This document shows positions 1 through 64,000 of a stretch of 64,000 nt of DNA, piece by piece. The stretch's first letter is position 1; every line of letters starts with the position of its first letter. The DNA is from Verrucomicrobiota bacterium (GTDB taxonomy: Bacteria > Verrucomicrobiota > Verrucomicrobiia > Chthoniobacterales > UBA10450), in assembly GCA_003218375.1 (NCBI GenBank), contig QHNH01000022.1:124001-188000 (forward strand), read 5' to 3'. Made by a program: the position numbers and the translations under genes. Under the pieces are notes generated by a model. That model saw only the letters and a list, made by a program, of their open reading frames with translations. It made no database searches and was not told the origin of the DNA.

Positions 1-1
1 A

Positions 2-619
2 ATCAATACGATTAATACGGAGTCGTTGATGAAACGCGGCCAGGGAGATGCCGTCGTCATGTTCACGGCCGGAATCTCCGCGTCAGGCTATGGCTACGTT
101 TGGGAAACATATCGCGGGACACCCAATTCCCACCTGCTTAGTAAAGAGCTGATGGACCGGACCAGCCAGGCACAATTCGAGCCGGCGGTTTACAAACACC
201 TGCATGTCGGCGTGAGTCTCACGGGGGCGGTCAGCTTTTCCATCGTCGGTGGGAAACCTCACTTGCGCATTTTTCTCAATCAGGAGGAGAGCGACTTGAA
301 ACAGGGCAAAGATTTTATCGCGCCCCAACTTGCTTTTGTTGCGGGCAATCCAAAATTCGAGGGAGTTTACTATCCCGGCCATGTGGTGACTGGTCCGGGC
401 GTCGCCGCCGTGACCCTGGATATAGACGTCAATGGGAAGGTCCAAAACGCGATCCTGGCGTATGAACATCCCGCCGGTAAGGGCTTCGGCGCCGAAGCCG
501 TCGATGGGCTGCGCAAAGCGGTCTTCATTCCTGGCTTTCGTAACGGCAAAGCGGTGCCTTGCCGATTCACCTTTCCAGTTATTTTTTCCGGTACGAGTCG
601 CGCGCCCAAGACTGGTTAG
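2..619 (+). CDS. TonB C-terminal-like protein, 5'-partial
   Basis: The reading frame is open to the left window edge, so the gene probably begins outside; internal starts lie at 26 (TTG) and 29 (ATG). The last ~65 residues have the pattern of a TonB C-terminal domain: a strand (VTLDIDVNGKV), a helix (AEAVDGLRKAVF), then a strand ending in a hydrophobic PVIF segment. This domain occurs in energy transducers and in many uncharacterised periplasmic proteins. The N-terminal ~125 residues match nothing I recognise. No TonB membrane anchor or Pro-rich spacer is visible in the part present, so an energy-transducing role is unproven. It is followed directly by a gene-tail repeat and a toxin-antitoxin pair, an accessory setting. 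Confidence 0.6.
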   Translation: MNTINTESLMKRGQGDAVVMFTAGISASGYGYVWETYRGTPNSHLLSKELMDRTSQAQFEPAVYKHLHVGVSLTGAVSFSIVGGKPHLRIFLNQEESDLKQGKDFIAPQLAFVAGNPKFEGVYYPGHVVTGPGVAAVTLDIDVNGKVQNAILAYEHPAGKGFGAEAVDGLRKAVFIPGFRNGKAVPCRFTFPVIFSGTSRAPKTG

Positions 620-692
620 GGTCCGGTCGCGTTTTGCGCCATTCCGACGAGCCCACCCATGGCGCTCCCAGTTCGTCATCGACGCCCCCTGC

Positions 693-860
693 GGCGGCAA
701 AGTCCCGATTAATCCCGGCTACGTCCTCTATCACGACAACGAAAAAATCGTGATCCGGAATTACGAAGGCAACATCTTCGAATACCCCGAGACCGGCAGT
801 GACCAATCCGTCCAGTTCGCCCCTCAAAGGGAGTATCACGATGAATATCTTTATTCGTGA
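693..860 (+). pseudogene. 168-bp gene-tail repeat, copy 1 (start-less fragment)
   Basis: Encodes 55 residues beginning GGKVPINPGYVLYHDNEK and ending EYHDEYLYS before a TGA. The same module of exactly 168 bp recurs at 1675-1842. Most differences between the copies are at third codon positions, the pattern left by past selection on protein sequence. No start codon or upstream domain belongs to this frame, so it looks like the 3' remnant of a gene. The protein family is not recognised. Confidence 0.6.
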
Positions 861-970
861 GGGGCTCTGCTATCTGAGAGAACGTCGTCCCGCAGCGTGA
901 ATGGAGCCGGCGGGAGCCGCGCGACATAGATGGGAAAGCCGTCAGGCCGAACGAGCGGGCGCGAGTGAGT

Positions 971-1000
971 CAATACCACGACGAATATTTGTACTCGTGA
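971..1000 (+). repeat. third short copy of the gene-tail repeat end
   Basis: Thirty bases encode QYHDEYLYS and a TGA stop, matching the ends of the two 168-bp copies with about four mismatches to copy 2. Nothing upstream of it resembles the rest of the module. It lies about 50 bp before the antitoxin start. Confidence 0.55.
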
Positions 1001-1052
1001 TTGTCGATCTTATCTTGGCTGGTGTGTTGCTGTGTGATATTGTCTTACAGTT

Positions 1053-1271
1053 ATGCGAGAAACTCTGACGGTGAGTCTTCCCAGCAAATTGCGCCGCGAA
1101 GTGGCCCTCGCCGCAAAGCACCAGCACGTCTCCGCCAGCGAGTACATTCGTGACGCCGTAAAGCAAAAGCTGTGGCTCGACGCTTTTGACGAGGCGCGCC
1201 GTACGCTCGTGCCAAAGGCACGCGCGGCTGGCATCTACACCGACGAAGATGTTTTCAACGTTGTGTCGTGA
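1053..1271 (+). CDS. RHH-type antitoxin of a PIN toxin
   Basis: A 72-residue protein. The N-terminus (RETLTVSLPSKLRREV) is a beta strand followed by a helix, as in ribbon-helix-helix (CopG/Arc-like) DNA-binding antitoxins, and the second helix is SASEYIRDAVKQKL. The C-terminal ~25 residues would be the toxin-neutralising tail. Its stop overlaps the GTG start of the PIN-domain gene by 4 bp, the usual coupled TA arrangement. Members of this class normally repress their own operon by binding palindromes at the promoter. A nuclease-inhibiting role is inferred from family and context. Confidence 0.8.
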   Translation: MRETLTVSLPSKLRREVALAAKHQHVSASEYIRDAVKQKLWLDAFDEARRTLVPKARAAGIYTDEDVFNVVS

Positions 1272-1666
1272 GGCTCGTCCTCGACACAAACGTGCTCATT
1301 GCCGCGATCGCTGCCAACGGTCTCTGCCGTGATCTCGTGCGGGTGCGCCTTCGAGCGCATACCGTCATCACATCGGAACCATTGTTAGCGGAACTACGTC
1401 GCACCCTGCGTGCTAAATTTAGGATCGCACCGGATGAACTTCGGCTCCTGTCATTGTTGCGGGAGCGCTCAGAGGTGGTCAAACCGGCGTCGTTAGACAA
1501 GCGGATCTGTCGCGATCCTGACGACGACATCGTTCTTGCCACAGCCATCGCCGGCCGCGCTGACCTCATCGTCACCGGCGACAACGATTTGCTCGTGCTC
1601 AAGAGCTTTCGTGGCATTCACATTCTGTCCCCGCGGCAAGTTTTGGAAATGTTGCATGCGAAATAG
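1268..1666 (+). CDS. PIN-domain ribonuclease toxin
   Basis: A 132-residue single-domain PIN protein starting with GTG. The acidic residues expected for metal-dependent RNA cleavage are present: D6 in LVLDTNVL, E42 in LLAELRRTL, the DPDDD cluster at 83-87, and D105 in TGDNDLL. PIN toxins of type II modules cleave tRNA or mRNA and are held inactive by the cognate antitoxin, here the overlapping RHH protein. The pair sits between two copies of a duplicated gene-tail module, suggesting insertion into or replacement of an older gene. All catalytic positions are intact, so the toxin is probably functional. Confidence 0.85.
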   Translation: MRLVLDTNVLIAAIAANGLCRDLVRVRLRAHTVITSEPLLAELRRTLRAKFRIAPDELRLLSLLRERSEVVKPASLDKRICRDPDDDIVLATAIAGRADLIVTGDNDLLVLKSFRGIHILSPRQVLEMLHAK

Positions 1667-1674
1667 TGACGACG

Positions 1675-1842
1675 GGCGGCAAAGTCCCGATCAGTCCCGG
1701 GTACGTCCTCTATCACGACAACGAAAAAATCGTGATCCGGAACTAGGAAGGCAACATCTTCGAATATCCCGAGACCGGCGCCGACCAGACGGTCCAGTTC
1801 GCTCCCCAACGGGAATACCACGACGAGTATCTCTACTCGTGA
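1675..1842 (+). pseudogene. 168-bp gene-tail repeat, copy 2 (in-frame stop)
   Basis: Same length as copy 1 at 693-860 and begins 9 bp after the PIN toxin stop. It encodes the same peptide, but a TAC tyrosine codon has become TAG about 24 codons in (near 1744), so it cannot be read through. The remaining differences from copy 1 are largely synonymous. It is therefore a decayed 3' gene fragment rather than a recent duplication. Confidence 0.65.
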
Positions 1843-1962
1843 ATTGATCTCAGTACGGTTGCCTTCAACCCGATCGGCATATGTGGCGTCGCTGAGACCA
1901 CGCCGAGTCGACCTGGCCGGGAACTTTGACAGGCTAGCGACCAGCAGTACTTTCGTGGTGAG

Positions 1963-3273
1963 ATGGCGAACCGACAAACTGTTTTCTATTCATGGCAGAG
2001 TGACACGCCCGCATCGAGGAACCTCACATTCATCGAGAAAGCGCTGCATGCAGCGATTGAACGGGTTCATGTAAAGGCAAAGCTAATTCCAGCATTGCGC
2101 AATGCAGTTTTGGAGATCGATCGGGACACGAAAGGTGTTAGTGGATCTCCGCCAATAACAGAAACGATACTTGCAAAGATCGCATCCTGTTCCGCGTTCG
2201 TTGCTGACATTACGTTTGTCGGTAGGTCACTGCAAAAATTGGGGCGGAAGCCCGCTCGTTTGATTCCCAATCCAAACGTCATGATCGAGTATGGGCATGC
2301 TCTCAAATGCGTTGGTCACGGGAGAATGATTGCCGTCATGAACACCGCGTTCGGCGACCCTGCGCGCGACAACCTTCCATTCGATCTACGTCATCTTCGC
2401 TGGCCCATTGCATATCGATATGGCGCAGACGACGAGGCCGAGAAACAGGCCATTTTCGACGGGCTTGTTGACCAATTAGCCGACGCTTTGACGTCAATCT
2501 TGGACTCACAGTCCCACATCATCGTCGAAGACCTTCGCCTATTTACGCCTCATATTGCGAAGAACGATCCGGCAATCTATTTCGATGGGAGCGAAGAGCT
2601 GATTCCCGAAGGCATATTTCGACGTGACGTGCCACTATTCAATATTCCGGAGGAAGGGCGAGGATTTCTGCGCTTGTATCCGTCGAGAGAAGTTGCGCCT
2701 CTCGAGAGTGAGCTTCAGGCGAGAACGCTGGCTTCACAAGGTGGATTACGTCCGATAGGTCTAGACGTTCACGGATGGACTCCCGCACGGAATAAGTTTG
2801 GGGCGATCGTGTACGAAGGACCCATTAACGGAAAGCTATTCAATTTCACACAGCTCTTTCTCAACCGCGAGCTCTGGGGTGTCGATGCGTTCGTGGTCAA
2901 CGCTACTCAATGCCGCGAGTTTTCTCCGAACTATGGCAAAGGGTACATCGCAAGTCTTTTCGTGGAACGCACATTTGTGTCGTGCCTCGCCAATTATTTG
3001 CAGTTTTGCAAGGATTTCTTGAAACTTCCGTTACCCCTGAATATTCGCGTCGGCCTAAGCGGTATTCAGGGATATCAAATGGCAGTAGAGAACGGTTTCG
3101 CAGGAGGAGTTCTTCACGACAATATCGAATGGGTTGGAATCATTCCGTCGTACGACTTGCTGCCCCATGATATTCTGCGGCCCTGCTTTGAGCGCATTTG
3201 GCAGCAAACCGGTTTAGTTAGGCCCGAAAAGTATCAGCAGACACTCGCCAAAGAGTTTGGGACCGCCGCATAG
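1963..3273 (+). CDS. TIR-like (YSWQSD family) putative defence protein
   Basis: A 436-residue protein. Residues 7-16 (VFYSWQSDTP) and the later NPNVMIEYGHA (103-113) are hallmarks of a TIR-like, flavodoxin-fold domain in bacterial proteins annotated as nucleotide-binding or TIR-like, often in anti-phage loci. E109 is a candidate for the catalytic Glu of NAD-cleaving TIRs. Residues ~200-436 form a second domain I do not recognise; it may be the sensor. The gene is visibly AT-richer than its neighbours and lies beside a PIN toxin-antitoxin pair, suggesting horizontal acquisition. NADase or defence activity is inference. Confidence 0.6.
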   Translation: MANRQTVFYSWQSDTPASRNLTFIEKALHAAIERVHVKAKLIPALRNAVLEIDRDTKGVSGSPPITETILAKIASCSAFVADITFVGRSLQKLGRKPARLIPNPNVMIEYGHALKCVGHGRMIAVMNTAFGDPARDNLPFDLRHLRWPIAYRYGADDEAEKQAIFDGLVDQLADALTSILDSQSHIIVEDLRLFTPHIAKNDPAIYFDGSEELIPEGIFRRDVPLFNIPEEGRGFLRLYPSREVAPLESELQARTLASQGGLRPIGLDVHGWTPARNKFGAIVYEGPINGKLFNFTQLFLNRELWGVDAFVVNATQCREFSPNYGKGYIASLFVERTFVSCLANYLQFCKDFLKLPLPLNIRVGLSGIQGYQMAVENGFAGGVLHDNIEWVGIIPSYDLLPHDILRPCFERIWQQTGLVRPEKYQQTLAKEFGTAA

Positions 3274-3323
3274 AAAGCATGCAACATGTTAGTGCCTTCA
3301 AGCCTGCGGCGAAGATGTGAATA

Positions 3324-3527
3324 ATGAATACGCCGGCTGAAATCGAGTCGGCCGCAGACGCGTTGACACAAGAGGAAAAGCAGAAGCTGATTAGCTTTCT
3401 CGTTTCGCGTCTGAAGGGCGAGACACCAGCGGAACATGAAACTGCACTGACCGCGTTTTCAGGAACGATCTACTTGTCGCAGGATCCGCTTGCCTGGCAG
3501 CGACGGGTACGCGGCGAGAGGGAATGA
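3324..3527 (+). CDS. small antitoxin-like protein, orphan
   Basis: A 67-residue protein starting MNTPAEIESAADALTQEEKQKL. A short helical N-terminus of this type is common in small antitoxin components paired with PIN or RelE toxins. No toxin follows: the next gene lies 8 bp away on the opposite strand. It may be a solitary antitoxin or an unrelated small protein. It could share a transcript with the TIR-like gene 50 bp upstream. Confidence 0.45.
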   Translation: MNTPAEIESAADALTQEEKQKLISFLVSRLKGETPAEHETALTAFSGTIYLSQDPLAWQRRVRGERE

Positions 3528-3535
3528 AACAGTGA

Positions 3536-5215
3536 TTAATGCGGGGCTTCGTAAACGATCTCGCCGCCGATCACCGTCATCGCGCAGTTAGTCTTGAGAA
3601 TTTCCGGCGCGGGGATTTTCATGATCTCGGCGGAGAGAACGGTCAGGTCGGCGAGCTTGCCGGATTCGATGGAGCCACGGTCTTTTTCTTCGAAGGCGGC
3701 GTAGGCGGGCGCGAGGGTAAACATCTTCAGCGCTTGTTCCCGCGAAACCGCCTCCTCCGGGTGCCATCCGTCGGCGGATTCGCCTTTGATGCTTTTCCGG
3801 GCCACCGCTGCGTAGAATTCGATCATCGGTTCGCCGCGTTCGACGGGCGCATCGGATCCGCCGGTCACAACGGCGCCGGATTTGAGGAGACTTTGCCACG
3901 AGTAAGCGCCGGCGAGCCGTTCTTTTCCGAGCCGGCTCGGGGCGAAAAATAAATCGCTGATGGCGTGCGACGGTTGCATTGAGGCGATCACGCCGAGTTT
4001 CGCAAAGCGTGGAAGGTCGGGTGCGCTCAGGATTTGCGCGTGCTCGACGCGCCAGCGGGGCGCCAGAATTTTTCGCTGCTCGGGCGGAACCGCTTTCATC
4101 GCTTTCTCATAAAGATCGAGGATCACGCGATTCGCGCGGTCGCCGATGGCGTGAGTTTCGATTTGGATGCCGCGGCGGAGCGCTTCCTCGAAGATCGGCC
4201 GCAGCTCCTCTTCTTTTTGGGTGAGGTAGCCGGAAGTTTCTGGGGCGTCGGAGTACGGTTCGAGCAAGGCGGCGCCGCGCGAGCCGAGCGCGCCGTCGAA
4301 AACCACTTTGATCGTTCGTTGAGTGAAGCGGTGGTCGTACTGATTCAGCGTCGGCCCGTCATGCAACAAGGCCGCGCCAGACGGGCCGGGCGCATACACC
4401 GCATTGAAAACCCGCAGCTTGCATTGGCCGGCTTCGAGCGCCTGCCGCATCGGCGGGAGATCGTCGAGGTTGCTGCCGGCGTTTTGAATTTCGCACCAGC
4501 CTAACGATAGCTCGCGTTTTACTCCGACGACGAAGGCTTCGCGCCGTTCCGCTTCGGTCGGTCCTGGAATGTTTTTGCTGACCAAGCCCTGGGCGTGATC
4601 GAGCAGCATCCCGGTCGCTTCGCCGGTTTGTTTGTCGCGCAAAATTTCGCCGCCAAAAGGATTAGTCGTCTCCTTGTCGATCTTGGCGATGCGCAACGCG
4701 GCGCTGTTCGCGATCGCGGCATGACCATCGGCGCGCGTGAGAAAAACGGGATTGTCCGGCGCGATTTTGTCGAGATCGGCCCGCGTCGGAAATTGCGGCG
4801 GCTTCCAGAACGTCTCGATCCAGCCGCGGCCCGTGATCCATTTTCCGCGCTCCGTTTTTGGGACGCGCTCTTTCACTTTTGCGAGAAAATCCTCGAGCGT
4901 GTTTGCGCCTTCGAGATTCAAATTCATCTCGCGCTCGCCGATGCCGAAGATGTGGCAATGCGAATCGGTCAGGCCGGGCACGACAGTTTTCCCGGCGAGG
5001 TCGACCGTCTTCGTTTCCGCCGATTGATATTTTTTCGCGTCCGCATTCGAACCGACGAAAACAATCCGGCCATCCTTCACCGCGATCGCTTCCGCGCGCG
5101 GCTGCCGTTCGTTCATCGTGTAAATGTTGCCGTTCACAAAAACGGTTTGAGCTGGTTCGGCGCCGAGGACTGCGGAGCAAAGTGCGAAAAAAAGTGAACT
5201 TCGGAAAATCTTCAT
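3536..5215 (-). CDS. secreted amidohydrolase, YtcJ-like
   Basis: A 559-residue amidohydrolase of the YtcJ/N-substituted formamide deformylase type. The start at 5215 is chosen because it gives a signal peptide (MKIFRSSLFFALCSAVLGAEP); a frame open further upstream adds 18 unlikely residues. In order: a beta-sandwich segment with VFVNGNIYTMN, the metal-binding HCH of GLTDSHCHIFG, DGHAAIANSAAL, ETHAIGDRAN, WRVEHAQI, and the aspartate in TGGSDAPVE, then the C-terminal sandwich (GSIESGKLADLTVLS). These residues match a metal-dependent hydrolase fold. The export signal puts it in the periplasm or outside. The substrate is unknown. It is monocistronic. Confidence 0.85.
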   Translation of the reverse strand: MKIFRSSLFFALCSAVLGAEPAQTVFVNGNIYTMNERQPRAEAIAVKDGRIVFVGSNADAKKYQSAETKTVDLAGKTVVPGLTDSHCHIFGIGEREMNLNLEGANTLEDFLAKVKERVPKTERGKWITGRGWIETFWKPPQFPTRADLDKIAPDNPVFLTRADGHAAIANSAALRIAKIDKETTNPFGGEILRDKQTGEATGMLLDHAQGLVSKNIPGPTEAERREAFVVGVKRELSLGWCEIQNAGSNLDDLPPMRQALEAGQCKLRVFNAVYAPGPSGAALLHDGPTLNQYDHRFTQRTIKVVFDGALGSRGAALLEPYSDAPETSGYLTQKEEELRPIFEEALRRGIQIETHAIGDRANRVILDLYEKAMKAVPPEQRKILAPRWRVEHAQILSAPDLPRFAKLGVIASMQPSHAISDLFFAPSRLGKERLAGAYSWQSLLKSGAVVTGGSDAPVERGEPMIEFYAAVARKSIKGESADGWHPEEAVSREQALKMFTLAPAYAAFEEKDRGSIESGKLADLTVLSAEIMKIPAPEILKTNCAMTVIGGEIVYEAPH

Positions 5216-5546
5216 CGGGCGGCGATCATCACGATTTCGTTGGGTGGCGTCGAGCGCGCAACGCTTCAACGCGAATCATGTGAATAGTTTCATTCTTCTC
5301 TTTTGCTTCTTGAAAGCTTTTCCGTATGGAAAGATTGGTTCTGGGTTTTCCTCGCCGCCACCACGAATGGAAAAACATTTTCTTTTGCCAACCCGGTTGC
5401 GATTTATAGAGTTGCCGCCTCTCTCCGGGCCGCTGCGATTAACTTTGAATTCAACGACCTTGAGCGCCGCACATCCTAACCATCAGCCTGAGCCGTTTTT
5501 AAGTTGGCGGCTGCGCCCTCGCGGAAGCAGAGCCAGCTAAGCGTTT
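5216..5546. other. upstream region of the ACIII operon
   Basis: 331 bp between the divergently read amidohydrolase and actA. It must contain promoters for both. I see no convincing -35/-10 pair. An imperfect dyad at 5317-5333 (CTTTTCCGTATGGAAAG) is a possible operator. No protein-like frame is present. Confidence 0.35.
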
Positions 5547-6197
5547 ATGGCGAATTTTTTTCCACGCTGGACGAACTGGCTCCCGCTCAAGATCGCCATC
5601 TGCGGCACGGTCGTTGTCTGCGGGCTCACTGGCGCCACCTGGTATTACATCACGCCGAAATACACGCGCGTTGGTTATCAACCGATCCAGCCGGTGCCGT
5701 TCCCGCACGATATCCACGTGGCGCAGCTCGGGATGGATTGCACCCAGGTGCAGAAAGATAATCCGAAGCTCGAGCCGGTGCGGGCAAGCTGGAAAACCGG
5801 GCAGCCGGTCGAGTGGGTGCAACTGCATCGGACGCCCGATTACGTCTACTACAATCACGCCGCGCACGTGAACCGCGGGATCAGTTGCGCGAGCTGCCAC
5901 GGCCAGGTGAATCGGATGGGGATCATGCACCATGACAAACCGCACAGCATGGCGTGGTGCCTCGAATGCCACCGGCATCCGGAGAACTTCCTCCGGCCGG
6001 AAACGCAAATCACAAACCTCGATTGGAAACCGGACTGGGAAAAACCGGCGGAGTTCGTGGCGAAATACGGCCAGCCGACAGAGGCGACCGATGATTGGGC
6101 GAAGAAGCAGAAGCTCACCCAAGAAGAGATCGGCCAGACTTTGAAAGAGCGTTGGAATATTCAGCCGCCGCTAAATTGCCAGGGGTGCCACCGATGA
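5547..6197 (+). CDS. actA: ACIII multihaem cytochrome c subunit ActA, three-haem form
   Basis: A 216-residue membrane-anchored c-type cytochrome (TM near residues 14-34) opening the alternative complex III operon. It matches ActA by VEWVQLHRTPDYVYYNHAAHV and three CxxCH motifs: CASCH (~113), CLECH (~138) and CQGCH at the C-terminus. ActA normally carries five haems. The two N-terminal sites are absent: where LGMDC would be followed by the first CxxCH, the sequence jumps to TQVQKDNPKLEPV, as if some 25 residues between haem sites 1 and 2 were deleted in frame. ActA should pass electrons from the ActB/ActC part of the complex toward cytochrome c or an oxidase. Confidence 0.88.
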   Translation: MANFFPRWTNWLPLKIAICGTVVVCGLTGATWYYITPKYTRVGYQPIQPVPFPHDIHVAQLGMDCTQVQKDNPKLEPVRASWKTGQPVEWVQLHRTPDYVYYNHAAHVNRGISCASCHGQVNRMGIMHHDKPHSMAWCLECHRHPENFLRPETQITNLDWKPDWEKPAEFVAKYGQPTEATDDWAKKQKLTQEEIGQTLKERWNIQPPLNCQGCHR

Positions 6198-6209
6198 GCA
6201 GGAACGTAA

Positions 6210-6293
6210 TTCGTTACATCGTTACATGGTTACATCGGAATGGGCGGGCGGGTCGCACCGATTCAGCGATTCAACGATTTAACGATGTAACGA
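6210..6293. repeat. short-period inverted repeat between actA and actB
   Basis: The left arm repeats GTTACAT units. The arms TCGTTACATCGTTA and TAACGATGTAACGA are exact complements of 14 bp. It fills almost the whole gap and could fold into a hairpin in the operon mRNA. Confidence 0.75.
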
Positions 6294-6303
6294 GGCGAAG
6301 CCC

Positions 6304-9300
6304 ATGAAGCGCGTCTTCGAGCATCCACCGGAAAAGCTGACGGGGAAGCGTTACTGGCGCAGCCTCGGCGAGCTGAGCGACACGCCGGAATTCCGGGGCT
6401 GGCTCGAGCGCGAATTTCCCGCGGGCGCGGCCCAGCTCGAAGGCGACGATTGGTCGCGCCGGGGCTTCCTGAAATTGATGGGCGCGTCGATGGCCCTGGC
6501 GGGATTTGGCCTAACGAGTTGTCGCCGGCCGGAAGCGCACCTGGTCCCGTTCACGAAAAGCGCCGAGTGGACGATCCCGGGCAAGGCCCTCTATTACGCG
6601 ACGGCGATGCCGCGCCGCACCGGCGGGCTGCCCCTGATCGCAGCGGCGGTCGATGGGCGCCCAATCAAACTGGAGGGCAACCCGCTCCATCCGGCGAGCG
6701 GCGGCGCGACGGACGCGTTCGCGCAGGCGTCGCTCCTCGATCTCTACGATCCGGCACGCTCGAAGCGTTTCGTCGAGAAAGGCGAGCGCGATGAGAAAGG
6801 GAAAAAGGTCGAAAACTTCGAGGCGCGAGACCGGGCGACGTTTGAAAAGTATCTGGCCCAACTCCGGACGAAGATCGCGGCGGACGGCGGCGCGGGCCTC
6901 GCGTTCCTCGTCGAAGAAGTCCACTCGCCGACGCGGGAGCGCTTGCGGGCCGAGCTTCTCAAAGCCTACCCGAAGATGCGGTGGTGCGTTTACGATCCGC
7001 TCCTGACCGAAGCGCAAAGTTTCGCGACACAGCTTGGTTTCGGCGATAACGTGCGCCTCGTCCCGCGCCTCGAGAGGGCCGATGTGGTGGTCGCGCTCGA
7101 CAGCGATTTTCTCGATTGCGGCGAGGGTGATGTCGCAGGTGTCCGCGCGTTTTCTTCACGGCGCCGGGTAGGCGAGGCGAAGGAGGCGATGAACCGGCTG
7201 TATGTGGTGGAGAACCGGTTCACCCTCACCGGCGCGATGGCCGATCATCGGATGCGTTGTCCCGCGAGCCAGATTCCGGCATTCACGCGCGCGCTGGCCG
7301 GGAAAATTGCAGTCGCAACGAAAGACCAGGGACTCGCTTCGACGATTGCGACGTTGACGGAGCCGGTGAACGCGATGCAGTTCGACGACACCTGGCTGAC
7401 CGAATGCGCGAACGATTTGATGACGAAGCCGGGCGCCAGCCTGGTCCTGGCCGGGCCACATCAGCCGGTGGTGGTGCAGCTCATGGTTTACGCGATCAAC
7501 TCGGCGCTGAAGAATATCGGCGCGACGTTGATCATCCGCGAGTTCCTTCGCGCGCCGAAAACCAACAGCATTATCCAATTGGCCGGCGAAATTAATTCCG
7601 GCCGAATCAAACAGCTTTTCATTTTCGGCGGCGACCCGGTTTACAACGCGCCGAAAGGGGTGACCCTCCATGTCGGCCGGCCTGACGCTGCCCAGGCTGC
7701 GGATCGCGAGGTAGCGCCGATCGATTGGGCCGATCTCCAGAAAACTGTGCCGGACGTGGTGCGGCTGGGTTGCTTCGAAGATGCCACGTCGGAATTAAGC
7801 AAATGGCATGTGCCGGCCGCGCATTATCTCGAAGCGTGGGGCGACGCGCTGACCAACGACGGCGCCTATCTCGCGATCCAGCCGATGATTCTCCCGCTCT
7901 TCGGCGGAATGTCGGAGCTCGAATTGATGAACGCCGTTCTCGGCGCTCCGAAAGTCGACGGACCGGAACTGGTGCAGGAAACTTTTCGCGCGAGCGCGCC
8001 GCCCGGCGATTTCCAAACGGCGTGGTCGCAACTGTTGCGGGACGGATTTGCGACGCACATCGCGTTGAAGGAAAAACCGCCCACGTTTAATTCGAACAAC
8101 GCCGGAGGTGTCGCGCACACACTTTGGGCAACGGTGCCGAACCCGACGCTCGACGCGCCCGAGATTGTCCTGACGCGCAGCTACGCGATGGATGACGGCC
8201 GTTATATCAACAACGGCTGGCTCCAGGAATTGCCGGACCCGATCACGAAGCTGACCTGGGACAACGCAGCGTTGATGAGCCCGGCGATGGCGAAACATCT
8301 CGGGGTGAACACCGGCGACTTGATCAATATCGCGGTGACCGAAACGACGAAGGACGTGCAGCAAAAAAATATCCGGCGCGAGCTGGTGATCGCGGCGCTA
8401 ATCTCGCCCGGACACGCGGACAACTCGATCTCGATTTCGCTTGGTTACGGCCGGAAAAAGACCGGGCCTGTCGGCGAAGAATCTGGCTTCAACGCCTACC
8501 TGCTGCGGACCACCTCGAATCCGCATTACATCGCGGTCGACAGTAAGATGATCGAGGCCATTACGGTCACGACCGCGGCGACGCCATCGGACCGACCCAC
8601 GCCGACGCCGGGATTCTTTAGCCGTTTGACGGGAGGCAACAAGCCGAAGCCGGTGGCGATGCACACGCTCGGCACGTATCCACTGGCGATCACGCAGGAT
8701 CATTGGAGCATCGAAGGGCGCGGGCTGGTGCGCGAAGCGACGATCGAGCATTACCGCGAAGACCCGGAGTTCGTGAAGAAAATCGCGGGCGACGAAGAAT
8801 TGCCGGCAAAGCTCCCGTCGATTTACAGCCATCCGCCGCTCAACGCCGAACAGCAATGGGGGATGACGGTCGACCTGAACGTCTGCACCGGTTGCAGCGC
8901 CTGCGTCATCGCCTGCCAGAGCGAAAATAATATTCCGATTGTCGGCAAACTCCAGGCGAGTCACGGGCGCTCGATGCACTGGCTCCGGCTCGATCGTTAT
9001 TACGCGAGCGAGAAACCGTTCAACCAGGACCGCGGCGAATACCCGGAGAACCCCGAGATCGTGCACCAGGCGATGATGTGCCAGCACTGCGAGAACGCGC
9101 CGTGCGAAACGGTCTGCCCGGTAAACGCCACGGTGCACAGCGAAGACGGCCTCAACGTCATGGCTTACAACCGCTGCATCGGCACGCGGTATTGCGCGAA
9201 CAACTGCCCGTTCAAGGTCCGCCGTTTTAATTATTTCGATTACAACCAGCGCCCGATCGGCAAAAAGAAAGTCGGCCCGCTCGAGGTCTATCAGGAATAC

Positions 9301-9795
9301 ATCGCGCCGTTCACCGAGAAAGGCGCGCCGGATACGACGAAGCTCCAGAAGAACCCGAACGTGACGGTGCGGATGCGCGGCGTGATGGAGAAGTGCACTT
9401 ATTGCGTCCAGCGGATCGAAGAAGCGAAGATCGCGGCGCACGTCAAGGCGGGCGCGTCCGGCAACACGCGGATTCCGCGCGATTCGTTCACCAGCGCGTG
9501 CGCCCAGGCCTGCCCGACGGAAGCGATCGTTTTCGGCGATACGAAGGATCCCGAGAGCCGGGTGTCGAAAATAAAAATGCAGGACCGCAATTACCGGTTG
9601 CTCGATTATTTGAATGTGAGCGCGCGCACGAGTTACCTGGCGCGGATCCGCAATCCGAACCCGAAAATGCCGGACGCGAACCGGATCGCGGTGGCGAGTC
9701 TGGGCAATGAACACCGGGAAAACGGCGCCAAGCACGAGCCCGATTCGATGCACCGCCACGATCACGCTGACATGAAACCGGAAGAGAAACCGTGA
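6304..9795 (+). CDS. actB: ACIII iron-sulfur subunit ActB (fused B1/B2)
   Basis: A 1163-residue fusion typical of ActB. The N-terminus carries a Tat-type motif ([10 protein letters not shown], 51-60) followed by a cysteine at 73. Residues ~80-770 resemble the molybdopterin oxidoreductase fold, which in ACIII is known to lack the cofactor. Residues ~850-1100 form a ferredoxin-like domain with four cysteine clusters: [11 protein letters not shown] (~860), [19 protein letters not shown] and CTYC/CAQACP (~1065). It faces the periplasm and should relay electrons from quinol oxidation to the haem subunits. It is full length and in normal operon order between actA and actC. Confidence 0.93.
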
Positions 9796-9800
9796 GGAAG

Positions 9801-9877
9801 GATTTCAGATTGCAGATTTCAGATTGCAGATTGGCGGCAGCGACGCGGGAACAATCTGCAATCTGCAATCTGAAATC
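9801..9877. repeat. short-period inverted repeat between actB and actC
   Basis: Units of CAGATT(G/T) repeat in the left arm (9801-9833). Their complement, AATCTG(C/A) units ending in GAAATC, fills 9853-9877. The arms pair over more than 18 bp. It overlaps any ribosome-binding region only marginally, ending 12 bp before the actC start. Confidence 0.75.
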
Positions 9878-9889
9878 GGCAATGTAACC

Positions 9890-11350
9890 ATGGACGGCGC
9901 AACCACGGCACCAGATGTGATCGAAGGCGAAGCCTCGGCTTCCGTGGAGAGGCCGTTGCAGCGCGTGCCGCTCGTGCTGCACCGGCGGAACTTCAGTTGG
10001 ATCACCGAGCGAATTGCCGGCGCGGTCGAGGGCCCGGGCCCGCGTTGGTGGTGGGTGACGTTTGCGATCACCTCGATGGTCGCGATGTTCGGACTCTTCT
10101 GTCTCGGCTACCAGATTTCCACCGGCGTCGGCACCTGGGGCTTGAATCATCCGGTCGGCTGGGCCTGGGACATCACCAACTTCGTGTTCTGGATCGGTAT
10201 CGGACACGCGGGCACGCTCATCTCCGCTATCTTGTTTTTGCTCCGGCAGAAGTGGCGCACGTCGATTAATCGCTCCGCGGAAGCGATGACGCTGTTCGCG
10301 GTGATTTGCGCCGCGATCTTTCCCGGCGTTCACGTCGGCCGGGTTTGGATGGCGTGGTTCCTCGCGCCGTTGCCGAACAACTACGGGATTTGGCCGAACT
10401 TTCGCAGTCCGCTGCTCTGGGACGTGTTCGCGGTCTCGACCTACTTCTCGGTCTCGGTCCTGTTTTGGTACACCGGCTTGATTCCAGATCTCGCGACGTT
10501 GCGCGATCGCGCCACGACGAAGATCAAGAAGTTGCTCTACGGAATTTTCGCGGTCGGCTGGCGCGGCTCAAACCGGAACTGGCGCCATTACGAGATGGCG
10601 TATCTGCTTCTCGCCGGTCTTTCCACGCCGCTGGTGCTCTCCGTCCATAGCGTCGTGTCGTTCGACTTCGCTACGTCGATCATCCCCACCTGGCACACCA
10701 CGATCTTCCCGCCTTACTTCGTCGCGGGCGCGATCTTCGGCGGATTCGCCATGGTGCTGACGCTCCTGATCCCGGCGCGCGCGATTTACAAACTGCAGGA
10801 CATCATCACCCCGCAGCACATCGACAAAATGGCGAAGGTGATCCTGCTTACCGGCTCGATCGTGAGTTACGCCTACGCGATGGAATTCTTCGTCGCCTGG
10901 TACAGCGGCAACCAGTACGAGAAGTACGCATTCTTCAATCGCATCTTCGGTCCCTACTGGTGGTACTGGTGGGTCGGCATGCTTTTCTGCAACGCCCTTT
11001 CGCCGCAGTTTTTCTGGTTCAAGCGGTTCCGGCAAAACATCTACGTCGTTTATTTCGTGTGCATGTGCGTCAACGCCGGGATGTGGTTCGAGCGTTTCAT
11101 TATCATCGTCGGCGGCTTGCACCGCGATTTCCTGCCGTCGTCCTGGGGAATGTTTTACCCGACCTGGGTCGATATCTGGACGTTCATCGGCACGTTGGGC
11201 ATCTTCCTTTCGCTTTTCCTCATGTTCATTCGCTACCTGCCGATGATCGCGATGTCGGAAGTGAAGATTGTGCTGCCGGAAGCGAATCCACATCATGCCT
11301 CGCCTGAGGAACATCATGTCGTCGCCGCCGGCGGAAAGGAGCGCACGTGA
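9890..11350 (+). CDS. actC: ACIII membrane quinol-oxidising subunit ActC (NrfD-like)
   Basis: A 486-residue integral membrane protein of the NrfD/PsrC family with about ten TM helices. The start at 9890 ([13 protein letters not shown]) is chosen because the frame upstream lies in the inverted repeat. The segment [21 protein letters not shown] and the helices beginning [12 protein letters not shown] match ActC. In ACIII, ActC binds menaquinol near the periplasmic side and takes part in energy conservation. The neighbours actB and actD are in standard order. Confidence 0.92.
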
Positions 11351-11360
11351 AAACGCTCTT

Positions 11361-11450
11361 CTTCTGTAGCCGCTTCGCTGTGCGAAGCGCGGGTATCAGC
11401 GTGGATTCTATGTCGCTCTCACGCGGCCCACAGGGCCGCGGCTACAGAAG
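11361..11450. repeat. palindromic repeat family A, copy A1
   Basis: The outer arms CTTCTGTAGCCGC and GCGGCTACAGAAG are complementary. Inside each arm is a separate perfect hairpin: an 8-bp stem CGCTTCGC/GCGAAGCG with loop TGT on the left and CGCGGCCC/GGGCCGCG with loop ACA on the right. It lies between actC and actD. Family A recurs at 18437, 25643 and 48974. Confidence 0.8.
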
Positions 11451-11477
11451 AGGCGACGACAGAAAGGAGAGGACCAA

Positions 11478-12032
11478 GTGAGAACGCCATCCGGAAACAA
11501 GGTTTACGGGATGGGTGCGGAATTTCCGAGCGCCTCGGCGCTTTACGAAGCGGCGAAACGGGTGCGCGATGCCGGATTCAAGAAGTGGGATGTGCATTCG
11601 CCGTTCCCGATTCACGGGATGGACGCCGCGATGGGTCTCGGCAAATCGTGGCTCAGCGCTGCGGTCCTCGGGGGCGGCATCACCGGATTGCTCACCGCCG
11701 TCACCCTGGAGTTCGGCCCGTCGTGGTTCATTTATCCGCTCGTCGTCCACGGCAAACCGGTGGATTGGCGGACGGTGCCGGCCTTTTTCCCGATCATGTT
11801 CGAGCTCACCGTCCTCTTCGCCGCTTTCACCGCGTTCTTCGCGATGCTCATCATGAACGGCCTTCCGCGCTGGTATCATCCCGTCTTCAACTGGCGACGA
11901 TTCAGCCGCGCGACCAACGACGGATTTTTCCTCATCATCGAAGCCCGCGATCCGCGCTTCACCGAGCTGGAGGCCCGCGAGCTTTTGGAACAAAGCGGCG
12001 GCGAACACGTCACCGTCATCCACGAAGACTGA
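11478..12032 (+). CDS. actD: ACIII subunit ActD (DUF3341)
   Basis: A 184-residue protein with a GTG start placed after a good AAAGGAGAGG site. Two central TM helices (~54-75 and ~100-122) are flanked by soluble ends. FPSASALYEAAKRVRDAGFKKWDVHSPFPIHGMD at the N-terminus is characteristic of DUF3341/ActD, shown here only as the family signature. ActD is a structural membrane subunit of ACIII without cofactors. It follows actC and precedes actE as in other act clusters. Confidence 0.92.
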   Translation: MRTPSGNKVYGMGAEFPSASALYEAAKRVRDAGFKKWDVHSPFPIHGMDAAMGLGKSWLSAAVLGGGITGLLTAVTLEFGPSWFIYPLVVHGKPVDWRTVPAFFPIMFELTVLFAAFTAFFAMLIMNGLPRWYHPVFNWRRFSRATNDGFFLIIEARDPRFTELEARELLEQSGGEHVTVIHED

Positions 12033-12037
12033 ACAAA

Positions 12038-12172
12038 ATGACGAATTTCCGAATGACGAATGACGAATTAATGACGAATGACCGAGTCCGAATGATCCGG
12101 ACGCCGGGTGCACTCCCTGGTCATTCGTTATTGGTCATTCCTTCGTCATTCGACATTCGTCATTCGGCATTT
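12038..12172. repeat. short-period inverted array between actD and actE
   Basis: The left arm is built of ATGACGAAT-type units; the right arm is their complement, TCATTCGTTATT and related units. The arms flank a 40-bp centre. It starts about six bases after the actD stop and ends just before actE. Confidence 0.75.
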
Positions 12173-12181
12173 CTGTAATTT

Positions 12182-12934
12182 ATGCTCCGCGGATTTTTCC
12201 TCATCTTCTTGCTGATCGGCGTCGCGATCGTCGCCGTGTTCGGTTTCCGCGGACAGACGAGCACCGGTTCGCCGATCGAAGTTTTTCCGGACATGGTCCG
12301 GCAGATGAAAGTACGGGCCCAGGCGCCGCTGGCATTTTTCGCGGACGGTCGCGGCTCGCGTCCGCCGGTGGCCGGCACGGTGCCGATCGGGTACGAAATG
12401 CCGAAGGCCAACAGCGAGGCTTCGCCCGGCGCCGCTCCCGTTCCCTCCGAGATGAACGTGCAACCGCATCTCGGTTTCAGCAGCGGCAATGATTATTTCA
12501 ATACCGGAAAGATGGGAACGAACTGGGGGACTGGTTTCCCATTGGCTGTCACGGGCGACCTGATGGAGCGGGGCAAACAGCGGTTCAATATCAACTGCGC
12601 CATTTGCCACGGACCCACCGCGGCCGGCAACGGAATGACGAAGCAGTACGGCCTCGCCACCGTCGTCACTTTGCAGGACGAACGGATCCGGACCATGGCG
12701 GACGGCGAAATTTTCAACACGATCACGAACGGGAAAAACACAATGCTGGCTTACGGACCGAACGTGAGCGTGACGGACCGGTGGGCGATTATCGCGTATC
12801 TGCGTGCGTTGCAACGCAGCCAGAACGCGACCGCAGCCGACGTGCCGCCGGAACATCGCGCCGAAATGGATAAGCCCGCCGAAACGAAACCCGAAGCGAA
12901 ACCCGAGGCAAAACCGGAGCCGCCCAAGAAATGA
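12182..12934 (+). CDS. actE: ACIII monohaem cytochrome c subunit ActE
   Basis: A 250-residue protein with an N-terminal membrane anchor (FFLIFLLIGVAIVAVFGF) and one class I cytochrome c domain. The single haem site is CAICH (~140), and the methionine in NTMLAYG is a likely sixth ligand. The C-terminus is a lysine/proline/glutamate-rich tail with KPEAKPEAKPE repeats. ActE is the monohaem subunit of ACIII and may dock soluble cytochrome c or the oxidase. Its stop overlaps the actF start by 4 bp. Confidence 0.9.
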   Translation: MLRGFFLIFLLIGVAIVAVFGFRGQTSTGSPIEVFPDMVRQMKVRAQAPLAFFADGRGSRPPVAGTVPIGYEMPKANSEASPGAAPVPSEMNVQPHLGFSSGNDYFNTGKMGTNWGTGFPLAVTGDLMERGKQRFNINCAICHGPTAAGNGMTKQYGLATVVTLQDERIRTMADGEIFNTITNGKNTMLAYGPNVSVTDRWAIIAYLRALQRSQNATAADVPPEHRAEMDKPAETKPEAKPEAKPEPPKK

Positions 12935-14133
12935 GCGAGCGATCTGACATCGTGCCAACGCCGGAAGGCGAATTCGTCGAGCCGACACGGTTCGCGCCGT
13001 TGTCGTTTTTGTTGGCGCTGCTCGGCCTGGGCGGTCTCGGCTTGAGCGTGGTGGGCGCGTTCGTCTCGCCGCATCAGTTCAGTTTCTCCTGGCTCTTCGC
13101 GTTCGCCTTTTATTTCACGATGCTGGCCGGCTGTTTCTTCTGGATCATCGTCCACCATGTCGTCGATGCGGAATGGTCGGTGGTCGTCCGGCGCCAGCTC
13201 GAGAATCTCTCGCTGCTGCTCGCCGTGATGGTGGTGTTTTTCATCCCGATCGTCATCTATCGCCATCATCTTTATGAATGGATGAACATCCCGGTGGGCC
13301 ACGATCCGGTTCTCGACAGCAAACGCGGCTACCTGAACTGGCACTTCTTCCTGGTGCGCTCCATTTTCTATTTCTTCTTTTTCATCAGCGCGACGTTGCT
13401 CTTCCGCCGCTTCTCGATCCGGCAGGATCGCGACGGAAATCCGGCCTATACGATCAACATGCGGCGGCTCGCCTTCGTGGCGCTGCCGATCTTCGCCCTG
13501 TCGCTCACCTTTGGCGCTTACGACTGGCTCCTCGGAATCGATTACCACTGGTTCTCGACCATGTGGGGCGTTTACATTTTCGCCGGCGCCGCGGGCAGCT
13601 CGATGTCGCTCCTGGTTCTGGTGATCACGGCCCTGCGTAAGGCCGGTTACCTGAAGGAAACGGTCACCGTCGAGCATTACCACATCATGGGGAAATGGAT
13701 GCTCGCCTTCTGCGTTTTCTGGGCCTACATCGGTTTCTCCCAATACATGCTCATCTGGTATGCGAACATGCCGGAAGAGACGGAATATTTTATCCGGCGA
13801 AACACGGAGTCGTGGAATGCGCTCAGCCTCTTTTTGGTGATCGGGCGGTTCTTCGTTCCATTCGCGATCCTGCTTCTGCAAGGGTTGAAGAGAAAACCGC
13901 ACCGGCTCTGCCTGATCGCGGGTTGGATCGTGTTCATGCAGATGGTCGATCTCTACATCGTGATCCTGCCGGCGCTGCATGGGAAGGGCGTGCTCGTCAG
14001 CGTCTGGGACTTCATGCCGCTGCTTGGGATGGGCGCGACGCTCGCCTTTGTCTTCCTCTGGATCGTGCGCAGGAGCTCCACCTTTCCGAACCGCGATCCG
14101 CGCCTGCTCGAATCGCTCCACCTTGTTAACTAG
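12931..14133 (+). CDS. actF: ACIII membrane subunit ActF
   Basis: A 400-residue integral membrane protein with about ten helices, a second NrfD-related subunit of ACIII that pairs with ActC. FAFYFTMLAGCFFWIIVHHV and FGAYDWLLGIDYHWFSTMWG are typical of ActF. Translation is probably coupled to actE through the ATGA overlap. ActF is thought to have a structural or proton-translocating role. No frameshift or missing segment is seen. Confidence 0.92.
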   Translation: MSERSDIVPTPEGEFVEPTRFAPLSFLLALLGLGGLGLSVVGAFVSPHQFSFSWLFAFAFYFTMLAGCFFWIIVHHVVDAEWSVVVRRQLENLSLLLAVMVVFFIPIVIYRHHLYEWMNIPVGHDPVLDSKRGYLNWHFFLVRSIFYFFFFISATLLFRRFSIRQDRDGNPAYTINMRRLAFVALPIFALSLTFGAYDWLLGIDYHWFSTMWGVYIFAGAAGSSMSLLVLVITALRKAGYLKETVTVEHYHIMGKWMLAFCVFWAYIGFSQYMLIWYANMPEETEYFIRRNTESWNALSLFLVIGRFFVPFAILLLQGLKRKPHRLCLIAGWIVFMQMVDLYIVILPALHGKGVLVSVWDFMPLLGMGATLAFVFLWIVRRSSTFPNRDPRLLESLHLVN

Positions 14134-14135
14134 CA

Positions 14136-14795
14136 ATGACGCAACCGGAACCACTCCAAGATTATCAGCCGCGCTCGATGTTCTCGACGTGGGTGGGGGT
14201 TGTTCTGCTCTTCGCCTTCTTCGGCATGCTCGCGTTTGTGGCGGTGAAGACGTCGCCGCGCGGAAACACCTACGAAAAGAAACGCGCCAAAGTTCGCGCG
14301 GAAAAATTGGAAGCCGCGCAGAAAGAAAACCTGACCGCGCTGACCAGCTATGGCTGGGTCGACAAGAACAAAGGCATCGCGCGAATCCCGATTAACGACG
14401 CGATGAAATTGACCCTCGCAGCGCTGGCCGAAAAGAAACCGACCGCGGCCGGTCCGATCGTCGCCGCGTCGCCGAGCGCGGCTCCTCAAGCTTCGCCGGC
14501 TTCAAGCGCCGCCGCATCAGCGGCCGCGAGCGCAAGCGCATCGCCTTCTGCCAGCGCGAGCGCGAGTACGACACCAAAACCAACTTCAGTGACAGGTCCC
14601 GATTCCGAAGCTCGCAATCAACCGGCCGCCGCAATCAAACCGCCACCAGCGCCTCCCGGTACCCAGCCTGGTCCTAACTCGAGCCCCGTTGCTTCCGCGC
14701 CGCCTGCTCCGGCAAAGGCGCAAAAGAGTCCTTCACCATCCGCTTCACCTTCCGCCGCAGGAACACCGCTGCCCGTCCGCGGTAAGACGCCATGA
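14136..14795 (+). CDS. single-TM protein with Ala/Ser/Pro-rich tail, ACIII-associated
   Basis: A 219-residue protein starting 2 bp after actF. One TM helix (~20-42) is followed by a basic helical stretch (KKRAKVRAEKLEAAQKENL), then the motif YGWVDKNKGIARIPINDAM, which I have seen in small proteins near cytochrome oxidase genes. Residues ~110-219 are low-complexity Ala/Ser/Pro, probably disordered and periplasmic. It sits where some act clusters carry a small accessory subunit. A role in assembly or tethering of the respiratory complex is inference; no cofactor site is visible. Confidence 0.7.
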   Translation: MTQPEPLQDYQPRSMFSTWVGVVLLFAFFGMLAFVAVKTSPRGNTYEKKRAKVRAEKLEAAQKENLTALTSYGWVDKNKGIARIPINDAMKLTLAALAEKKPTAAGPIVAASPSAAPQASPASSAAASAAASASASPSASASASTTPKPTSVTGPDSEARNQPAAAIKPPPAPPGTQPGPNSSPVASAPPAPAKAQKSPSPSASPSAAGTPLPVRGKTP

Positions 14796-14831
14796 GCCGC
14801 TTTTCTGATAACGTATCGCGAGTCGCCCTTC

Positions 14832-14915
14832 TCGGAGGGATGTGCTTCCGCACGTCCCATTCTGGTACGGAGCGTTTCGATTCAGTTAGGGACATGCAGA
14901 AGCACGTCCCTCCAA
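14832..14915. repeat. palindromic repeat family B
   Basis: The outer arms TCGGAGGGA and TCCCTCCAA pair. Each arm folds on itself: GGGATGTGC/GCACGTCCC on the left and GGGACATGC/GCACGTCCC on the right, each with one mismatch or wobble and a 4-nt loop. It lies immediately before the CcoN-like gene and could shape its ribosome-binding region. Confidence 0.7.
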
Positions 14916-14922
14916 GGAAAGA

Positions 14923-16428
14923 ATGAATCCATCTGAAGTTCCATTGAGGCCACCATCAAACGTCGAGGTTCCAACGCCCGACAGCCAGGTGACCACCCAC
15001 GAGGTCGAGCAGGTCGAGCGCGCATTGATCGACGCCTCGACGCGGCTGCCGGTCCTGTTCTTCTACGGGTCCGCGATTCTCTGGCTGTTGCTCGGCACGC
15101 TGCTCGCCGGAATTACCTCGTGGAAACTGCACGCGCCCGATCTGCTGGCGAATTGGAGCTGGCTCACGTGGGGTCGCATCCGTCCCGCCCACATGAATGT
15201 GATGGTTTACGGCTGGGCCTCGATGGCCGGCATCGGCACCGCGATCTGGCTCATGGCGCGTTTGTGCCGGACCACGCTGCGCCATCCGTTACTCCTCATC
15301 GCCGGCGGAGCTTTCTGGAATCTTGGCGTGCTGCTCGGCGTCGGTGGAATTCTGGCCGGCGACAGCACCGGCTTTGAATGGCTCGAGTTCCCGCCCTATG
15401 CCACCACCGTGCTCTTCATTGCGTATTCGCTCGTCGTGTCGTGGGCGCTGCTCATGTTCCGTTTTCGCCGCGGAGACAGCATCTACATCACACAATGGTA
15501 TCTGCTCGGCGCGTTTCTCTGGTTCCCCTGGGTCTATGGCGCCACCCAGGTGATGCTCTTCATCGCGCCGGTCCAGGGCGTGATGCAATCCGCCGTCACC
15601 TGGTGGTTCGCGAACAATCTTCTCTTCCTTTGGTTCGGCGCGATTGGGCTCGGCACGGCGTATTACATGATCCCGAAAGTAATTGGTCGCCCCGTCTACA
15701 GTTATCACCTGGCGGCGATCGGCTTCTGGACTTACGCGTTCTTTGCGAGCTGGACGGGAATGCAACGCCTCGTCGACGGCCCGTTCCCGGCCTGGATGAT
15801 CACCGCCAGCATCGCGGCGACGATCCTCACCATTATTCCGGTGGCGACCGTCGGCCTGAATCATCACATGACGATGCAAGGTTACTTCGGTCTGCTCCGC
15901 TACAGTCCGACGTTGCGCTTCACGGTCTTCGGGGCCATTTCCTACACCGTCTTCAGTTTGTTCGGCGTTTTGATCTCACTGAGGTCTGTCGAGCGTTACC
16001 TGGACTTCACCCAAGCGAGCATCGCCTACTCGCATATGGGGCTCTATGCGTTTTTCACGATGGTAATGTTCGGCTCGATGTACTACATCGTGCCGCGGTT
16101 GGTCGGGCGCGAGTGGCGCTACGCTGCTCTGATCAAACTCCACTTCTGGTCATCGACTTATGGCGTTGGTTTGATGGTATTGATGCTCATTGCGGCCGGG
16201 ATCGCTCAGGGCAGTGCGCTCAATGATCCCTCGCTTTCTTTCATCGAGGGTCTGGAATACGTGCCCATGTATCTGCGCGGTCGCAGTCTTTCTGGTCTTC
16301 TTCTCACGATCGCGCATTTGATCTTCGCGTTTCATTTCGGCCTGATGCTTTTCGGACTCGGTCGCACCGCGAGCATGCCGACGTTTCTAAATCCGCAGGA
16401 AGAGGAGGCAGTGAAGGAACACATATGA
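14923..16428 (+). CDS. CcoN-like membrane protein lacking the CuB centre
   Basis: A 501-residue, ~12-TM homologue of cbb3 oxidase subunit I. The low-spin haem b ligands are kept: H90 in RPAHMNVMVYGWA and H371 in IAYSHMG. The catalytic centre is gone. Canonical WWYGHNA reads WWFANN (227-232), canonical GPHH reads GMQR (279-282), the active-site Tyr helix position is not Tyr, and the high-spin haem ligand His is Y369. A new HH pair (314-315) appears in a later helix. By these ligands it cannot reduce oxygen like a haem-copper oxidase. It overlaps the CcoO-like gene by 4 bp and follows ACIII, so a haem b electron-transfer role is inferred. Confidence 0.85.
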   Translation: MNPSEVPLRPPSNVEVPTPDSQVTTHEVEQVERALIDASTRLPVLFFYGSAILWLLLGTLLAGITSWKLHAPDLLANWSWLTWGRIRPAHMNVMVYGWASMAGIGTAIWLMARLCRTTLRHPLLLIAGGAFWNLGVLLGVGGILAGDSTGFEWLEFPPYATTVLFIAYSLVVSWALLMFRFRRGDSIYITQWYLLGAFLWFPWVYGATQVMLFIAPVQGVMQSAVTWWFANNLLFLWFGAIGLGTAYYMIPKVIGRPVYSYHLAAIGFWTYAFFASWTGMQRLVDGPFPAWMITASIAATILTIIPVATVGLNHHMTMQGYFGLLRYSPTLRFTVFGAISYTVFSLFGVLISLRSVERYLDFTQASIAYSHMGLYAFFTMVMFGSMYYIVPRLVGREWRYAALIKLHFWSSTYGVGLMVLMLIAAGIAQGSALNDPSLSFIEGLEYVPMYLRGRSLSGLLLTIAHLIFAFHFGLMLFGLGRTASMPTFLNPQEEEAVKEHI

Positions 16429-17678
16429 AAGGGTTAACGGCACTCTTTCTCGGAATCTTCGGCACGTTCGCTTTCTCGTGGGCGGGGCTGACGCTGATCC
16501 CGAATTTCCAGATCGGGCATCTCGATCCCGCGGTAAATCAGGACGACGAGAATGACATTTATCCCGTGCCGAAATCCGGGATGGCGGAACGCGGCCGGAA
16601 AATTTATGCGGCCAACGGCTGCGTCTATTGCCACAGCCAGCAAGTCCGCGCCGATTACGCCGCCTCCGACATCGACCGGAAATGGGGCACGCGCCGGAGC
16701 GCGCCGCGCGATTACATTTTCGAGCGTCCGGCCATGCTCGGCAAAATGAGAGTGGGTCCCGATCTTTCGAACATCGGCAAGCGCGCGCCTTCGGAGGACC
16801 AGAGTCCAACGCCTTCGGCATCGCCGGGTGCATCTCCGGCGGCAAATGCTCCTCAGCCGAACGCCGCGACCTCTCCCGCAAGTTCGCCCGCTGCTAACGC
16901 ATCCGCATCGCCCGCCGCTTCGCCAAACAAACCAGTCGCCGCCAACTCTCCCGCGCCCTCGAAATCGCCAGCTGCATCTCCAGCGGCAAACGCGCCGCAG
17001 CCAAATGCCGCGACCTCTCCCGCAAGTTCGCCCGCTGCCAACGCGCCCACATCGCCCGCCGCTTCACCAACCAAACCGGTCGCCGCCAACTCTCCGGCGC
17101 CCTCGAAATCGCCAACTGCATCTCCCGCGGCAAACGCGCCGCAGCCAAATGCAGCGACCTCTCCCGCAAGTTCGTCCGCTGCCAACGCGCCCACATCGCC
17201 CGCCGCTTCACCGACTAAACCAGTCGCCGCCAACTCTCCCGCGCCGGCGCCGACGAACGCCACGACAGCAGCCGCGCCTTCGCCCTCAGCGAGCCCGGCC
17301 GCAACCCCCGCGACGACAGCGGACACGACCACCAACTCCAGCGGCGTTCCGCCGCAATACTCCGCGGCCTGGCACCATCTTCATCTCTACAGTCCGCGTA
17401 GCGTCCTGGCCGGTTCCACTTCGAACATGCCGGCTTACAAATTCCTTTACGAGAAGCGGCGCGTTTCTGGCGAGCGCTCAGCCGAGGCCCTGAAGTTGAC
17501 CGGCGCCGAGGCACTGCCCGACGAATGGGAAATCGTGCCGAGTTACGACGCGAAATGCCTCGTGGCTTACTTGATGTCGCTCGACCAATCTCACGAATTG
17601 AAGGAAGCGAAGCTGACCACAGCTCCGGCTTCTTCGCCTGCGTCTTCACCGGCTCCGGCCAAGGAGGAAAAGAAATGA
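16425..17678 (+). CDS. CcoO-like monohaem cytochrome c with repeat insertion
   Basis: A 417-residue CcoO homologue. An N-terminal membrane anchor is followed by CVYCHSQQVR (haem c site, ~66-70), WGTRRSAPRDYIFERP and GPDLSNIGKR, all classic CcoO. The domain is then interrupted by ~180 residues of Ala/Ser/Pro/Asn repeats (three 48-residue units) before the C-terminal half resumes at WHHLHLYSP and MPAYKFLYEKR, the likely haem Met ligand region. The C-terminus is again Ala/Pro/Ser-rich. The stop overlaps the next gene by 4 bp. It should carry electrons to or from the CcoN-like haem b. Confidence 0.85.
   Translation: MKGLTALFLGIFGTFAFSWAGLTLIPNFQIGHLDPAVNQDDENDIYPVPKSGMAERGRKIYAANGCVYCHSQQVRADYAASDIDRKWGTRRSAPRDYIFERPAMLGKMRVGPDLSNIGKRAPSEDQSPTPSASPGASPAANAPQPNAATSPASSPAANASASPAASPNKPVAANSPAPSKSPAASPAANAPQPNAATSPASSPAANAPTSPAASPTKPVAANSPAPSKSPTASPAANAPQPNAATSPASSSAANAPTSPAASPTKPVAANSPAPAPTNATTAAAPSPSASPAATPATTADTTTNSSGVPPQYSAAWHHLHLYSPRSVLAGSTSNMPAYKFLYEKRRVSGERSAEALKLTGAEALPDEWEIVPSYDAKCLVAYLMSLDQSHELKEAKLTTAPASSPASSPAPAKEEKK
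16831..17247 (+). repeat. three in-frame 144-bp tandem repeats in the CcoO-like gene
   Basis: Units begin at 16831, 16975 and 17119, exactly 144 bp apart; the third runs to about 17247. Each encodes 48 residues such as SPAANAPQPNAATSPAS. They differ by a few substitutions only, so the array is recent or kept uniform by recombination. The length is a multiple of three, so copy changes would keep the frame. Confidence 0.9.
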
Positions 17679-18436
17679 ACGAGAACGCGCCCGAGCGTCG
17701 CGTCCGCCAGGGAATGGATTATGGCGAAGACTCTGACGTGCATCAGGTGCATGCCGCGATCCAGCGGGAGAAGCGCGAGCCGCGGGTGGGTCTTGAACCG
17801 CTCTCGATCTGGCTGATTGCGGTTTACGGCCTCGCGATCTTTTTCGGCGGCGCTTACCTCGGGCGTTTCTCCGGCAACTTTAGCGGCGACAGTCTCGATC
17901 CCGCTCTCATCCCGCAGCCAAAAACGCACGGCCCGAGTGGTCCGGGTGGCGAGCAAACGACCGAACTCTCGCAGGCCGATCGCGGCAAAAAGATTTTCTC
18001 GGCGAACTGCGCCGTCTGTCATCAACCGAATGGACTCGGCGCGGCGGGCCAGGGTTATCCGCCGCTGGCCGGTTCGGAATACGTGAATGGCGGGACCCGG
18101 CGGCTGGGAATGATCGTCCTCAAAGGCTTGCAAGGTCCGCTCACGGTGAAAGGCCAGTCGTTCGGCGCGGCCGTCATGCAGCCGTGGGACAAGACGCTGA
18201 GCGACGCGAAGATCGCCGACGTTCTCACCTACATTCGGCAGGAGTGGGGAAACAAGGGCGGCCCGGTGGCCACCGCGCAGATCGCGGGGTTGCGCAAGGA
18301 ACTGGCCAGCCATCCTGATTCCTTCGTAGAGGCGGATTTGAAAGCTGTTCCCGAAGATGCCGAGCTTCCCGGCGGCGAACCCGCTGGAGCCAAGCCCGCG
18401 GAAGCAAAGAGCCCAGCACCCGCGCCACCGAAATAA
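17675..18436 (+). CDS. CcoP-like monohaem cytochrome c, membrane-anchored
   Basis: A 253-residue protein. The start at 17675 overlaps the previous stop as ATGA and is preceded by AAGGAGG; a longer upstream frame is antisense-like and rejected. A TM helix (~47-68) precedes one class I cytochrome domain with CAVCHQPNGLG (~111-115) and the Met ligand candidate in AVMQPWD. True CcoP usually has two haems; only one is seen. The tail is Ala/Pro-rich. With the two preceding genes it completes a cbb3-like N-O-P set. Confidence 0.82.
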   Translation: MNENAPERRVRQGMDYGEDSDVHQVHAAIQREKREPRVGLEPLSIWLIAVYGLAIFFGGAYLGRFSGNFSGDSLDPALIPQPKTHGPSGPGGEQTTELSQADRGKKIFSANCAVCHQPNGLGAAGQGYPPLAGSEYVNGGTRRLGMIVLKGLQGPLTVKGQSFGAAVMQPWDKTLSDAKIADVLTYIRQEWGNKGGPVATAQIAGLRKELASHPDSFVEADLKAVPEDAELPGGEPAGAKPAEAKSPAPAPPK

Positions 18437-18512
18437 CTGTAGCCGCTTCGCTGTGCGAAGCGTGAGAGCGGCATTGCCGGCACTCACGCCGCCCACAGGG
18501 CGGCGGCTACAG
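18437..18512. repeat. palindromic repeat family A, copy A2
   Basis: CTGTAGCCGC and GCGGCTACAG bound the element. The left mini-hairpin is CGCTTCGC/GCGAAGCG with loop TGT; the right is CCGCCC/GGGCGG with loop ACA. It begins directly after the CcoP-like stop. On the minus strand its CTGTAG provides the Leu codon and TAG stop of the fRMsr gene. Convergent position suggests a bidirectional terminator. Confidence 0.8.
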
Positions 18513-18992
18513 TTTCGCGGCGATAATTTTTCCGATGGCGCGCAGGCCTTCTTCGTCTTCGGCATCGAAGCGATCCAGTTCCGGGCTGTCGACATCGAGG
18601 ACGCCGAGCAAATGCGAATCGGCGCTCACCAGCGGAACAACGACTTCCGATTTCGACGCGCTGTCGCACACGATGTGGCCGGGGAACTCGTTCACGTTCG
18701 CGACGCGAATAGTCGTCCGTTTTTCCGCTGCCGTCCCCACCACGCCGCGTCCGAACTTGATTCGCACGCAAGCAGCCCGCCCTTGAAAGGGACCGAGGAC
18801 CAGCTCGCCTCCTTTGAGCAAATAAAACCCGACCCAATTCAATCGCGGCACCGAGTGAAACAGCACGGCCGCGCAGTTGGCCATGTTCGCAACGGAGTCT
18901 GTCTCGTAGTGGATGAGCGCGGAAATCTGAGTGGCCAGCTCACGATACAATTCCGGCTTCGGGAGTTGGCTAAGATCGGCCGCTACGAACAC
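18507..18992 (-). CDS. msrC: GAF-domain free methionine-R-sulfoxide reductase
   Basis: A 161-residue single GAF domain with a GTG start, matching fRMsr: LNWVGFYLLKGGELVLGPFQGRA, then PGHIVCD and LLGVLDVDSPELDRFD. fRMsr reduces free methionine-R-sulfoxide in the cytoplasm. Three cysteines are conserved in the family. C75 (ACVRI) and C109 (IVCD) are present, but the middle one, usually GVCG, is V85 (GRGVVG). Turnover may use the remaining two, or be altered. The last codon and stop lie inside repeat A2. It is read opposite to the respiratory genes. Confidence 0.88.
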   Translation of the reverse strand: MFVAADLSQLPKPELYRELATQISALIHYETDSVANMANCAAVLFHSVPRLNWVGFYLLKGGELVLGPFQGRAACVRIKFGRGVVGTAAEKRTTIRVANVNEFPGHIVCDSASKSEVVVPLVSADSHLLGVLDVDSPELDRFDAEDEEGLRAIGKIIAAKL

Positions 18993-19051
18993 GCGCTGAA
19001 CTTAAGCCATGATTTCAGCTTTTCAGCGTTTCAGTTTTTCAGCTTTTATTC

Positions 19052-19708
19052 CTACGCCACCATCTCGTCGACCACCGTCAGGAACGGATCGATGTCGAAA
19101 GGCTTGGTGAGATAATTGCGCGCGCCGGCGGTGAGCAGGCGTTCGATCTGGCTCGGCGTAGCATCTGCGCTCAATACCACCACCGGCACATTCGCGGTCG
19201 CGGGTTCGCGTTGCAATTGGCGCAGCACTTCCGAGCCGTGCATGTCCGGCAAATTGAGATCGAGCAGGACCAGCTTCGGCTGATGCGCCTGGGCCAGCTC
19301 GAGGCCCTCCTCGCCCGACCGCGCATGCATCAGTTTCAACGCGGGACGAAATTCCAAAATCCGCTCGACGAGCGTGAAATTGACCGGGTCATCCTCGATG
19401 TAGAGAACGTCGCACAAAGGGGTGACAACCACGGCTGGCGACGCTTCGAACCGATCCGGGCCGCCTTCGCCCAGCTCCTGCGTGATGATCCCGAGCAAGT
19501 CGCGCGCGGCTTTCAAAATGTGTTGCACATCCGCATCCTTCGTGGCCGATCCGCTCGACCGCATCGAGAGCAATTCGGCAAAGCCGATGATGGCATTGAG
19601 CGGCGCGCGCAGCTTCTGGTTCAGGTCGGCGCGGAAGACGCGCTCGCGGGGTGAGGGCTCTTCGGAAACATCGGGGAAGGAGGAGGGCGATTCGTTCACA
19701 ATGTTCAT
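19052..19708 (-). CDS. degenerate HisKA-receiver hybrid response regulator
   Basis: A 218-residue protein. Residues ~22-80 are a HisKA dimerisation-like helix pair (NQKLRAPLNAIIGFAELL), but the phospho-His of the SHELRTPLN box is Q31, and no HATPase domain follows. Residues ~98-218 form a receiver domain with D106/D107, the phospho-acceptor D150 (LVLLDLNLPD) and K202 (TKPF). It can dimerise and be phosphorylated in principle, but cannot autophosphorylate. It lies 28 bp downstream of the PilT ATPase stop on the same strand, suggesting control of twitching or pilus retraction. No output domain is present. Confidence 0.8.
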   Translation of the reverse strand: MNIVNESPSSFPDVSEEPSPRERVFRADLNQKLRAPLNAIIGFAELLSMRSSGSATKDADVQHILKAARDLLGIITQELGEGGPDRFEASPAVVVTPLCDVLYIEDDPVNFTLVERILEFRPALKLMHARSGEEGLELAQAHQPKLVLLDLNLPDMHGSEVLRQLQREPATANVPVVVLSADATPSQIERLLTAGARNYLTKPFDIDPFLTVVDEMVA

Positions 19709-19736
19709 TTTCGGATCGATAAACAGCAGGTTGCGT

Positions 19737-20915
19737 TCACGCGGCGGACCAAACTTTCGGCTCGGGTTCCATTTCCATCCGCAAACCGGACGGCTCTTCG
19801 AAGCTGAGATTGCGGAGTTTCTTCACCATCTCGAGGTCGCGCCGCATTTTGTTTTTGTGGGCGCAGAAAATCAGCGCCGTCTCGTCGGTGATCAGGTCGG
19901 CCTTGTAAGCGTTCAAGAGCGACTGGTCGAAGCTGTGCCAGCCCATCGTGTCTCCGGCCTCGATGATTTCCTGGAAGGTCCGGTTCTCGCCCTCGCCGTA
20001 GAGCAGGGTCTCGCGCGTCCGCAGGCTGCTGCCCATGATTTCCGTGACGAGCAAACGTCCGCCATTAATCTTGCTCACCAGCCGCTGACTGACGACGTAG
20101 CGGATCGTGTCCGCGAGCCGTTGCCGCAACTGTTGCTCCTCCTCCTTGCTGAACATGCCGAGGATGCGGTTAATGGTCTGGCCCGCATTGATCGTGTGCA
20201 TGGTGGTGAAAACAATGTGGCCGGTCTCCGAGGCGGTCATCGCGATCTCCATCGTCTCGCGGTCGCGAATTTCGCCGACGAGGATGACCTTCGGCGCCTG
20301 GCGGAGCGCGGAACGCAGACCGCTCGCGAAATCCCGGAAATCTTTTCCGAGCTGGCGCTGATTGAAGAGCGCCTGTTTGTGCGGATGGAGGAATTCGATC
20401 GGGTCCTCCAGCGTCAGGATGTGGATCTTCTGGGTCTCGTTCAGCTCGTTCAACATCGCCGCCAGGGTGGTCGTTTTACCGCTGCCGGTGGCGCCCGTGA
20501 CGAAAATGATGCCGTTCTTTTCCTTGATCATCTCGCGGAAAATTGGCGGGAGCCCGAGCTGGTCGACGGTCGGGATCTCGGTCTGCAATTTCCGCATCAC
20601 GATGGCGGGCCGGCCGTTCTGCTTGAAAATATTCACCCGCATTCGGGCGAGATCGGCGAGGGCGTAGCTGCAATCGCAGGAGCCGTGGTTGGCCAGGTCC
20701 GCCTTGAGCCGCTCGTCTCCGTGTATCACATGATCGGCGATCTGATCGATCTGGGTGGAATCCAGGACACCGGTCGGCGTATCGATCGGGAATTCTTCGA
20801 GAAGGCCGTTCTCTTCAACGATGGGCGGTTTGCCGACAGCAAAGAGCAGGTCGGAAATGCCTTCGCTGCTGCCAATCATCGCCGAAAGCAGAGCATCTAT
20901 GAGTTCTTTATTCAC
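19737..20915 (-). CDS. pilT: PilT/PilU-type pilus retraction ATPase
   Basis: A 392-residue secretion ATPase. The GTG at 20915 (VNKELIDALLSAMIG) is preferred because the 27 residues upstream do not look like family sequence. In order: an N-terminal PAS-like domain (SDLLFAVGKPP), Walker A GATGSGKTTT, Asp box ILTLEDPIEF, Walker B region VILVGEIRD and His box ETGHIVFTTMHT. It powers type IV pilus disassembly at the inner membrane. The gene lies apart from the pilB cluster at 46269 and next to a receiver protein. It interrupts the respiratory locus on the opposite strand. Confidence 0.9.
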   Translation of the reverse strand: MNKELIDALLSAMIGSSEGISDLLFAVGKPPIVEENGLLEEFPIDTPTGVLDSTQIDQIADHVIHGDERLKADLANHGSCDCSYALADLARMRVNIFKQNGRPAIVMRKLQTEIPTVDQLGLPPIFREMIKEKNGIIFVTGATGSGKTTTLAAMLNELNETQKIHILTLEDPIEFLHPHKQALFNQRQLGKDFRDFASGLRSALRQAPKVILVGEIRDRETMEIAMTASETGHIVFTTMHTINAGQTINRILGMFSKEEEQQLRQRLADTIRYVVSQRLVSKINGGRLLVTEIMGSSLRTRETLLYGEGENRTFQEIIEAGDTMGWHSFDQSLLNAYKADLITDETALIFCAHKNKMRRDLEMVKKLRNLSFEEPSGLRMEMEPEPKVWSAA

Positions 20916-21099
20916 AAAAAGCCGGAGAAGCCGATATGAATTAGCGAGAAACGTGCCCGGGGTGCTGCGTGAATCCCGCAAAATCGAGGCGCGCAAATTC
21001 CCTTGATGGCGCGATCCTTACGGGAGGATGTGCATTCTCTGGAAAAAGGCGCTTTTCAGTTGAAAACTTTGCCCTGATATTCAGTTTCACTTTCCGCTT

Positions 21100-22992
21100 A
21101 TGGACGCATCCTCTGGTCTCGCTACCCATCCGCCCGCCGAACATCCCGCCCAGCACGAAGATCACGGACACGACCATCACGAGCTGCCCTTCTGGCGGAA
21201 ATACATCATCTCGACCGACCACAAGGTGATCGGCATCCAGTACGGAATTACCGGGCTCATTTTCCTTTTCTTCGGGTTCTCCCTGATGATGCTGATGCGC
21301 TGGCAGCTCGCGTATCCCGGCCAGGAAATTCCGCTCATCGGCAACCTGCTCGGCCGCATGTTCGGTCCCGGCGCCGTGGAAAACGGCGTGATGAAGGCCG
21401 AGTTCTATAACTCGTTAGGCGCGATGCACGGCACGATCATGATCTTCCTCGGCATCGTCCCGATCGCGTTCGCCGCCTTCGGTAATTTCGTGGTGCCGCT
21501 CCAGATCGGCGCGCCGGACATGACCTTCCCGAAGATCAACATGGCGAGTTACCAGGCGTTTTTCTTTGGCGGCATTGTGATGCTGACCAGCTTTTTCGTT
21601 CCTGGCGGCGCGGCCAAAGGCGGTTGGACTTCTTACACCCCGCTCGCTGTCCTTGCGGACAAAGGACAGAACTACGATCCGTTTTGGAATGGGCAGACGC
21701 TCTGGCTCGTCGGGTTCATCCTGCTGATTACGTCCTCGCTTCTGGGCGCGGTCAATTTCATCGCGACGATCATTCAGCTGCGCGCTAAAGGCATGACCTG
21801 GATGCGGCTGCCCTTCTTCGTCTGGGCGCAATTCGTCACGGCGTTCCTGCTCCTGCTCGCCTTTCCGCCGCTTGAATCAGCAGTGGTTATGCAGCTCATG
21901 GATCGCATCGCGGGCACCAGCTTCTTCATGCCCACTGGCCTCGTCGTAAATGGGGCGCCCTTGCACGTCAGCGGCGGTGGCAGTCCGCTGCTCTGGCAGC
22001 ATTTGTTCTGGTTTCTGGGGCATCCGGAAGTTTACGTGCTCATCCTGCCCGGCATGGGCATCGTCGCGGAGATTATCGCGAACAATACCCGCAAGCCGCT
22101 GTGGGGTTACAAATCGCTCGTCTTCGCCGCGCTTGTCCTCGGGTTTCTTTCCTTCGTCGTCTGGGCCCACCACATGTGGCTCACCGGCATGGGCTCGGTC
22201 GTGAGCGCCTTTTTCCAGACGACCACGATGATCATTTCCATTCCCTCGGTCATCATCCTGAGCGCGTTTTTCATTTCGCTCTGGGGCGGCTCGATCCGGT
22301 TCAACGTCCCGATGCTTTTCGCGACGGCGTTCCTTCCCATGTTCGGAATCGGCGGACTCACCGGCATCCCGCTCGCGTTTAATTCCGCCGATCTTTACCT
22401 GCACGACACCTATTACGTCATCGCCCATTTCCATTACATCGTCGCGCCCGGCACGATCTTCGCGGTGTTCGCCGGAATTTATTTCTGGTTCCCAAAGGCG
22501 ACGGGCCGCCGGATGAACGAGTTCTGGGGGAAGGTGCATTTCTGGCCGTCGCTCATTTGTATGAACATTATTTTCCTGCCGATGTTCCTGCAGGGAATGC
22601 TCGGCATGCACCGGCGCTGGTACGATGGCGGCCAGGGCTGGACCCTGGCGGGCGAAAAAGTCTGGGGCCTGAGCGGATTCCAATGGAACACGCCGATCTC
22701 GATCGCGGCCTGGGTGATGGGTCTCGCCCAAATTCCGTTCATCATCAATTTCTTCTGGAGCATCAAGCGCGGACAGAAAGTGAACGACAACCCATGGGAG
22801 GCCACGACCCTCGAATGGACCGCGCCGTCGCCGCCCCCGCACGGAAATTTCGAGGTCACGCCGACCGTCTACCGCGGCCCGTATGAATACAGCCTGCCCG
22901 GACGCGAAGCGGATTTCACCATGCAAAGCGAACCGATGACTGAAAGCGACCGCAAAGCCTACGAAACCGCCGCGGCCGCGGGTGTCCACTAA
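21100..22992 (+). CDS. coxA: cytochrome c oxidase subunit I (aa3/caa3 type)
   Basis: A 630-residue haem-copper oxidase subunit I with all catalytic residues: H308/Y312 and E310 of GHPEVY (CuB, cross-linked Tyr and proton-channel Glu of the A1 type), H357-H358 (WAHHMW), and H443/H445 of AHFHYIV for haem a3 and haem a. The N-terminus has a His-rich stretch (HEDHGHDHHELP) that may bind metal. It is the true terminal oxidase of the locus, in contrast to the CcoN-like protein. It starts the coxA-C-D cluster, followed after small genes by coxB. Confidence 0.95.
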   Translation: MDASSGLATHPPAEHPAQHEDHGHDHHELPFWRKYIISTDHKVIGIQYGITGLIFLFFGFSLMMLMRWQLAYPGQEIPLIGNLLGRMFGPGAVENGVMKAEFYNSLGAMHGTIMIFLGIVPIAFAAFGNFVVPLQIGAPDMTFPKINMASYQAFFFGGIVMLTSFFVPGGAAKGGWTSYTPLAVLADKGQNYDPFWNGQTLWLVGFILLITSSLLGAVNFIATIIQLRAKGMTWMRLPFFVWAQFVTAFLLLLAFPPLESAVVMQLMDRIAGTSFFMPTGLVVNGAPLHVSGGGSPLLWQHLFWFLGHPEVYVLILPGMGIVAEIIANNTRKPLWGYKSLVFAALVLGFLSFVVWAHHMWLTGMGSVVSAFFQTTTMIISIPSVIILSAFFISLWGGSIRFNVPMLFATAFLPMFGIGGLTGIPLAFNSADLYLHDTYYVIAHFHYIVAPGTIFAVFAGIYFWFPKATGRRMNEFWGKVHFWPSLICMNIIFLPMFLQGMLGMHRRWYDGGQGWTLAGEKVWGLSGFQWNTPISIAAWVMGLAQIPFIINFFWSIKRGQKVNDNPWEATTLEWTAPSPPPHGNFEVTPTVYRGPYEYSLPGREADFTMQSEPMTESDRKAYETAAAAGVH

Positions 22993-23000
22993 TCGCGACC

Positions 23001-23876
23001 ATGGAAATCCCTTACACAGTAACGGCGCGGCCCGACACCGGTCTTTGGAACGCGAAAGTCGGCATCTGGTTGTTTCTGGCGTCGGAAGTAATGCTCTTCG
23101 GCGGACTTTTTTCCGCGTATGTTTTCCTCCGGCTCGATGCGGATCCCGGCGTTTGGCCGCACGGCCTCCTCAACGTTCCGGTCGGGACGATGAACACGGC
23201 AATCCTGATCGCCTCTTCGGTCACGGTGGTGATGGCGTGGGCATCGCTGAAGATGCGAAAATTCCGCGCCTATTGGTGGTACATGCTGGTAACGATTTTG
23301 TGCGGCGTGATCTTTCTGGCCGTGAAGCTCGTTTACGAGTGGCCCCAAAAGTTCGAGCACTTCGGCGCCTTCATTAAGAAAGACAAGCTCGAGAAATACG
23401 AGCAGTACCTCGGGAACCATCACTTGGCGGAAAAGGGATTGCCTCCACGCACCGAGATCAGCGGTCACCTCCATAATCACGACGCGCTTCACGACGAGAA
23501 TGCGAAGGAATATGAGATCGCGCTCGATCCCGTGAATGCCGATCCGACCAATCCGAACATGGATCGCCCCCATTTTCTCTACGTCCCGCCGACAGAGAAA
23601 ATGGCCACGATCGAAAAGGAGGACGTCGAGTACGCGAACATGTTTCTGCCGAAGCACAGCGCCTATTTCGCGAGTTACTTCACGATCACCGGGCTCCACG
23701 GCGCCCACGTCCTGGGCGGCGTGATTGTATTCACCTACCTCTGGCTGCCGGTCGGCACGAAACTCTACAAACGAAATCCCGAACACCTCGCCAACCGCGT
23801 CGAGGTCGCCGGCTTGTTCTGGCACTTCGTCGATCTGGTTTGGATTTTCGTGTTTCCACTCTTTTATTTACTCTGA
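23001..23876 (+). CDS. coxC: cytochrome c oxidase subunit III
   Basis: A 291-residue membrane protein 8 bp after coxA. LWNAKVGIWLFLASEVMLFGG and the C-terminal GLHGAHVLGG and FWHFVDLVWIFVFPLFYLL are diagnostic of subunit III. Between the third and fourth helices lies an unusually long hydrophilic loop (~110-195) rich in His, Asp and Glu (HLHNHDALHDENAKEYE), absent from standard CoxC. It may be a contact site for another respiratory subunit; that is inference. Subunit III stabilises the catalytic core and proton uptake. Confidence 0.92.
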   Translation: MEIPYTVTARPDTGLWNAKVGIWLFLASEVMLFGGLFSAYVFLRLDADPGVWPHGLLNVPVGTMNTAILIASSVTVVMAWASLKMRKFRAYWWYMLVTILCGVIFLAVKLVYEWPQKFEHFGAFIKKDKLEKYEQYLGNHHLAEKGLPPRTEISGHLHNHDALHDENAKEYEIALDPVNADPTNPNMDRPHFLYVPPTEKMATIEKEDVEYANMFLPKHSAYFASYFTITGLHGAHVLGGVIVFTYLWLPVGTKLYKRNPEHLANRVEVAGLFWHFVDLVWIFVFPLFYLL

Positions 23877-23879
23877 TCA

Positions 23880-24251
23880 ATGAACGAAACCGACGAACCC
23901 AGCATCGCTGAGACTGCTCCAGTTGGAACATCTCCGGAGGACGCGCACGACGAAAACGTCGCGCACAACGTTTCGAAACACATCCGCGCCTATCTCATGG
24001 TCGGCGGCACCCTGATCACCTTTACCGCGATCACGGTCTTTCTCTCCTACGTGAATTTCGGCACGATGAAAGCGAACGTCGCGGTCGCGATGGTCGTGGC
24101 GACCTTCAAGGCCGGCCTCGTCGCTGCGATCTTCATGCACCTCTCGAACGAGAAGCGGATGATTTACCGCATCCTCATGTTCACGGCGTTTTTCGTTCTC
24201 GGACTTTTCTTTCTCACTTATCTCGCCTGGTACGATCCGGTCACTCGCTAA
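23880..24251 (+). CDS. coxD: cytochrome c oxidase subunit IV, prokaryotic type
   Basis: A 123-residue protein with three TM helices (~38-58, ~65-85, ~95-117) and the signature FKAGLVAAIFMHLSNEKRMIY of the small caa3 subunit IV family. It follows coxC by 3 bp. The subunit is structural and holds no cofactor. The N-terminal 30 residues are acidic and likely cytoplasmic. Confidence 0.88.
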   Translation: MNETDEPSIAETAPVGTSPEDAHDENVAHNVSKHIRAYLMVGGTLITFTAITVFLSYVNFGTMKANVAVAMVVATFKAGLVAAIFMHLSNEKRMIYRILMFTAFFVLGLFFLTYLAWYDPVTR

Positions 24252-24461
24252 ATGTCGCTCAGAGGTTTCCATATTGTCTTCATCACGATCTCGACTCTGC
24301 TCGCGCTCGGGGCCGGCGCCTGGTGCCTCTGGATCGATTCGGTCCACGGCTCGCCGGCTTTTCGCCTCGGCGCGATCTGTTCGTTCCTCGCGGGGCTGGT
24401 GTTGATCAGCTACGGCATCTGGTTCTACCGGAAAATGAAAAGGCTGCGCATTATCACATGA
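24252..24461 (+). CDS. two-TM small membrane protein in the cox operon
   Basis: A 69-residue protein that starts on the base after the coxD stop. Two hydrophobic helices (~6-26, ~37-57) end in a short basic tail (FYRKMKRLRIIT). No family is recognised. Its place and tight coupling (4-bp overlap with the next gene) suggest an oxidase assembly or minor subunit. Confidence 0.65.
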   Translation: MSLRGFHIVFITISTLLALGAGAWCLWIDSVHGSPAFRLGAICSFLAGLVLISYGIWFYRKMKRLRIIT

Positions 24462-24718
24462 AAGCTCGGATGATCATCGCGGTCGGTTTGTTTCTCGGCA
24501 CGCCGATCGGTCAGGCCCTGGCGTGTTCGCAATGTTTTGGAGCTCCCGGGTCCAAAAGCACAGAGCACATGGCCACTGCCATCTGGGTGCTGATGGGCGT
24601 CGTTATGTCCGTCATGGGCGGCGTGGGCGCTTTCAGTTTCCATCTTTGGAAACACGCCAACACGCCCCTCGAACCGCATCAGGAACTGACCGACGAGGAT
24701 TTGAAGCCGTATGAATAG
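24458..24718 (+). CDS. small exported/membrane protein with CSQC motif
   Basis: An 86-residue protein beginning at the ATGA overlap. A signal-like helix ends in ALACSQCFGAPGSK, giving a CxxC pair just after a probable cleavage or lipidation site. A second TM helix (~43-63) follows. The C-terminus overlaps the coxB start by 8 bp. The CxxC could bind copper or act in thiol exchange during CuA assembly; that is inference from its position. No family name is assigned. Confidence 0.65.
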   Translation: MKARMIIAVGLFLGTPIGQALACSQCFGAPGSKSTEHMATAIWVLMGVVMSVMGGVGAFSFHLWKHANTPLEPHQELTDEDLKPYE

Positions 24719-25640
24719 CCTCGCGTTCCTCAACGAGCTGATCGGGCTGCCGCCGAATGCTTCCGAGCATGGCTACCAGATCGATCACATCATCGAGTTC
24801 AGTCACTGGTTCATGGGCGGGCTCTTCGTCGGCTGGTCGGCATTTTTTATTTACGTCCTCCTGCGTTTCCGTCGCAGCAAACATCCGGTCGCTGACCACG
24901 AAGGCGTGAAGAGCGGGATTTCCACCCATCTCGAATTCGCGGTCGTCTTGATCGAAGCCGTGCTCCTCATCGGTTTCGCGATTCCACTCTGGGCGAAGCG
25001 GGTGAATTCATTTCCCGAAGACAAAGACGCGATCGTTGTCCACGTCGTCGGGCAGCAATTCAATTGGAACTTTCACATGCCGGGTCCGGATGGCGTCTTC
25101 GGACGACGCGATGTTTCGCTGGTGACGAACTCGAACCCGATGGGCATTGATTATTCCGATCCCGCGTCGAAAGACGATATCACTGCTGGCGGAGAACTTC
25201 ATGTGCTGAAGGATCGTCCTGTCATTATCGAGCTGTCCTCGAAAGACGTGATTCACAATTTCGCGCTGCCGCATATGCGCATCGCGCAGGACGCCATCCC
25301 GGGTCAGATCATCCCGATGTGGTTCAAGCCGATCAAGACCGGCACGTTTGAAATTGTCTGCGGCCAGCTTTGCGGCCTGGGTCATTACAGTATGAAAGGC
25401 TCGGTTGTGGTCGATGAACCGGCTGAGTACCAGACATGGTTGAAGGAGCGGGCCGAGCTTTCAAAGACTGAGACCGTTCCAGCGCCGACCGAGCGCCCGC
25501 CGGGCGAACCGCCAGTCGGACCGACACCCGGTACGGTCCCGCCTCCCGGTGGTCCGAAGACCGCGAACCCGAGCGGCGAGCCGGATGCGAAACCAGGCGA
25601 GGCCCCGAAAGCGCCAAGTCCCGCGGCAACACCGCATTGA
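24711..25640 (+). CDS. coxB: cytochrome c oxidase subunit II (CuA)
   Basis: A 309-residue protein with two TM helices and a periplasmic cupredoxin domain. CuA ligands are intact: H182 (VIHNF), C217, C221, H225 and M228 (VCGQLCGLGHYSM). The C-terminal ~65 residues are Pro/Gly-rich and disordered; no fused cytochrome c is present, so this is an aa3 rather than caa3 form. Standard order would put coxB before coxA; here it comes last in the oxidase block, just before haem A synthesis genes. Confidence 0.93.
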   Translation: MNSLAFLNELIGLPPNASEHGYQIDHIIEFSHWFMGGLFVGWSAFFIYVLLRFRRSKHPVADHEGVKSGISTHLEFAVVLIEAVLLIGFAIPLWAKRVNSFPEDKDAIVVHVVGQQFNWNFHMPGPDGVFGRRDVSLVTNSNPMGIDYSDPASKDDITAGGELHVLKDRPVIIELSSKDVIHNFALPHMRIAQDAIPGQIIPMWFKPIKTGTFEIVCGQLCGLGHYSMKGSVVVDEPAEYQTWLKERAELSKTETVPAPTERPPGEPPVGPTPGTVPPPGGPKTANPSGEPDAKPGEAPKAPSPAATPH

Positions 25641-25642
25641 GT

Positions 25643-25740
25643 TGTAGCCGCGATCGGTGATCGCGGCCAGATTCGCGTCGATGTCGGCTAGCGAATTTGA
25701 TTCTGGCCTTGCCCCGGCCGCGATCGCCGATCGCGGCTCC
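25643..25740. repeat. palindromic repeat family A, copy A3, spanning the ctaA start
   Basis: TGTAGCCGCGATC opens the element and GATCGCGGCTCC closes it. The left mini-hairpin CCGCGATC/GATCGCGG has loop GGT; the right one has the same stem with loop GCC. The ATG of ctaA at 25681 lies within it, so the right arm is translated into APAAIADRGSR. Confidence 0.75.
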
Positions 25741-26766
25741 AGGTGGCTGCATCGTTTCGCCTGGTTCACCGCCATCGCGACCCTCCTTCTCATTTGCAGC
25801 GGCGGCATGGTCACGAGCAAAGGCGTCGGTCTCGCCGTGCCCGATTGGCCGACCACATTTGGTTACAACATGTTTCGCTTCCCCATCTCCAAATGGGTCG
25901 GCGGGATTTTCTTCGAGCACACCCATCGTCTCATCGCTTCCATCGTCGGGTTCCTGACGATCGTGCTCGCCATCTGGATCTGGCGCGTCGATCACCGGCG
26001 CTGGCTCCGCAACCTCGGCTTCGCCGCGCTCGGCGCCGTAATTCTCCAGGGCGTCCTCGGCGGATTGCGCGTGACCTTGTTGAAAGATGAAATCGGAGTT
26101 TTTCACGCCCTCCTCGCCCAGGCGTTTCTTGGAATGGTGATTGTCATCACGCTCGCGACCTCCTCGCGACTTTGGCGGCGGCTTTCTCGAAACAGTTCTC
26201 TGCCTGCGCGAGTGCGAGCCCTTTGCCGCGTCGTGATCTGCACGACGATAGTCATCTACCTGCAGCTTGGGCTCGGCGCCACGATGCGCCATCAGCATCG
26301 CGATCTCTCGATCCTCGATTTCCCGTTAGCCTACGGAAAGCTGATTCCCGACACGTCACCCGCGAAGGTGGCGGAGATTAATACGTGGCGTGATGCCCGC
26401 GCCATGTCCGACGTCACGCCCTTCCATATTTGGCTGCAAATGACCCATCGCTTTGTCGCCGCGGTCATCGCCGCCGGCGTCATCGCCTCGCTGTTTCTCG
26501 CGCGCCGAACTGGGGGCGACGCGGGAATGGTTTCGCGCTTTGCCGACTTCTGGTTCCTCCTTCTCGCCTTCCAGATTGCGCTCGGTGCCTGGGTCATTTG
26601 GAGCAACAAAGCGGCGGACATCGCGACCGCGCATGTGGCGGTCGGAGCAACGATGTTCGCGCTCGGCGTTTCTTTGTCCGCCATTTGTCTTCGGCTTCTG
26701 CGCGATCGGGAACTGTCGGCATCTCCTCGCCAAGCGCCCGTTTCGATGGAGATTCCCGTTTCATGA
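25681..26766 (+). CDS. ctaA: haem A synthase CtaA/COX15
   Basis: A 361-residue, eight-TM protein. Four His ligand sites are seen: FFEHTHRLIAS, GVFHALLAQ, WLQMTHRFVA and ATAHVAVGA, as expected for the two haem-binding halves. It converts haem O to haem A for the aa3 oxidase. Start 25681 (MSASEF) is preferred; an ATG 24 bp upstream is also in frame. The first ~20 residues are encoded by repeat A3 and are unlikely to be conserved. The stop overlaps ctaB by 4 bp. Confidence 0.92.
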   Translation: MSASEFDSGLAPAAIADRGSRWLHRFAWFTAIATLLLICSGGMVTSKGVGLAVPDWPTTFGYNMFRFPISKWVGGIFFEHTHRLIASIVGFLTIVLAIWIWRVDHRRWLRNLGFAALGAVILQGVLGGLRVTLLKDEIGVFHALLAQAFLGMVIVITLATSSRLWRRLSRNSSLPARVRALCRVVICTTIVIYLQLGLGATMRHQHRDLSILDFPLAYGKLIPDTSPAKVAEINTWRDARAMSDVTPFHIWLQMTHRFVAAVIAAGVIASLFLARRTGGDAGMVSRFADFWFLLLAFQIALGAWVIWSNKAADIATAHVAVGATMFALGVSLSAICLRLLRDRELSASPRQAPVSMEIPVS

Positions 26767-27674
26767 AAAGCGCGACGCTCCCAACGGAAATCGATCCGGC
26801 GATTCCTGTTCCGGAACGGAGACGCTTCATGTCGGATTTCGCAGAGCTGGTCAAAGCGCGGCTTACGTTGCTCGTTCTGCTCACGACCGCCGTCGGCTAT
26901 TATCTCGGCGCGACCGGCCCGATCAATCGGCTCGGACTTTTTCATGCGGTGTTCGGGACAGCCCTCGCGGCTGCTGGCGCCGCCGCGCTCAACCAATGGT
27001 GGGAGCGCCGGCTCGACGCCCTCATGCATCGCACGCGCACCCGCCCGATTCCCGCCGGCCGCATGACCCCGCGTGATGCCCTGGCTCTCGGGTGCCTGCT
27101 TTCCACCGGCGGGATCGTTTATCTGAGCGTCGCCTGTAATTCGTTGAGCGCCCTGCTCGCCGCCGCCACGATCATCATTTACATCTTCGCTTACACGCCG
27201 CTCAAACGGGTCAGCACTTTCAACACGCTCATCGGCGCGATCCCCGGAGCGTTGCCGCCCGTGGTCGGCTGGGCGGCCGCGAGTGGCCGCCTCGATATCG
27301 GCGCGTGGAGTCTCTTCGCCATCCTCTTCTTCTGGCAACTGCCGCATTTTTTTGCGATCGCCTGGATGTATCGCGAAGATTATGCGCGGGCCGGGTTCGA
27401 GATGATTTCGAAGGACGATAAAACCGGCGCCCGCAGCGCGAGCCAAAGCGTGCTCTTCTGCATCCTCCTGTTGTTGATCTCCGGGATTCCCCAGTTCCTC
27501 GGCCTCGTCAGTGCCGTCTACCTCATCGTCGAACTGGTTCTAAATGGTTTGTTCATCCTCGTCGCGATGCGATTTCTGCGGACTCAACAGGCGAGCGACG
27601 CGCGGAAACTTTTTCTCACTTCGATCGCCTACCTGCCGTTGCTCCTGGGCGCCCTCGTGCTCACGAAAATATGA
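26763..27674 (+). CDS. ctaB: protohaem IX farnesyltransferase CtaB
   Basis: A 303-residue UbiA-family prenyltransferase with about nine TM helices. The diagnostic polyprenyl-binding region NQWWERRLDALMHRTRTRP lies at ~75-93 and the second Asp-rich loop near YREDYARAGFEM. It makes haem O from haem B for CtaA. The start at 26763 follows the ctaA stop by ATGA overlap. The gene overlaps the SCO gene by 4 bp, so ctaA-ctaB-sco is a tightly coupled unit. Confidence 0.94.
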   Translation: MKSATLPTEIDPAIPVPERRRFMSDFAELVKARLTLLVLLTTAVGYYLGATGPINRLGLFHAVFGTALAAAGAAALNQWWERRLDALMHRTRTRPIPAGRMTPRDALALGCLLSTGGIVYLSVACNSLSALLAAATIIIYIFAYTPLKRVSTFNTLIGAIPGALPPVVGWAAASGRLDIGAWSLFAILFFWQLPHFFAIAWMYREDYARAGFEMISKDDKTGARSASQSVLFCILLLLISGIPQFLGLVSAVYLIVELVLNGLFILVAMRFLRTQQASDARKLFLTSIAYLPLLLGALVLTKI

Positions 27675-28342
27675 AAACGGAAACTGCGTCGGTTGCGGTG
27701 CGGACTCCGGCGCCAAAAAGCGGGAGAGCGTGGAAAATCACGCTGATTCTTATTCCACTCGTCACCGCGGCCTTTCTCTTTTGGCTGTGGCGGTTCCAAG
27801 TGAACGCTCTTTCGCACCGGCCCCTGCCTTCGTACGGAAACGTGCCGAGCTTCGAGCTGGTGAATCAGGACGCGCAGCCGTTCGGTTCGGAACAGTTATC
27901 CGGCAAAATCTGGATCGCCGATTTTATCTTCACCAGTTGTCCCGGTCCGTGCCCGATTATTAGCACGCGCATGAGCGAGCTGCAAAAGCCGCTGGCAAAG
28001 AGCGATGTTCACTTGGTCTCGTTCAGCGTCGATCCCGAGAAGGATACGCCTGAAGTCTTGCGCGCGTATGCCGATAAGCTGCGGAAGGAACCGCTCCGCT
28101 GGGATTTTTTGACCGGGCCGCTCGAGGCGATCGCATCCCTCTCGCATCACGGCTTCAAGCTGGCCATCGCCGTGGAAGAAGAACCGGGCACAGGTCCGGT
28201 CCACAGCACTCGCTTCGTCCTGGTCGATCGCCGCGGAACGATCCGCGGTTATTACGACGCTCTCGCGCCGGATGGGGTCACGAAGTTACTCGCCGACACG
28301 AACCACCTCCTGCGCGAGCAACCGACGGAACATAGGCCTTAG
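27671..28342 (+). CDS. SCO1/SenC copper chaperone
   Basis: A 223-residue membrane-anchored thioredoxin-fold protein (TM ~22-42). Copper ligands are C90 and C94 (TSCPGPC) and H178 (VHSTRF). SCO proteins insert copper into the CuA site of CoxB, fitting its place at the end of the oxidase operon. The last residues (TEHRP) and the stop codon are contributed by repeat element C1, which begins at 28326. Confidence 0.93.
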   Translation: MKTETASVAVRTPAPKSGRAWKITLILIPLVTAAFLFWLWRFQVNALSHRPLPSYGNVPSFELVNQDAQPFGSEQLSGKIWIADFIFTSCPGPCPIISTRMSELQKPLAKSDVHLVSFSVDPEKDTPEVLRAYADKLRKEPLRWDFLTGPLEAIASLSHHGFKLAIAVEEEPGTGPVHSTRFVLVDRRGTIRGYYDALAPDGVTKLLADTNHLLREQPTEHRP

Positions 28343-28434
28343 GCCTGTGCGCCCAGCGGATATTTTATCCGCTGTCTATGGTGTTCAGCGGAGTGAAACT
28401 CCGCTGGGCGCACAGACTGGAAGTCTATGTTCCG
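28326..28434. repeat. palindromic repeat family C, copy C1 (bidirectional gene end)
   Basis: 109 bp bounded by CGGAACATAG and CTATGTTCCG. Each arm holds two mini-hairpins: GCC-TTA-GGC and AGCGGATA/TATCCGCT with loop TTT on the left; AGCGGAGT/ACTCCGCT with loop GAA and ACT-GGA-AGT on the right. It provides the stop of SCO and, on the other strand, the GGAACATAG end of rmlA. A second copy of the same length is at 51252. Confidence 0.88.
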
Positions 28435-29327
28435 CCAGGTTCGGGATGATGCGCCGCCGGGCCTTCTTCGCAGACCATCCGCAGATATTCGCGATACTCG
28501 CCCTTCGGCAATCCTTCGACGATTTGCTCCAATTGCCTCTGATCGATGAAGCTCATCCGGAACGCCACCTCCTCCAGGCACGCGATCTTCAATCCCTGGC
28601 GATGTTCGATCGTAGCGATGTAATTGCCGGCTTCGAGCAGACTCGTTTGCGTCCCAGTGTCGAGCCACGCCATGCCGCGCCCGAGCGGCTTCACGTGCAA
28701 TTCGTTGCGCCGCAAATAAACCAAATTCAAATCCGTGATCTCCAACTCACCTCGGGCGGACTGCTTGAGTTGGCGGCAGAACTCCACGACATGCCCGTCG
28801 TAAACATAGAGCCCCGGGATCGCGAAATTGCTCTTCGGTTCCTTCGGTTTTTCCTCGAGGCTAATGGCGCGCCCGTCCGGCCCGAACTCCACCACGCCGT
28901 ATCGTTGCGGGTCGCGCACCTGATAACCGAAGATGCAGGCGCCGGTCTCGATCGCGAGCGCGTCGCGGTAGAAGTTGAGGTTCCCGTAGAAAATATTGTC
29001 GCCGAGAATGAGCGACGCGCCGGAGCCGCCCAGAAAATCGGCGCCGATCAAAAACGCCTGCGCGATTCCTTCCGGTTTCGGTTGCGCCGCATATTCGATC
29101 CGGATACCGAGCCGCGCGCCGTCGCCCAGGTAATCCTCCAGCATCGGCAGGTCTTTTGGCGTGGAGATGATCAGGACTTCGCGCAAGCCGCCGAGCATCA
29201 AGGTCGCGAGCGGATAGCAGATCATCGGCTTGTCGTAAACCGGCAGCAATTGTTTGCAGACGATCTTGGTGAGCGGATAAAGCCGCGTCCCGGCGCCGCC
29301 GGCGAGAAGGATCGCTTTTTTGTTCAT
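28425..29327 (-). CDS. rmlA: glucose-1-phosphate thymidylyltransferase
   Basis: A 300-residue RmlA/RfbA nucleotidyltransferase. The dNTP-binding LLAGGAGTRLYPLT (7-20), KQLLPVYDKPMI, LGDNIFYG, the VVEFG/EEKP signature and WLDTGT near residue 222 are all present. It makes dTDP-glucose, the first step to dTDP-rhamnose and other sugars. The other rml genes are not nearby. The protein ends in GGT, from the repeat sequence GGAACATAG. It lies 13 bp downstream of a glycosyltransferase on the same strand, pointing to exopolysaccharide or LPS work. Confidence 0.93.
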   Translation of the reverse strand: MNKKAILLAGGAGTRLYPLTKIVCKQLLPVYDKPMICYPLATLMLGGLREVLIISTPKDLPMLEDYLGDGARLGIRIEYAAQPKPEGIAQAFLIGADFLGGSGASLILGDNIFYGNLNFYRDALAIETGACIFGYQVRDPQRYGVVEFGPDGRAISLEEKPKEPKSNFAIPGLYVYDGHVVEFCRQLKQSARGELEITDLNLVYLRRNELHVKPLGRGMAWLDTGTQTSLLEAGNYIATIEHRQGLKIACLEEVAFRMSFIDQRQLEQIVEGLPKGEYREYLRMVCEEGPAAHHPEPGGT

Positions 29328-29340
29328 GAAAAGAGAAGCG

Positions 29341-31254
29341 TCACGCGCCGGCGCTCCAATGGTTGAGCCGATTGACCCATTCCTGCCAGAAACTGGCTGG
29401 CCGCGTCAAATCGATCCTGCTCACCGGCTTGAGCCAGCGCAGGCCGCGCACGATCGGATTGTTCGAGGCCGCGCGATCGAAGAAGAACGGCGCGCCGATT
29501 TGTTCGCTCAGCTTGCGATGGGCGATCCGGCCGCCGACGGCATGGTGGAGAACGTGCTCAATCGTTTCGCGGGACAAGGCCGGCCGCGCTTCGATCGATG
29601 TGCTCAAACTAACGCCGAGAATCTTCTTGAGAAGCAACCCGCAAACCAGCGCGCGAGAGCTGGTCGCGTGGACGTGGCAAATTTTTCGCTGGGCAAACAT
29701 CCGCCGGAGCGTCACAGCAAAACGGGCCTGCCGCAAAAAGAGATCGACTGGCGCGCGATGCGATTCGTTGGCGCGATTGTCTTCGAGCGCCAGAACCAGC
29801 TCGCGGTTCGCCTGCCATTCGGCCTCGATCGCCATCGCGTCCGGCAGGAATTCGAGCTGGAGCGCGAGCCGCTTCTGCTGGGCCGAGAGCCGTTGATCCG
29901 CGTTAAAGTCGCAGACAAACGCCTGCACATCCGAAGTACGTTTCGCGACTTCATTCAGTTCCTCTTCGAGCGAAGTGAGGGCATCGTCCGGCCATTGGTC
30001 GATCAGGTAAGCGATGCGCGGTTCGGCAATGGTCGCCGCGGTTTTCGGGCCGGGCCTGGTTTTTTCCAGCATTTCGATGAGGGGCCGGACCGTAATCCCG
30101 ACTTGGAAATGTTGCTCGACGCGCGCGCGTCCGGCCGCGCCGTAGCGCGCCTGCAATGCGGAATCGCGGCAGAGCGTCTCGAGCGCATCAGCGAAGAGTC
30201 CGCTTTCGCCGGCGGGCACGAGCAAACCCGTTTCCTTGTCGACCACCGATTCCGGAATGCCGGCAAGCGTCGTCGAGACAACTGGGCGCGCCGAAGCCAT
30301 CGCCTCGAGGATCACGGTGGGAAAAATATCGCTCGCGCCATTGTCGGCGGTAGTCGAAGCGAGCGCGAAAATGTCGCACGCTCGCAATTTTTCGAGCACG
30401 CAATCCTGCGGCAGCGCGCCCGCCAGCGTGACCCGGTCGCCGAGGCGCAGCTCCGCGATCTGGTGTTGCAGTTTCTCGCGCAACGGCCCGTCGCCGATGA
30501 TCTCGCAATGGAACTGGATGTTGCGCTGGCGCAATTGTTCGCAGGCTTCGATCAGGTATTCGAAGCCTTTGAACGCCACCAGCCGCCCGACGCTGAGAAT
30601 CTCAACCGCCCCGTCGGCGATTGGTTTCGGGCCGGCCTCGAGAAAGTTCGTCAGGTCCATCCCGTTGTAGACCCGGTGGATTTTGCTTGCCGCATTCGGA
30701 CACCGCGCCTGCATCAAGCCGCGGCTGTATTCCGTTTCCACCGCCACGAATTCCGCTTCGTCACAGATTTCGCGGAGCAGGTCGTCGTTTCCAAGATCGG
30801 CCATGAAATCCTGGCCGTGCGCGGTCATGCTGAACGAAAGACCGGACATCGCCTTCAGGAACAGGGCGGTGTGCGCGGCGCGATTGGCGAAATGGACATG
30901 AAAATGATCGACCGCGTGCCGGCGGAAAAGCTCGGCGAGATAACTCGCGTTCCGCGCCCGCGTCGGCGCCTTCACCGCCGGGCCGTATTTCTGTTCGTGC
31001 GCTTCGACCAGTGCGCGTGGCCAGCGGTTCTCCGTCCTCGCCTTTTCTTCCCACAGCCGCACGATCGGCGAGGGGGGCGCGTAATGGATCGGGGCCTGGA
31101 GCCGTTCGGCGTGCGGATGCCGGATGCTCGTCAGTGGTGGATGAATCGACCCGACCGTGAGATCGAACCCGCGCCGCTCCAGCTCCAGCATTTCCATGTC
31201 GCAAAAAGTTTGCGAGAGCACGGGGTGACGCGAGTAGAGGTAGCCGAGACGCAC
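29341..31254 (-). CDS. GT4 glycosyltransferase with ~250-residue C-terminal extension
   Basis: A 637-residue protein. The GTG at 31254 (VRLGYLYSRHPVLSQTF) is preferred because upstream codons lie in a repeat array. Residues ~1-385 are a group 1 glycosyltransferase: acceptor domain with HVHFANRAA and MTAHGQDF, donor domain with VGRLVAFKGFEYLIEA, DGPLREKLQ and FPTVILEAMASARPVV (E-x7-E type). Residues ~400-637 resume with RIAYLIDQWP and CHVHATSSRA, resembling a second, degenerate acceptor half. Substrate unknown; with rmlA it probably builds surface polysaccharide. Confidence 0.85.
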   Translation of the reverse strand: MRLGYLYSRHPVLSQTFCDMEMLELERRGFDLTVGSIHPPLTSIRHPHAERLQAPIHYAPPSPIVRLWEEKARTENRWPRALVEAHEQKYGPAVKAPTRARNASYLAELFRRHAVDHFHVHFANRAAHTALFLKAMSGLSFSMTAHGQDFMADLGNDDLLREICDEAEFVAVETEYSRGLMQARCPNAASKIHRVYNGMDLTNFLEAGPKPIADGAVEILSVGRLVAFKGFEYLIEACEQLRQRNIQFHCEIIGDGPLREKLQHQIAELRLGDRVTLAGALPQDCVLEKLRACDIFALASTTADNGASDIFPTVILEAMASARPVVSTTLAGIPESVVDKETGLLVPAGESGLFADALETLCRDSALQARYGAAGRARVEQHFQVGITVRPLIEMLEKTRPGPKTAATIAEPRIAYLIDQWPDDALTSLEEELNEVAKRTSDVQAFVCDFNADQRLSAQQKRLALQLEFLPDAMAIEAEWQANRELVLALEDNRANESHRAPVDLFLRQARFAVTLRRMFAQRKICHVHATSSRALVCGLLLKKILGVSLSTSIEARPALSRETIEHVLHHAVGGRIAHRKLSEQIGAPFFFDRAASNNPIVRGLRWLKPVSRIDLTRPASFWQEWVNRLNHWSAGA

Positions 31255-31260
31255 GAAAAG

Positions 31261-31350
31261 TTGAGAGGTTGAGTGGTTGAGAGGTTGAGCGGAAAAGAGA
31301 AAAACGTCGAGCCAGAGTCCTCTCAACCCCTCAACTGCTCAACCTCTCAA
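31261..31350. repeat. short-period inverted array before the GT4 gene
   Basis: Left arm: GGTTGAGA/GGTTGAGT units of 8 bp. Right arm: CCTCTCAA, CCCCTCAA and related complements. The centre is about 30 bp. The array occupies the gap up to the Dabb gene stop. Confidence 0.75.
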
Positions 31351-31358
31351 CGTGCTTC

Positions 31359-31676
31359 CTACGAGAATCGCACGTCCTTGCCCGGGTCCATCTCGAAATC
31401 CAGCGAAAGCGAATCGGCCGTGTTCGGCTTGATCACTTCTTCCATGAACTTCACCTGGATCGGGTCCTCACGAAAGATTTCGAATTTGTCCATCGACTCG
31501 AAATCGATCGCGATGAAAAAAGGCCAGGGCAGCTCGGGATCGATCCGTTTCCCGCACTTGATGCTGAGCACCTCCGGGATCTTCAAGAGCTGCATCCGGG
31601 TGTTCATCATCATCTCCTCGATGCGGGCCGGAGTGACCTCGGGCTTGAGTTTGAACAGGACGACGTGATGCACCAT
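31359..31676 (-). CDS. Dabb (stress-responsive alpha/beta barrel) protein
   Basis: A 105-residue ferredoxin-like domain protein starting MVHHVVLFKLKPEV, the usual opening of Dabb proteins, with the closing FMEEVIKPNTADSLSLDFE. Family members form dimeric barrels; some are enzymes, most are uncharacterised. It stands alone between repeat arrays, so context gives no function. Confidence 0.8.
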   Translation of the reverse strand: MVHHVVLFKLKPEVTPARIEEMMMNTRMQLLKIPEVLSIKCGKRIDPELPWPFFIAIDFESMDKFEIFREDPIQVKFMEEVIKPNTADSLSLDFEMDPGKDVRFS

Positions 31677-31784
31677 GGGGGCTTAGGTTTAGGCGGGGAA
31701 CGCTCCCCGCGCAAGCTGTATTCCGGGAGGATTTTTCTGATTATTTCCGGCCTTTGACCTCCGCCCTCCGACCTCCGGTCTTGG

Positions 31785-32156
31785 CTATTTTTTCCAGTCG
31801 AGCGCGCCTTTCTTGAGCGCGTAAACGTAACCGACCATCAGGATCGAGATGAAGCTGAGCATGCTCCAGAGCACCAGTTTGCTCTCGACGATCATCTCTT
31901 TGTAAACGACCGCCCACGGATACATGAACACGATTTCGAGGTCGAACAGGATGAAGAGCATCGCGACCAGGTAAAACTTCACGCTGAAGCGCGGCTGCGC
32001 TTCGCCTTGCGGCACCATGCCGCACTCGTAGGCGGTGTCCTTCACCCGCGTGCGTCGGCCGGTCTTGCCGAGCAACACGCTCACGAGCAACGCGGAGACG
32101 GCGAACCCGATCGCTACCCCGATGTGGAGCAGGAGCGGAAGATAATCGCGAAGCAT
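31785..32156 (-). CDS. nuoA: NADH-quinone oxidoreductase subunit A (solitary)
   Basis: A 123-residue protein with three TM helices. KDTAYECGMVPQG and FSVKFYLVAMLFILFDLEIVFMYPWA are diagnostic of NuoA, including the conserved Cys loop near the quinone site. The start at 32156 has an AAAGGA site upstream. NuoA is a core membrane subunit of complex I, normally followed by nuoB. Here downstream lies a Dabb gene and no other nuo gene is in the window, so the rest of complex I must be elsewhere. Confidence 0.9.
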   Translation of the reverse strand: MLRDYLPLLLHIGVAIGFAVSALLVSVLLGKTGRRTRVKDTAYECGMVPQGEAQPRFSVKFYLVAMLFILFDLEIVFMYPWAVVYKEMIVESKLVLWSMLSFISILMVGYVYALKKGALDWKK

Positions 32157-32190
32157 ACCGATCCTTTCGGGACCAGGACTTAACGGAACG

Positions 32191-32568
32191 TTACTTGGTG
32201 GCGGCGGCAGCAGCAGCAGCGCGCGCGATGGCGGCGTTGCGAGCGCTGGCGGCGGCGGCGGCGGCAGCGGGAATGTGCCCGTTCTGCGGCGCGATCGCCT
32301 GGGCGAGCGCGGAAGGCAGCCCTTTGTATTTCTTGCCGGTCTTGCGAACGGCTCCGCGGGCCACCAGGTTCTGAAGCTTTTCGTAAGCACGGAGGCGCAG
32401 CATCTCTTCGCCGCCGCTGGCCGCATTCCGGGCCCGGAGATTTTCGTGCACGATATCAAAGAGCTGTTTGAACTCGAACGAAGCGCGGCGAGAGAGCACC
32501 GCCACCAGCTCTTCGGTCACAAGATCGGGAACTCGACGGGAGAATGCGTTTTTCTTGAGAATAGCCAT
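32191..32568 (-). CDS. Ala-rich small protein, possible winged-helix
   Basis: A 125-residue protein. Residues 1-85 are basic and helical with a pattern (FKQLFDIVHENL ... YEKLQNLVARGAVRKTGKKYKGL) compatible with a winged-helix fold. Residues ~95-125 are nearly all alanine, broken by RN and AR. Start MAILKK at 32568 is preferred over one 21 bp upstream. It lies 34 bp upstream of nuoA on the same strand and may be co-transcribed. Not recognised; a nucleoid or DNA-binding role is a guess. Confidence 0.6.
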   Translation of the reverse strand: MAILKKNAFSRRVPDLVTEELVAVLSRRASFEFKQLFDIVHENLRARNAASGGEEMLRLRAYEKLQNLVARGAVRKTGKKYKGLPSALAQAIAPQNGHIPAAAAAAASARNAAIARAAAAAAATK

Positions 32569-32735
32569 AGGGCGGCAATCATACCACATCTGGCCCGCTT
32601 CGCAGCAGTTTTCTCCGACCTCCGTTTAGCCATTAACTCTCAATGGTTTAGGTCATTTTCGGCTCTTGCTCTTGCTCGTGCTCTTACTCTTTCCGGCGAG
32701 AATAAATGTCGCCGAATTGATCAGGAACAGGATCC

Positions 32736-34565
32736 CTACGGAGAATTGTTGGGACTCGGCGAGGGTGAACGCGCCGACTGCGACGGCCCCGGCGGCGGCG
32801 GTGTGGGAAGAGACAATGTCATTACCGTCGTGCCGGGGCCCGACGCTTGGGTTTGCTGACGGTTAATCACCGCCGCGGCGCTCGCGGCTGTGACCGCTCC
32901 GATCACCGTTTGATAAAGCGGCACGGTCCCAACCGACTCCGCCACGTAACCGTCGCCGCGATAACTTTGCGACATCACAATCGGGCTCAGATGCTTCGTG
33001 ATCACATCTGCCGGCGGCAGTTTGCCTAAGTCCACGGTGTCGGAAACGGCCGGCAAAAAAGCCGCGCCCATCGCGAGCAGCGGTCGCAGCGTTGTATCAA
33101 AGCGTGCGTATACCAGCGCCGGATCCACGTAAACAAATGCCTGTTGGGCGGTCGGCACCGCGCTCTCCGCATTCTGAAAATTCCTCGAGGCCGCCAACTC
33201 GGACGCGCCGGTCACGCGTTTCATCGCGGTCTCGACCGATCCATGATCCGGTCCGACGACAAGCATCCGATCGGACAACCCGATGGTGGGCGAAAAGGAA
33301 AACAGCTGTCCGGTCGGGCCACTTGAGAAATAATGGATGCCCTCCTTTTCCGCATGCGTCCATGGCGCCTCGCCCGTGTTCGGAGTCGTTATCGTCGTGA
33401 CGATCTTGTTCGCTTTCGCGGCGTCTTTTACCGGCATCGCGGCCACGAGCGAAGGCCATTGCGAATTGGCGCCCCAGCTTCCGACCAGTCCCACCTCGGA
33501 CCCGAAAGCACTTTTCCATTCCTCGAGCGTGATTCCATTCGCGGAAAGCGCGCCGGTGATCTTTTGCAAACCGCTCAACCAGCCAAGCCCCGCGGTTTGC
33601 CAACCCGGTTCCATTTCCTTCCGCAAATCCAGCACACTCGCTGCATAGAGAAAGGTATCCTTGTTCGCAATCGGCAGCGACGCGCGGGTCAGGTTCCCGA
33701 GGTCTGGCACTTTGGGCATCCCGAGGAACAGGGTGTCGCGAATTCTGCCGCCATCGAACGCGGTCGCGGCGCAGAAACTTCGCACCTGGCGCAACCCCGC
33801 CAGTTGGTCCGAGGACGCCTCCGCCTTGTCCGGCGGCATTAACTTCTCGATGAACCGATCCACCCGACTATAGGCGAGAGCGGCGTAACTCGCCGGCATG
33901 TGCTTCGACGCCGCGAGATAAACCTCGTCCGCCGAAAGCGCCGTCTTCGCGTCCTTCACCCGGCCATCCGCGCGATCGAGCAGCGACTTCAGGTTGTCGA
34001 CGTCGTTGGCGAAGAAGAACCATTGCCCGGCCCACGCCGTCGAGAGTTTCACGAGGCCCGCGCTTTCCACCTGAATCTGGCGCCCCTGATATTCGACGGT
34101 CTCCCGTCTTACGTCCGCCCCGTTGATGATGAATTTCGCCTTCCAATCTTCCACTACCTTCGCCGTTTTCTCAGCGTCGCCCGCGCAACGAAAACCGCCG
34201 GCCCATTCCCAGGCGCTCGCCTCGATTGAGAGCACCGCGAAGAACGCGTCCTTCATTTCCAGCGCCGAGATGTCGTCCACGGTCTGGCCGATCCGGCCTT
34301 CGGTGGGAACTTTCGACCGCGGCTTGGCCAGGAACTCCTGCACCGCCGGTTCCTTCCAAAGCTGGTAGAGATCGGTCCGGTGCCACTCGTCGCGGGAGCG
34401 GTTGAAATCCGGCAGATGAACCAGGGCGAGCGTCTCCTTCGGCAGCAGCGACGCCACCGCCAGGCTCGAAGTATGGTGCGTCCGATAAAATCCCCACCAG
34501 ATCGCCCCCGCCGCGACCGCCGAAGCCAGGATCAGCAACTGAAATTTTCTCATGGAGTCAGCCAT
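32736..34565 (-). CDS. exported DUF3352-like protein
   Basis: A 609-residue protein with an N-terminal signal or anchor (FQLLILASAVAAGAIWWGF) and a mature part beginning SLLPKETLALVHLPD. It has the layout of DUF3352-like surface proteins of Verrucomicrobia and Planctomycetes: long alpha/beta repeats, ending here with a Pro/Ser-rich tail. No catalytic motif is recognised. The start at 34565 has a plausible GAGAGG site; an ATG 12 bp later is possible. Function unknown. Confidence 0.65.
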   Translation of the reverse strand: MADSMRKFQLLILASAVAAGAIWWGFYRTHHTSSLAVASLLPKETLALVHLPDFNRSRDEWHRTDLYQLWKEPAVQEFLAKPRSKVPTEGRIGQTVDDISALEMKDAFFAVLSIEASAWEWAGGFRCAGDAEKTAKVVEDWKAKFIINGADVRRETVEYQGRQIQVESAGLVKLSTAWAGQWFFFANDVDNLKSLLDRADGRVKDAKTALSADEVYLAASKHMPASYAALAYSRVDRFIEKLMPPDKAEASSDQLAGLRQVRSFCAATAFDGGRIRDTLFLGMPKVPDLGNLTRASLPIANKDTFLYAASVLDLRKEMEPGWQTAGLGWLSGLQKITGALSANGITLEEWKSAFGSEVGLVGSWGANSQWPSLVAAMPVKDAAKANKIVTTITTPNTGEAPWTHAEKEGIHYFSSGPTGQLFSFSPTIGLSDRMLVVGPDHGSVETAMKRVTGASELAASRNFQNAESAVPTAQQAFVYVDPALVYARFDTTLRPLLAMGAAFLPAVSDTVDLGKLPPADVITKHLSPIVMSQSYRGDGYVAESVGTVPLYQTVIGAVTAASAAAVINRQQTQASGPGTTVMTLSLPTPPPPGPSQSARSPSPSPNNSP

Positions 34566-34603
34566 TGTAGCGGCCCTCTCGCCTCCGCGCCAATCTCCCG
34601 CGC

Positions 34604-34655
34604 GGTCTGCACTCCCCCGTTTTCTACTTTCTAATTCCCACTTCCTACTTTTCCT
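34604..34655. repeat. short-period array after the XerD gene
   Basis: TTTCTACTTTCTAATTCC and CTTCCTACTTTTCC units, the complement of the ATTAGGAAGTAGAAA arrays found at 37568, 43985 and 45190. Here it sits between two minus-strand genes. Confidence 0.6.
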
Positions 34656-34656
34656 A

Positions 34657-35547
34657 TCACGCTCTCGGATGAAACTTCCGGTGGACCGCCTTCAAGCGCT
34701 GCTGGTCCACGTGCGTGTAAACCTGCGTCGTCGAAATATCGGCGTGCCCGAGCATTTCCTGGATGATCCGGAGATCCGCGCCGTTGCTGAGGAGATGGGT
34801 CGCGAAGCTGTGCCGCAACAGGTGCGGATAAATATTCGCCTCGAGCCCCGATTGTTTCGCGCGCTTCTTCACGACCTGCCAGATCCGCGTCGTCGTCAGT
34901 TTCGTTCCGCGGTTCGACAAAAAGATTTCGCTGCTCGTTCGACGCTTCACCATCTTCGGCCGTTCGGTCGAGAGATAGACCGCCAGCGCGTCGCACGCCT
35001 TCCGGCCTACTGGCACCAGGCGCATCTTGTTCCCTTTTCCGGTCACCCGCAGGATCCGTTCGTCGAGATCCAGGTTCTCCAGCCGCGCGTTTGCCAGCTC
35101 CGAGATCCGCAGCCCGCTCGCGTAAAGTAGCTCCACCATCGCCCGGTCCCGCAACCCGAGCGGCTGCTTCGTATCGATACTCTCAATCAGGCGCTCGACC
35201 TGGAGCTCGTTCAGTGTCTCGGGCAAGTAACGCTCGATCCGCGGCAGCGTCACCGTCTCGGTGGGATCGCGCGTGATGGCGCCTTTGCTGGCGAGGAACC
35301 GGAAGAAAATCTTCAGCGCCACCACGATCAATTTGATCGAGGCCGCCGCCAGCCCGCTCCGTTTCCGCGTCGCCAGGTACTCACTGATCAGCGGCTGCGT
35401 CACTTCGTTCACGGCCGTGATTTTTTTCGCCGACGAACACCACTCCGCGAACTCCGTCAACGAGCGCCGGGTCGAGAGCTGGTAATTGTCCGAGAGACCG
35501 CGTTCCGTCGCGAGAAACCGGATAAACGAATCGATCTCCTGTTCCAC
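34657..35547 (-). CDS. xerD: tyrosine recombinase XerD-type
   Basis: A 296-residue recombinase; the GTG at 35547 (VEQEIDSFIRFLATERG) gives the usual XerC/D length and avoids a repeat-derived extension. The core-binding domain is followed by the catalytic set R147, K171, H242, R245, H268 and Y277 (HLLRHSFATHLL ... LGHADISTTQVYTHV). XerD resolves chromosome dimers at dif with XerC and FtsK. No attachment sites, phage genes or dif-like site were recognised beside it, so a housekeeping role is more likely than a mobile element. Confidence 0.9.
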   Translation of the reverse strand: MEQEIDSFIRFLATERGLSDNYQLSTRRSLTEFAEWCSSAKKITAVNEVTQPLISEYLATRKRSGLAAASIKLIVVALKIFFRFLASKGAITRDPTETVTLPRIERYLPETLNELQVERLIESIDTKQPLGLRDRAMVELLYASGLRISELANARLENLDLDERILRVTGKGNKMRLVPVGRKACDALAVYLSTERPKMVKRRTSSEIFLSNRGTKLTTTRIWQVVKKRAKQSGLEANIYPHLLRHSFATHLLSNGADLRIIQEMLGHADISTTQVYTHVDQQRLKAVHRKFHPRA

Positions 35548-35555
35548 GAAGGGAA

Positions 35556-35696
35556 GTGACGAGTGACGAGTGACGAGTGACAAGCGATTTTTTCGAGGAT
35601 AGAGGATGGAGGATTGAGGATGGCGGAAGACCAAGGCCGCTGGTCTGCGCGTTTGCCTCCCGCTATTCTCTATCCTCGATTCTCCATCCTCGCTTC
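35556..35696. repeat. two short-period arrays upstream of xerD
   Basis: GTGACGA units (35556-35582) are followed by GAGGATA/GAGGATG units (35594-35623). The complement of the second, CTATCCTCGATTCTCC, lies at 35661-35691, making an inverted pair around ~40 bp. A GC-rich hairpin (GCGCGCGCTT ... AAGCGCGCGC) follows at 35696-35728. Confidence 0.7.
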
Positions 35697-35749
35697 GCGC
35701 GCGCTTGTAATTGACAAAGCGCGCGCGCATTCCGAACGTTATTCACATC

Positions 35750-36502
35750 ATGAGTCTTGATCTCAATTCGTTGCTCAAGGATTGGCCGCATGAAACCGGC
35801 TCCATCAAAGTGCGCAAAATCATCGGCCTCGACGGGCGGGAAAAACTCCAGCTCCGGATCGACCTCGGCGTCCTCCAGATGGAAGTCGCCGGGCGGCCCG
35901 ATGGCCAGCGGCCGCACAACTGCGAGTCGCTCCTGGTTTACCATCAACGCCGGGCCGAGCGGGCCGAGGCGCGCGGCGAGACCTACGAGCTTTCCGCCGA
36001 GCAATGCAACGATCTCCAGCAGGAAGGCATCCAGTATTATCACCGTTACCTCAGCCTGTTTCAGATCAACGATTTCCCGGGCGTCATCCGCGACACCCAG
36101 CGCAACCTCGACCTCTTCGCCTTCGTCGCGGAGCACGCCGACCGCGAGGAAATGATCTGGAGCTTCCAGCAGTTTCGCCCCTACGTCCTGATGATGAACA
36201 CGCGCGCGAAAGCGTCGATTCTTCTCGGCGACGGCAATTTTCCCGAGGCCATGCGCGAGATCGAACGCGGCCGCGACGCCATCCAGGAATTCTTCCAGCA
36301 ATCGAGCTTCCCCGAGCTGGCCACGAAAAGCTCCGAGCTCGCGTTCCTCGAGGAATGGTTGGAGGAAGTCAGCTCCAAGCGTCCGCTCTCGAAGCTCGAG
36401 ATCATGCAGCGCGAGATGGAAGTCGCCATCGCGAGCGAACTCTACGAGCGCGCCGCCGAGCTCCGCGACGCGATTAAGCTGTTGCAGACGCAGGCGGGGT
36501 AG
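35750..36502 (+). CDS. UVR-motif protein of unknown function
   Basis: A 250-residue protein. Residues 1-60 (KVRKIIGLDGREKLQLRIDLGVLQME) form a small beta-rich domain, the middle is helical and TPR-like (FQINDFPGVIRDTQRNLDLFAF), and the C-terminus (EIMQREMEVAIASELYERAAELRDAI) is a UvrB/UvrC-type UVR motif used for protein-protein contact. The start at 35750 is downstream of a GC-rich hairpin and a TTGACA hexamer at 35711. The family is conserved but uncharacterised as far as I know. Confidence 0.75.
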   Translation: MSLDLNSLLKDWPHETGSIKVRKIIGLDGREKLQLRIDLGVLQMEVAGRPDGQRPHNCESLLVYHQRRAERAEARGETYELSAEQCNDLQQEGIQYYHRYLSLFQINDFPGVIRDTQRNLDLFAFVAEHADREEMIWSFQQFRPYVLMMNTRAKASILLGDGNFPEAMREIERGRDAIQEFFQQSSFPELATKSSELAFLEEWLEEVSSKRPLSKLEIMQREMEVAIASELYERAAELRDAIKLLQTQAG

Positions 36503-36523
36503 CGGTCCGCCCGGGTGAACCGC

Positions 36524-36652
36524 AGTTATTCGTTATTGGTTGTCAGTTATTGGGGGACGTCGGCTCCGCCGCCGGGTTATTGGTTATTAGTTCTCAGTTA
36601 TTGGGTTGGATTTTGTCTGCCTAATAACTAATAACCGATAACCAATAACCGC
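36524..36652. repeat. short-period inverted array (TTATTGG family)
   Basis: Units TTATTGG, TTATTAG and CAGTTATTGG in two blocks, followed by the complement CTAATAACCGATAACCAATAACC at 36621-36650 (given in parts: AATAACTAATAACC, AACCAATAACC). It fills the gap up to the serine hydrolase start. The same family recurs at 38775-38885. Confidence 0.7.
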
Positions 36653-36657
36653 GACCG

Positions 36658-37569
36658 ATGCTCCGCTTCCTTGTTCCACTCTTTGTTTTCTCATCGGTCG
36701 CCCTTGCCGACTTCCGCGAATTCAAAGCCGTCCCGGTGAATGCCGAGCTGGGCGCGAAGCTCACCCGCGCGGCTGACGCTTCAGTGAAAGATTTCCCGAG
36801 ACTGACCGCGGACAACCTCGCTCTTAGCGTCATCGATCTTTCGAAGCCCGACTCTCCCGTCCGCGCCGACTACCACGGCGACGCTTCCTTCTATCCGGCG
36901 TCCGTCATCAAGCTCTTCTTCATGGTCGAAACTTACCGCCAGGGTAAGCTCACTCCCGAGATCGAGCGCGCCTTGCGCGAGATGATCCAGGTCTCCGACA
37001 ACGACGCGACGGCCTTCCTCGTCGATATCCTTACCGACACCTGCAGCGGCTCGGAGCTGGAAGGCAAAGCGCTCGAAGACTTCATCGATCGCCGCCGGAA
37101 ACTGAACCGCTACTTCGCCACCCTCGGCTACGACATTAGCGCCATGATGAAACCGTGGAGCTTCGGTCCGTTCGGGCGCGACATGCAGGCCATGGGCGAA
37201 AACAAAGTGAACCGGAACCGCGCCAGCGCGAACTCGTTCGCCTCGCTCCTTCTCTGGATTGTCCGCCGCCACGCCATCTCGCCCCAGGCGTCCGACGCCA
37301 TGATGTCGTTGCTCGAACGCCCGCTCTCTCCGCCGCGTCCTACCGAGAACCAGGTCAAAGAATTCTTCGGCGAATCCCTCCCGCCCGGCACCAAACTCTG
37401 GTCGAAAGAAGGCGACACCAGCGAAGTCCGCCACGACGCCGCCTACCTCGAGCTTCCCAGCGGCAGAAAGCTCGTCGTTGTTATCCTCACTCGCGGCGCC
37501 GCTGATGAGAAGACATTGCTTCCAGCCATCGGGAAGCGGTTGCTCGCCGAGCTGGAAGCATCAAAGTAG
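36658..37569 (+). CDS. exported class A beta-lactamase-like serine hydrolase
   Basis: A 303-residue protein with a signal peptide (LRFLVPLFVFSSVALA). The catalytic S82-x-x-K85 lies in YPASVIKLFFM and S113-D-N115 in VSDNDATAF. The KTG-like box reads SKEGDTSEVRHD, weaker than the usual KTG. The fold is that of class A beta-lactamases and related peptidases. The degenerate third motif means antibiotic hydrolysis cannot be assumed; it may act on peptidoglycan peptides or be a carboxypeptidase relative. Confidence 0.8.
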   Translation: MLRFLVPLFVFSSVALADFREFKAVPVNAELGAKLTRAADASVKDFPRLTADNLALSVIDLSKPDSPVRADYHGDASFYPASVIKLFFMVETYRQGKLTPEIERALREMIQVSDNDATAFLVDILTDTCSGSELEGKALEDFIDRRRKLNRYFATLGYDISAMMKPWSFGPFGRDMQAMGENKVNRNRASANSFASLLLWIVRRHAISPQASDAMMSLLERPLSPPRPTENQVKEFFGESLPPGTKLWSKEGDTSEVRHDAAYLELPSGRKLVVVILTRGAADEKTLLPAIGKRLLAELEASK

Positions 37570-37600
37570 GAAGTAGAAATTAGGAAGTAGAAAACGACGC
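37568..37600. repeat. short AGTAGAAATTAGG array
   Basis: Units GTAGGAAGTAGAAATTAGGA and AGTAGAAAACG immediately after the serine hydrolase stop. Same family as arrays at 34604, 43985, 44215 and 45225. Confidence 0.6.
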
Positions 37601-37642
37601 GGATTGACTGATAACCAACAACTCTCTTATGTTTCCGAAGTC

Positions 37643-37879
37643 ATGAGCACTGTCAGCGAAATCGAGGCTGCAATTGAGACGCTTCCAGAAAGGGACCGGC
37701 AGCGCTTGGAGTCATGGTTCATTGCCCAGCGGTTCGGCAACGATGCCGCTTTGGAGCGCGAACTAACTGTTGCGATCCAGGAAGCCGATTCGTCTCCCGA
37801 AGCGGGAGAAACCCCCGACGAAATGCGAACCTTGATTCGCCGATGGATTTCCAAGTCCGATTCCAAAAGCGCGCGCTGA
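37643..37879 (+). CDS. RelB/ParD-like small antitoxin
   Basis: A 78-residue protein, MSTVSEIEAAIETLPERDRQRL at its start, typical of antitoxins paired with ParE/RelE toxins. Its end overlaps the start of a ParE-like frame at 37843, as in active modules, but that toxin is cut short. It is therefore now a solitary antitoxin. An in-frame start lies 39 bp upstream. Confidence 0.65.
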   Translation: MSTVSEIEAAIETLPERDRQRLESWFIAQRFGNDAALERELTVAIQEADSSPEAGETPDEMRTLIRRWISKSDSKSAR

Positions 37880-37926
37880 ATGACCTGGAACGGCCACGGT
37901 CGTCAAACGTCCCGACTGTCACCTAA
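37843..37926 (+). pseudogene. truncated ParE/RelE toxin remnant
   Basis: The frame starts MDFQVRFQKRALNDLE, the first strand and helix of ParE-type toxins, then continues as unrelated RPRSSNVPTVT and stops after 27 residues; about 70 further residues are missing. The break abuts the 3' end of the convergent hicA gene at 37919. Deletion or insertion at this junction is the likely cause. Confidence 0.65.
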
Positions 37927-38137
37927 GGTGACTTAAGAACTCTTTGATTTCGATACTCGCATCCTGGAGAGCGCCTTTGAGAGTGAAACGATCTACTTCG
38001 TCATGGAAGGGGAAGACGATTCTTCGACCGTCTTGGTGTTCCAGCTTTACATGACTGCCCTTGCGGTGAATTTCGCGAAAACCCATTCGCTGCAAAGCGA
38101 ACAAGACCTGCCGGCCCGAGAGCAACGGCAACTTCAC
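37919..38137 (-). CDS. hicA: HicA-type toxin
   Basis: A 72-residue dsRBD-like protein: LSGRQVLFALQRMGFREIHRKGSHVKLEH carries the GSH motif whose histidine is catalytic in HicA mRNA interferases. It overlaps the upstream antitoxin gene by 4 bp. Order antitoxin-then-toxin is the less common one but known for hicBA. It is full length and probably active. Confidence 0.88.
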   Translation of the reverse strand: MKLPLLSGRQVLFALQRMGFREIHRKGSHVKLEHQDGRRIVFPFHDEVDRFTLKGALQDASIEIKEFLSHLR

Positions 38138-38337
38138 AAAGTCAGAGCGACTACTTCGTGATCTTCCGCGGGAGCGATTTCCTGTGGTCCCGGCTCCAGA
38201 AACAGATCAATAGCTTCCCGGATATTCCGGAGCGCTTCTTCACGAGTGCGTCCTTGCGACCAACAGCTTTTCAGAGCAGGGCAACGAGCCGAAAAATATC
38301 CATCTTCGCCCCGCTCAATCAGCACGTGCACTGTCAT
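38134..38337 (-). CDS. hicB: HicB-type antitoxin
   Basis: A 67-residue protein with the degenerate RNase H-like HicB fold: VLIERGEDGYFSARCPALKSCWSQGRTREEALRNIREAI. It lacks the C-terminal DNA-binding domain found in longer HicB proteins, so autoregulation may need another factor. The pair lies between a dead ParDE remnant and a minisatellite. Confidence 0.88.
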   Translation of the reverse strand: MTVHVLIERGEDGYFSARCPALKSCWSQGRTREEALRNIREAIDLFLEPGPQEIAPAEDHEVVALTL

Positions 38338-38395
38338 TGCCCGAGCTTACCCGCTCAGCAATAGGCCGTCAATTCCACAGCACCGAAGCCGAGAC

Positions 38396-38770
38396 ATGAT
38401 TTCGTGAGACTCGGAGATCATTGATCGATTCCAAGCATCGATTTGGTGAGCGGCAGCGATGATTTCGCAATCCTGAGCGTCGCTCCGGGCACCCAGAGCA
38501 ACGACTTCTCGACCGGAAGGGTCGATTTCGCGGCAGCGAGCATCGATTTCGTGATCCCGAGCGTTCATTTCTTGTGGCGGAGCATCAATTTCGCGGCGCG
38601 GAGCGGCGATTTCGCGACCCGCAGCATCGATTTCGCGAGCCTGAGAAGCAATTTCGTGAGGCGCAGACCTCATTTCGCGACGGCGAGACGGTAATTCGCG
38701 AGGCCAACAGGCGATTCCCCGACCGCGACAGACGATTTCTCGAGCGCGACAATCGATTTTTCGGGCGTGA
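38396..38770. repeat. 21-bp minisatellite, about 18 units
   Basis: Units of 21 bp, consensus like GATTTCGCGACCSGSAGCATC, repeat head to tail with each 7-codon unit diverged from the next. GATTTC/AATTTC/CATTTC starts recur at 38521, 38542, 38563, 38584, 38605 and onward. Because the unit is 7 codons, several frames on both strands stay open: minus-strand AREIDAA-type heptads and plus-strand RFREPEK-type heptads. A minus-strand frame (38347-38991) runs into array sequence upstream and has no credible start, so I treat it as non-coding repeat DNA. Confidence 0.8.
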
Positions 38771-38774
38771 ACTC

Positions 38775-38885
38775 CTGATAACCAACAACCATTAACCGAT
38801 AACTTCTCCAAGGCCCCTTCTTCCCCGCGGATACTGCTTGATGGATTTCCTAATAACCGATAACCCAATAACCAATAACTCCCGC
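38775..38885. repeat. short-period TAACC array
   Basis: CTGATAACCAACAACC, ATTAACCGATAAC and CTAATAACCGATAACCC units in two blocks separated by ~45 bp. It is the complement of the TTATTGG array at 36524. It ends just before the small membrane protein start. Confidence 0.65.
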
Positions 38886-38896
38886 TCCCCAATCCA

Positions 38897-39160
38897 ATGC
38901 GCCTCCTGATCGAAATTGTCCTCGCCGCGGCGTTGATCGCGATGGCCTGGCAGAAATCGTTTAAAGAGTGGGTCAGTGAAACCCCGGTCATCGGGCATCA
39001 TCTCACGCCGACGCCTCCGACAACGCAGAACAAATCTTCTGTTCCGCCGGCGACGTCCGCGACGCCACCAGCATCGTTCACCGGGCACATCTACTACACC
39101 GACGAGCAGGGAAAAAAGTACTGGCTCGACGCGCAAGGCAAGCGTCACTACCAACCGTAG
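38897..39160 (+). CDS. small membrane-anchored protein, tandem paralogue 1
   Basis: An 87-residue protein with one N-terminal TM helix (LLIEIVLAAALIAMAWQ), the basic segment KSFKEWVSETP, a Thr/Pro-rich linker, and a C-terminal GHIYYTDEQGKKYWLDAQGKRHYQP. That tail suggests a small beta hairpin on the periplasmic side. A second gene with the same N-terminus follows at 39345. Function unknown. Confidence 0.6.
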   Translation: MRLLIEIVLAAALIAMAWQKSFKEWVSETPVIGHHLTPTPPTTQNKSSVPPATSATPPASFTGHIYYTDEQGKKYWLDAQGKRHYQP

Positions 39161-39185
39161 GCTTATGCGTCTACTCCGCAGCGAA

Positions 39186-39343
39186 ACGAGGATCGAGGAT
39201 AGAGGATGGAGGGTAGCGAAGCAGGGCGAAGGATTGAGAATCGTAAGCGGTTAGAGCTTGATCGGATCTGCGATAACGGTTAACCCAATAGCGTCTCCCC
39301 CCAAAACCATCCTCCATCCGCAATCTTCCATCCTCGCTTCAGA
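39186..39343. repeat. short-period GAGGATGGA inverted array
   Basis: GAGGATCGAGGATAGAGGAT and GGATGGAGGG on the left (39190-39215), and the complement CCATCCTCCATCCGC ... CCATCCTCGC at 39308-39340. It separates the two tandem membrane-protein genes. Confidence 0.65.
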
Positions 39344-39344
39344 A

Positions 39345-39638
39345 ATGCGTCGTCTCCTCCTCGACCTCATCATCGCCGCCGCGGTCATCGCGCTGGCCTG
39401 GGAGAAGTCTTTGAAAGAACGCGTTAGCGAACCCCCTGGTTCGCTCAGAACCATCCCCGATCCTCCACCCTCAATCCTCGTCCTGCTCCGACTGCCACCC
39501 CGAGCGGTGCATGGCTGTGGGATCCAAACCGCCGAGGCATATTGGATACACCGAGGCCAAAACGGTGACCGCATCTCCGGCGCCAACTTCGAGCCCCGAT
39601 TCATGGCTGTTGGATCCCAATCATCACTCGCCTCTTGA
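39345..39638 (+). pseudogene. small membrane protein, tandem paralogue 2, disrupted
   Basis: The N-terminus (RRLLLDLIIAAAVIALAWEKSLKERVSEPP) parallels the previous gene. After residue ~31 the sequence enters an ATCCTC repeat array (39450-39484) and the frame changes character. A different frame just downstream encodes SPDSWLLDPNHHSPLDP and a similar SGAWLWDPNRRG, suggesting the original C-terminus now lies out of frame. The 97-residue open frame is therefore probably a broken gene. Confidence 0.5.
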
Positions 39639-39683
39639 TCCGCCGTCTAAGAAGCACCCGCAACCAACTCCACACTGAATGCG

Positions 39684-41771
39684 CTACTCGTAAACCGCTT
39701 CGAGCTGCTGATCGATCACTTCACCCGTGAAGCGGTCGATCGCTACATGCAGCCAGTAGCGCTTTTCGCCTTGGACAACAAATTGGTTAAGGTTAGTAGC
39801 ACCTGGAGGGTAACGGCCGGACTGCGCGACAACGTCGATAAGTAGATTCCACGTGCGGGTCTGCCCCAATGCCGCAAGAGAACGGACGCCCGCCTTCCGT
39901 GCTTCATCGCTCGCTCCAAAAAAAGTGCCGGCCGCACCCGCTAACCGTGTGACGTCTGCCCTTCCGATCGCATTCAGACGGTTGATCTCGGTAACGATGC
40001 TTTGCGCCGAATGGTAGGCATTGGTGCGGCTCGCGATTGTTGCAGGCTCGGTTGTTGTCGCCCCCGTAAGTAGCGCGGTGATCACTGCAATGTTGCCGGT
40101 GTTAAGGCTAATTGTACCAGCGCGAATAGAGGCTGTGTTGAAAGTGAACTGATCTAGTAGCGGAGCATCCGTGCTTGCCGTCGTCAGAAAGTCTAATGGC
40201 GTGGCCGCATTTCTATATGCGTAGCCCAATTCCCCGACGTTTCTGAATGCGCGATTAAGAACGACAACGGATGCCGGCCTTGGTGGCGGGGAGGGACTAG
40301 GCGAAGGATCCACCACCGGATTGTTGTCCACGCCGTATGCCTTTTGCGCCGGTCCCGCGCCGCCGAACTCAATCCAGGTGGTTTCACTATTCGAATCTCG
40401 CTGATCAATTAACGATGCTACGATCGACAGGATTTCACCGGTGGAAGTGCTGCCAGGTAGAGTAGATCGCAAAAGCAGAGGCAAATCGGAATCTGCGGTC
40501 GCTGCCGTAGACGGAATTGCCGATAAGCGGGCACTACCCGAAGCGCCGATATATTCCCAATGCTCACCGACCGCTGGTGGACCCGATACAGCCGCAACAT
40601 ACCGTAGACCAAAATACGTCTGGATTCCGGCGGCGTTAGTGGGCGGTGTTGTCGCGAACAAATCAAATCTACTAAGTGGCCATCTTGCCGTGAGGGTACC
40701 TGACGTAGGGCGATTCTTTTCGCGCGAGAAAGTGCCGAGATATTGCAGAACGCTCTGACTGAATCCACTAGCGCTTCTTAGTTTAAGCAATTCTCCTCGA
40801 TTTATCAGGGCCTGGTCAGTGCGGCCCGAGGTTGTAGTGGTCGAGACGAGTAGAAAAGTCCGTGTCGGATCAAGAAACAAGTTTAAGAATCGAGTGCCCG
40901 TACCGCCTGCTGTCGCAGCCGGGTCAAAAGTAAAGCTTGTAAAGGACCCTGCGGGGTGAACGCTTGCGTAATTGCGCCAGCCCACAATATCGTTCGTAGC
41001 TGAAGCGCTGTGCCAGCTGCCGGGTGTCGACGTGGATGCTGTAACAACAGTCGGCGACGTGGGAAGCCCGGTTAAGTCGGCAAAAGCCACGCTTCCTTTC
41101 CGTCCCACGTCCGTACTTGGAATTCCCGGCGTCGCCGCACTTGCGGGAGTTGTCGGGAAAAAGGGAAAACCAGCGACGTTTATGTCTAGTAGAGCTCCTT
41201 CATCAAATGCAGCAAACGCGTACCGTCCGACGACCGTAGAGACGGGCGAAGCGAGGAGTTGAGGCCCATCCGGTGTTATGAAAACCCAGTCCGGCGCAGT
41301 AAAGCTGGACACTGGTGTTGAGTCCACCGTGGAGCTCGTGCTTGCTCGCGGGATGAGGTAATGACTGTTCCATCGAGCTAAGCTAATCGACCTGCCATTA
41401 GCGGAGTCCGCAGTAGAGTTCACGCCCGATGTTCGGCCTGTCGGATCGCCTGAAAGGCTTCGCCTGATCAGATTGGGGATAGGGTTTAAACCCGGAGAAG
41501 GCGTTCCATACGTTCTGGGCTTAACGTTCGCGGCGGTAACGCTGGGTGCGTCGGCAATTTCCTGCTTAAAATCGCTAATGATGATATCCAAACTGCTTCG
41601 CGCCAAAAGCTCTGCGGCGGTGTCGTCGAAACTCGACTTTGCCAGCTGACGGTCTGTTCCCGTGCGCATGAAATATGTAATCACCAAACCCGTTAGGAGT
41701 ACGATGAAGGCGAGCACGATGACTAGAGCCGCACCTTTGCGAGGTAATGACAACGAAGGAAAGGGTTTCAT
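39684..41771 (-). CDS. Verru_Chthon cassette protein A-like (large pilin-associated)
   Basis: A 695-residue protein. The start at 41771 (MKPFPSLSLPRKGAALVIVLAFIVLLTGLVI) gives a basic leader and one hydrophobic helix of prepilin/PilX-like type, RKGAALVIVLAFIVLLTG. The rest is a long Ser/Thr-rich extracytoplasmic region. Size, helix and the three neighbouring prepilin-like genes match the Verru_Chthon cassette known from Verrucomicrobium and Chthoniobacter. A role as a pseudopilus minor or tip subunit is inferred. Base composition is visibly less GC-rich than flanking genes. Confidence 0.65.
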   Translation of the reverse strand: MKPFPSLSLPRKGAALVIVLAFIVLLTGLVITYFMRTGTDRQLAKSSFDDTAAELLARSSLDIIISDFKQEIADAPSVTAANVKPRTYGTPSPGLNPIPNLIRRSLSGDPTGRTSGVNSTADSANGRSISLARWNSHYLIPRASTSSTVDSTPVSSFTAPDWVFITPDGPQLLASPVSTVVGRYAFAAFDEGALLDINVAGFPFFPTTPASAATPGIPSTDVGRKGSVAFADLTGLPTSPTVVTASTSTPGSWHSASATNDIVGWRNYASVHPAGSFTSFTFDPAATAGGTGTRFLNLFLDPTRTFLLVSTTTTSGRTDQALINRGELLKLRSASGFSQSVLQYLGTFSREKNRPTSGTLTARWPLSRFDLFATTPPTNAAGIQTYFGLRYVAAVSGPPAVGEHWEYIGASGSARLSAIPSTAATADSDLPLLLRSTLPGSTSTGEILSIVASLIDQRDSNSETTWIEFGGAGPAQKAYGVDNNPVVDPSPSPSPPPRPASVVVLNRAFRNVGELGYAYRNAATPLDFLTTASTDAPLLDQFTFNTASIRAGTISLNTGNIAVITALLTGATTTEPATIASRTNAYHSAQSIVTEINRLNAIGRADVTRLAGAAGTFFGASDEARKAGVRSLAALGQTRTWNLLIDVVAQSGRYPPGATNLNQFVVQGEKRYWLHVAIDRFTGEVIDQQLEAVYE

Positions 41772-41772
41772 C

Positions 41773-42609
41773 TTATTTGGATACGCGAAACTGGCGTTCG
41801 TAGAACCGAATTCCTTGAACGGCGGGTCGTGGAAGTCCCGTGGCTGCATCTACAGCCGACTGCCATTGAGTGAATAGATCCCCTGGGTTCATTGAGGGCG
41901 CGAAATCGGCCATGCTCCCCGCAAGGCTCGCTATTTGCGCATCCGAGACCAATGTTCGGCTTTTCGAATCCATTGCGGCGATCGAGACCTGGATTGCAAC
42001 TACATCGCGCATTCCATCAATGCTTGAATGTCCAGCGCTAGTTTGCCATGGCGTATCCGAGAAAGTTCCGTCGCTAAGTAGGTAGGCGTACTCGAATCGG
42101 AAAGCCTGCGGCCCCAATGATTCATAGTCGGCGTCCGCTGCCGCGGTTGTGGCAGCCGGCCACGTAGACGCGATAGTGAGTGGGAGGAACACTATTGGTG
42201 CATCGGTGGCTGAGACCGCGCTCCAAACGAGACCTTTGCTCATGCGTTCGAGTTTGTTTTGCGTATTGATCCTATAGGCAACGAGGGAGATCGGACTCTG
42301 CGAACCTGCCGAAGGGTAGTATCCTGGAACCATGCTGTAGAAAGCGATCTGATCATTTCCGGCCTCGGTATTGGCCGGCGACTTAACGTAGTAATCAATG
42401 TCAGTTCTTTTGACGATTTGAGCGAAGTCCACGATCATCCGGTCGAGTAATTGTCTTGACCCTGCATCAGCATCCATTCGTTTGTGGCCGAGGGTGGTCA
42501 TTGTGGTCGTTTGATTCAGCAGCTGTGAGACAAAGAGCACGATTAAGACGAGAACTGAAACTGCGACGAGCAGCTCTGCGAGAGTGAAGCCATCGTCGTT
42601 CGTTCGCAT
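41773..42609 (-). CDS. Verru_Chthon cassette protein C-like prepilin
   Basis: A 278-residue protein. MRTNDDGFTLAELLVAVSVLVLIVLFVSQLL is a type IV prepilin N-terminus with cleavage before F and E at +5 (GFTLAEL). It ends with RPAVQGIRFYERQFRVSK. PilW-like layout. The stop is one base upstream of the next gene's start, so the cassette is a tight operon. Start 42609 gives a short leader; an upstream start would add 29 residues. Confidence 0.65.
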   Translation of the reverse strand: MRTNDDGFTLAELLVAVSVLVLIVLFVSQLLNQTTTMTTLGHKRMDADAGSRQLLDRMIVDFAQIVKRTDIDYYVKSPANTEAGNDQIAFYSMVPGYYPSAGSQSPISLVAYRINTQNKLERMSKGLVWSAVSATDAPIVFLPLTIASTWPAATTAAADADYESLGPQAFRFEYAYLLSDGTFSDTPWQTSAGHSSIDGMRDVVAIQVSIAAMDSKSRTLVSDAQIASLAGSMADFAPSMNPGDLFTQWQSAVDAATGLPRPAVQGIRFYERQFRVSK

Positions 42610-42623
42610 TAACGTAAAACGAA

Positions 42624-43073
42624 CTAATGCCTGTCTATAGCCGCGAACATCTCGACTGAGCCGCTGGCGTTGGCCGGGTTTGCTTGAGCGGGCCACGTCA
42701 CTTTCAAAGTAATGTAGGTTGGAGCTTTGGTCAGCCCGCTGCCTGCAGGATAGGTGACATTAAGTTGGTATCGGGATGTCGGCGTGGGTGACCCGGCAAA
42801 ACGTCCGACTCCATCGAAGTACAACGTCTGCGATGACCCAAACGTAAGATGATATTGTGTAGAAGTGGTCAGGGCATTTGGAGTCGCCCGCATGTCGGCG
42901 ATCACCGCGTCGAGAACATTTATCGCGGCCGTTTGTGACGTAGCGTTACGGTTCGTTTGTTCTCCTACCGGAAGCAAACCGGAAATTGCGAGCAAGCAAA
43001 AGGCCGTTATGCCGAGAGCCACGGCGATCTCGACGAGTGAAAAACTTGCTGTAGCACGCGTTTGTATCTTCAT
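42624..43073 (-). CDS. Verru_Chthon cassette protein B-like prepilin
   Basis: A 149-residue protein with a prepilin-like N-terminus (FSLVEIAVALGITAFCLLAISGLLPVG), E at +5. Its short size fits a PilV-like minor pseudopilin and the B member of the cassette. It overlaps the upstream prepilin gene by 4 bp. Confidence 0.65.
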   Translation of the reverse strand: MKIQTRATASFSLVEIAVALGITAFCLLAISGLLPVGEQTNRNATSQTAAINVLDAVIADMRATPNALTTSTQYHLTFGSSQTLYFDGVGRFAGSPTPTSRYQLNVTYPAGSGLTKAPTYITLKVTWPAQANPANASGSVEMFAAIDRH

Positions 43074-43933
43074 CGCTTGAAGATCCTGACGGCACCGGAG
43101 ATTCCAGTGATTTGAAGGGCGATCACGTTTCCAGCATATGTCGCTGTGGACGTTCCGGCTCCGCTAACTGAAGTTGGAACCGTAGCCCCATGCGTCTGAA
43201 TCAGTCCGATTTCGACGATTCGTCGAAGTTCGTAGCTGTCCCCGTTGACTCGGCTCTCTCCCCGCGGATTAAATTGCAACAGCTTTCGAAAAACATACTG
43301 AGCGGTTGGCGCTGGCGTGCCAACTGGATATTGAAAATTGTAAGGTGTGGTATAGGGCGCGGTGTTTGGAATTGCGGCATTAAGTTCTCCGAACCGGCCA
43401 TAGTTGTATCCTGCCGTGAAGTCCGATTGAAGCGTTGGGCGAGTGTCGAAGGTATCGCCGGTTCCTGATCCAACCGCAAAAAGGGGCAAGTGAACGTTGT
43501 CGATGCGCGTTAACTTTCCGACTTGAATAAGCTGTGTTGGATCAATAGCGCCGGTTCCGGACCCATAGATATTTGTTCCATTTTTGGAGGCGACGACCGA
43601 CATCACGAGTCTGCCATTTCCCGCCGTTGCTGGAGTGGTGGATGCGATTGCCCCATTTTCTTCGAAAAAGCCGACCCATGCGTAGGTATTGTTTGCCTTG
43701 GCGTACGTGCGCGCCTGTTCGAGGACGCCTTTGATTGTGTAACCTGCATCTGTGACGTCGTTGGCGCTTTTCAAGTTGGTAACGGCGGGGACGATCAAGA
43801 CCATCAGGATCGTGATGATCCCGATGACGACCAGCAACTCGATCAGTGTAAATCCGCCTGCGCGCGAGGCTACGGCGTGACGGGGGCGGGAGCGAAGCGA
43901 GGATGCGCCCGCCTGCATCGCTATGCGAAGCAT
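43070..43933 (-). CDS. Verru_Chthon cassette protein D-like prepilin
   Basis: A 287-residue protein from the ATG at 43933; a GTG at 43969 and an ATG at 43918 are also possible. GGFTLIELLVVIGIITILMVLIVPAV is a classic type IV prepilin/GspH-like leader junction with E at +5. The unusually long basic leader (SSLRSRPRHAVASRAGG) is encoded by sequence similar to the GCCTCGCGTAAGCGG repeats downstream at 44020-44090. It is the first gene of the four-gene cassette on the minus strand. Confidence 0.65.
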   Translation of the reverse strand: MLRIAMQAGASSLRSRPRHAVASRAGGFTLIELLVVIGIITILMVLIVPAVTNLKSANDVTDAGYTIKGVLEQARTYAKANNTYAWVGFFEENGAIASTTPATAGNGRLVMSVVASKNGTNIYGSGTGAIDPTQLIQVGKLTRIDNVHLPLFAVGSGTGDTFDTRPTLQSDFTAGYNYGRFGELNAAIPNTAPYTTPYNFQYPVGTPAPTAQYVFRKLLQFNPRGESRVNGDSYELRRIVEIGLIQTHGATVPTSVSGAGTSTATYAGNVIALQITGISGAVRIFKR

Positions 43934-43984
43934 TGCGGGCAGGGGATCGATGGAAGGCGCGGAATTCACAGCAACAGGACAGCA

Positions 43985-44277
43985 TTAGAAATTAGAAATT
44001 GGAAAGTAGAAAGTCGAAATGCTGACCCGCCTACGCCGAGGCTTCGGCGTGGCAGGCCCGCTTACGCGAGGCTTCGGCGTGCGCGGACGCTTAGGCGTGA
44101 CAAGCCGGCGTGGCAGGGGCAATGGGAAAGTCGGAAGGCGGAATGCGGAAGGGCGGAGACTCGAAGCGAGCGTAGAGGATGGAGGATAGCCGGGGAAAGT
44201 AGAAATTAGGAAGTAGGAAGCGCAAAGAAATTAGGAAGTAGAAATTAGGAAGTAGGAAACGGAAGGCGGAGGGAGGA
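43985..44277. repeat. compound repeat region
   Basis: About 300 bp without a gene. In order: TTAGAAATTAGAAATTGG units (43985-44020); GAGGCTTCGGCGTGGCAGG and GCTTACGCGAGGCTTCGGCG units (44025-44115); GGAAGGCGGAA units; GAGGATGGAGGATAG; and AATTAGGAAGTAGAAATTAGG units (44200-44265). These combine four of the array families seen elsewhere in the window. No coding potential was seen. Confidence 0.7.
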
Positions 44278-44592
44278 TCAGCCGAGCCGAAGCAAGCGGC
44301 GAATCTTTGCGCGAATCGTTTCAGGATTCTTACTCAGATGAATCAAGGCGTGCACAATGATTCCGCGGGCTTCGACGGAATAAAACAAGCCGTAGCCTGT
44401 AGAGCCAATAACGAGACGTCTCGCTGGCTCATCGAACATTGGCGCCATTTCTGGGTTGAGTCGGAGATTCTCGAGCGTTGCATCGAGTTTGAGAACAAAT
44501 TGCTCGCCGAAAGTCTCATGGCGGTCCTCCAGCTCAGCGAAAATTTGGAGCAGATCGCTCTCGGCAGCCTGCTTCCAGACGATCTCAGGCAT
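44278..44592 (-). CDS. RelE/ParE-family toxin
   Basis: A 104-residue protein with the RelE/ParE fold: IVWKQAAESDLLQIFAEL at the N-terminus, LRLNPEMAPMFD in the middle and YGLFYSVEARGIIVHALIHLSKNPETI at the end. It overlaps its antitoxin gene by 8 bp. ParE members poison gyrase and RelE members cleave mRNA; the sequence alone does not decide. It appears intact. Confidence 0.82.
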   Translation of the reverse strand: MPEIVWKQAAESDLLQIFAELEDRHETFGEQFVLKLDATLENLRLNPEMAPMFDEPARRLVIGSTGYGLFYSVEARGIIVHALIHLSKNPETIRAKIRRLLRLG

Positions 44593-44803
44593 GCCGCCGT
44601 TTCAAAAGGCGATCCCGCAATTCCTCCCAGCGCACTCCAGTTTCCGGTTCGGCTCTGTGCTCGTCTAATCTCTGGCGCAGGAGCTCGATCAGACCAGGAT
44701 CTTTATCCCGCTCGAGTACGACTTGATTGAGAAGTTCCTCGGCCAGAATTTCCTTTTCCGCCGTGGGCAAAGCGAGAACCTCAGGCAAGCGTTCGACGAT
44801 CAC
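44585..44803 (-). CDS. antitoxin of the RelE/ParE pair
   Basis: A 72-residue helical protein (PTAEKEILAEELLNQVVLER ... VRWEELRDRLLKRRHA) of the addiction-module component type placed before RelE/ParE genes. The WEELR C-terminal segment is common in this class and probably wraps the toxin. Confidence 0.75.
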   Translation of the reverse strand: MIVERLPEVLALPTAEKEILAEELLNQVVLERDKDPGLIELLRQRLDEHRAEPETGVRWEELRDRLLKRRHA

Positions 44804-44922
44804 GGTTGAATTGTATCAAAGCTGACCCGACCGTCCAATTTGTTTTCCGAAAATCGGCCGAAGGCGGAAGGCGAATGGAGGATGGGGCGAGCGCGGCGTC
44901 GGTAAGGGCGGCCAAAACCTTT

Positions 44923-45156
44923 TCAGCTCGCCGACTGAGGGAAACCGAATTGCGCATCGAGTTTGGCTTTCACCTTGTCCCACGGCTGGGCTTCGTCTGA
45001 CTCGCCGAGCGCTTCATGGGCCGCCTTCAAATCGTCGGCGTTTTCTAGCGCTTCGAGTTCCGCCAAATCTTCAATGAGCGAGAGGACGCGTTGAGCGCGA
45101 GCATCGGAAAGGTGTTCCAGCTTCGCCATGGCACCGGCTAGATCAGCGTTGCTCAT
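44923..45156 (-). CDS. solitary antitoxin-like protein
   Basis: A 77-residue protein: DLAELEALENADDLKAAHEALGE followed by PWDKVKAKLDAQFG. The ADDLKAA...PWDKVKAKL ending is typical of antitoxins for RelE-type toxins. No toxin frame lies downstream within 100 bp, so it is an orphan, the third TA remnant between 37643 and 45156. Confidence 0.6.
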   Translation of the reverse strand: MSNADLAGAMAKLEHLSDARAQRVLSLIEDLAELEALENADDLKAAHEALGESDEAQPWDKVKAKLDAQFGFPQSAS

Positions 45157-45189
45157 GAACTGAGATTGTCACGCCGGCTGGCGGCGTCA

Positions 45190-45262
45190 ATTCGACGCGA
45201 GAATAGAGGATGTCCGGGGAAAGTAGAAATTAGGGAGTAGGAAGTAGGAAACGGAGGATCGG
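45190..45262. repeat. short-period arrays before the pilus cluster
   Basis: GAATAGAGGATGTCC followed by AGTAGAAATTAGGGAGTAGG and AAGTAGGAAACGGAGG. Same families as at 39186 and 43985. Confidence 0.6.
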
Positions 45263-45314
45263 ATCGGGTTTCGAAACTCGGTAATTTTGGGGGGCTGGGC
45301 GCCCCGACGGGGGC

Positions 45315-46262
45315 ATGCTTCTAGCTTTTCTACGGGGTGTTGTGCTGGAACACACCCTATCCGAGGAGGAGCATAGTCAGATCGTTCAGACGATCGAGAT
45401 GTTTGAGGTCATTCTTCAAACACAGCCGGACGATTATCAGTCGCTCGAAATCCTCAAGGAAGCTTACGCGAAAGTCGGCCGCGCGGCCGATTCGCTGAAG
45501 ACCTCGCGCCGGCTGGCGGAGGCGTATTTCAACAGCGGTTCCTACACGCTCGCGATGCAGGAATGCGAGGTGATTCTCCTCAAGGAACCGAACGCGCCGG
45601 AGATCCTCGCCATGCTGGGCGATATCGAGACGCGGCTCCAGGCGGCGGGACACCAGATCGCGACGGGTGGTTCGAAGACGGGACTCATCGCGACCGCGGG
45701 GGCGAACGGGTCGAACGGGCTTACCCACGGCGCGGCCCACGCAGGGTCGCTCGTCGATCTCCAGACGGGGCGGCACCCACAGAGTTTGCAGGACCGGGGC
45801 GACGAGCACCTGGCGAAATTTTTGGTGATGCAGCAGCTCTTTCCCGAGGAAGAAGTCGCCAAGGCGATGGAGACGGTAAAGAAATTGAACAAGGACCTGA
45901 CGGGCCAGGCGCTGGCGGCGTCGTTATTGGATAAAATTTGCCGGCAGGATACGGACAAGCTGGACGCGGCGATGTCGGGACTGATCGACCGGACGAAGTT
46001 CGCGTATGTGCCAATTGAATATTACGACATCGATCGCCAAATTCCGCGGATGCTGCCGGACAACCTGACGCTGGGCCGGCTCTTTCTCCCGTTCGATTTG
46101 ATCAGCCGCACGATCATGATCGCGTGCTGCAATCCGTTCGATGCCGCGGGGCGCGACGCGGTGCAGCAATCGCTCGATTACACGGTGACGTGGTACCTGG
46201 CCCGGCCGGGCGCGATCATCAAAGCGTTGCAGGATGTTTACCGCCTGGAGACCCGGGCCTAG
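45315..46262 (+). CDS. TPR plus GspE-N (MshEN) domain protein
   Basis: A 315-residue protein. Residues ~20-110 form TPR-like helices (ILKEAYAKVGRAADSLKTSRRLAEAY). Residues ~160-315 resemble the GspE/PilB N-terminal domain that binds c-di-GMP in MshE (IEYYDIDRQIPRMLPDNLTLGRLFLPFD). It lies 6 bp upstream of pilB, as if an extra regulatory N-domain were supplied in trans. A GTG at 45342 is an alternative start. A role in regulating the pilus extension motor is inferred. Confidence 0.75.
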   Translation: MLLAFLRGVVLEHTLSEEEHSQIVQTIEMFEVILQTQPDDYQSLEILKEAYAKVGRAADSLKTSRRLAEAYFNSGSYTLAMQECEVILLKEPNAPEILAMLGDIETRLQAAGHQIATGGSKTGLIATAGANGSNGLTHGAAHAGSLVDLQTGRHPQSLQDRGDEHLAKFLVMQQLFPEEEVAKAMETVKKLNKDLTGQALAASLLDKICRQDTDKLDAAMSGLIDRTKFAYVPIEYYDIDRQIPRMLPDNLTLGRLFLPFDLISRTIMIACCNPFDAAGRDAVQQSLDYTVTWYLARPGAIIKALQDVYRLETRA

Positions 46263-46268
46263 CGGCGC

Positions 46269-47990
46269 ATGAGAAGCAAATCTTTCGCGGAACGCATCGC
46301 CGATGTCCTGATCGAGGACGGCCTCCTGTTGCCGAGCCAGCTCGAGGAAGCGGTCGGCGTGCAACAAAAGGAAGGCGGCCGGTTGCTCAAGATCCTGACG
46401 GACAAACAATTTGTCACGGACCAGGACATGACGGTGAGCATGGGGCGTTGCCTCAACACGCCGCTGATTAATCTCTCGAAGTTGCGGGTGCCGGAAGAAG
46501 TGATGTCGCTGGTGCCACGGGAGCTGGCGAAGACGAACAAGCTGGTCCCGATCGCGCGGTTGAACGGGAAGCTGTTCGTGGCCATGGCGGACCCGACCAA
46601 CGTGCTCGCGGTGGACGACGTGAAGCGCCGAGTGCAGCTCGACATCGTGCCGATGATCGCCACGGAAAAAGCGGTCAACGACGCGCTGGCCGGGGTGCAT
46701 CATGGCGGGGCGCGGATGGCGGAAGTGCTCAAGCAGGTCGCGGAAGACGCGGCGGCCGCGAGCGACGTCGAAGTCGAGACCAAGAAGCGCGATGAGATCG
46801 ATCTCGACCAACTGGCGACGGACTCCGAGGACGCGCCGGTCATCAAGATCGTGAACCTGATCCTGGTGCAGGCGGTGAAGGAAAAGGCGTCCGATATTCA
46901 CATCGAGCCGTTCCAGAAAACGCTGAAGCTGCGTTACCGGATCGACGGCGAATTGATCGCCGCGGAGTCGCCGCCGAAAGCGCTCCAGCTCGCGATCACG
47001 TCGCGCATTAAAATTCTCGCGGGTCTGAACATCGCGGAACGCCGGATCCCGCAGGATGGCCGGTTCCGGATCAAGGTGCTGGCGAAAGACGTCGATCTTC
47101 GTGTCTCGATTTTGCCGACCGCTTACGGCGAAAAGATCGTGATCCGTATTCTCGACAAAGCGGCGCTGACCGGCTCGATCGACCAGATGGGCATGGATCA
47201 GTCGACGCTGGACAAGTTCAAGAAGGCGATCGACGCGCCGCACGGAATGATTTTGGTGACCGGCCCGACCGGCTCGGGAAAAACGACGACGCTTTACTCG
47301 GTGTTGCAGGAGTTGAACAACCCGCAGTACAACATCGTGACGGTCGAGGATCCGATCGAATACGAGCTGTCGGGCATCAACCAGGTGTCGGTCCGGAACG
47401 ATATCGGGCTCGATTTCGCGTCGGCTCTGCGCTCAATCCTGCGCCAGGACCCGGACATCGTGATGGTGGGTGAAATTCGTGACAACGAAACCGCGGACAT
47501 CGCGGTGAAAGCGGCGCTGACCGGCCACCAGGTGTTGAGCACGCTCCACACGAACGACGCCGCCGGCGCGATCACGCGTCTCGATGACATGGGGATTGAG
47601 CCGTTCCTGATTTCCAGCTCGGTCATCATGGCCTGCGCGCAACGACTCGTTAGGCGGATCTGCACGAATTGCCGCGAAGAGTTCGTGCCGGAATCGGAGA
47701 TGATCGCGCGGCTCGGCACGGAAATGCCGGAGGGCGCGGTGTTTTATCACGGGAGCGGGTGCGACCGCTGCAAGAACCGCGGTTATCTCGGCCGGGTGGC
47801 GATCATCGAAGCGCTGCCGGTGAGCGAAGCGATCCGCCGGCTCATCATCAAACGCGCGTCCGCGGCGGTGGTGAAGAACCAGGCGATCAGCGAAGGGATG
47901 CGGACGCTGCGCATGGTAGGGATCGACAAGGCGCTCGAAGGAATCACGACGCTGGAGGAAATCTGGCGCGTCACGGCGGAGGACCATTAG
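46269..47990 (+). CDS. pilB: type IV pilus / T2SS assembly ATPase PilB/GspE
   Basis: A 573-residue GspE/PilB ATPase. Two N-terminal domains (LNTPLINLSKLRVPEEV) precede the ATPase core: Walker A GPTGSGKTTT (~332-341), Asp box TVEDPIEYEL, Walker B DIVMVGEIRD, His box LTGHQVLSTLHTND, and a zinc tetracysteine (CTNC ... CDRC). It drives pilin polymerisation at the inner membrane. It forms a cluster with polarity genes (MglA/MglB-like) downstream. Confidence 0.94.
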   Translation: MRSKSFAERIADVLIEDGLLLPSQLEEAVGVQQKEGGRLLKILTDKQFVTDQDMTVSMGRCLNTPLINLSKLRVPEEVMSLVPRELAKTNKLVPIARLNGKLFVAMADPTNVLAVDDVKRRVQLDIVPMIATEKAVNDALAGVHHGGARMAEVLKQVAEDAAAASDVEVETKKRDEIDLDQLATDSEDAPVIKIVNLILVQAVKEKASDIHIEPFQKTLKLRYRIDGELIAAESPPKALQLAITSRIKILAGLNIAERRIPQDGRFRIKVLAKDVDLRVSILPTAYGEKIVIRILDKAALTGSIDQMGMDQSTLDKFKKAIDAPHGMILVTGPTGSGKTTTLYSVLQELNNPQYNIVTVEDPIEYELSGINQVSVRNDIGLDFASALRSILRQDPDIVMVGEIRDNETADIAVKAALTGHQVLSTLHTNDAAGAITRLDDMGIEPFLISSSVIMACAQRLVRRICTNCREEFVPESEMIARLGTEMPEGAVFYHGSGCDRCKNRGYLGRVAIIEALPVSEAIRRLIIKRASAAVVKNQAISEGMRTLRMVGIDKALEGITTLEEIWRVTAEDH

Positions 47991-47996
47991 CCCGCG

Positions 47997-49778
47997 ATGA
48001 CGATTCCATTTCTCAGCTATTTCACGAGAGGCAAAGGCAACGGCGCGGTAAAGGAAAAACCGGCGGCGCCGGCGAAACCGGTGTTGCCGCCGCTCGAAAA
48101 GCCGAGCAGCGAACGGTTCAGTAAAACTGTGATGCCGAACGCGACCCGGACGTTGCCGCCGCAGGACCCATTCGAGATGGCGGCGCGCTCGACCGCGCTG
48201 GGCGGCCAGATGCCGGGCGCAATCGCGCTCGCGCCCGCCCCGGTTGCGACGGCCTCGCGCACGATTTCGTTTTCGCCGTTGTCGCCGGCGATGAATGATT
48301 TGCCTCCGGCCATCGCGCTCGCGCTCGAACCGACGGTGGAGCGCGTGATCTCACTCGAGCTCAGCGATGTGCTCACCGAGATGCCTCCGGGTTACGTCAA
48401 ACCAACCGAGAGTATCGATACGACTCGGCGCATTTTGTTGAAGGCGTCGGAGGTGGAAAGAGGCATGGCCAGCGGCAAGCCGACCGTTTCCCTGGCGACG
48501 ATTTACCAGCAGGTGCCAGAGATTTTCATTCGTAGAATCGACGACTCCGATGGATCGCAGTTGAAGCTGCCCTTCAAAAAAGTGCTCGATGGGTTCGCGA
48601 AAATGCACGTGCGCACCGACCAGGAACGCGCGACCGCCGTGCCGCAAGTCGAGACGCCGTTTTTGAAGGTAACGCTCGAAGACAACCAGAAATTTGGAAC
48701 GACGACCGAGCCGCTCGAAACGACCGAGCTGCCCCCGGTTAGAATCCAGCCAGCTACGGCCGAGGCTTTGGCAGCCGCCGAACCAGAGGCCGCCGCTGAC
48801 GCACGACTGAAGATGGCGCCGGCGCCCTCGACCAATGGCAAGACGCCGCAAACCCCAGCGCGAATTCCTTTCAAGCTTTCACCGAATGGAACGGACGTGC
48901 CCGCACCTGAGAGTGTTCCAGCCTCAAGCGGGCCGTCCGTTCCGAATCTTTTGCCTTCGCCGCTCGCGCCGGTTGTAGCCGGGATCGCTGATCCCGGCCG
49001 GGATGTGGCGGCGTCTTCTCACCAGCCGGGATCGACGATCCCTGCTACAGCGACGATCTCTCCGCCAGCGCCGGTGCGGATTCCATTCACGATGGTGACC
49101 GCGCCTCTTTCGCCGGTTGAAGAAGAGGCGAAGCAGAAACCGGAACCGTGGCTGACGAAAGAAAGTCTCGCGTCCGCGGTTGGGACGGACACGGCGAATG
49201 CGCCCGAGGTCGCGTCGACGGTTGTCTCGGAAACGGCGCGCGTAGCCGAAGTAAAAATCGCGCTGCCTCTTCTGCCGATCCTGAAAAGCCTGCCGCCGAT
49301 GCAGCTGACAGGCGATCCGAGCTGCGTCCCACCGGATGTTCGCCTCGAATTTCCGTTCGCGTTGATCGAGCCGCAACTCGCCTCGGGCCGGATCAGCGTG
49401 ACCGCGAAGGTTTTTGAGGTGAGTTTGCCGGTGAGCTTTCGCGGTTTGTTCCAAGCGGGACCGGGCGGGGTGGATGTTTCACTGCCCTTGCAGGAGGTGT
49501 TGAAGAATTTGCCCGCGGCTTCCTTGCGGATGCGGGACGACCAGGAGGAACAGGACGCCGGGCAAAATTTCGCTACGCCGTTCTCGGCGAAGGCGGATGG
49601 CGGCGGTGGTCGCAGAAGATTCGAAGCCGGAACCTGCTGGCGTGAACCAACCCAGCGTCGCCGACACGGCGACGGCTACAGAAGAAAAAATTTCCGATCG
49701 CCCATTGCGCACGCCGCTCCAGGTTGCGCTCGATACGGACGAAAAACTGGATGCGAAAGGTGTCGTGGCTCTGGTTAA
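47997..49778 (+). CDS. Pro-rich scaffold protein, frameshifted at its 3' end
   Basis: A 593-codon frame 6 bp after pilB. It is Pro/Ala-rich with repeated amphipathic segments (ISLELSDVLTEMPPGYV, VSLATIYQQVPEIFI, LKLPFKKVLDGFAKM, IALPLLPILKSLPPMQL, VSLPLQEVLKNLPAASL), each likely a short docking unit. From ~49590 the translation becomes Arg/Gly-rich nonsense while the overlapping frame at 49597 becomes protein-like, so one original ~700-residue protein with a C-terminal roadblock-like domain was probably split by a frameshift. A family A repeat (48974-49049) is embedded in frame. Function unknown; context suggests pilus or polarity control. Confidence 0.6.
   Translation: MTIPFLSYFTRGKGNGAVKEKPAAPAKPVLPPLEKPSSERFSKTVMPNATRTLPPQDPFEMAARSTALGGQMPGAIALAPAPVATASRTISFSPLSPAMNDLPPAIALALEPTVERVISLELSDVLTEMPPGYVKPTESIDTTRRILLKASEVERGMASGKPTVSLATIYQQVPEIFIRRIDDSDGSQLKLPFKKVLDGFAKMHVRTDQERATAVPQVETPFLKVTLEDNQKFGTTTEPLETTELPPVRIQPATAEALAAAEPEAAADARLKMAPAPSTNGKTPQTPARIPFKLSPNGTDVPAPESVPASSGPSVPNLLPSPLAPVVAGIADPGRDVAASSHQPGSTIPATATISPPAPVRIPFTMVTAPLSPVEEEAKQKPEPWLTKESLASAVGTDTANAPEVASTVVSETARVAEVKIALPLLPILKSLPPMQLTGDPSCVPPDVRLEFPFALIEPQLASGRISVTAKVFEVSLPVSFRGLFQAGPGGVDVSLPLQEVLKNLPAASLRMRDDQEEQDAGQNFATPFSAKADGGGGRRRFEAGTCWREPTQRRRHGDGYRRKNFRSPIAHAAPGCARYGRKTGCERCRGSG
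48974..49049. repeat. palindromic repeat family A, copy A4, inside coding sequence
   Basis: TGTAGC...GCTACA boundaries with mini-hairpins CCGGGATC/GATCCCGG (loop GCT) and CCGGGATC/GATCCCTG (loop GAC). It is read in frame as VAGIADPGRDVAA...PGSTIPAT within the scaffold gene. The length before the repeat and after it keeps the reading frame. Confidence 0.78.
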
Positions 49779-50106
49779 CAAAATCCCTGGCGTGAAGGCG
49801 TGCTCGATCCTGTTCGGCGACGGCCTCAGCCTCGCGGGAGGTTTGCCGGCTGAGCTGGACACGGACGGCATTTGCGCGATGGCGCCGTCGTTAATTCAGC
49901 GGGTCGAGAATCATCTGGTCGATACGAAACTCGGCCTGCTCCGCGGCATGACCCTTTCTTGTATGAAAGGCGCCATCACCTTTTACATGCACGAAAATCT
50001 TTGCCTCGCGGCGCTCCATGGCGATCTCGATCTGCCCGGCGAAACGCGGGACAAGCTCTCGCGGGTCGTGCACGAGCTTTCCCGAAAATATTCCCACCCC
50101 GTCTAA
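49597..50106 (+). CDS. roadblock-like C-terminal part (second frame of split gene)
   Basis: A 169-residue frame overlapping the previous one by 182 bp in +1. The first ~45 residues (EDSKPEPAGVNQPSVADTATATEE) look like a linker; the rest (VVALVNKIPGVKACSILFGDGLSLAGGLP) matches a Roadblock/LC7-like fold of the MglB type. It lies 9 bp before the MglA-like GTPase. It is either the in-frame continuation of the scaffold gene before a frameshift, or an overlapping gene. A family A right arm (49655-49681) lies in the overlap. Confidence 0.6.
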   Translation: MAAVVAEDSKPEPAGVNQPSVADTATATEEKISDRPLRTPLQVALDTDEKLDAKGVVALVNKIPGVKACSILFGDGLSLAGGLPAELDTDGICAMAPSLIQRVENHLVDTKLGLLRGMTLSCMKGAITFYMHENLCLAALHGDLDLPGETRDKLSRVVHELSRKYSHPV

Positions 50107-50115
50107 GGCTTCTCC

Positions 50116-50784
50116 ATGTCGATCATCAATTATGCGAGCCGGGAGATTCAGTTCAAAATCGTTTACTACGGGCCGGCGCTCTGTGGAAAAACGACGAACC
50201 TCGGCTACATCCACAAGCGGATTAATCCCGAAAACCGCGGGGACCTCGTCTCACTCGCGACCGCCTCGGACCGCACCCTCTTTTTCGATTTCCTGCCGCT
50301 GAACGCCGTCGTCATCAAAGGATTCGTGACGAAGTTCCAGCTCTACACTGTGCCGGGGCAGGTGATTTACAACGCCACCCGGCAGCTCGTGTTGCGGAGC
50401 GTCGACGGCGTGATTTTCGTGGCCGATTCGCAGTGGGAAAAAATGGAGGAAAACGTCGAGAGCTTCAAGAACCTCGAAGACAACCTGGCGAAGCAAAACA
50501 TCTCGATCGACGAGATTCCCTACGTGTTGCAATACAATAAGCGCGACCTCGAGAACATCGCGCCCGTCAACTACCTCGAATACGTGCTGAACAATCGGAA
50601 GAAGCGCGTCCAGAGTTTCGAGGTCGTCTCGAGCACGGGGCAAAATGTGTTCGCGTCGCTGAACGCGGTCTCCCAGATTTTGCTACACAAATTTAGCAAG
50701 CAAAGCGACGTGTCGAAGACGGCGCCGGCGCCGGTAGCCATCCCAGTCGAGCCGGCGGCGAGGAAAGCGGGCGCAACGGTATGA
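50116..50784 (+). CDS. mglA: MglA-like small GTPase
   Basis: A 222-residue Ras-like GTPase. P-loop YYGPALCGKTTN (~18-29), switch region LATASDRTLFFDFLPL with the MglA-type LFFDF, PGQVIYNATRQLVLRSVDGVIFVADSQ and the NKRD base-recognition motif. MglA sets the leading pole and switches pilus polarity in Myxococcus. The C-terminal ~20 residues are a Pro/Ala extension. It overlaps the MglB-like gene by 4 bp. Confidence 0.9.
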   Translation: MSIINYASREIQFKIVYYGPALCGKTTNLGYIHKRINPENRGDLVSLATASDRTLFFDFLPLNAVVIKGFVTKFQLYTVPGQVIYNATRQLVLRSVDGVIFVADSQWEKMEENVESFKNLEDNLAKQNISIDEIPYVLQYNKRDLENIAPVNYLEYVLNNRKKRVQSFEVVSSTGQNVFASLNAVSQILLHKFSKQSDVSKTAPAPVAIPVEPAARKAGATV

Positions 50785-51248
50785 ACGCGATCCCGTGCCT
50801 GACAATTCAGGACGTCGCGAACCTCGATGGCGTCCTGGGCGATTTCCTGAAGAAAGCCGAAGCGGAGCTGACGGTCGTGATCGATCGCGGCGGAAATGTG
50901 ATCTCGCAATTCGGCGACATGACGGTGATGGACGTTACGATCATCGCGGCGCTCGCGGCCGGGTCGTTCGCGGCGACCAAGGAATTGGCACGGCGCATCG
51001 GTGAGATCGAATTCAACGCGCTCTATCACCAGGGGAACGGCAACCACATTTTCATGAACTCGGTCGATGACGACACGATCATGATCACGGTGTTCGGACG
51101 GCAGACCACGGTAGGGCTGGTGCGTTTCTATTCCGCCAGCGCCGCGCAGAACGTCGGCGCGCTTTTAAAGTCGCTCCAAACCGGCGGCCACGGATTTTCC
51201 TTCGACGCGTCCGACATTACCGCCGCGCCGGTTTTCGCGGATGGGTAG
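50781..51248 (+). CDS. mglB: Roadblock/LC7 protein, MglB-like
   Basis: A 155-residue protein with a roadblock fold: LTVVIDRGGNVISQFGDM, AALAAGSFAATKELARRIGE and MITVFGRQTTVGLVRFY. MglB is the GAP of MglA. The coupling by overlapping ATGA supports a GTPase-GAP pair. The stop precedes repeat element C2 by 3 bp. Confidence 0.85.
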   Translation: MNAIPCLTIQDVANLDGVLGDFLKKAEAELTVVIDRGGNVISQFGDMTVMDVTIIAALAAGSFAATKELARRIGEIEFNALYHQGNGNHIFMNSVDDDTIMITVFGRQTTVGLVRFYSASAAQNVGALLKSLQTGGHGFSFDASDITAAPVFADG

Positions 51249-51251
51249 GAC

Positions 51252-51350
51252 CGGAACATAGACTTCCAGTCTGTGTGCCCAGTGGGCTTGCAGCCCGCTG
51301 AATTTTTCTGACAGCGGACAGAATGTCCGCTGGGCGCACAGGCAGGATGC

Positions 51351-51360
<10 letters not shown>
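51252..51360. repeat. palindromic repeat family C, copy C2 (bidirectional gene end)
   Basis: 109 bp, the same length as C1, with the same ends CGGAACATAG and CTATGTTCCG. Mini-hairpins: ACT-TCC-AGT and AGTGGGCT/AGCCCGCT (loop TGC, one wobble) on the left; AGCGGACA/TGTCCGCT (loop GAA) and GCA-GGA-TGC on the right. It provides the final GT codons and TAG stop of fabF on the minus strand. Confidence 0.88.
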
Positions 51361-52604
<1,244 letters not shown>

Positions 52605-52622
52605 TTAAGGAAAACCGCGAAG

Positions 52623-53801
52623 TTACCGCGTTCCCATGCCGACACTTTGGACGGTCTGGAACAGTTTGCCTTCGGTTTTAATGGACGGCGCGATGATGAT
52701 CTCGGTTTGTTGAAATTCGGCAATGTTGCGCGCCCCGACGTTGCCCATGCAGGTCGTAATCGCGCCGACGAGGTTCTGGCTTCCGTCGTCGACCTCTGCA
52801 GGCCCGAAGAGAATTTGTTTCAGCGAGCCGGTGGCGCCGACTTTGATCCGGGTTCCGCGAGGCAAATTCGCATGCGGCGTCGCCATGCCCCAATGATAAC
52901 CGGCGCCGGGCGCTTCGTGGGCCTTGGCAAAGGCGCTCCCGACCATGACGGCGTCCGCGCCGCAGGCGAGCGCTTTGCAAACGTCGCCGCCCTTGCTCAT
53001 GCCGCCATCGGTGATGATCGGAACGTAGCGCGAAGTTTTTTTGAAGTAGGCGTCGCGCGCCGCCGCGCAATCCACGGTCGCCGTTACCTGGGGCACGCCG
53101 AGACCGAGGACACCGCGGGAAGTGCAGGCCGCGCCGGGACCGACGCCGATGAGCACCGCGGCCGGTCCGCATTCCATGATCTCGAACGTCACGTCGTAGC
53201 CGACGGTGTTGCCGACGATCACCGGAATGCGCATCTCGCGGCAGAATTTTTCCAGGTCGAGCGATTTATATTCCGATGAAAGGTGGCGCACAGTCGAGAC
53301 AGTGCTTTGCACCACGAAAACATCCGCGCCGGCGTCCTGGGCGATCCGGCCGAACTCCGCCGCGCGTTGTGGAATGGAACTGACCGCCGCGGTCGCGCCG
53401 TTGTCCTTCATTTCGCGGATGCGCGCCGCGATCAGATCCTCCTGGACCGGTTCCTGGTAAATTTTCTGGAGCAGACCGGTGATCTCCGCTTTGTCGGCCT
53501 CGACGATTTTGTGGAGGACTTCCTTCGGGTTTTTGTAACGGGTCTGGACGCCTTCGAGATTCAAAACCGCAAGTCCGCCGAGCTTGCTCATCTCGATCGC
53601 GAAACGGACATCGACCACGCCATCCATGGCGCTGGCCAGGATCGGGATTTTGAAATTCAGGGGCTCAGCGTCACGTCGCGGCAAACACCAGGCGATGTCG
53701 ACTTCGTTCGGATTGATCGTGACGCGGCCTGGGACGAGAGCGATCTCGTCGAACCCGTAGGTCACGCGAGCTTTGCGATTGCGGCCGATCCACATTCCCA
53801 T
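52623..53801 (-). CDS. guaB3: GuaB3-type IMP dehydrogenase homologue
   Basis: A 392-residue TIM-barrel protein of the IMPDH/GMPR superfamily, shorter than GuaB and without CBS domains. It has ILASAMDGVVDV, VVQSTVSTVRH, the nucleophile loop GPGAACTSRGVLGLGVPQ and ITDGGMSKGGDVCKALACGADAVMVG. GuaB3-type proteins occur in Actinobacteria and Cyanobacteria, where their activity is GMP reductase-like or uncertain. It ends 18 bp before fabF and follows the zinc-ribbon gene by 2 bp. Confidence 0.85.
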   Translation of the reverse strand: MGMWIGRNRKARVTYGFDEIALVPGRVTINPNEVDIAWCLPRRDAEPLNFKIPILASAMDGVVDVRFAIEMSKLGGLAVLNLEGVQTRYKNPKEVLHKIVEADKAEITGLLQKIYQEPVQEDLIAARIREMKDNGATAAVSSIPQRAAEFGRIAQDAGADVFVVQSTVSTVRHLSSEYKSLDLEKFCREMRIPVIVGNTVGYDVTFEIMECGPAAVLIGVGPGAACTSRGVLGLGVPQVTATVDCAAARDAYFKKTSRYVPIITDGGMSKGGDVCKALACGADAVMVGSAFAKAHEAPGAGYHWGMATPHANLPRGTRIKVGATGSLKQILFGPAEVDDGSQNLVGAITTCMGNVGARNIAEFQQTEIIIAPSIKTEGKLFQTVQSVGMGTR

Positions 53802-53803
53802 GA

Positions 53804-54043
53804 TTAAATTTGTTCCGGTTTAAATCGTTCGTTCAAACTTCCGCATCGTGGACACCGCGGAAGCAAGGCAGGCGTTCGATCTTCAAATTCAAACGCGCAA
53901 ATCACGCACCGCAACCGGTAACGCAAAGCGCGACGCTCGCGACGGCGACGGTTCCACTCTCCGAATATCCAGAGGAGAAAAACCGCCGCAAGAAAAACCA
54001 GCAAATAGATCGTGACCAGCGCCGAGAGACTGACTGGGATCAC
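53804..54043 (-). CDS. single-TM zinc-ribbon small protein
   Basis: A 79-residue protein with one TM helix (LVTIYLLVFLAAVFLLWIF), a basic stretch and a CVIC ... CPRC zinc ribbon. It overlaps the tonB stop by 4 bp and precedes guaB3 by 2 bp. Function unknown. Confidence 0.7.
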   Translation of the reverse strand: MIPVSLSALVTIYLLVFLAAVFLLWIFGEWNRRRRERRALRYRLRCVICAFEFEDRTPALLPRCPRCGSLNERFKPEQI

Positions 54044-54831
54044 GGCGTGGAAGGTCCGGGGTTGGGCGAAGGCGGGGGCGCGAGGTCGTTACCCCACTCG
54101 AGGATGGCGGTGCCCCAGGTTAGGGAACCGAGGATGGAGGATGGAGAATTGCGGATGGCAGGGAAGCGAGTGAGCGCGAGATATTTTCGCGCTTGCTGAT
54201 CGAGGGCGGCGTCGCCCGAGGAGCTTTGGAGAAAACAATGGCGGACTTCGCCCTTTTCATTCACGGCGATGAGGAAGCGCGCGGTTTCGGGCGAGTCGCG
54301 ACCAGAGGCGCTAAATTTCAGCTCGGGAGTTTGCGGCGTGATCAAGGAATCAAGCTCAGGCGAGAAACGGATCACGGTGGAAACCGGTTTCGTGATGATC
54401 TGGGCCGGGGTGGATGGTTTCTCGACGGCCGCCGGCGGCCGCGCGCTCGGAATTTGCAAGGCGGGCGGCGGAGGCGGGAGATCCTTCAACACCGGTTGGC
54501 GACCGAGATAGGAAGGAGCGTGCTGGATCGTCGGCAGGACCAGCGCTTTTGTGTCCGGCGCGGGCTGGGTGGTGGAAGCGAGTGCGGGATCTTCAGCCTC
54601 GAGCCAGCGCAGAAGCTGACGGCCTTCGTCGGTATCCGGCGCGATCAAACTCACCCGGCCGGGCGGCGGCAATAGAGCCACAGCCGGCGGATAGACAATT
54701 TGGAAAAGATAAAAACCGAAAGCGTGCAGTCCGAGCGACGCGAGCAAAAAGCCGGAGAGCGTCCATTTGCCGCGGCCCGGTTTTTCCCAGCCGAACACCA
54801 GATCGTTTGCGGCCGTGCTGGGAACATTCAT
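54040..54831 (-). CDS. tonB: TonB-like energy transducer
   Basis: A 263-residue protein: cytoplasmic start, one TM helix (SGFLLASLGLHAFGFYLFQIV), a Pro-rich spacer (PPPPPALQIPSARPP) and a TonB C-terminal domain (FLIAVNEKGEVRHCFLQSSSGDAALDQQARKYLALTRF). It sits after exbB-exbD. Within the C-terminal domain (54129-54158), GAGGATGGA-type array sequence is read as NSPSSILGSL. TonB links proton-motive force to outer-membrane transporters. Confidence 0.82.
   Translation of the reverse strand: MNVPSTAANDLVFGWEKPGRGKWTLSGFLLASLGLHAFGFYLFQIVYPPAVALLPPPGRVSLIAPDTDEGRQLLRWLEAEDPALASTTQPAPDTKALVLPTIQHAPSYLGRQPVLKDLPPPPPALQIPSARPPAAVEKPSTPAQIITKPVSTVIRFSPELDSLITPQTPELKFSASGRDSPETARFLIAVNEKGEVRHCFLQSSSGDAALDQQARKYLALTRFPAIRNSPSSILGSLTWGTAILEWGNDLAPPPSPNPGPSTP
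54129..54158. repeat. GAGGATGGA array inside tonB
   Basis: GAGGATGGAGGATGGAG and GCGGATGG in the coding region, the same family as at 35594 and 39186. It keeps the frame on the minus strand. Confidence 0.6.
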
Positions 54832-55232
54832 TTCGGTGGGGTCGTGGCGAGCGCCACGGAATTGATTCCGTGTTCGAGCGCAAGGTTGGCGACTTCGACG
54901 ACGAGGGAATAAGGCGTCAGGCGATCGGCCTTGATGATAACCGGGCGCGATTCTTTTTTCGCCTCATCCAGTAACGGGCCCAGCTGTTCGAGCGCGACTT
55001 TCTGGTTGCGAAAATAAATCGCGGGCGCAGCCCCGCCGGTGATGCTGATGATTTGCGGATTGATCTGCGGACCGAGGGTGAAACGCGAGAGCGGCACCGA
55101 GACGGAGATGCCCGGCTGCAGGATAAAGTTGGAGCTGAGCAGCAAAAAGAAGATCAACAGAAAGGTGACGTCGAGGAGAGGAATGGCCGCGAGCCAGCCG
55201 AAGTGATGTTCTTTCGTCCGGGAAAGCTTCAT
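54828..55232 (-). CDS. exbD: ExbD/TolR-family protein
   Basis: A 134-residue protein. The start at 55232 (MKLSRTKEHHFGWLAAIPLLDVTFLLIFFLLLSS) gives the single TM helix with the essential Asp (PLLDVTF) used in proton translocation. The periplasmic domain follows with PVIIKADRLTPYSLVVEVANLA. It overlaps tonB by 4 bp. Confidence 0.88.
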   Translation of the reverse strand: MKLSRTKEHHFGWLAAIPLLDVTFLLIFFLLLSSNFILQPGISVSVPLSRFTLGPQINPQIISITGGAAPAIYFRNQKVALEQLGPLLDEAKKESRPVIIKADRLTPYSLVVEVANLALEHGINSVALATTPPK

Positions 55233-55258
55233 GCCCCTGCGGCCAGCCGGCCGATGAT

Positions 55259-55921
55259 CTAGCGCGCTTCCTGTTCTGCTGCCGGCGCCTGGAAGGTGAT
55301 GATGTCGCCCTTCGGTTCGCGGTCGCACAGCATGTGGACGACTTCAATCCCGGCCCGCTCCATTTCGTGCATTAGGGAATTCACCCGCGAGGACAGGTAA
55401 CTGTAGGCAATGAAAGTCGGCGTCGCGACGACGAGACCGGCTGCGGTGGTGAGTAAACTTTTGTAAACGCCGTTCGATAATTCCGTCACGGTCGCGTAAC
55501 CGCCATTGGCCGACAGTGTCCCGAAGGCGTCGATCATTCCGGTGACCGTGCCGAGCAAACCCAGGAGCGGCGCGACATAGGCGAGCGCGGCGAGCACGCC
55601 GAGGAAACGCTCCAGCTTCGGCACTTCGAGTTGCCCCGCTTCCTGCACGATCTCGCGCAACTCCGCCCGCGGCGCATCGTGCCGGATGATCGCGGCGTGA
55701 ATGACGCGTGCGACTGGTCCCGGTGTGCCGGCGGATTCGTGCAGGGCCTCGGCGAAATTGCGGCGCTGGAGAAGATTCGAAAGACCCTGGAGAAACTCGC
55801 CCACGTGAATGGAGGCGCGATGCAAATAAAGGAGCCGCTCGGCAAAAACCGCGATGGCAATGACGCTGCACGCCAGGATGGGCCACATGAGCAAGCCACC
55901 CTTTTGGATGTAGTCGATCAT
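55259..55921 (-). CDS. exbB: ExbB/TolQ/MotA-family protein
   Basis: A 220-residue protein with three TM helices. The start at 55921 (MIDYIQKGGLLMWPILACSV) is preferred over an upstream one. YVAPLLGLLGTVTGMIDAF and YKSLLTTAAGLVVATPTFIAYSYL are diagnostic for ExbB. It forms the motor with ExbD, 26 bp downstream. Confidence 0.92.
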   Translation of the reverse strand: MIDYIQKGGLLMWPILACSVIAIAVFAERLLYLHRASIHVGEFLQGLSNLLQRRNFAEALHESAGTPGPVARVIHAAIIRHDAPRAELREIVQEAGQLEVPKLERFLGVLAALAYVAPLLGLLGTVTGMIDAFGTLSANGGYATVTELSNGVYKSLLTTAAGLVVATPTFIAYSYLSSRVNSLMHEMERAGIEVVHMLCDREPKGDIITFQAPAAEQEAR

Positions 55922-55970
55922 CGGCTTTTGTCTTAACCGCCTTTGCGGCGCATGGCAAGCCGCGAAGGCC

Positions 55971-56468
55971 TCACTTTCGTTTGCTAGGTGGCGTAGTAGG
56001 GCGCGGTGCAACGCCCGGAGTTTGCCGGATCAATTTGCCGGCGGCATCGTAAACGGAATAACCGGTTTGCCGGCCAGTTTTGTCGTAGGCGTAGACGATC
56101 TTGTTCCGGACCGCGTCGTCGGGCCCGAGCTGGATTTCCTGGGTGAGCTTCCCGGTGTCGTCGTACTTATAGAGAGTCTTGAAGCGCAGTTGATCGTCGG
56201 GCCCGTAAACTTCGCCGCTGACGAAGCGCCCGGCGTCATCGATGACGTAACGGATTTTCCCGACGGTTTTCCCTTCCTTGGTGGTGGTCGTGGCGACGGC
56301 GCGATGATGCGGGGAATCGAATTCGTAAGTGGTGCGGGTGCCGTCGGCATTCATCGAGACGGTGACGCGAACGGAATCCGGGGTGGGGGTGGCGAGTTGG
56401 GCGAGGAGAGTCGTTGTGGAAACGCCGAGCGCGACGAGAAAGGCGGCGGCAATTGTTCGCGCGAACAT
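55971..56468 (-). CDS. exported protein with YD-like repeats
   Basis: A 165-residue protein with a signal peptide (FARTIAAAFLVALGVSTTTLLA) and imperfect repeats of about 20 residues (RYVIDDAGRFVSGEVYG, LYKYDDTGKLTQEIQLG, VYAYDKTGRQTGYSVYD, YDAAGKLI) like YD/RHS repeats of secreted proteins. The C-terminus is Pro/Lys-rich. Function unknown. It is divergent from mraZ. Confidence 0.75.
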   Translation of the reverse strand: MFARTIAAAFLVALGVSTTTLLAQLATPTPDSVRVTVSMNADGTRTTYEFDSPHHRAVATTTTKEGKTVGKIRYVIDDAGRFVSGEVYGPDDQLRFKTLYKYDDTGKLTQEIQLGPDDAVRNKIVYAYDKTGRQTGYSVYDAAGKLIRQTPGVAPRPTTPPSKRK

Positions 56469-56538
56469 GTTCCAGTTTACGAGGCACGAGAAAGGGGGCA
56501 AACGGGCATTAATTTATATTGACCCCTGGTACGGAAGG

Positions 56539-56573
56539 TGGTTAGAAGTGGGGGGAAGTGGATTGAAATGGCA
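56539..56573 (+). promoter_or_regulatory. MraZ operator, four TGGNN boxes
   Basis: TGG triplets recur at 56539, 56549, 56559 and 56569, exactly 10 bp apart, giving TGGNN separated by 5 bp. This is the spacing of MraZ-binding repeats. They end 18 bp before the mraZ ATG, in line with known autoregulation. A TATATT hexamer at 56515-56520 may be the -10 box; the -35 is not clear. Confidence 0.75.
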
Positions 56574-56590
56574 CGACTATCCGCTGGCGC

Positions 56591-57046
56591 ATGGACGACA
56601 ACTCTCAACCCCAAAAATTCTTCGCCGGCGAATTCCGTCACGCCCTCGATGAGAAGAACCGTATCACGATCCCGGCCCGCTGGCGCGGAGACGGCAGCGA
56701 AGAGTTCATCATCCTGCCCGAGCCCCAGCATCAGTTTCTTCTCGTCATGTCCCACGAGGAGTTTGCTCGGATGAGTGCGCAGGCGGAAAGCCACAGCTCG
56801 GTTTCCGCGAAAGAGCGCCGGATTTTTTTGCGCCATCTCCATTCGCGCGCCGAACACGGAACGTCCGATCGGCAAGGCCGTCTCGTCCTGCCGGAAGATA
56901 TGTGCCGGCAGCTCGGATTGAAGGGCGAGGTGGCGCTGGTCGGCGGCCGGGGCCGTTTTGAAATTTGGAACCTGCCGAAATGGAAGCGCGCCCATGAGGA
57001 AGAAACCGCGACGTATCAACATGTCGCCAACGTGATCGGGCTCTAG
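56591..57046 (+). CDS. mraZ: transcriptional regulator MraZ
   Basis: A 151-residue AbrB-like protein with two swapped-hairpin modules: FFAGEFRHALDEKNRITIPARW and AEHGTSDRQGRLVLPEDM, both carrying the D/R motif of MraZ. It regulates the dcw operon by binding TGGNN repeats, present just upstream. It opens the division cluster, as in most bacteria. Confidence 0.95.
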   Translation: MDDNSQPQKFFAGEFRHALDEKNRITIPARWRGDGSEEFIILPEPQHQFLLVMSHEEFARMSAQAESHSSVSAKERRIFLRHLHSRAEHGTSDRQGRLVLPEDMCRQLGLKGEVALVGGRGRFEIWNLPKWKRAHEEETATYQHVANVIGL

Positions 57047-57137
57047 CGATCGGCTTTCGAAAATGATTAACGCATTGCTGTTTGAGCGGCCCATCTGGTT
57101 CTCGACCGGCCCGCTCCAAGTCGAGGAGGCCCAGGAA

Positions 57138-58061
57138 ATGGAGGACTTCACTTATCATCGGCCCGTGCTCGTGAGCGAGTCGGTGGAACTGCTGGCGCCG
57201 CGCGCCGGGTCGCTCGTCGTGGACGGCACCTGCGGCGGCGGCGGACACACGGCCGAGATTCTCCGAGCCGGTGCTGATGTCGTGGCGCTGGACCAGGATC
57301 CGGATGCGATCGAATTCGCGACGGAAAAGCTGGCCGAGTACGGCGGCCGGGTCACGCTTTGCCAGGCAAACTTTCGCGAAGCCGGAAAGATTCTCGACGA
57401 ATTGGGGGTCGTTGGAATCGGCGGGGCGCTGCTCGATCTCGGCGTCTCTTCGCGGCAACTGGAAAACGCGAGCCGCGGTTTCAGCGTCATGCGCCAGGGA
57501 CCGCTCGATATGCGGATGGATCCGCGCCGCGAACTGACGGCCGCGACGGTCGTCAATTCCTATTCGGAAGAAGATCTCACTCGAATTTTCCGCGAGCTCG
57601 GGGAAGAGCCGGCCGCGCGCCGGATCGCGAGCCAGCTCGTGAAATTGCGCAAGACAACGCCGTTCCAGGACACGATGCAACTGGCGAAAGCGATCGAGAA
57701 AATTGTCTGGCGACACGGGCGGCGCCATCCCGCGACCCAGGTTTTCCAGGCGCTCCGCATGGAAGTGAACGACGAGCTGGGCGCGCTCGAGGACGGTCTG
57801 CGCGCGCTGACGAAGCGGCTCGAATCGGGCGCGCGTTTCGCCGTGATCACCTTCCATTCTCTCGAGGACCGGATCGTGAAAAATTTCTTCCGCGACCGGA
57901 GCCGCGAATGGCTGGACCGACCGGAATGGCCGGAGCCGCGGCGGAATCCCGATTTCCTTTTCCGTCTCATTACCGACAAGCCGGTTGAGCCCGGCGAAAA
58001 CGAACAGCGCCTGAACCCGCGCTCGCGCAGCGCCAAGTTGCGCGTCGCCGAAAAAATCTGA
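57138..58061 (+). CDS. rsmH: 16S rRNA m4C1402 methyltransferase RsmH (MraW)
   Basis: A 307-residue class I methyltransferase. The start at 57138 (MEDFTYHRPVLVSESVELL) has a GAGGAGG site; an ATG 75 bp upstream lacks one. SAM-binding motif VDGTCGGGGHTAEIL, then DLGVSSRQLENASRGFS and FHSLEDRIVKNFF. It methylates C1402 of 16S rRNA. It overlaps ftsL by 1 bp. Confidence 0.95.
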   Translation: MEDFTYHRPVLVSESVELLAPRAGSLVVDGTCGGGGHTAEILRAGADVVALDQDPDAIEFATEKLAEYGGRVTLCQANFREAGKILDELGVVGIGGALLDLGVSSRQLENASRGFSVMRQGPLDMRMDPRRELTAATVVNSYSEEDLTRIFRELGEEPAARRIASQLVKLRKTTPFQDTMQLAKAIEKIVWRHGRRHPATQVFQALRMEVNDELGALEDGLRALTKRLESGARFAVITFHSLEDRIVKNFFRDRSREWLDRPEWPEPRRNPDFLFRLITDKPVEPGENEQRLNPRSRSAKLRVAEKI

Positions 58062-58429
58062 TGCACGCGCCGCGCCGCAAGACCTTCAACTCTGTGAACG
58101 CTGCTTCGCTGGCGCGCTGGATCGTGATCACAGGTTTCCTGGCGCTAACCGGTTTGGTTTACGTTTATCTCACGCTCCAGCTCTATCATCTCGGCGATCG
58201 CAAGAAGACGCTCGAGAACGAGCTGGCGAGTCTTCATTCGCAAAATGACGTTGCCAACGTCCAGATCGCGGCGCTGACTTCGCGCGCGGCCCTGCAGCGC
58301 CGGCTCAAAGAGGGTTATTTGAAAATGATCCCGATCGCCGAGCAAAGCATCGTGCGCTTGAGCGCGCCCCGGCCGGCGCGTCTGGAGGATGCGGTCCAAC
58401 CGGTGGCTAACAAACGCGGCGGAAGATGA
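58061..58429 (+). CDS. ftsL: FtsL-like division protein
   Basis: A 122-residue bitopic protein: a TM helix (WIVITGFLALTGLVYVYLTL, ~20-39) followed by a coiled-coil-like region (LGDRKKTLENELASLHSQNDVANVQIAAL). FtsL is poorly conserved; assignment rests on architecture and position between rsmH and ftsI. It overlaps both neighbours. Confidence 0.8.
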   Translation: MHAPRRKTFNSVNAASLARWIVITGFLALTGLVYVYLTLQLYHLGDRKKTLENELASLHSQNDVANVQIAALTSRAALQRRLKEGYLKMIPIAEQSIVRLSAPRPARLEDAVQPVANKRGGR

Positions 58430-60189
58430 AGTGGAACAGCCGGATCCGTTGCGCGCTGGTCTGCCTCTTCTTTACCGCTTTGTTCAGTCTCTTTTCCTTC
58501 CGGCTGGTCTATCTGCAAATGATCAAGCACGACGAGTACGCCGGGCTCGCCGCGGAGAAGCATGTTTACAAACAGGCGATCTTCGCCGAGCGCGGCTCGA
58601 TCCTCGATGCGAACAACGAAGTCCTCGCGCATAACACACCCGTCGAGACCGTCGTCGCCGATGCCACGCACATAAATAACTGCGACGCGCTCATTCCGCT
58701 GCTTCGAAACGCGCTGGATCTTCCGGCCGACGAGCTGTCGGAAAAGCTGGAGGGTGAGCGTCGTTACATTGTGTTGAAGCGCGAGGTGCCGATCGCGGCC
58801 GCAACGGCGCTCCGGGAAAAATTGCGGGCCCAGAATTTGCGCGGGATTTACTTCGAGCGGGACACGACCCGGATTTATCCGAACGCCTCGATGCTCTGCC
58901 ACGTCATCGGGTTCACCGACTTTGAGCATCGCGGCATCCAGGGCGTGGAATCGTCGATGGAAGAATACCTGCACGGCCAGGACGGTTATCGTTTCATCGA
59001 GCACAACCGCGCCGGCCAGGAGATCGTGCTCTATCGCGGCCAGGAGCGCGCGCCGCGCGATGGTTACCAGGTCCATCTCACCATCGATCTCAACCTCCAA
59101 AATATCGTCGAGAACGAAATCGATGCGGCGGTGCGCGAATACTCACCGCAGAAAGCCACCATCATCCTGATGCGTCCGCAGACCGGCGAGATTCTCGCGA
59201 TGGCGAATCGCCCGAACTTCGACCTGAACCTGCGCTCCGAAGCGAAGCCTGAGCAGATGAAAAACCGCGCCATCATCGATATGATGGAGCCGGGCTCGAC
59301 GTTCAAGATCGTCACGGCCGCGGCCGCATTGAACGAGCGCAAGGTCCGCCCGGACACGACGATCTTTTGCGAGAACGGCATCTGGAATTTCGGCGGCCGG
59401 CCGTTGCACGACCATCGGGCCTACGCGGACTTGAGCGTGCAGGACATCCTCATCAAATCGAGCAACATCGGCGCAGCCAAGCTGGCCATCTCGATCGGCG
59501 AGCAAAAATTTTACGAATACATTCGCCGCTTCGGTTTCGGCGATCGCACCGGCGTCGAATTACCGGGCGAAATTCCCGGCGTGATTCGCCCGCCGCAATC
59601 GTGGAGCAAGATTTCCATCACTCGCATTCCCATGGGCCACGAAGTGGCGGTAACTCCGTTGCAGATGACGGTGGCGATGGCGACGATCGCCAACGGCGGC
59701 AAGCTGGTCACGCCGCGCATCGTGAAATCGATCACGACCGGAGACGGCAAGACCATCACGACTTTTTCGCCCACGGTTTTGCGCCAGGTGATTTCGCCCG
59801 AGACCGCGGCGCAAGTCGGGAACGCGTTACGCGGAGTGGTGAGCGATCGCGGGACGGCCGCCGCTGCCGCTGTGCCCGGCTTCACGATCTCCGGCAAGAC
59901 TGGGACCGCCCAGAAAGTTGACCCAAGAGGCGGCTACGAGCAGGGGAAATATGTCGTCTCGTTCTCGGGCTATTTGCCGTCCGATCATCCGGAATTCGTC
60001 GGGCTCGTGATGCTCGATGACGCGAAGACCAGCAAACCGGAATTGAATTACGGCGGCCTCGTCGCCGGGCCGATCTTTGCGCGCATTGCCGAAAAAGCGG
60101 CGCGCTATCTCGATCTTCAGCCGCATGAAGAGCTGGCGAAACCGTCCGCTGCCGGACGAGTGGCCTCAACCAATGCGTCCCACCGTTGA
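58426..60189 (+). CDS. ftsI: peptidoglycan D,D-transpeptidase FtsI (PBP3)
   Basis: A 587-residue class B penicillin-binding protein. TM anchor ~10-30; the catalytic S291-x-x-K294 lies in EPGSTFK, then SSN (KSSNIG), and K491-T-G in SGKTGTAQK. It cross-links septal peptidoglycan in the periplasm. No PASTA domains are present. It overlaps ftsL by 4 bp. Confidence 0.95.
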   Translation: MKWNSRIRCALVCLFFTALFSLFSFRLVYLQMIKHDEYAGLAAEKHVYKQAIFAERGSILDANNEVLAHNTPVETVVADATHINNCDALIPLLRNALDLPADELSEKLEGERRYIVLKREVPIAAATALREKLRAQNLRGIYFERDTTRIYPNASMLCHVIGFTDFEHRGIQGVESSMEEYLHGQDGYRFIEHNRAGQEIVLYRGQERAPRDGYQVHLTIDLNLQNIVENEIDAAVREYSPQKATIILMRPQTGEILAMANRPNFDLNLRSEAKPEQMKNRAIIDMMEPGSTFKIVTAAAALNERKVRPDTTIFCENGIWNFGGRPLHDHRAYADLSVQDILIKSSNIGAAKLAISIGEQKFYEYIRRFGFGDRTGVELPGEIPGVIRPPQSWSKISITRIPMGHEVAVTPLQMTVAMATIANGGKLVTPRIVKSITTGDGKTITTFSPTVLRQVISPETAAQVGNALRGVVSDRGTAAAAAVPGFTISGKTGTAQKVDPRGGYEQGKYVVSFSGYLPSDHPEFVGLVMLDDAKTSKPELNYGGLVAGPIFARIAEKAARYLDLQPHEELAKPSAAGRVASTNASHR

Positions 60190-60217
60190 GCGCGCTGCGC
60201 CCGTTTGACCACTTCGC

Positions 60218-61702
60218 ATGCAGCTCAAAACACTCGTCGCAGCCATTTCCCCCCGCCAAATCATCGGGCCGCTTGATCGCGTCGTGGAAAGCATCGCGTA
60301 TGACTCGCGCCGTGTGCAGAGGAATGGCCTTTTCGTCGCATTGCGTGGCGAAAAATCTGACGGCCATCAATTCATCGAGCAAGCCGTCGAAAAAGGCGCC
60401 ACGGTTATCGTGACGGAACAGGAGGTCCAATCCCCCCGCGCGACTTGTGTGGTGGTCGATAACACGCGGTCGGCGCTCGCCGATCTCGCCGCGACGTTCT
60501 ACGAGCACCCGGCGCGCCGGCTCAAGCTGGCCGCCGTCACCGGCACGAATGGAAAAACGACGACGACGTTTTTGTTGAAACATATTTGCGAGAAGGCCGG
60601 GCTGCGTTGCGGCTTGCTCGGGACCGTTCGCTACGAAATCGCGGACCGTGTTTTGCCGGCGGTCCGCACCACGCCGGAATCGCTCGATGTCCAGGAGCTG
60701 CTCGCGCAGATGGTGAATGCGGGATGCAAAGCAGCCGCGATGGAAGTCTCGTCGCACGCCCTCGCGCAGGATCGAGTGCGCGGACTCGAATGGGACGTGG
60801 CCGTTTTTACAAACCTAACGCAGGACCATCTGGATTTTCACGGGACGATGGAGAACTACTTTGAGGCGAAGGCCGCACTCTTCGCCGGACTGGCCGAGCA
60901 GAAGTCGAAGACGAACCCAACGGCTGTGATGAACATCGACGATCGTTATGGCGCGCAGTTGGTCGATCGGCTCGAAAAGAAAATCCCGGTCATCACTTAC
61001 GGGATGGGCGTGCACGCGGATTTTCGCGCCTCGAATTACCACGCTGAATTTGCCGGCACTTCCTATCAGCTCGACGCGCGCGGCAAGAGTTATCTGGTCC
61101 GCGTTCCGCTCATCGGAAGATTTAACGTGGCGAATTCCATGGCCGCGCTCGCCGCGGCCAGCAGCATGGGGATCAGTCTGCGCGAAGCCATTCTCAGTCT
61201 CGGCCGTTCGCCGCAAGTGCCCGGGCGGCTCGAGGCGGTCCCGGCTAAACGTCAGTTCCAGATCTTCGTCGATTACGCGCACACCGACGACGCGCTCCTC
61301 AACGTCCTGAAAACGCTCCGCGACCTTTCGCCCAGAAAACTCATCGTCGTTTTCGGTTGCGGCGGCGATCGCGACAAACAGAAGCGTCCGTTGATGGGAC
61401 GCGTCGCGGACCAGAACGCCGACTACAGCATCATCACTTCCGATAATCCGCGGAAAGAAGATCCCGACGCGATCATCGCCGACGCTGAGAAAGGTTTTCG
61501 CTCCGATCGCTACGAAAAAATCACCGATCGCGCGGAAGCGATCGGGCGTGCCATCGAGCTGGCGCAGCCGCGCGACATCATTCTCATCGCCGGCAAAGGC
61601 CACGAGCCCTACCAGGAATTCGCCGACCACACCATCCCGTTCGACGATACCCAGGTCGCGCGCCGCGCCTTGGAAAATCACCCGCTGGAGTTTGGATCAT
61701 GA
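60218..61702 (+). CDS. murE: UDP-MurNAc-L-Ala-D-Glu:meso-DAP ligase MurE
   Basis: A 494-residue Mur ligase. P-loop TGTNGKTTTT (~108-115), NLTQDHLDFHG and DYAHTDDALLNVL are typical. DNPR (409-412) followed by KEDP marks meso-diaminopimelate specificity, giving the Gram-negative type of peptide. Cytoplasmic. The stop is 18 bp before repeat element D. Confidence 0.95.
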   Translation: MQLKTLVAAISPRQIIGPLDRVVESIAYDSRRVQRNGLFVALRGEKSDGHQFIEQAVEKGATVIVTEQEVQSPRATCVVVDNTRSALADLAATFYEHPARRLKLAAVTGTNGKTTTTFLLKHICEKAGLRCGLLGTVRYEIADRVLPAVRTTPESLDVQELLAQMVNAGCKAAAMEVSSHALAQDRVRGLEWDVAVFTNLTQDHLDFHGTMENYFEAKAALFAGLAEQKSKTNPTAVMNIDDRYGAQLVDRLEKKIPVITYGMGVHADFRASNYHAEFAGTSYQLDARGKSYLVRVPLIGRFNVANSMAALAAASSMGISLREAILSLGRSPQVPGRLEAVPAKRQFQIFVDYAHTDDALLNVLKTLRDLSPRKLIVVFGCGGDRDKQKRPLMGRVADQNADYSIITSDNPRKEDPDAIIADAEKGFRSDRYEKITDRAEAIGRAIELAQPRDIILIAGKGHEPYQEFADHTIPFDDTQVARRALENHPLEFGS

Positions 61703-61720
61703 TGACGGAGGAATTCTTTC

Positions 61721-61840
61721 TGGGGAGCGCACGCGCCTCGCGTGCTGGCGATGGCGCCCTCGCCATCGCGAACTTCCTCCGGAAAAGATTGTTTCGGCGA
61801 GGCGCCGAAACCAGCACGCGAGGCGCGTGCGCTCCCCAAA
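61721..61840. repeat. palindromic repeat family D between murE and murF
   Basis: The outer arms TGGGGAGCGCACGCG and CGCGTGCGCTCCCC pair. Mini-hairpins inside: ACGCG-CCT-CGCGT and GCGATGGCG/CGCCATCGC (loop CCCT) on the left; GTTTCGGCG/CGCCGAAAC (loop AGG) and ACGCG-AGG-CGCGT on the right. It splits the otherwise tight mur gene block by 157 bp. Confidence 0.85.
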
Positions 61841-61859
61841 CGAATCAGCCGACTGCGAT

Positions 61860-63248
61860 ATGGAATCGTTAAGTCTCGCGCAGATCGCAAAGTTGGCTGG
61901 TGGTTCCATCTCGGCGGATGACACCAGCATCATCGTTTCAAGAATCAGCACCGACTCGAGAACGTTGCGGGCCGGCGATCTCTTCGTGCCGTTGCGCGGA
62001 GAGAACTTCGACGGGCACAAGTTCATCGAGCAGGCCGCCGAACGCGGCGCGGCCGGGGCGATGGTGGAAGAAAAGTGGAACGGGAAAGTGCCGCGCGGCT
62101 TCGCGTTGATCCGGGTGGCCGACACGCTTGTTGGTTATCAAACACTCGCGGCAAATTATCGCGCGTCTTTGCCTCTGAAGGTCATCGCGATCACCGGCAG
62201 CAACGGCAAGACGAGCACGAAAGACTTCGTGGCCGCGACCCTGGCGAAAAAATTCCGGGTCACGAAGACAGAAGGCAATTTCAACAATCACGTCGGGCTT
62301 CCGCAGACGATGCTGGCTGCAAACCGGGACGACGAGATCGCGGTCTGGGAGATCGGGATGAATCATCCGGGGGAGATTGCGGCGCTGGCGAAATTGGCGG
62401 CGCCGGACGTGGCGATCATCACGAACATCGGCATCGCGCACGTCGAGTTCATGGGGAGCCGGGAAGCGATCGCCGAAGAAAAAGGCGCATTGGCCGAAGC
62501 GGTCGCGCCCACGGGCACTCTCATCCTGAATGCGGACGATGCCTTCAGCGAAGAGATCGCCAAACGGACTCGCGCTCGGACCATCCTGGCCGGAATCGAG
62601 AACGGTTCCGTCCGCGCGATCGATATCTCGCAGCATTCGACCGGCTCCGAATTCACGATTTTGGAAGGCGCGCATCGCTGTCGCGCCCAACTGCCGGTCC
62701 CCGGAATTCACATGGTGCAGAACGCGATGCTCGCCGTCGCCGCCGGGCGCGTGTTCGGTCTTTCACTCGAAGAATGCGCGGCCGGGCTCGCCTCGACGCC
62801 ACTTACGAAAGCGCGCCTTCAGATCAGGGAGATCGATGGCATTCAGTTCATCGACGACAGCTACAACGCGAATCCAGATTCGATGAAGGCGGCGCTCCGG
62901 ACGCTGGTCGAGCTGGATGCGGATGGCCGGCGCATCGCCGTGCTCGGCGAGATGGGTGAACTCGGTGCGGAATCGGAGCGCGGACATCGCGAAGTAGGTG
63001 AAGCCGCGGCGGCGTTGCGGATCGACGAGCTGATCGCAGTCGGTGAGGCGGGCGCAGGCATTGCACGCGCCGCTCATGATGCCGGTCTGGAGAATAGCGT
63101 GGCCGTCAATTCCGCCGACGAAGCCGCGGAACGCCTTGGGAAAAACGCGGCGCCCGGCGATTTGATTCTCGTGAAAGGCAGTCGCGCCGCGCGGATGGAG
63201 CGGGTGCTGGAAGAATTCGCGAAGAGACACCAGGAGGTTGCGCCATGA
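61860..63248 (+). CDS. murF: UDP-MurNAc-tripeptide:D-Ala-D-Ala ligase MurF
   Basis: A 462-residue Mur ligase. The start at 61860 (MESLSLAQIAKLAGG) avoids a frame running back through repeat D. TGSNGKTSTKD (~113) is the P-loop, then EIGMNHPGEI and DDSYNANPDSMKAAL are diagnostic of MurF. It adds D-Ala-D-Ala to make the pentapeptide precursor. It overlaps mraY by 4 bp. Confidence 0.95.
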   Translation: MESLSLAQIAKLAGGSISADDTSIIVSRISTDSRTLRAGDLFVPLRGENFDGHKFIEQAAERGAAGAMVEEKWNGKVPRGFALIRVADTLVGYQTLAANYRASLPLKVIAITGSNGKTSTKDFVAATLAKKFRVTKTEGNFNNHVGLPQTMLAANRDDEIAVWEIGMNHPGEIAALAKLAAPDVAIITNIGIAHVEFMGSREAIAEEKGALAEAVAPTGTLILNADDAFSEEIAKRTRARTILAGIENGSVRAIDISQHSTGSEFTILEGAHRCRAQLPVPGIHMVQNAMLAVAAGRVFGLSLEECAAGLASTPLTKARLQIREIDGIQFIDDSYNANPDSMKAALRTLVELDADGRRIAVLGEMGELGAESERGHREVGEAAAALRIDELIAVGEAGAGIARAAHDAGLENSVAVNSADEAAERLGKNAAPGDLILVKGSRAARMERVLEEFAKRHQEVAP

Positions 63249-64000
63249 TGTATTACCTCCATCTCCTCAGTGAGCAGATCAAAGGGTTCAACGTTTTCAG
63301 TTACGTCACCTTTCGCGCGGTCGCCGCCGCGGTCACCGCGTTCGTTCTCTCGCTCGCGTTCGGGAATTTCGTCATCCGCAAATTGATCGCGCTCAAAGTT
63401 GGCCAACCGATCCGGACCGCCGACGAAGTTCATCGGCTTGCCGAACTGCACAGTGCGAAGCAAGGCGTCCCGACGATGGGCGGCGTGCTTATCATCGGCA
63501 CGGTTTTCCTCTCGAGCGTGCTCTGGGCGCGTCCAGACAACCGCTTCGTCTGGCTCGCGCTCTTCAGCATGATTTATCTCGGCGTCCTCGGCTTCGTGGA
63601 CGATTACCTCAAGGTCTCGAAGAAACACTCCGGCGGAATCAGCGGCCGTCTGAAATTGATCTTTCAACTCGGTCTCGCTGGCATCGTCGCTGCGGTTTTC
63701 CTGACGAATCCGCTCATCGAAGTACAGGCGCGCTCGCTTTACCTGCCGTTCTTCAAAATACCGGTCGTGCCCAACATGGGGTGGCTGACCCTCATCTTCT
63801 TCGCCTTCGTCATCGTCGGCTCATCGAACGCGGTCAATCTCACCGACGGTCTCGACGGCCTCGCCATCGGCTGCACCATCACCGTCGCGTTCGCCTACGC
63901 GTTGCTTTCCTACGCCGCCGGAAATTTCCGCATCGCGGAATATCTCCAGGTCCCATTTTATCCCTACACCGGCGAGCTCACCGTGGTCTGCGCCGCGCTC
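63245..64000 (+). CDS. mraY: phospho-MurNAc-pentapeptide transferase MraY, 3'-partial
   Basis: The first 252 codons of MraY; the gene leaves the window. The start is ATGATG at 63245 (overlap with murF) or 63248. Catalytic aspartates are in GFVDDYLKVSKK (~118), and NLTDGLDGLA (~198) holds the third acidic site. HSAKQGVPTMGG near residue 73 is also typical. It makes lipid I at the inner membrane. Confidence 0.95.
   Translation, partial: MMYYLHLLSEQIKGFNVFSYVTFRAVAAAVTAFVLSLAFGNFVIRKLIALKVGQPIRTADEVHRLAELHSAKQGVPTMGGVLIIGTVFLSSVLWARPDNRFVWLALFSMIYLGVLGFVDDYLKVSKKHSGGISGRLKLIFQLGLAGIVAAVFLTNPLIEVQARSLYLPFFKIPVVPNMGWLTLIFFAFVIVGSSNAVNLTDGLDGLAIGCTITVAFAYALLSYAAGNFRIAEYLQVPFYPYTGELTVVCAAL

Follow-up and report, generated by a model that had tools for sequence, protein, structure and literature searches.

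An ACIII-linked CcoN-like protein without the ligands of a binuclear centre, and its relatives in the class Verrucomicrobiae

In the window, the whole stretch of 64,000 nucleotides that was analysed, the genes of an ACIII are followed by three genes, here called N, O and P, which resemble those of a cbb3 oxidase. N belongs by descent to the C family of the haem-copper oxidase superfamily, and it is near-certain from its residues that it binds neither CuB nor haem b3 and reduces neither O2 nor NO. It is considered somewhat more probable than not that N-O-P derives from an ACIII-linked oxidase of the C family and has ceased to be catalytic, with N as a scaffold and with the c-type haems in O and P relaying ACIII electrons, most likely to an aa3 oxidase.

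The locus and the protein N

The window is C3:124001-188000 of its source genome (3.96 Mb, 97.8% complete), which groups beside palsa-soil Spartobacteria/Chthoniobacterales MAGs. The six ACIII genes (5547-14133), actABCDEF, lie upstream of N-O-P in the same orientation, which makes the locus an ACIII gene cluster; they are followed by a single-TM ORF, by N-O-P (14923-18436) and, about 2.7 kb further on, by an aa3 operon with the order coxA (21100), coxC, coxD, coxB, ctaA and ctaB. The features are as follows.

5547-6197, + strand: ActA, ACIII multihaem c subunit; 3 CxxCH in the window, 5 in relatives
6304-9795, + strand: ActB, ACIII fused molybdopterin-type and FeS subunit
9824-11350, + strand: ActC, ACIII NrfD-type membrane subunit (PF03916, 2.1e-23)
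11478-12032, + strand: ActD (by position and homologues in clusters)
12182-12934, + strand: ActE, ACIII monohaem cytochrome c subunit; one CxxCH
12931-14133, + strand: ActF (by position and homologues in clusters)
14136-14795, + strand: 'ActX', single-TM accessory ORF, 219 aa; position between actF and N conserved in most clusters
14923-16428, + strand: N, CcoN-like haem-copper subunit I, 501 aa, with N231, Q281, R282, Y369 and A275 at the former active site, near-certainly catalytically dead; low-spin bis-His H90/H371 kept
16425-17678, + strand: O, CcoO-like membrane-anchored monohaem cytochrome c, 417 aa; CVYCH at residue 66, FixO 1.3e-20, Ser/Pro/Ala-rich insert
17675-18436, + strand: P, CcoP-like membrane-anchored cytochrome c, 253 aa; single haem motif CAVCH, Cytochrom_C 8.8e-14
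21100-22992, + strand: CoxA/CtaD, aa3-type subunit I, ligands intact (GHPEVY, AHHM, AHFH); the sole other haem-copper subunit I in the genome
23001-23876, + strand: CoxC, subunit III
24711-25640, + strand: CoxB, subunit II, with a CuA motif and without a haem c domain

The ORF coordinates bear out an earlier, sequence-only reading of this DNA in that the N/O and O/P genes overlap by 4 bp each (ATGA). The same reading placed N directly after actF, which has to be corrected, as ActX and a 127-bp gap lie in between. ActX has no match in Pfam or NCBIfam; it carries the motif YGWVDKNKGIARIPI and a Ser/Ala/Pro tail.

N is a COX1 protein (Pfam, 2e-55) whose nearest solved relatives by sequence are CcoN chains of cbb3 throughout, and it does not reach the ccoN equivalog of NCBIfam (154 bits against a cut-off of 583). 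Its predicted fold is complete (pTM 0.85), with five cbb3 CcoN entries as best matches (Z 41-44; NOR, Z 40), and this structural match rules out an unrelated new fold. A dip in AF2 confidence at residues 260-300 was discarded as a sign of the lost CuB site, since a model of a catalytic relative, made with the same rows, dips there too.

In the Pseudomonas CcoN (3mk7 numbering), we take the CuB ligands to be His207, His257 and His258, the haem b3 ligand to be His347 and the low-spin haem b ligands to be His60 and His349. Alignment to 3mk7 places N231 (WWFANN) at His207, Q281 and R282 (GMQR) at His257 and His258, and Y369 at His347, and both low-spin histidines are kept as H90 and H371. This is what the sequence-only reading had described, although it understated the loss: the cross-linked active-site Tyr (YIWAGPHH) is replaced by A275 and the canonical active-site Glu (FEGP) by F347 as well. 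Compared with the CcoN of cbb3 (3mk7, 9g6b, 8smr), N shares the fold over about 446 residues, the low-spin bis-His pair and CcoO- and CcoP-like partners, but it lacks the CuB and b3 histidines, the Tyr and the Glu that are expected of a cbb3 oxygen reductase. The partners differ too: O has one CxxCH, as CcoO does, and P has one where CcoP has two.

The replacements are common to the close relatives of the window. Among the 52 rows of its clade, which include the window itself twice, N231, R282 and Y369 are found in 100% and Q281 in 92%; G285 has become a fixed Asp, so that R282 and D285 are fixed together, and nearly all rows retain H90 and H371. Chance or assembly error was rejected as the source of the ligand loss, N231, R282 and Y369 being shared by all 52 rows. 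Displaced histidines in the same helices, which would count against the loss, were looked for in the alignment of this clade and none was found; the sole newly conserved histidine near the lost site, H262, precedes the lost CuB pair by about 19 residues, so that no rescue of the CuB site by a shifted histidine is visible. With no catalytic ligands and no substitute histidine, the description of N as non-catalytic is strongly supported. It is very improbable that N now does different chemistry with another metal, or with other ligands, where the active site used to be (N231, Q281, R282, Y369): the invariance of the replacements in the window's clade and the joint fixation of R282 and D285 would fit it, but no His, Cys or Met set stands in place of the lost ligands, and quite different residues occupy the site in other dead lineages.

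Three states of an ACIII-linked family

The family of N is ACIII-linked (actABCDEF-N-O-P) and spread across the class Verrucomicrobiae. Homologues of N at E 1e-40 are present in 182 of 213 genomes of the order, mostly behind actA-F, a few of them being ordinary CcoNO. Catalytic and dead members share the gene order actA-F, N, O, P, and N is found in three states. In the first (47 sequences, e.g. L034, L035, L059-L081) all ligands and the Tyr are present, and these proteins are presumably real oxidases, although they have Gln or a small residue at the position of the canonical Glu. In the second, that of the window's clade, the binuclear ligands are gone and the low-spin pair is kept, and in the third (e.g. 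L040-L048, L162-L182) the low-spin ligands are damaged or gone as well. The losses seen in the window thus have counterparts in other ACIII clusters, class-wide and recurrent, alongside catalytic members.

Catalytic-type N proteins (L034, L035, L151) have all metal ligands, but Gln, Ile, Ala, Leu or Thr at the Glu position; lacking the canonical Glu, they may therefore form a separate subgroup of the C family. The 'unknown group' in the HCO tree of Muntyan 2015 may contain this family. In two loci, L036:7536-9050 (WWFARN) and L160:293-1816 (GMSH), a single CuB ligand has changed in an otherwise intact catalytic-type N, and these could be first steps of inactivation.

The haem c sites of O and P outlast those of N. 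The CxxCH motif of O is kept in 92 of 92 non-catalytic clusters scored and that of P in 76 of 76; these motifs persist even where N has no b-haem or CuB ligand left. Scores for the axial Met of O and P are less reliable, given loose patterns and contig ends, and some MAG contigs are truncated. Several relatives of the window within its family (L026, L027, L029, L129, L136), on the other hand, lack low-spin haem b ligands, as do most other non-catalytic lineages. As the ligands were lost there with the operon and the c-haem sites kept, haem b is dispensable for the function of the module. The proposal of a membrane cytochrome b/c module consequently agrees with the window and with most members of its clade, but not with those relatives. 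Judging from its retained histidines, the N of the window's clade probably continues to bind one low-spin haem b; since this haem is dispensable in relatives, it is probably a structural or buffering cofactor and not an essential wire. The opposite view, in which it is an obligatory redox centre and the module relays electrons through b and c haems to some other partner in the membrane, e.g. a quinone site, is rather improbable: H90 and H371 are indeed kept in nearly all of the clade and N evolves there as slowly as catalytic CcoN, but one or both low-spin histidines are lost in the same-family relatives L026, L027, L028, L029, L030, L032, L129 and L136, whose N is otherwise near-identical, and most other dead lineages have lost them too, with operon and c-haems remaining.

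In the window's clade N is under purifying selection. Its dN/dS is 0.05-0.14 between the window and its relatives and 0.06-0.33 in degenerate pairs, and its frames are intact in all but a few genomes, which rules out a pseudogene. At an ActC identity of 75-80%, the median identity of N is 76% in the window's clade, 69% in catalytic members and 31% in degenerate members, so that conservation of N relative to ActC in the window's clade equals that of catalytic members. Taken with the replacements that are invariant in the clade, the dN/dS of 0.05-0.14 indicates that the window's N is a settled, constrained protein and not a relic. Deeply degenerate N proteins are 31-40% identical where ActC is 75-85% identical, and the faster-drifting dead lineages still keep Gly/Pro/Trp scaffold positions and frames. 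A decaying N, whose loss is neutral in a locus on its way out, is disfavoured and has very little probability: the fast divergence of degenerate members and the single-ligand mutants L036 and L160 speak for it, but dN/dS stays well under 1 even in degenerate pairs, the frames are nearly all intact, and the window's clade has fixed replacements and full conservation.

The number of losses depends on the tree. By parsimony, changes between the catalytic and non-catalytic states number 4 on the N tree, which groups most dead members, possibly by long-branch attraction, and at least 14 on the ActB+ActC+ActF tree, where exchange of N genes between operons could inflate the count. For these reasons the true number is put between the two and 14 losses are not claimed, although several independent losses of catalysis in the family can safely be read from the sequences. 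The clearest cases are L199 (N of L082) beside the catalytic L196 and L045 beside the catalytic L201, with ACIII-tree support of 100 each. These pairs (ActC 91% and N 59% for L199/L196; ActC 94% and N 48% for L045/L201) indicate that N changes abruptly after catalysis is lost.

Routes from ACIII to oxygen

The aa3 oxidase, with its ligands intact, is the sole other haem-copper oxidase of the window's genome, and no bd oxidase was found in that genome. Electrons bound for O2 must therefore reach aa3. Two bridges from ACIII to such an oxidase have been proposed: in Flavobacterium johnsoniae, with its ACIII-aa3 supercomplex, a sixth haem domain of ActA, and in Rhodothermus marinus, with its ACIII-caa3, the haem c of caa3 (PMC8552683, PMC5928083). 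Coupling of ACIII to an aa3-type oxidase through a bridging haem c would be common to those systems and the present one, but the sixth ActA haem and the CoxB-fused haem c are both absent in the window, and no dead oxidase subunit occurs in those systems. Across the family, nearly all clusters encode an ActA with five haems and no sixth, and CoxB lacks haem c in 29 of 29, so that neither known bridge is present. In the ActA of the window itself, a 25-residue in-frame stretch (GMDC|TQVQ, near 5738-5742) is missing, which is present in 6 of 6 same-genus relatives checked; its absence takes away two of the five haem motifs and reflects either a genuine deletion or an error in the MAG assembly.

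The model proposed here is that N persists as a 12-helix membrane scaffold, which would place O and P, each monohaem and membrane-anchored, beside ACIII. Electrons would pass from the haems of ActA and ActE to those carried by O and P, and from there to the CuA of aa3, the O and P haems standing in for the sixth ActA haem of Flavobacterium or the fused caa3 haem c of Rhodothermus. The ACIII-to-aa3 link that had been suggested earlier is plausible on synteny and elimination: it gains from aa3 being the sole intact oxidase, from the lack of bd and from the missing CoxB and ActA bridge haems. It does not gain from gene neighbourhood in the family, as no clean association of a neighbouring aa3 operon with loss of catalysis was seen; many dead clusters have no aa3 genes within 10 kb, and several catalytic ones have them nearby. 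The partner of N-O-P is thus not fixed by synteny.

Nor is the N-O-P relay the sole conceivable route to aa3, since the genome also has genes for a bc-type complex and for a few further cytochromes c. ActE alone may feed aa3. The genome carries a cytochrome b of bc/b6f type, to which a cytochrome c is fused, as well as a small cytochrome c of the soluble type (G000:C1:84190-84693 and C1:80197-80457); with the bc/b6f-type complex, two quinol-oxidising routes would feed one oxidase. It is conceivable, though unlikely, that N-O-P is a structural or assembly set of ACIII whose O and P haems c buffer, act as a sink or serve other periplasmic acceptors, aa3 not being the partner. The linkage of N-O-P is strict to actA-F and only loose to aa3, other cytochromes c are encoded, and dead-end wires and alternative ActE acceptors have been proposed in published work on ACIII (PMC8552683), but the ACIII electrons bound for O2 have no other intact oxidase in this genome, and the 100% retention of two c-haem sites suggests throughput. 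N probably carries electrons or holds respiratory machinery together.

For the class as a whole, a broader scenario is advanced tentatively, as one that may or may not hold: the ACIII-operon oxidase would have been disarmed repeatedly and kept as a cofactor-poor scaffold that carries a cytochrome c bridge of two haems. This would be a third way of connecting ACIII to an oxygen reductase, with living intermediates running from catalytic through single-ligand and haem-b-only to ligand-less forms. The relay by N-O-P would then be a testable third design for electron transfer from ACIII to an oxidase, and the family offers natural intermediates between a respiratory catalytic subunit and a structural one.

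Published relatives, methanotrophs and the length of O

In Opitutaceae and verrucomicrobial methanotrophs, a C-type oxidase linked to ACIII has been described (Refojo 2010, as cited in PMC8498564). It shares with the window the order actA-F, N, O, P and the protein family, some members keeping all ligands, but it was published as functional, and ligand loss is not mentioned in the published text consulted. No ligand-less ACIII-linked CcoN was found described in the open-licence literature searched.

Five genomes of one family in the class carry pmoA, which marks them as verrucomicrobial methanotrophs of the Methylacidiphilum type. In the three examined (L181, L182, L186), no more than one of the six ligands is left in the ACIII-linked N, and aa3 genes lie alongside. 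The Methylacidiphilum locus has been called a cbb3 oxidase in genome annotations and in papers (PMC6688271, PMC8498564, PMC10205796), in one of them as being in line with the observed high O2 affinity (PMC6688271), and aa3 and 'cbb3' genes have been reported beside ACIII (PMC11102522). The residues of N suggest that this reading of a functional, high-affinity cbb3 in Methylacidiphilum is probably wrong; as N in the genomes examined retains one ligand at most, the oxidase count, the inference on O2 affinity and the metabolic models need revision. More generally, scoring 'ccoN' by homology overcounts high-affinity oxidases in Verrucomicrobiota.

The O gene of the window contains three near-identical tandem copies of 144 bp (16820-17245), which encode the Ser/Pro/Ala insert; this insert separates the haem motif from the Met region. 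Throughout the window's family O is long, often 300-500 aa, but in most others it has about 210-260 aa.
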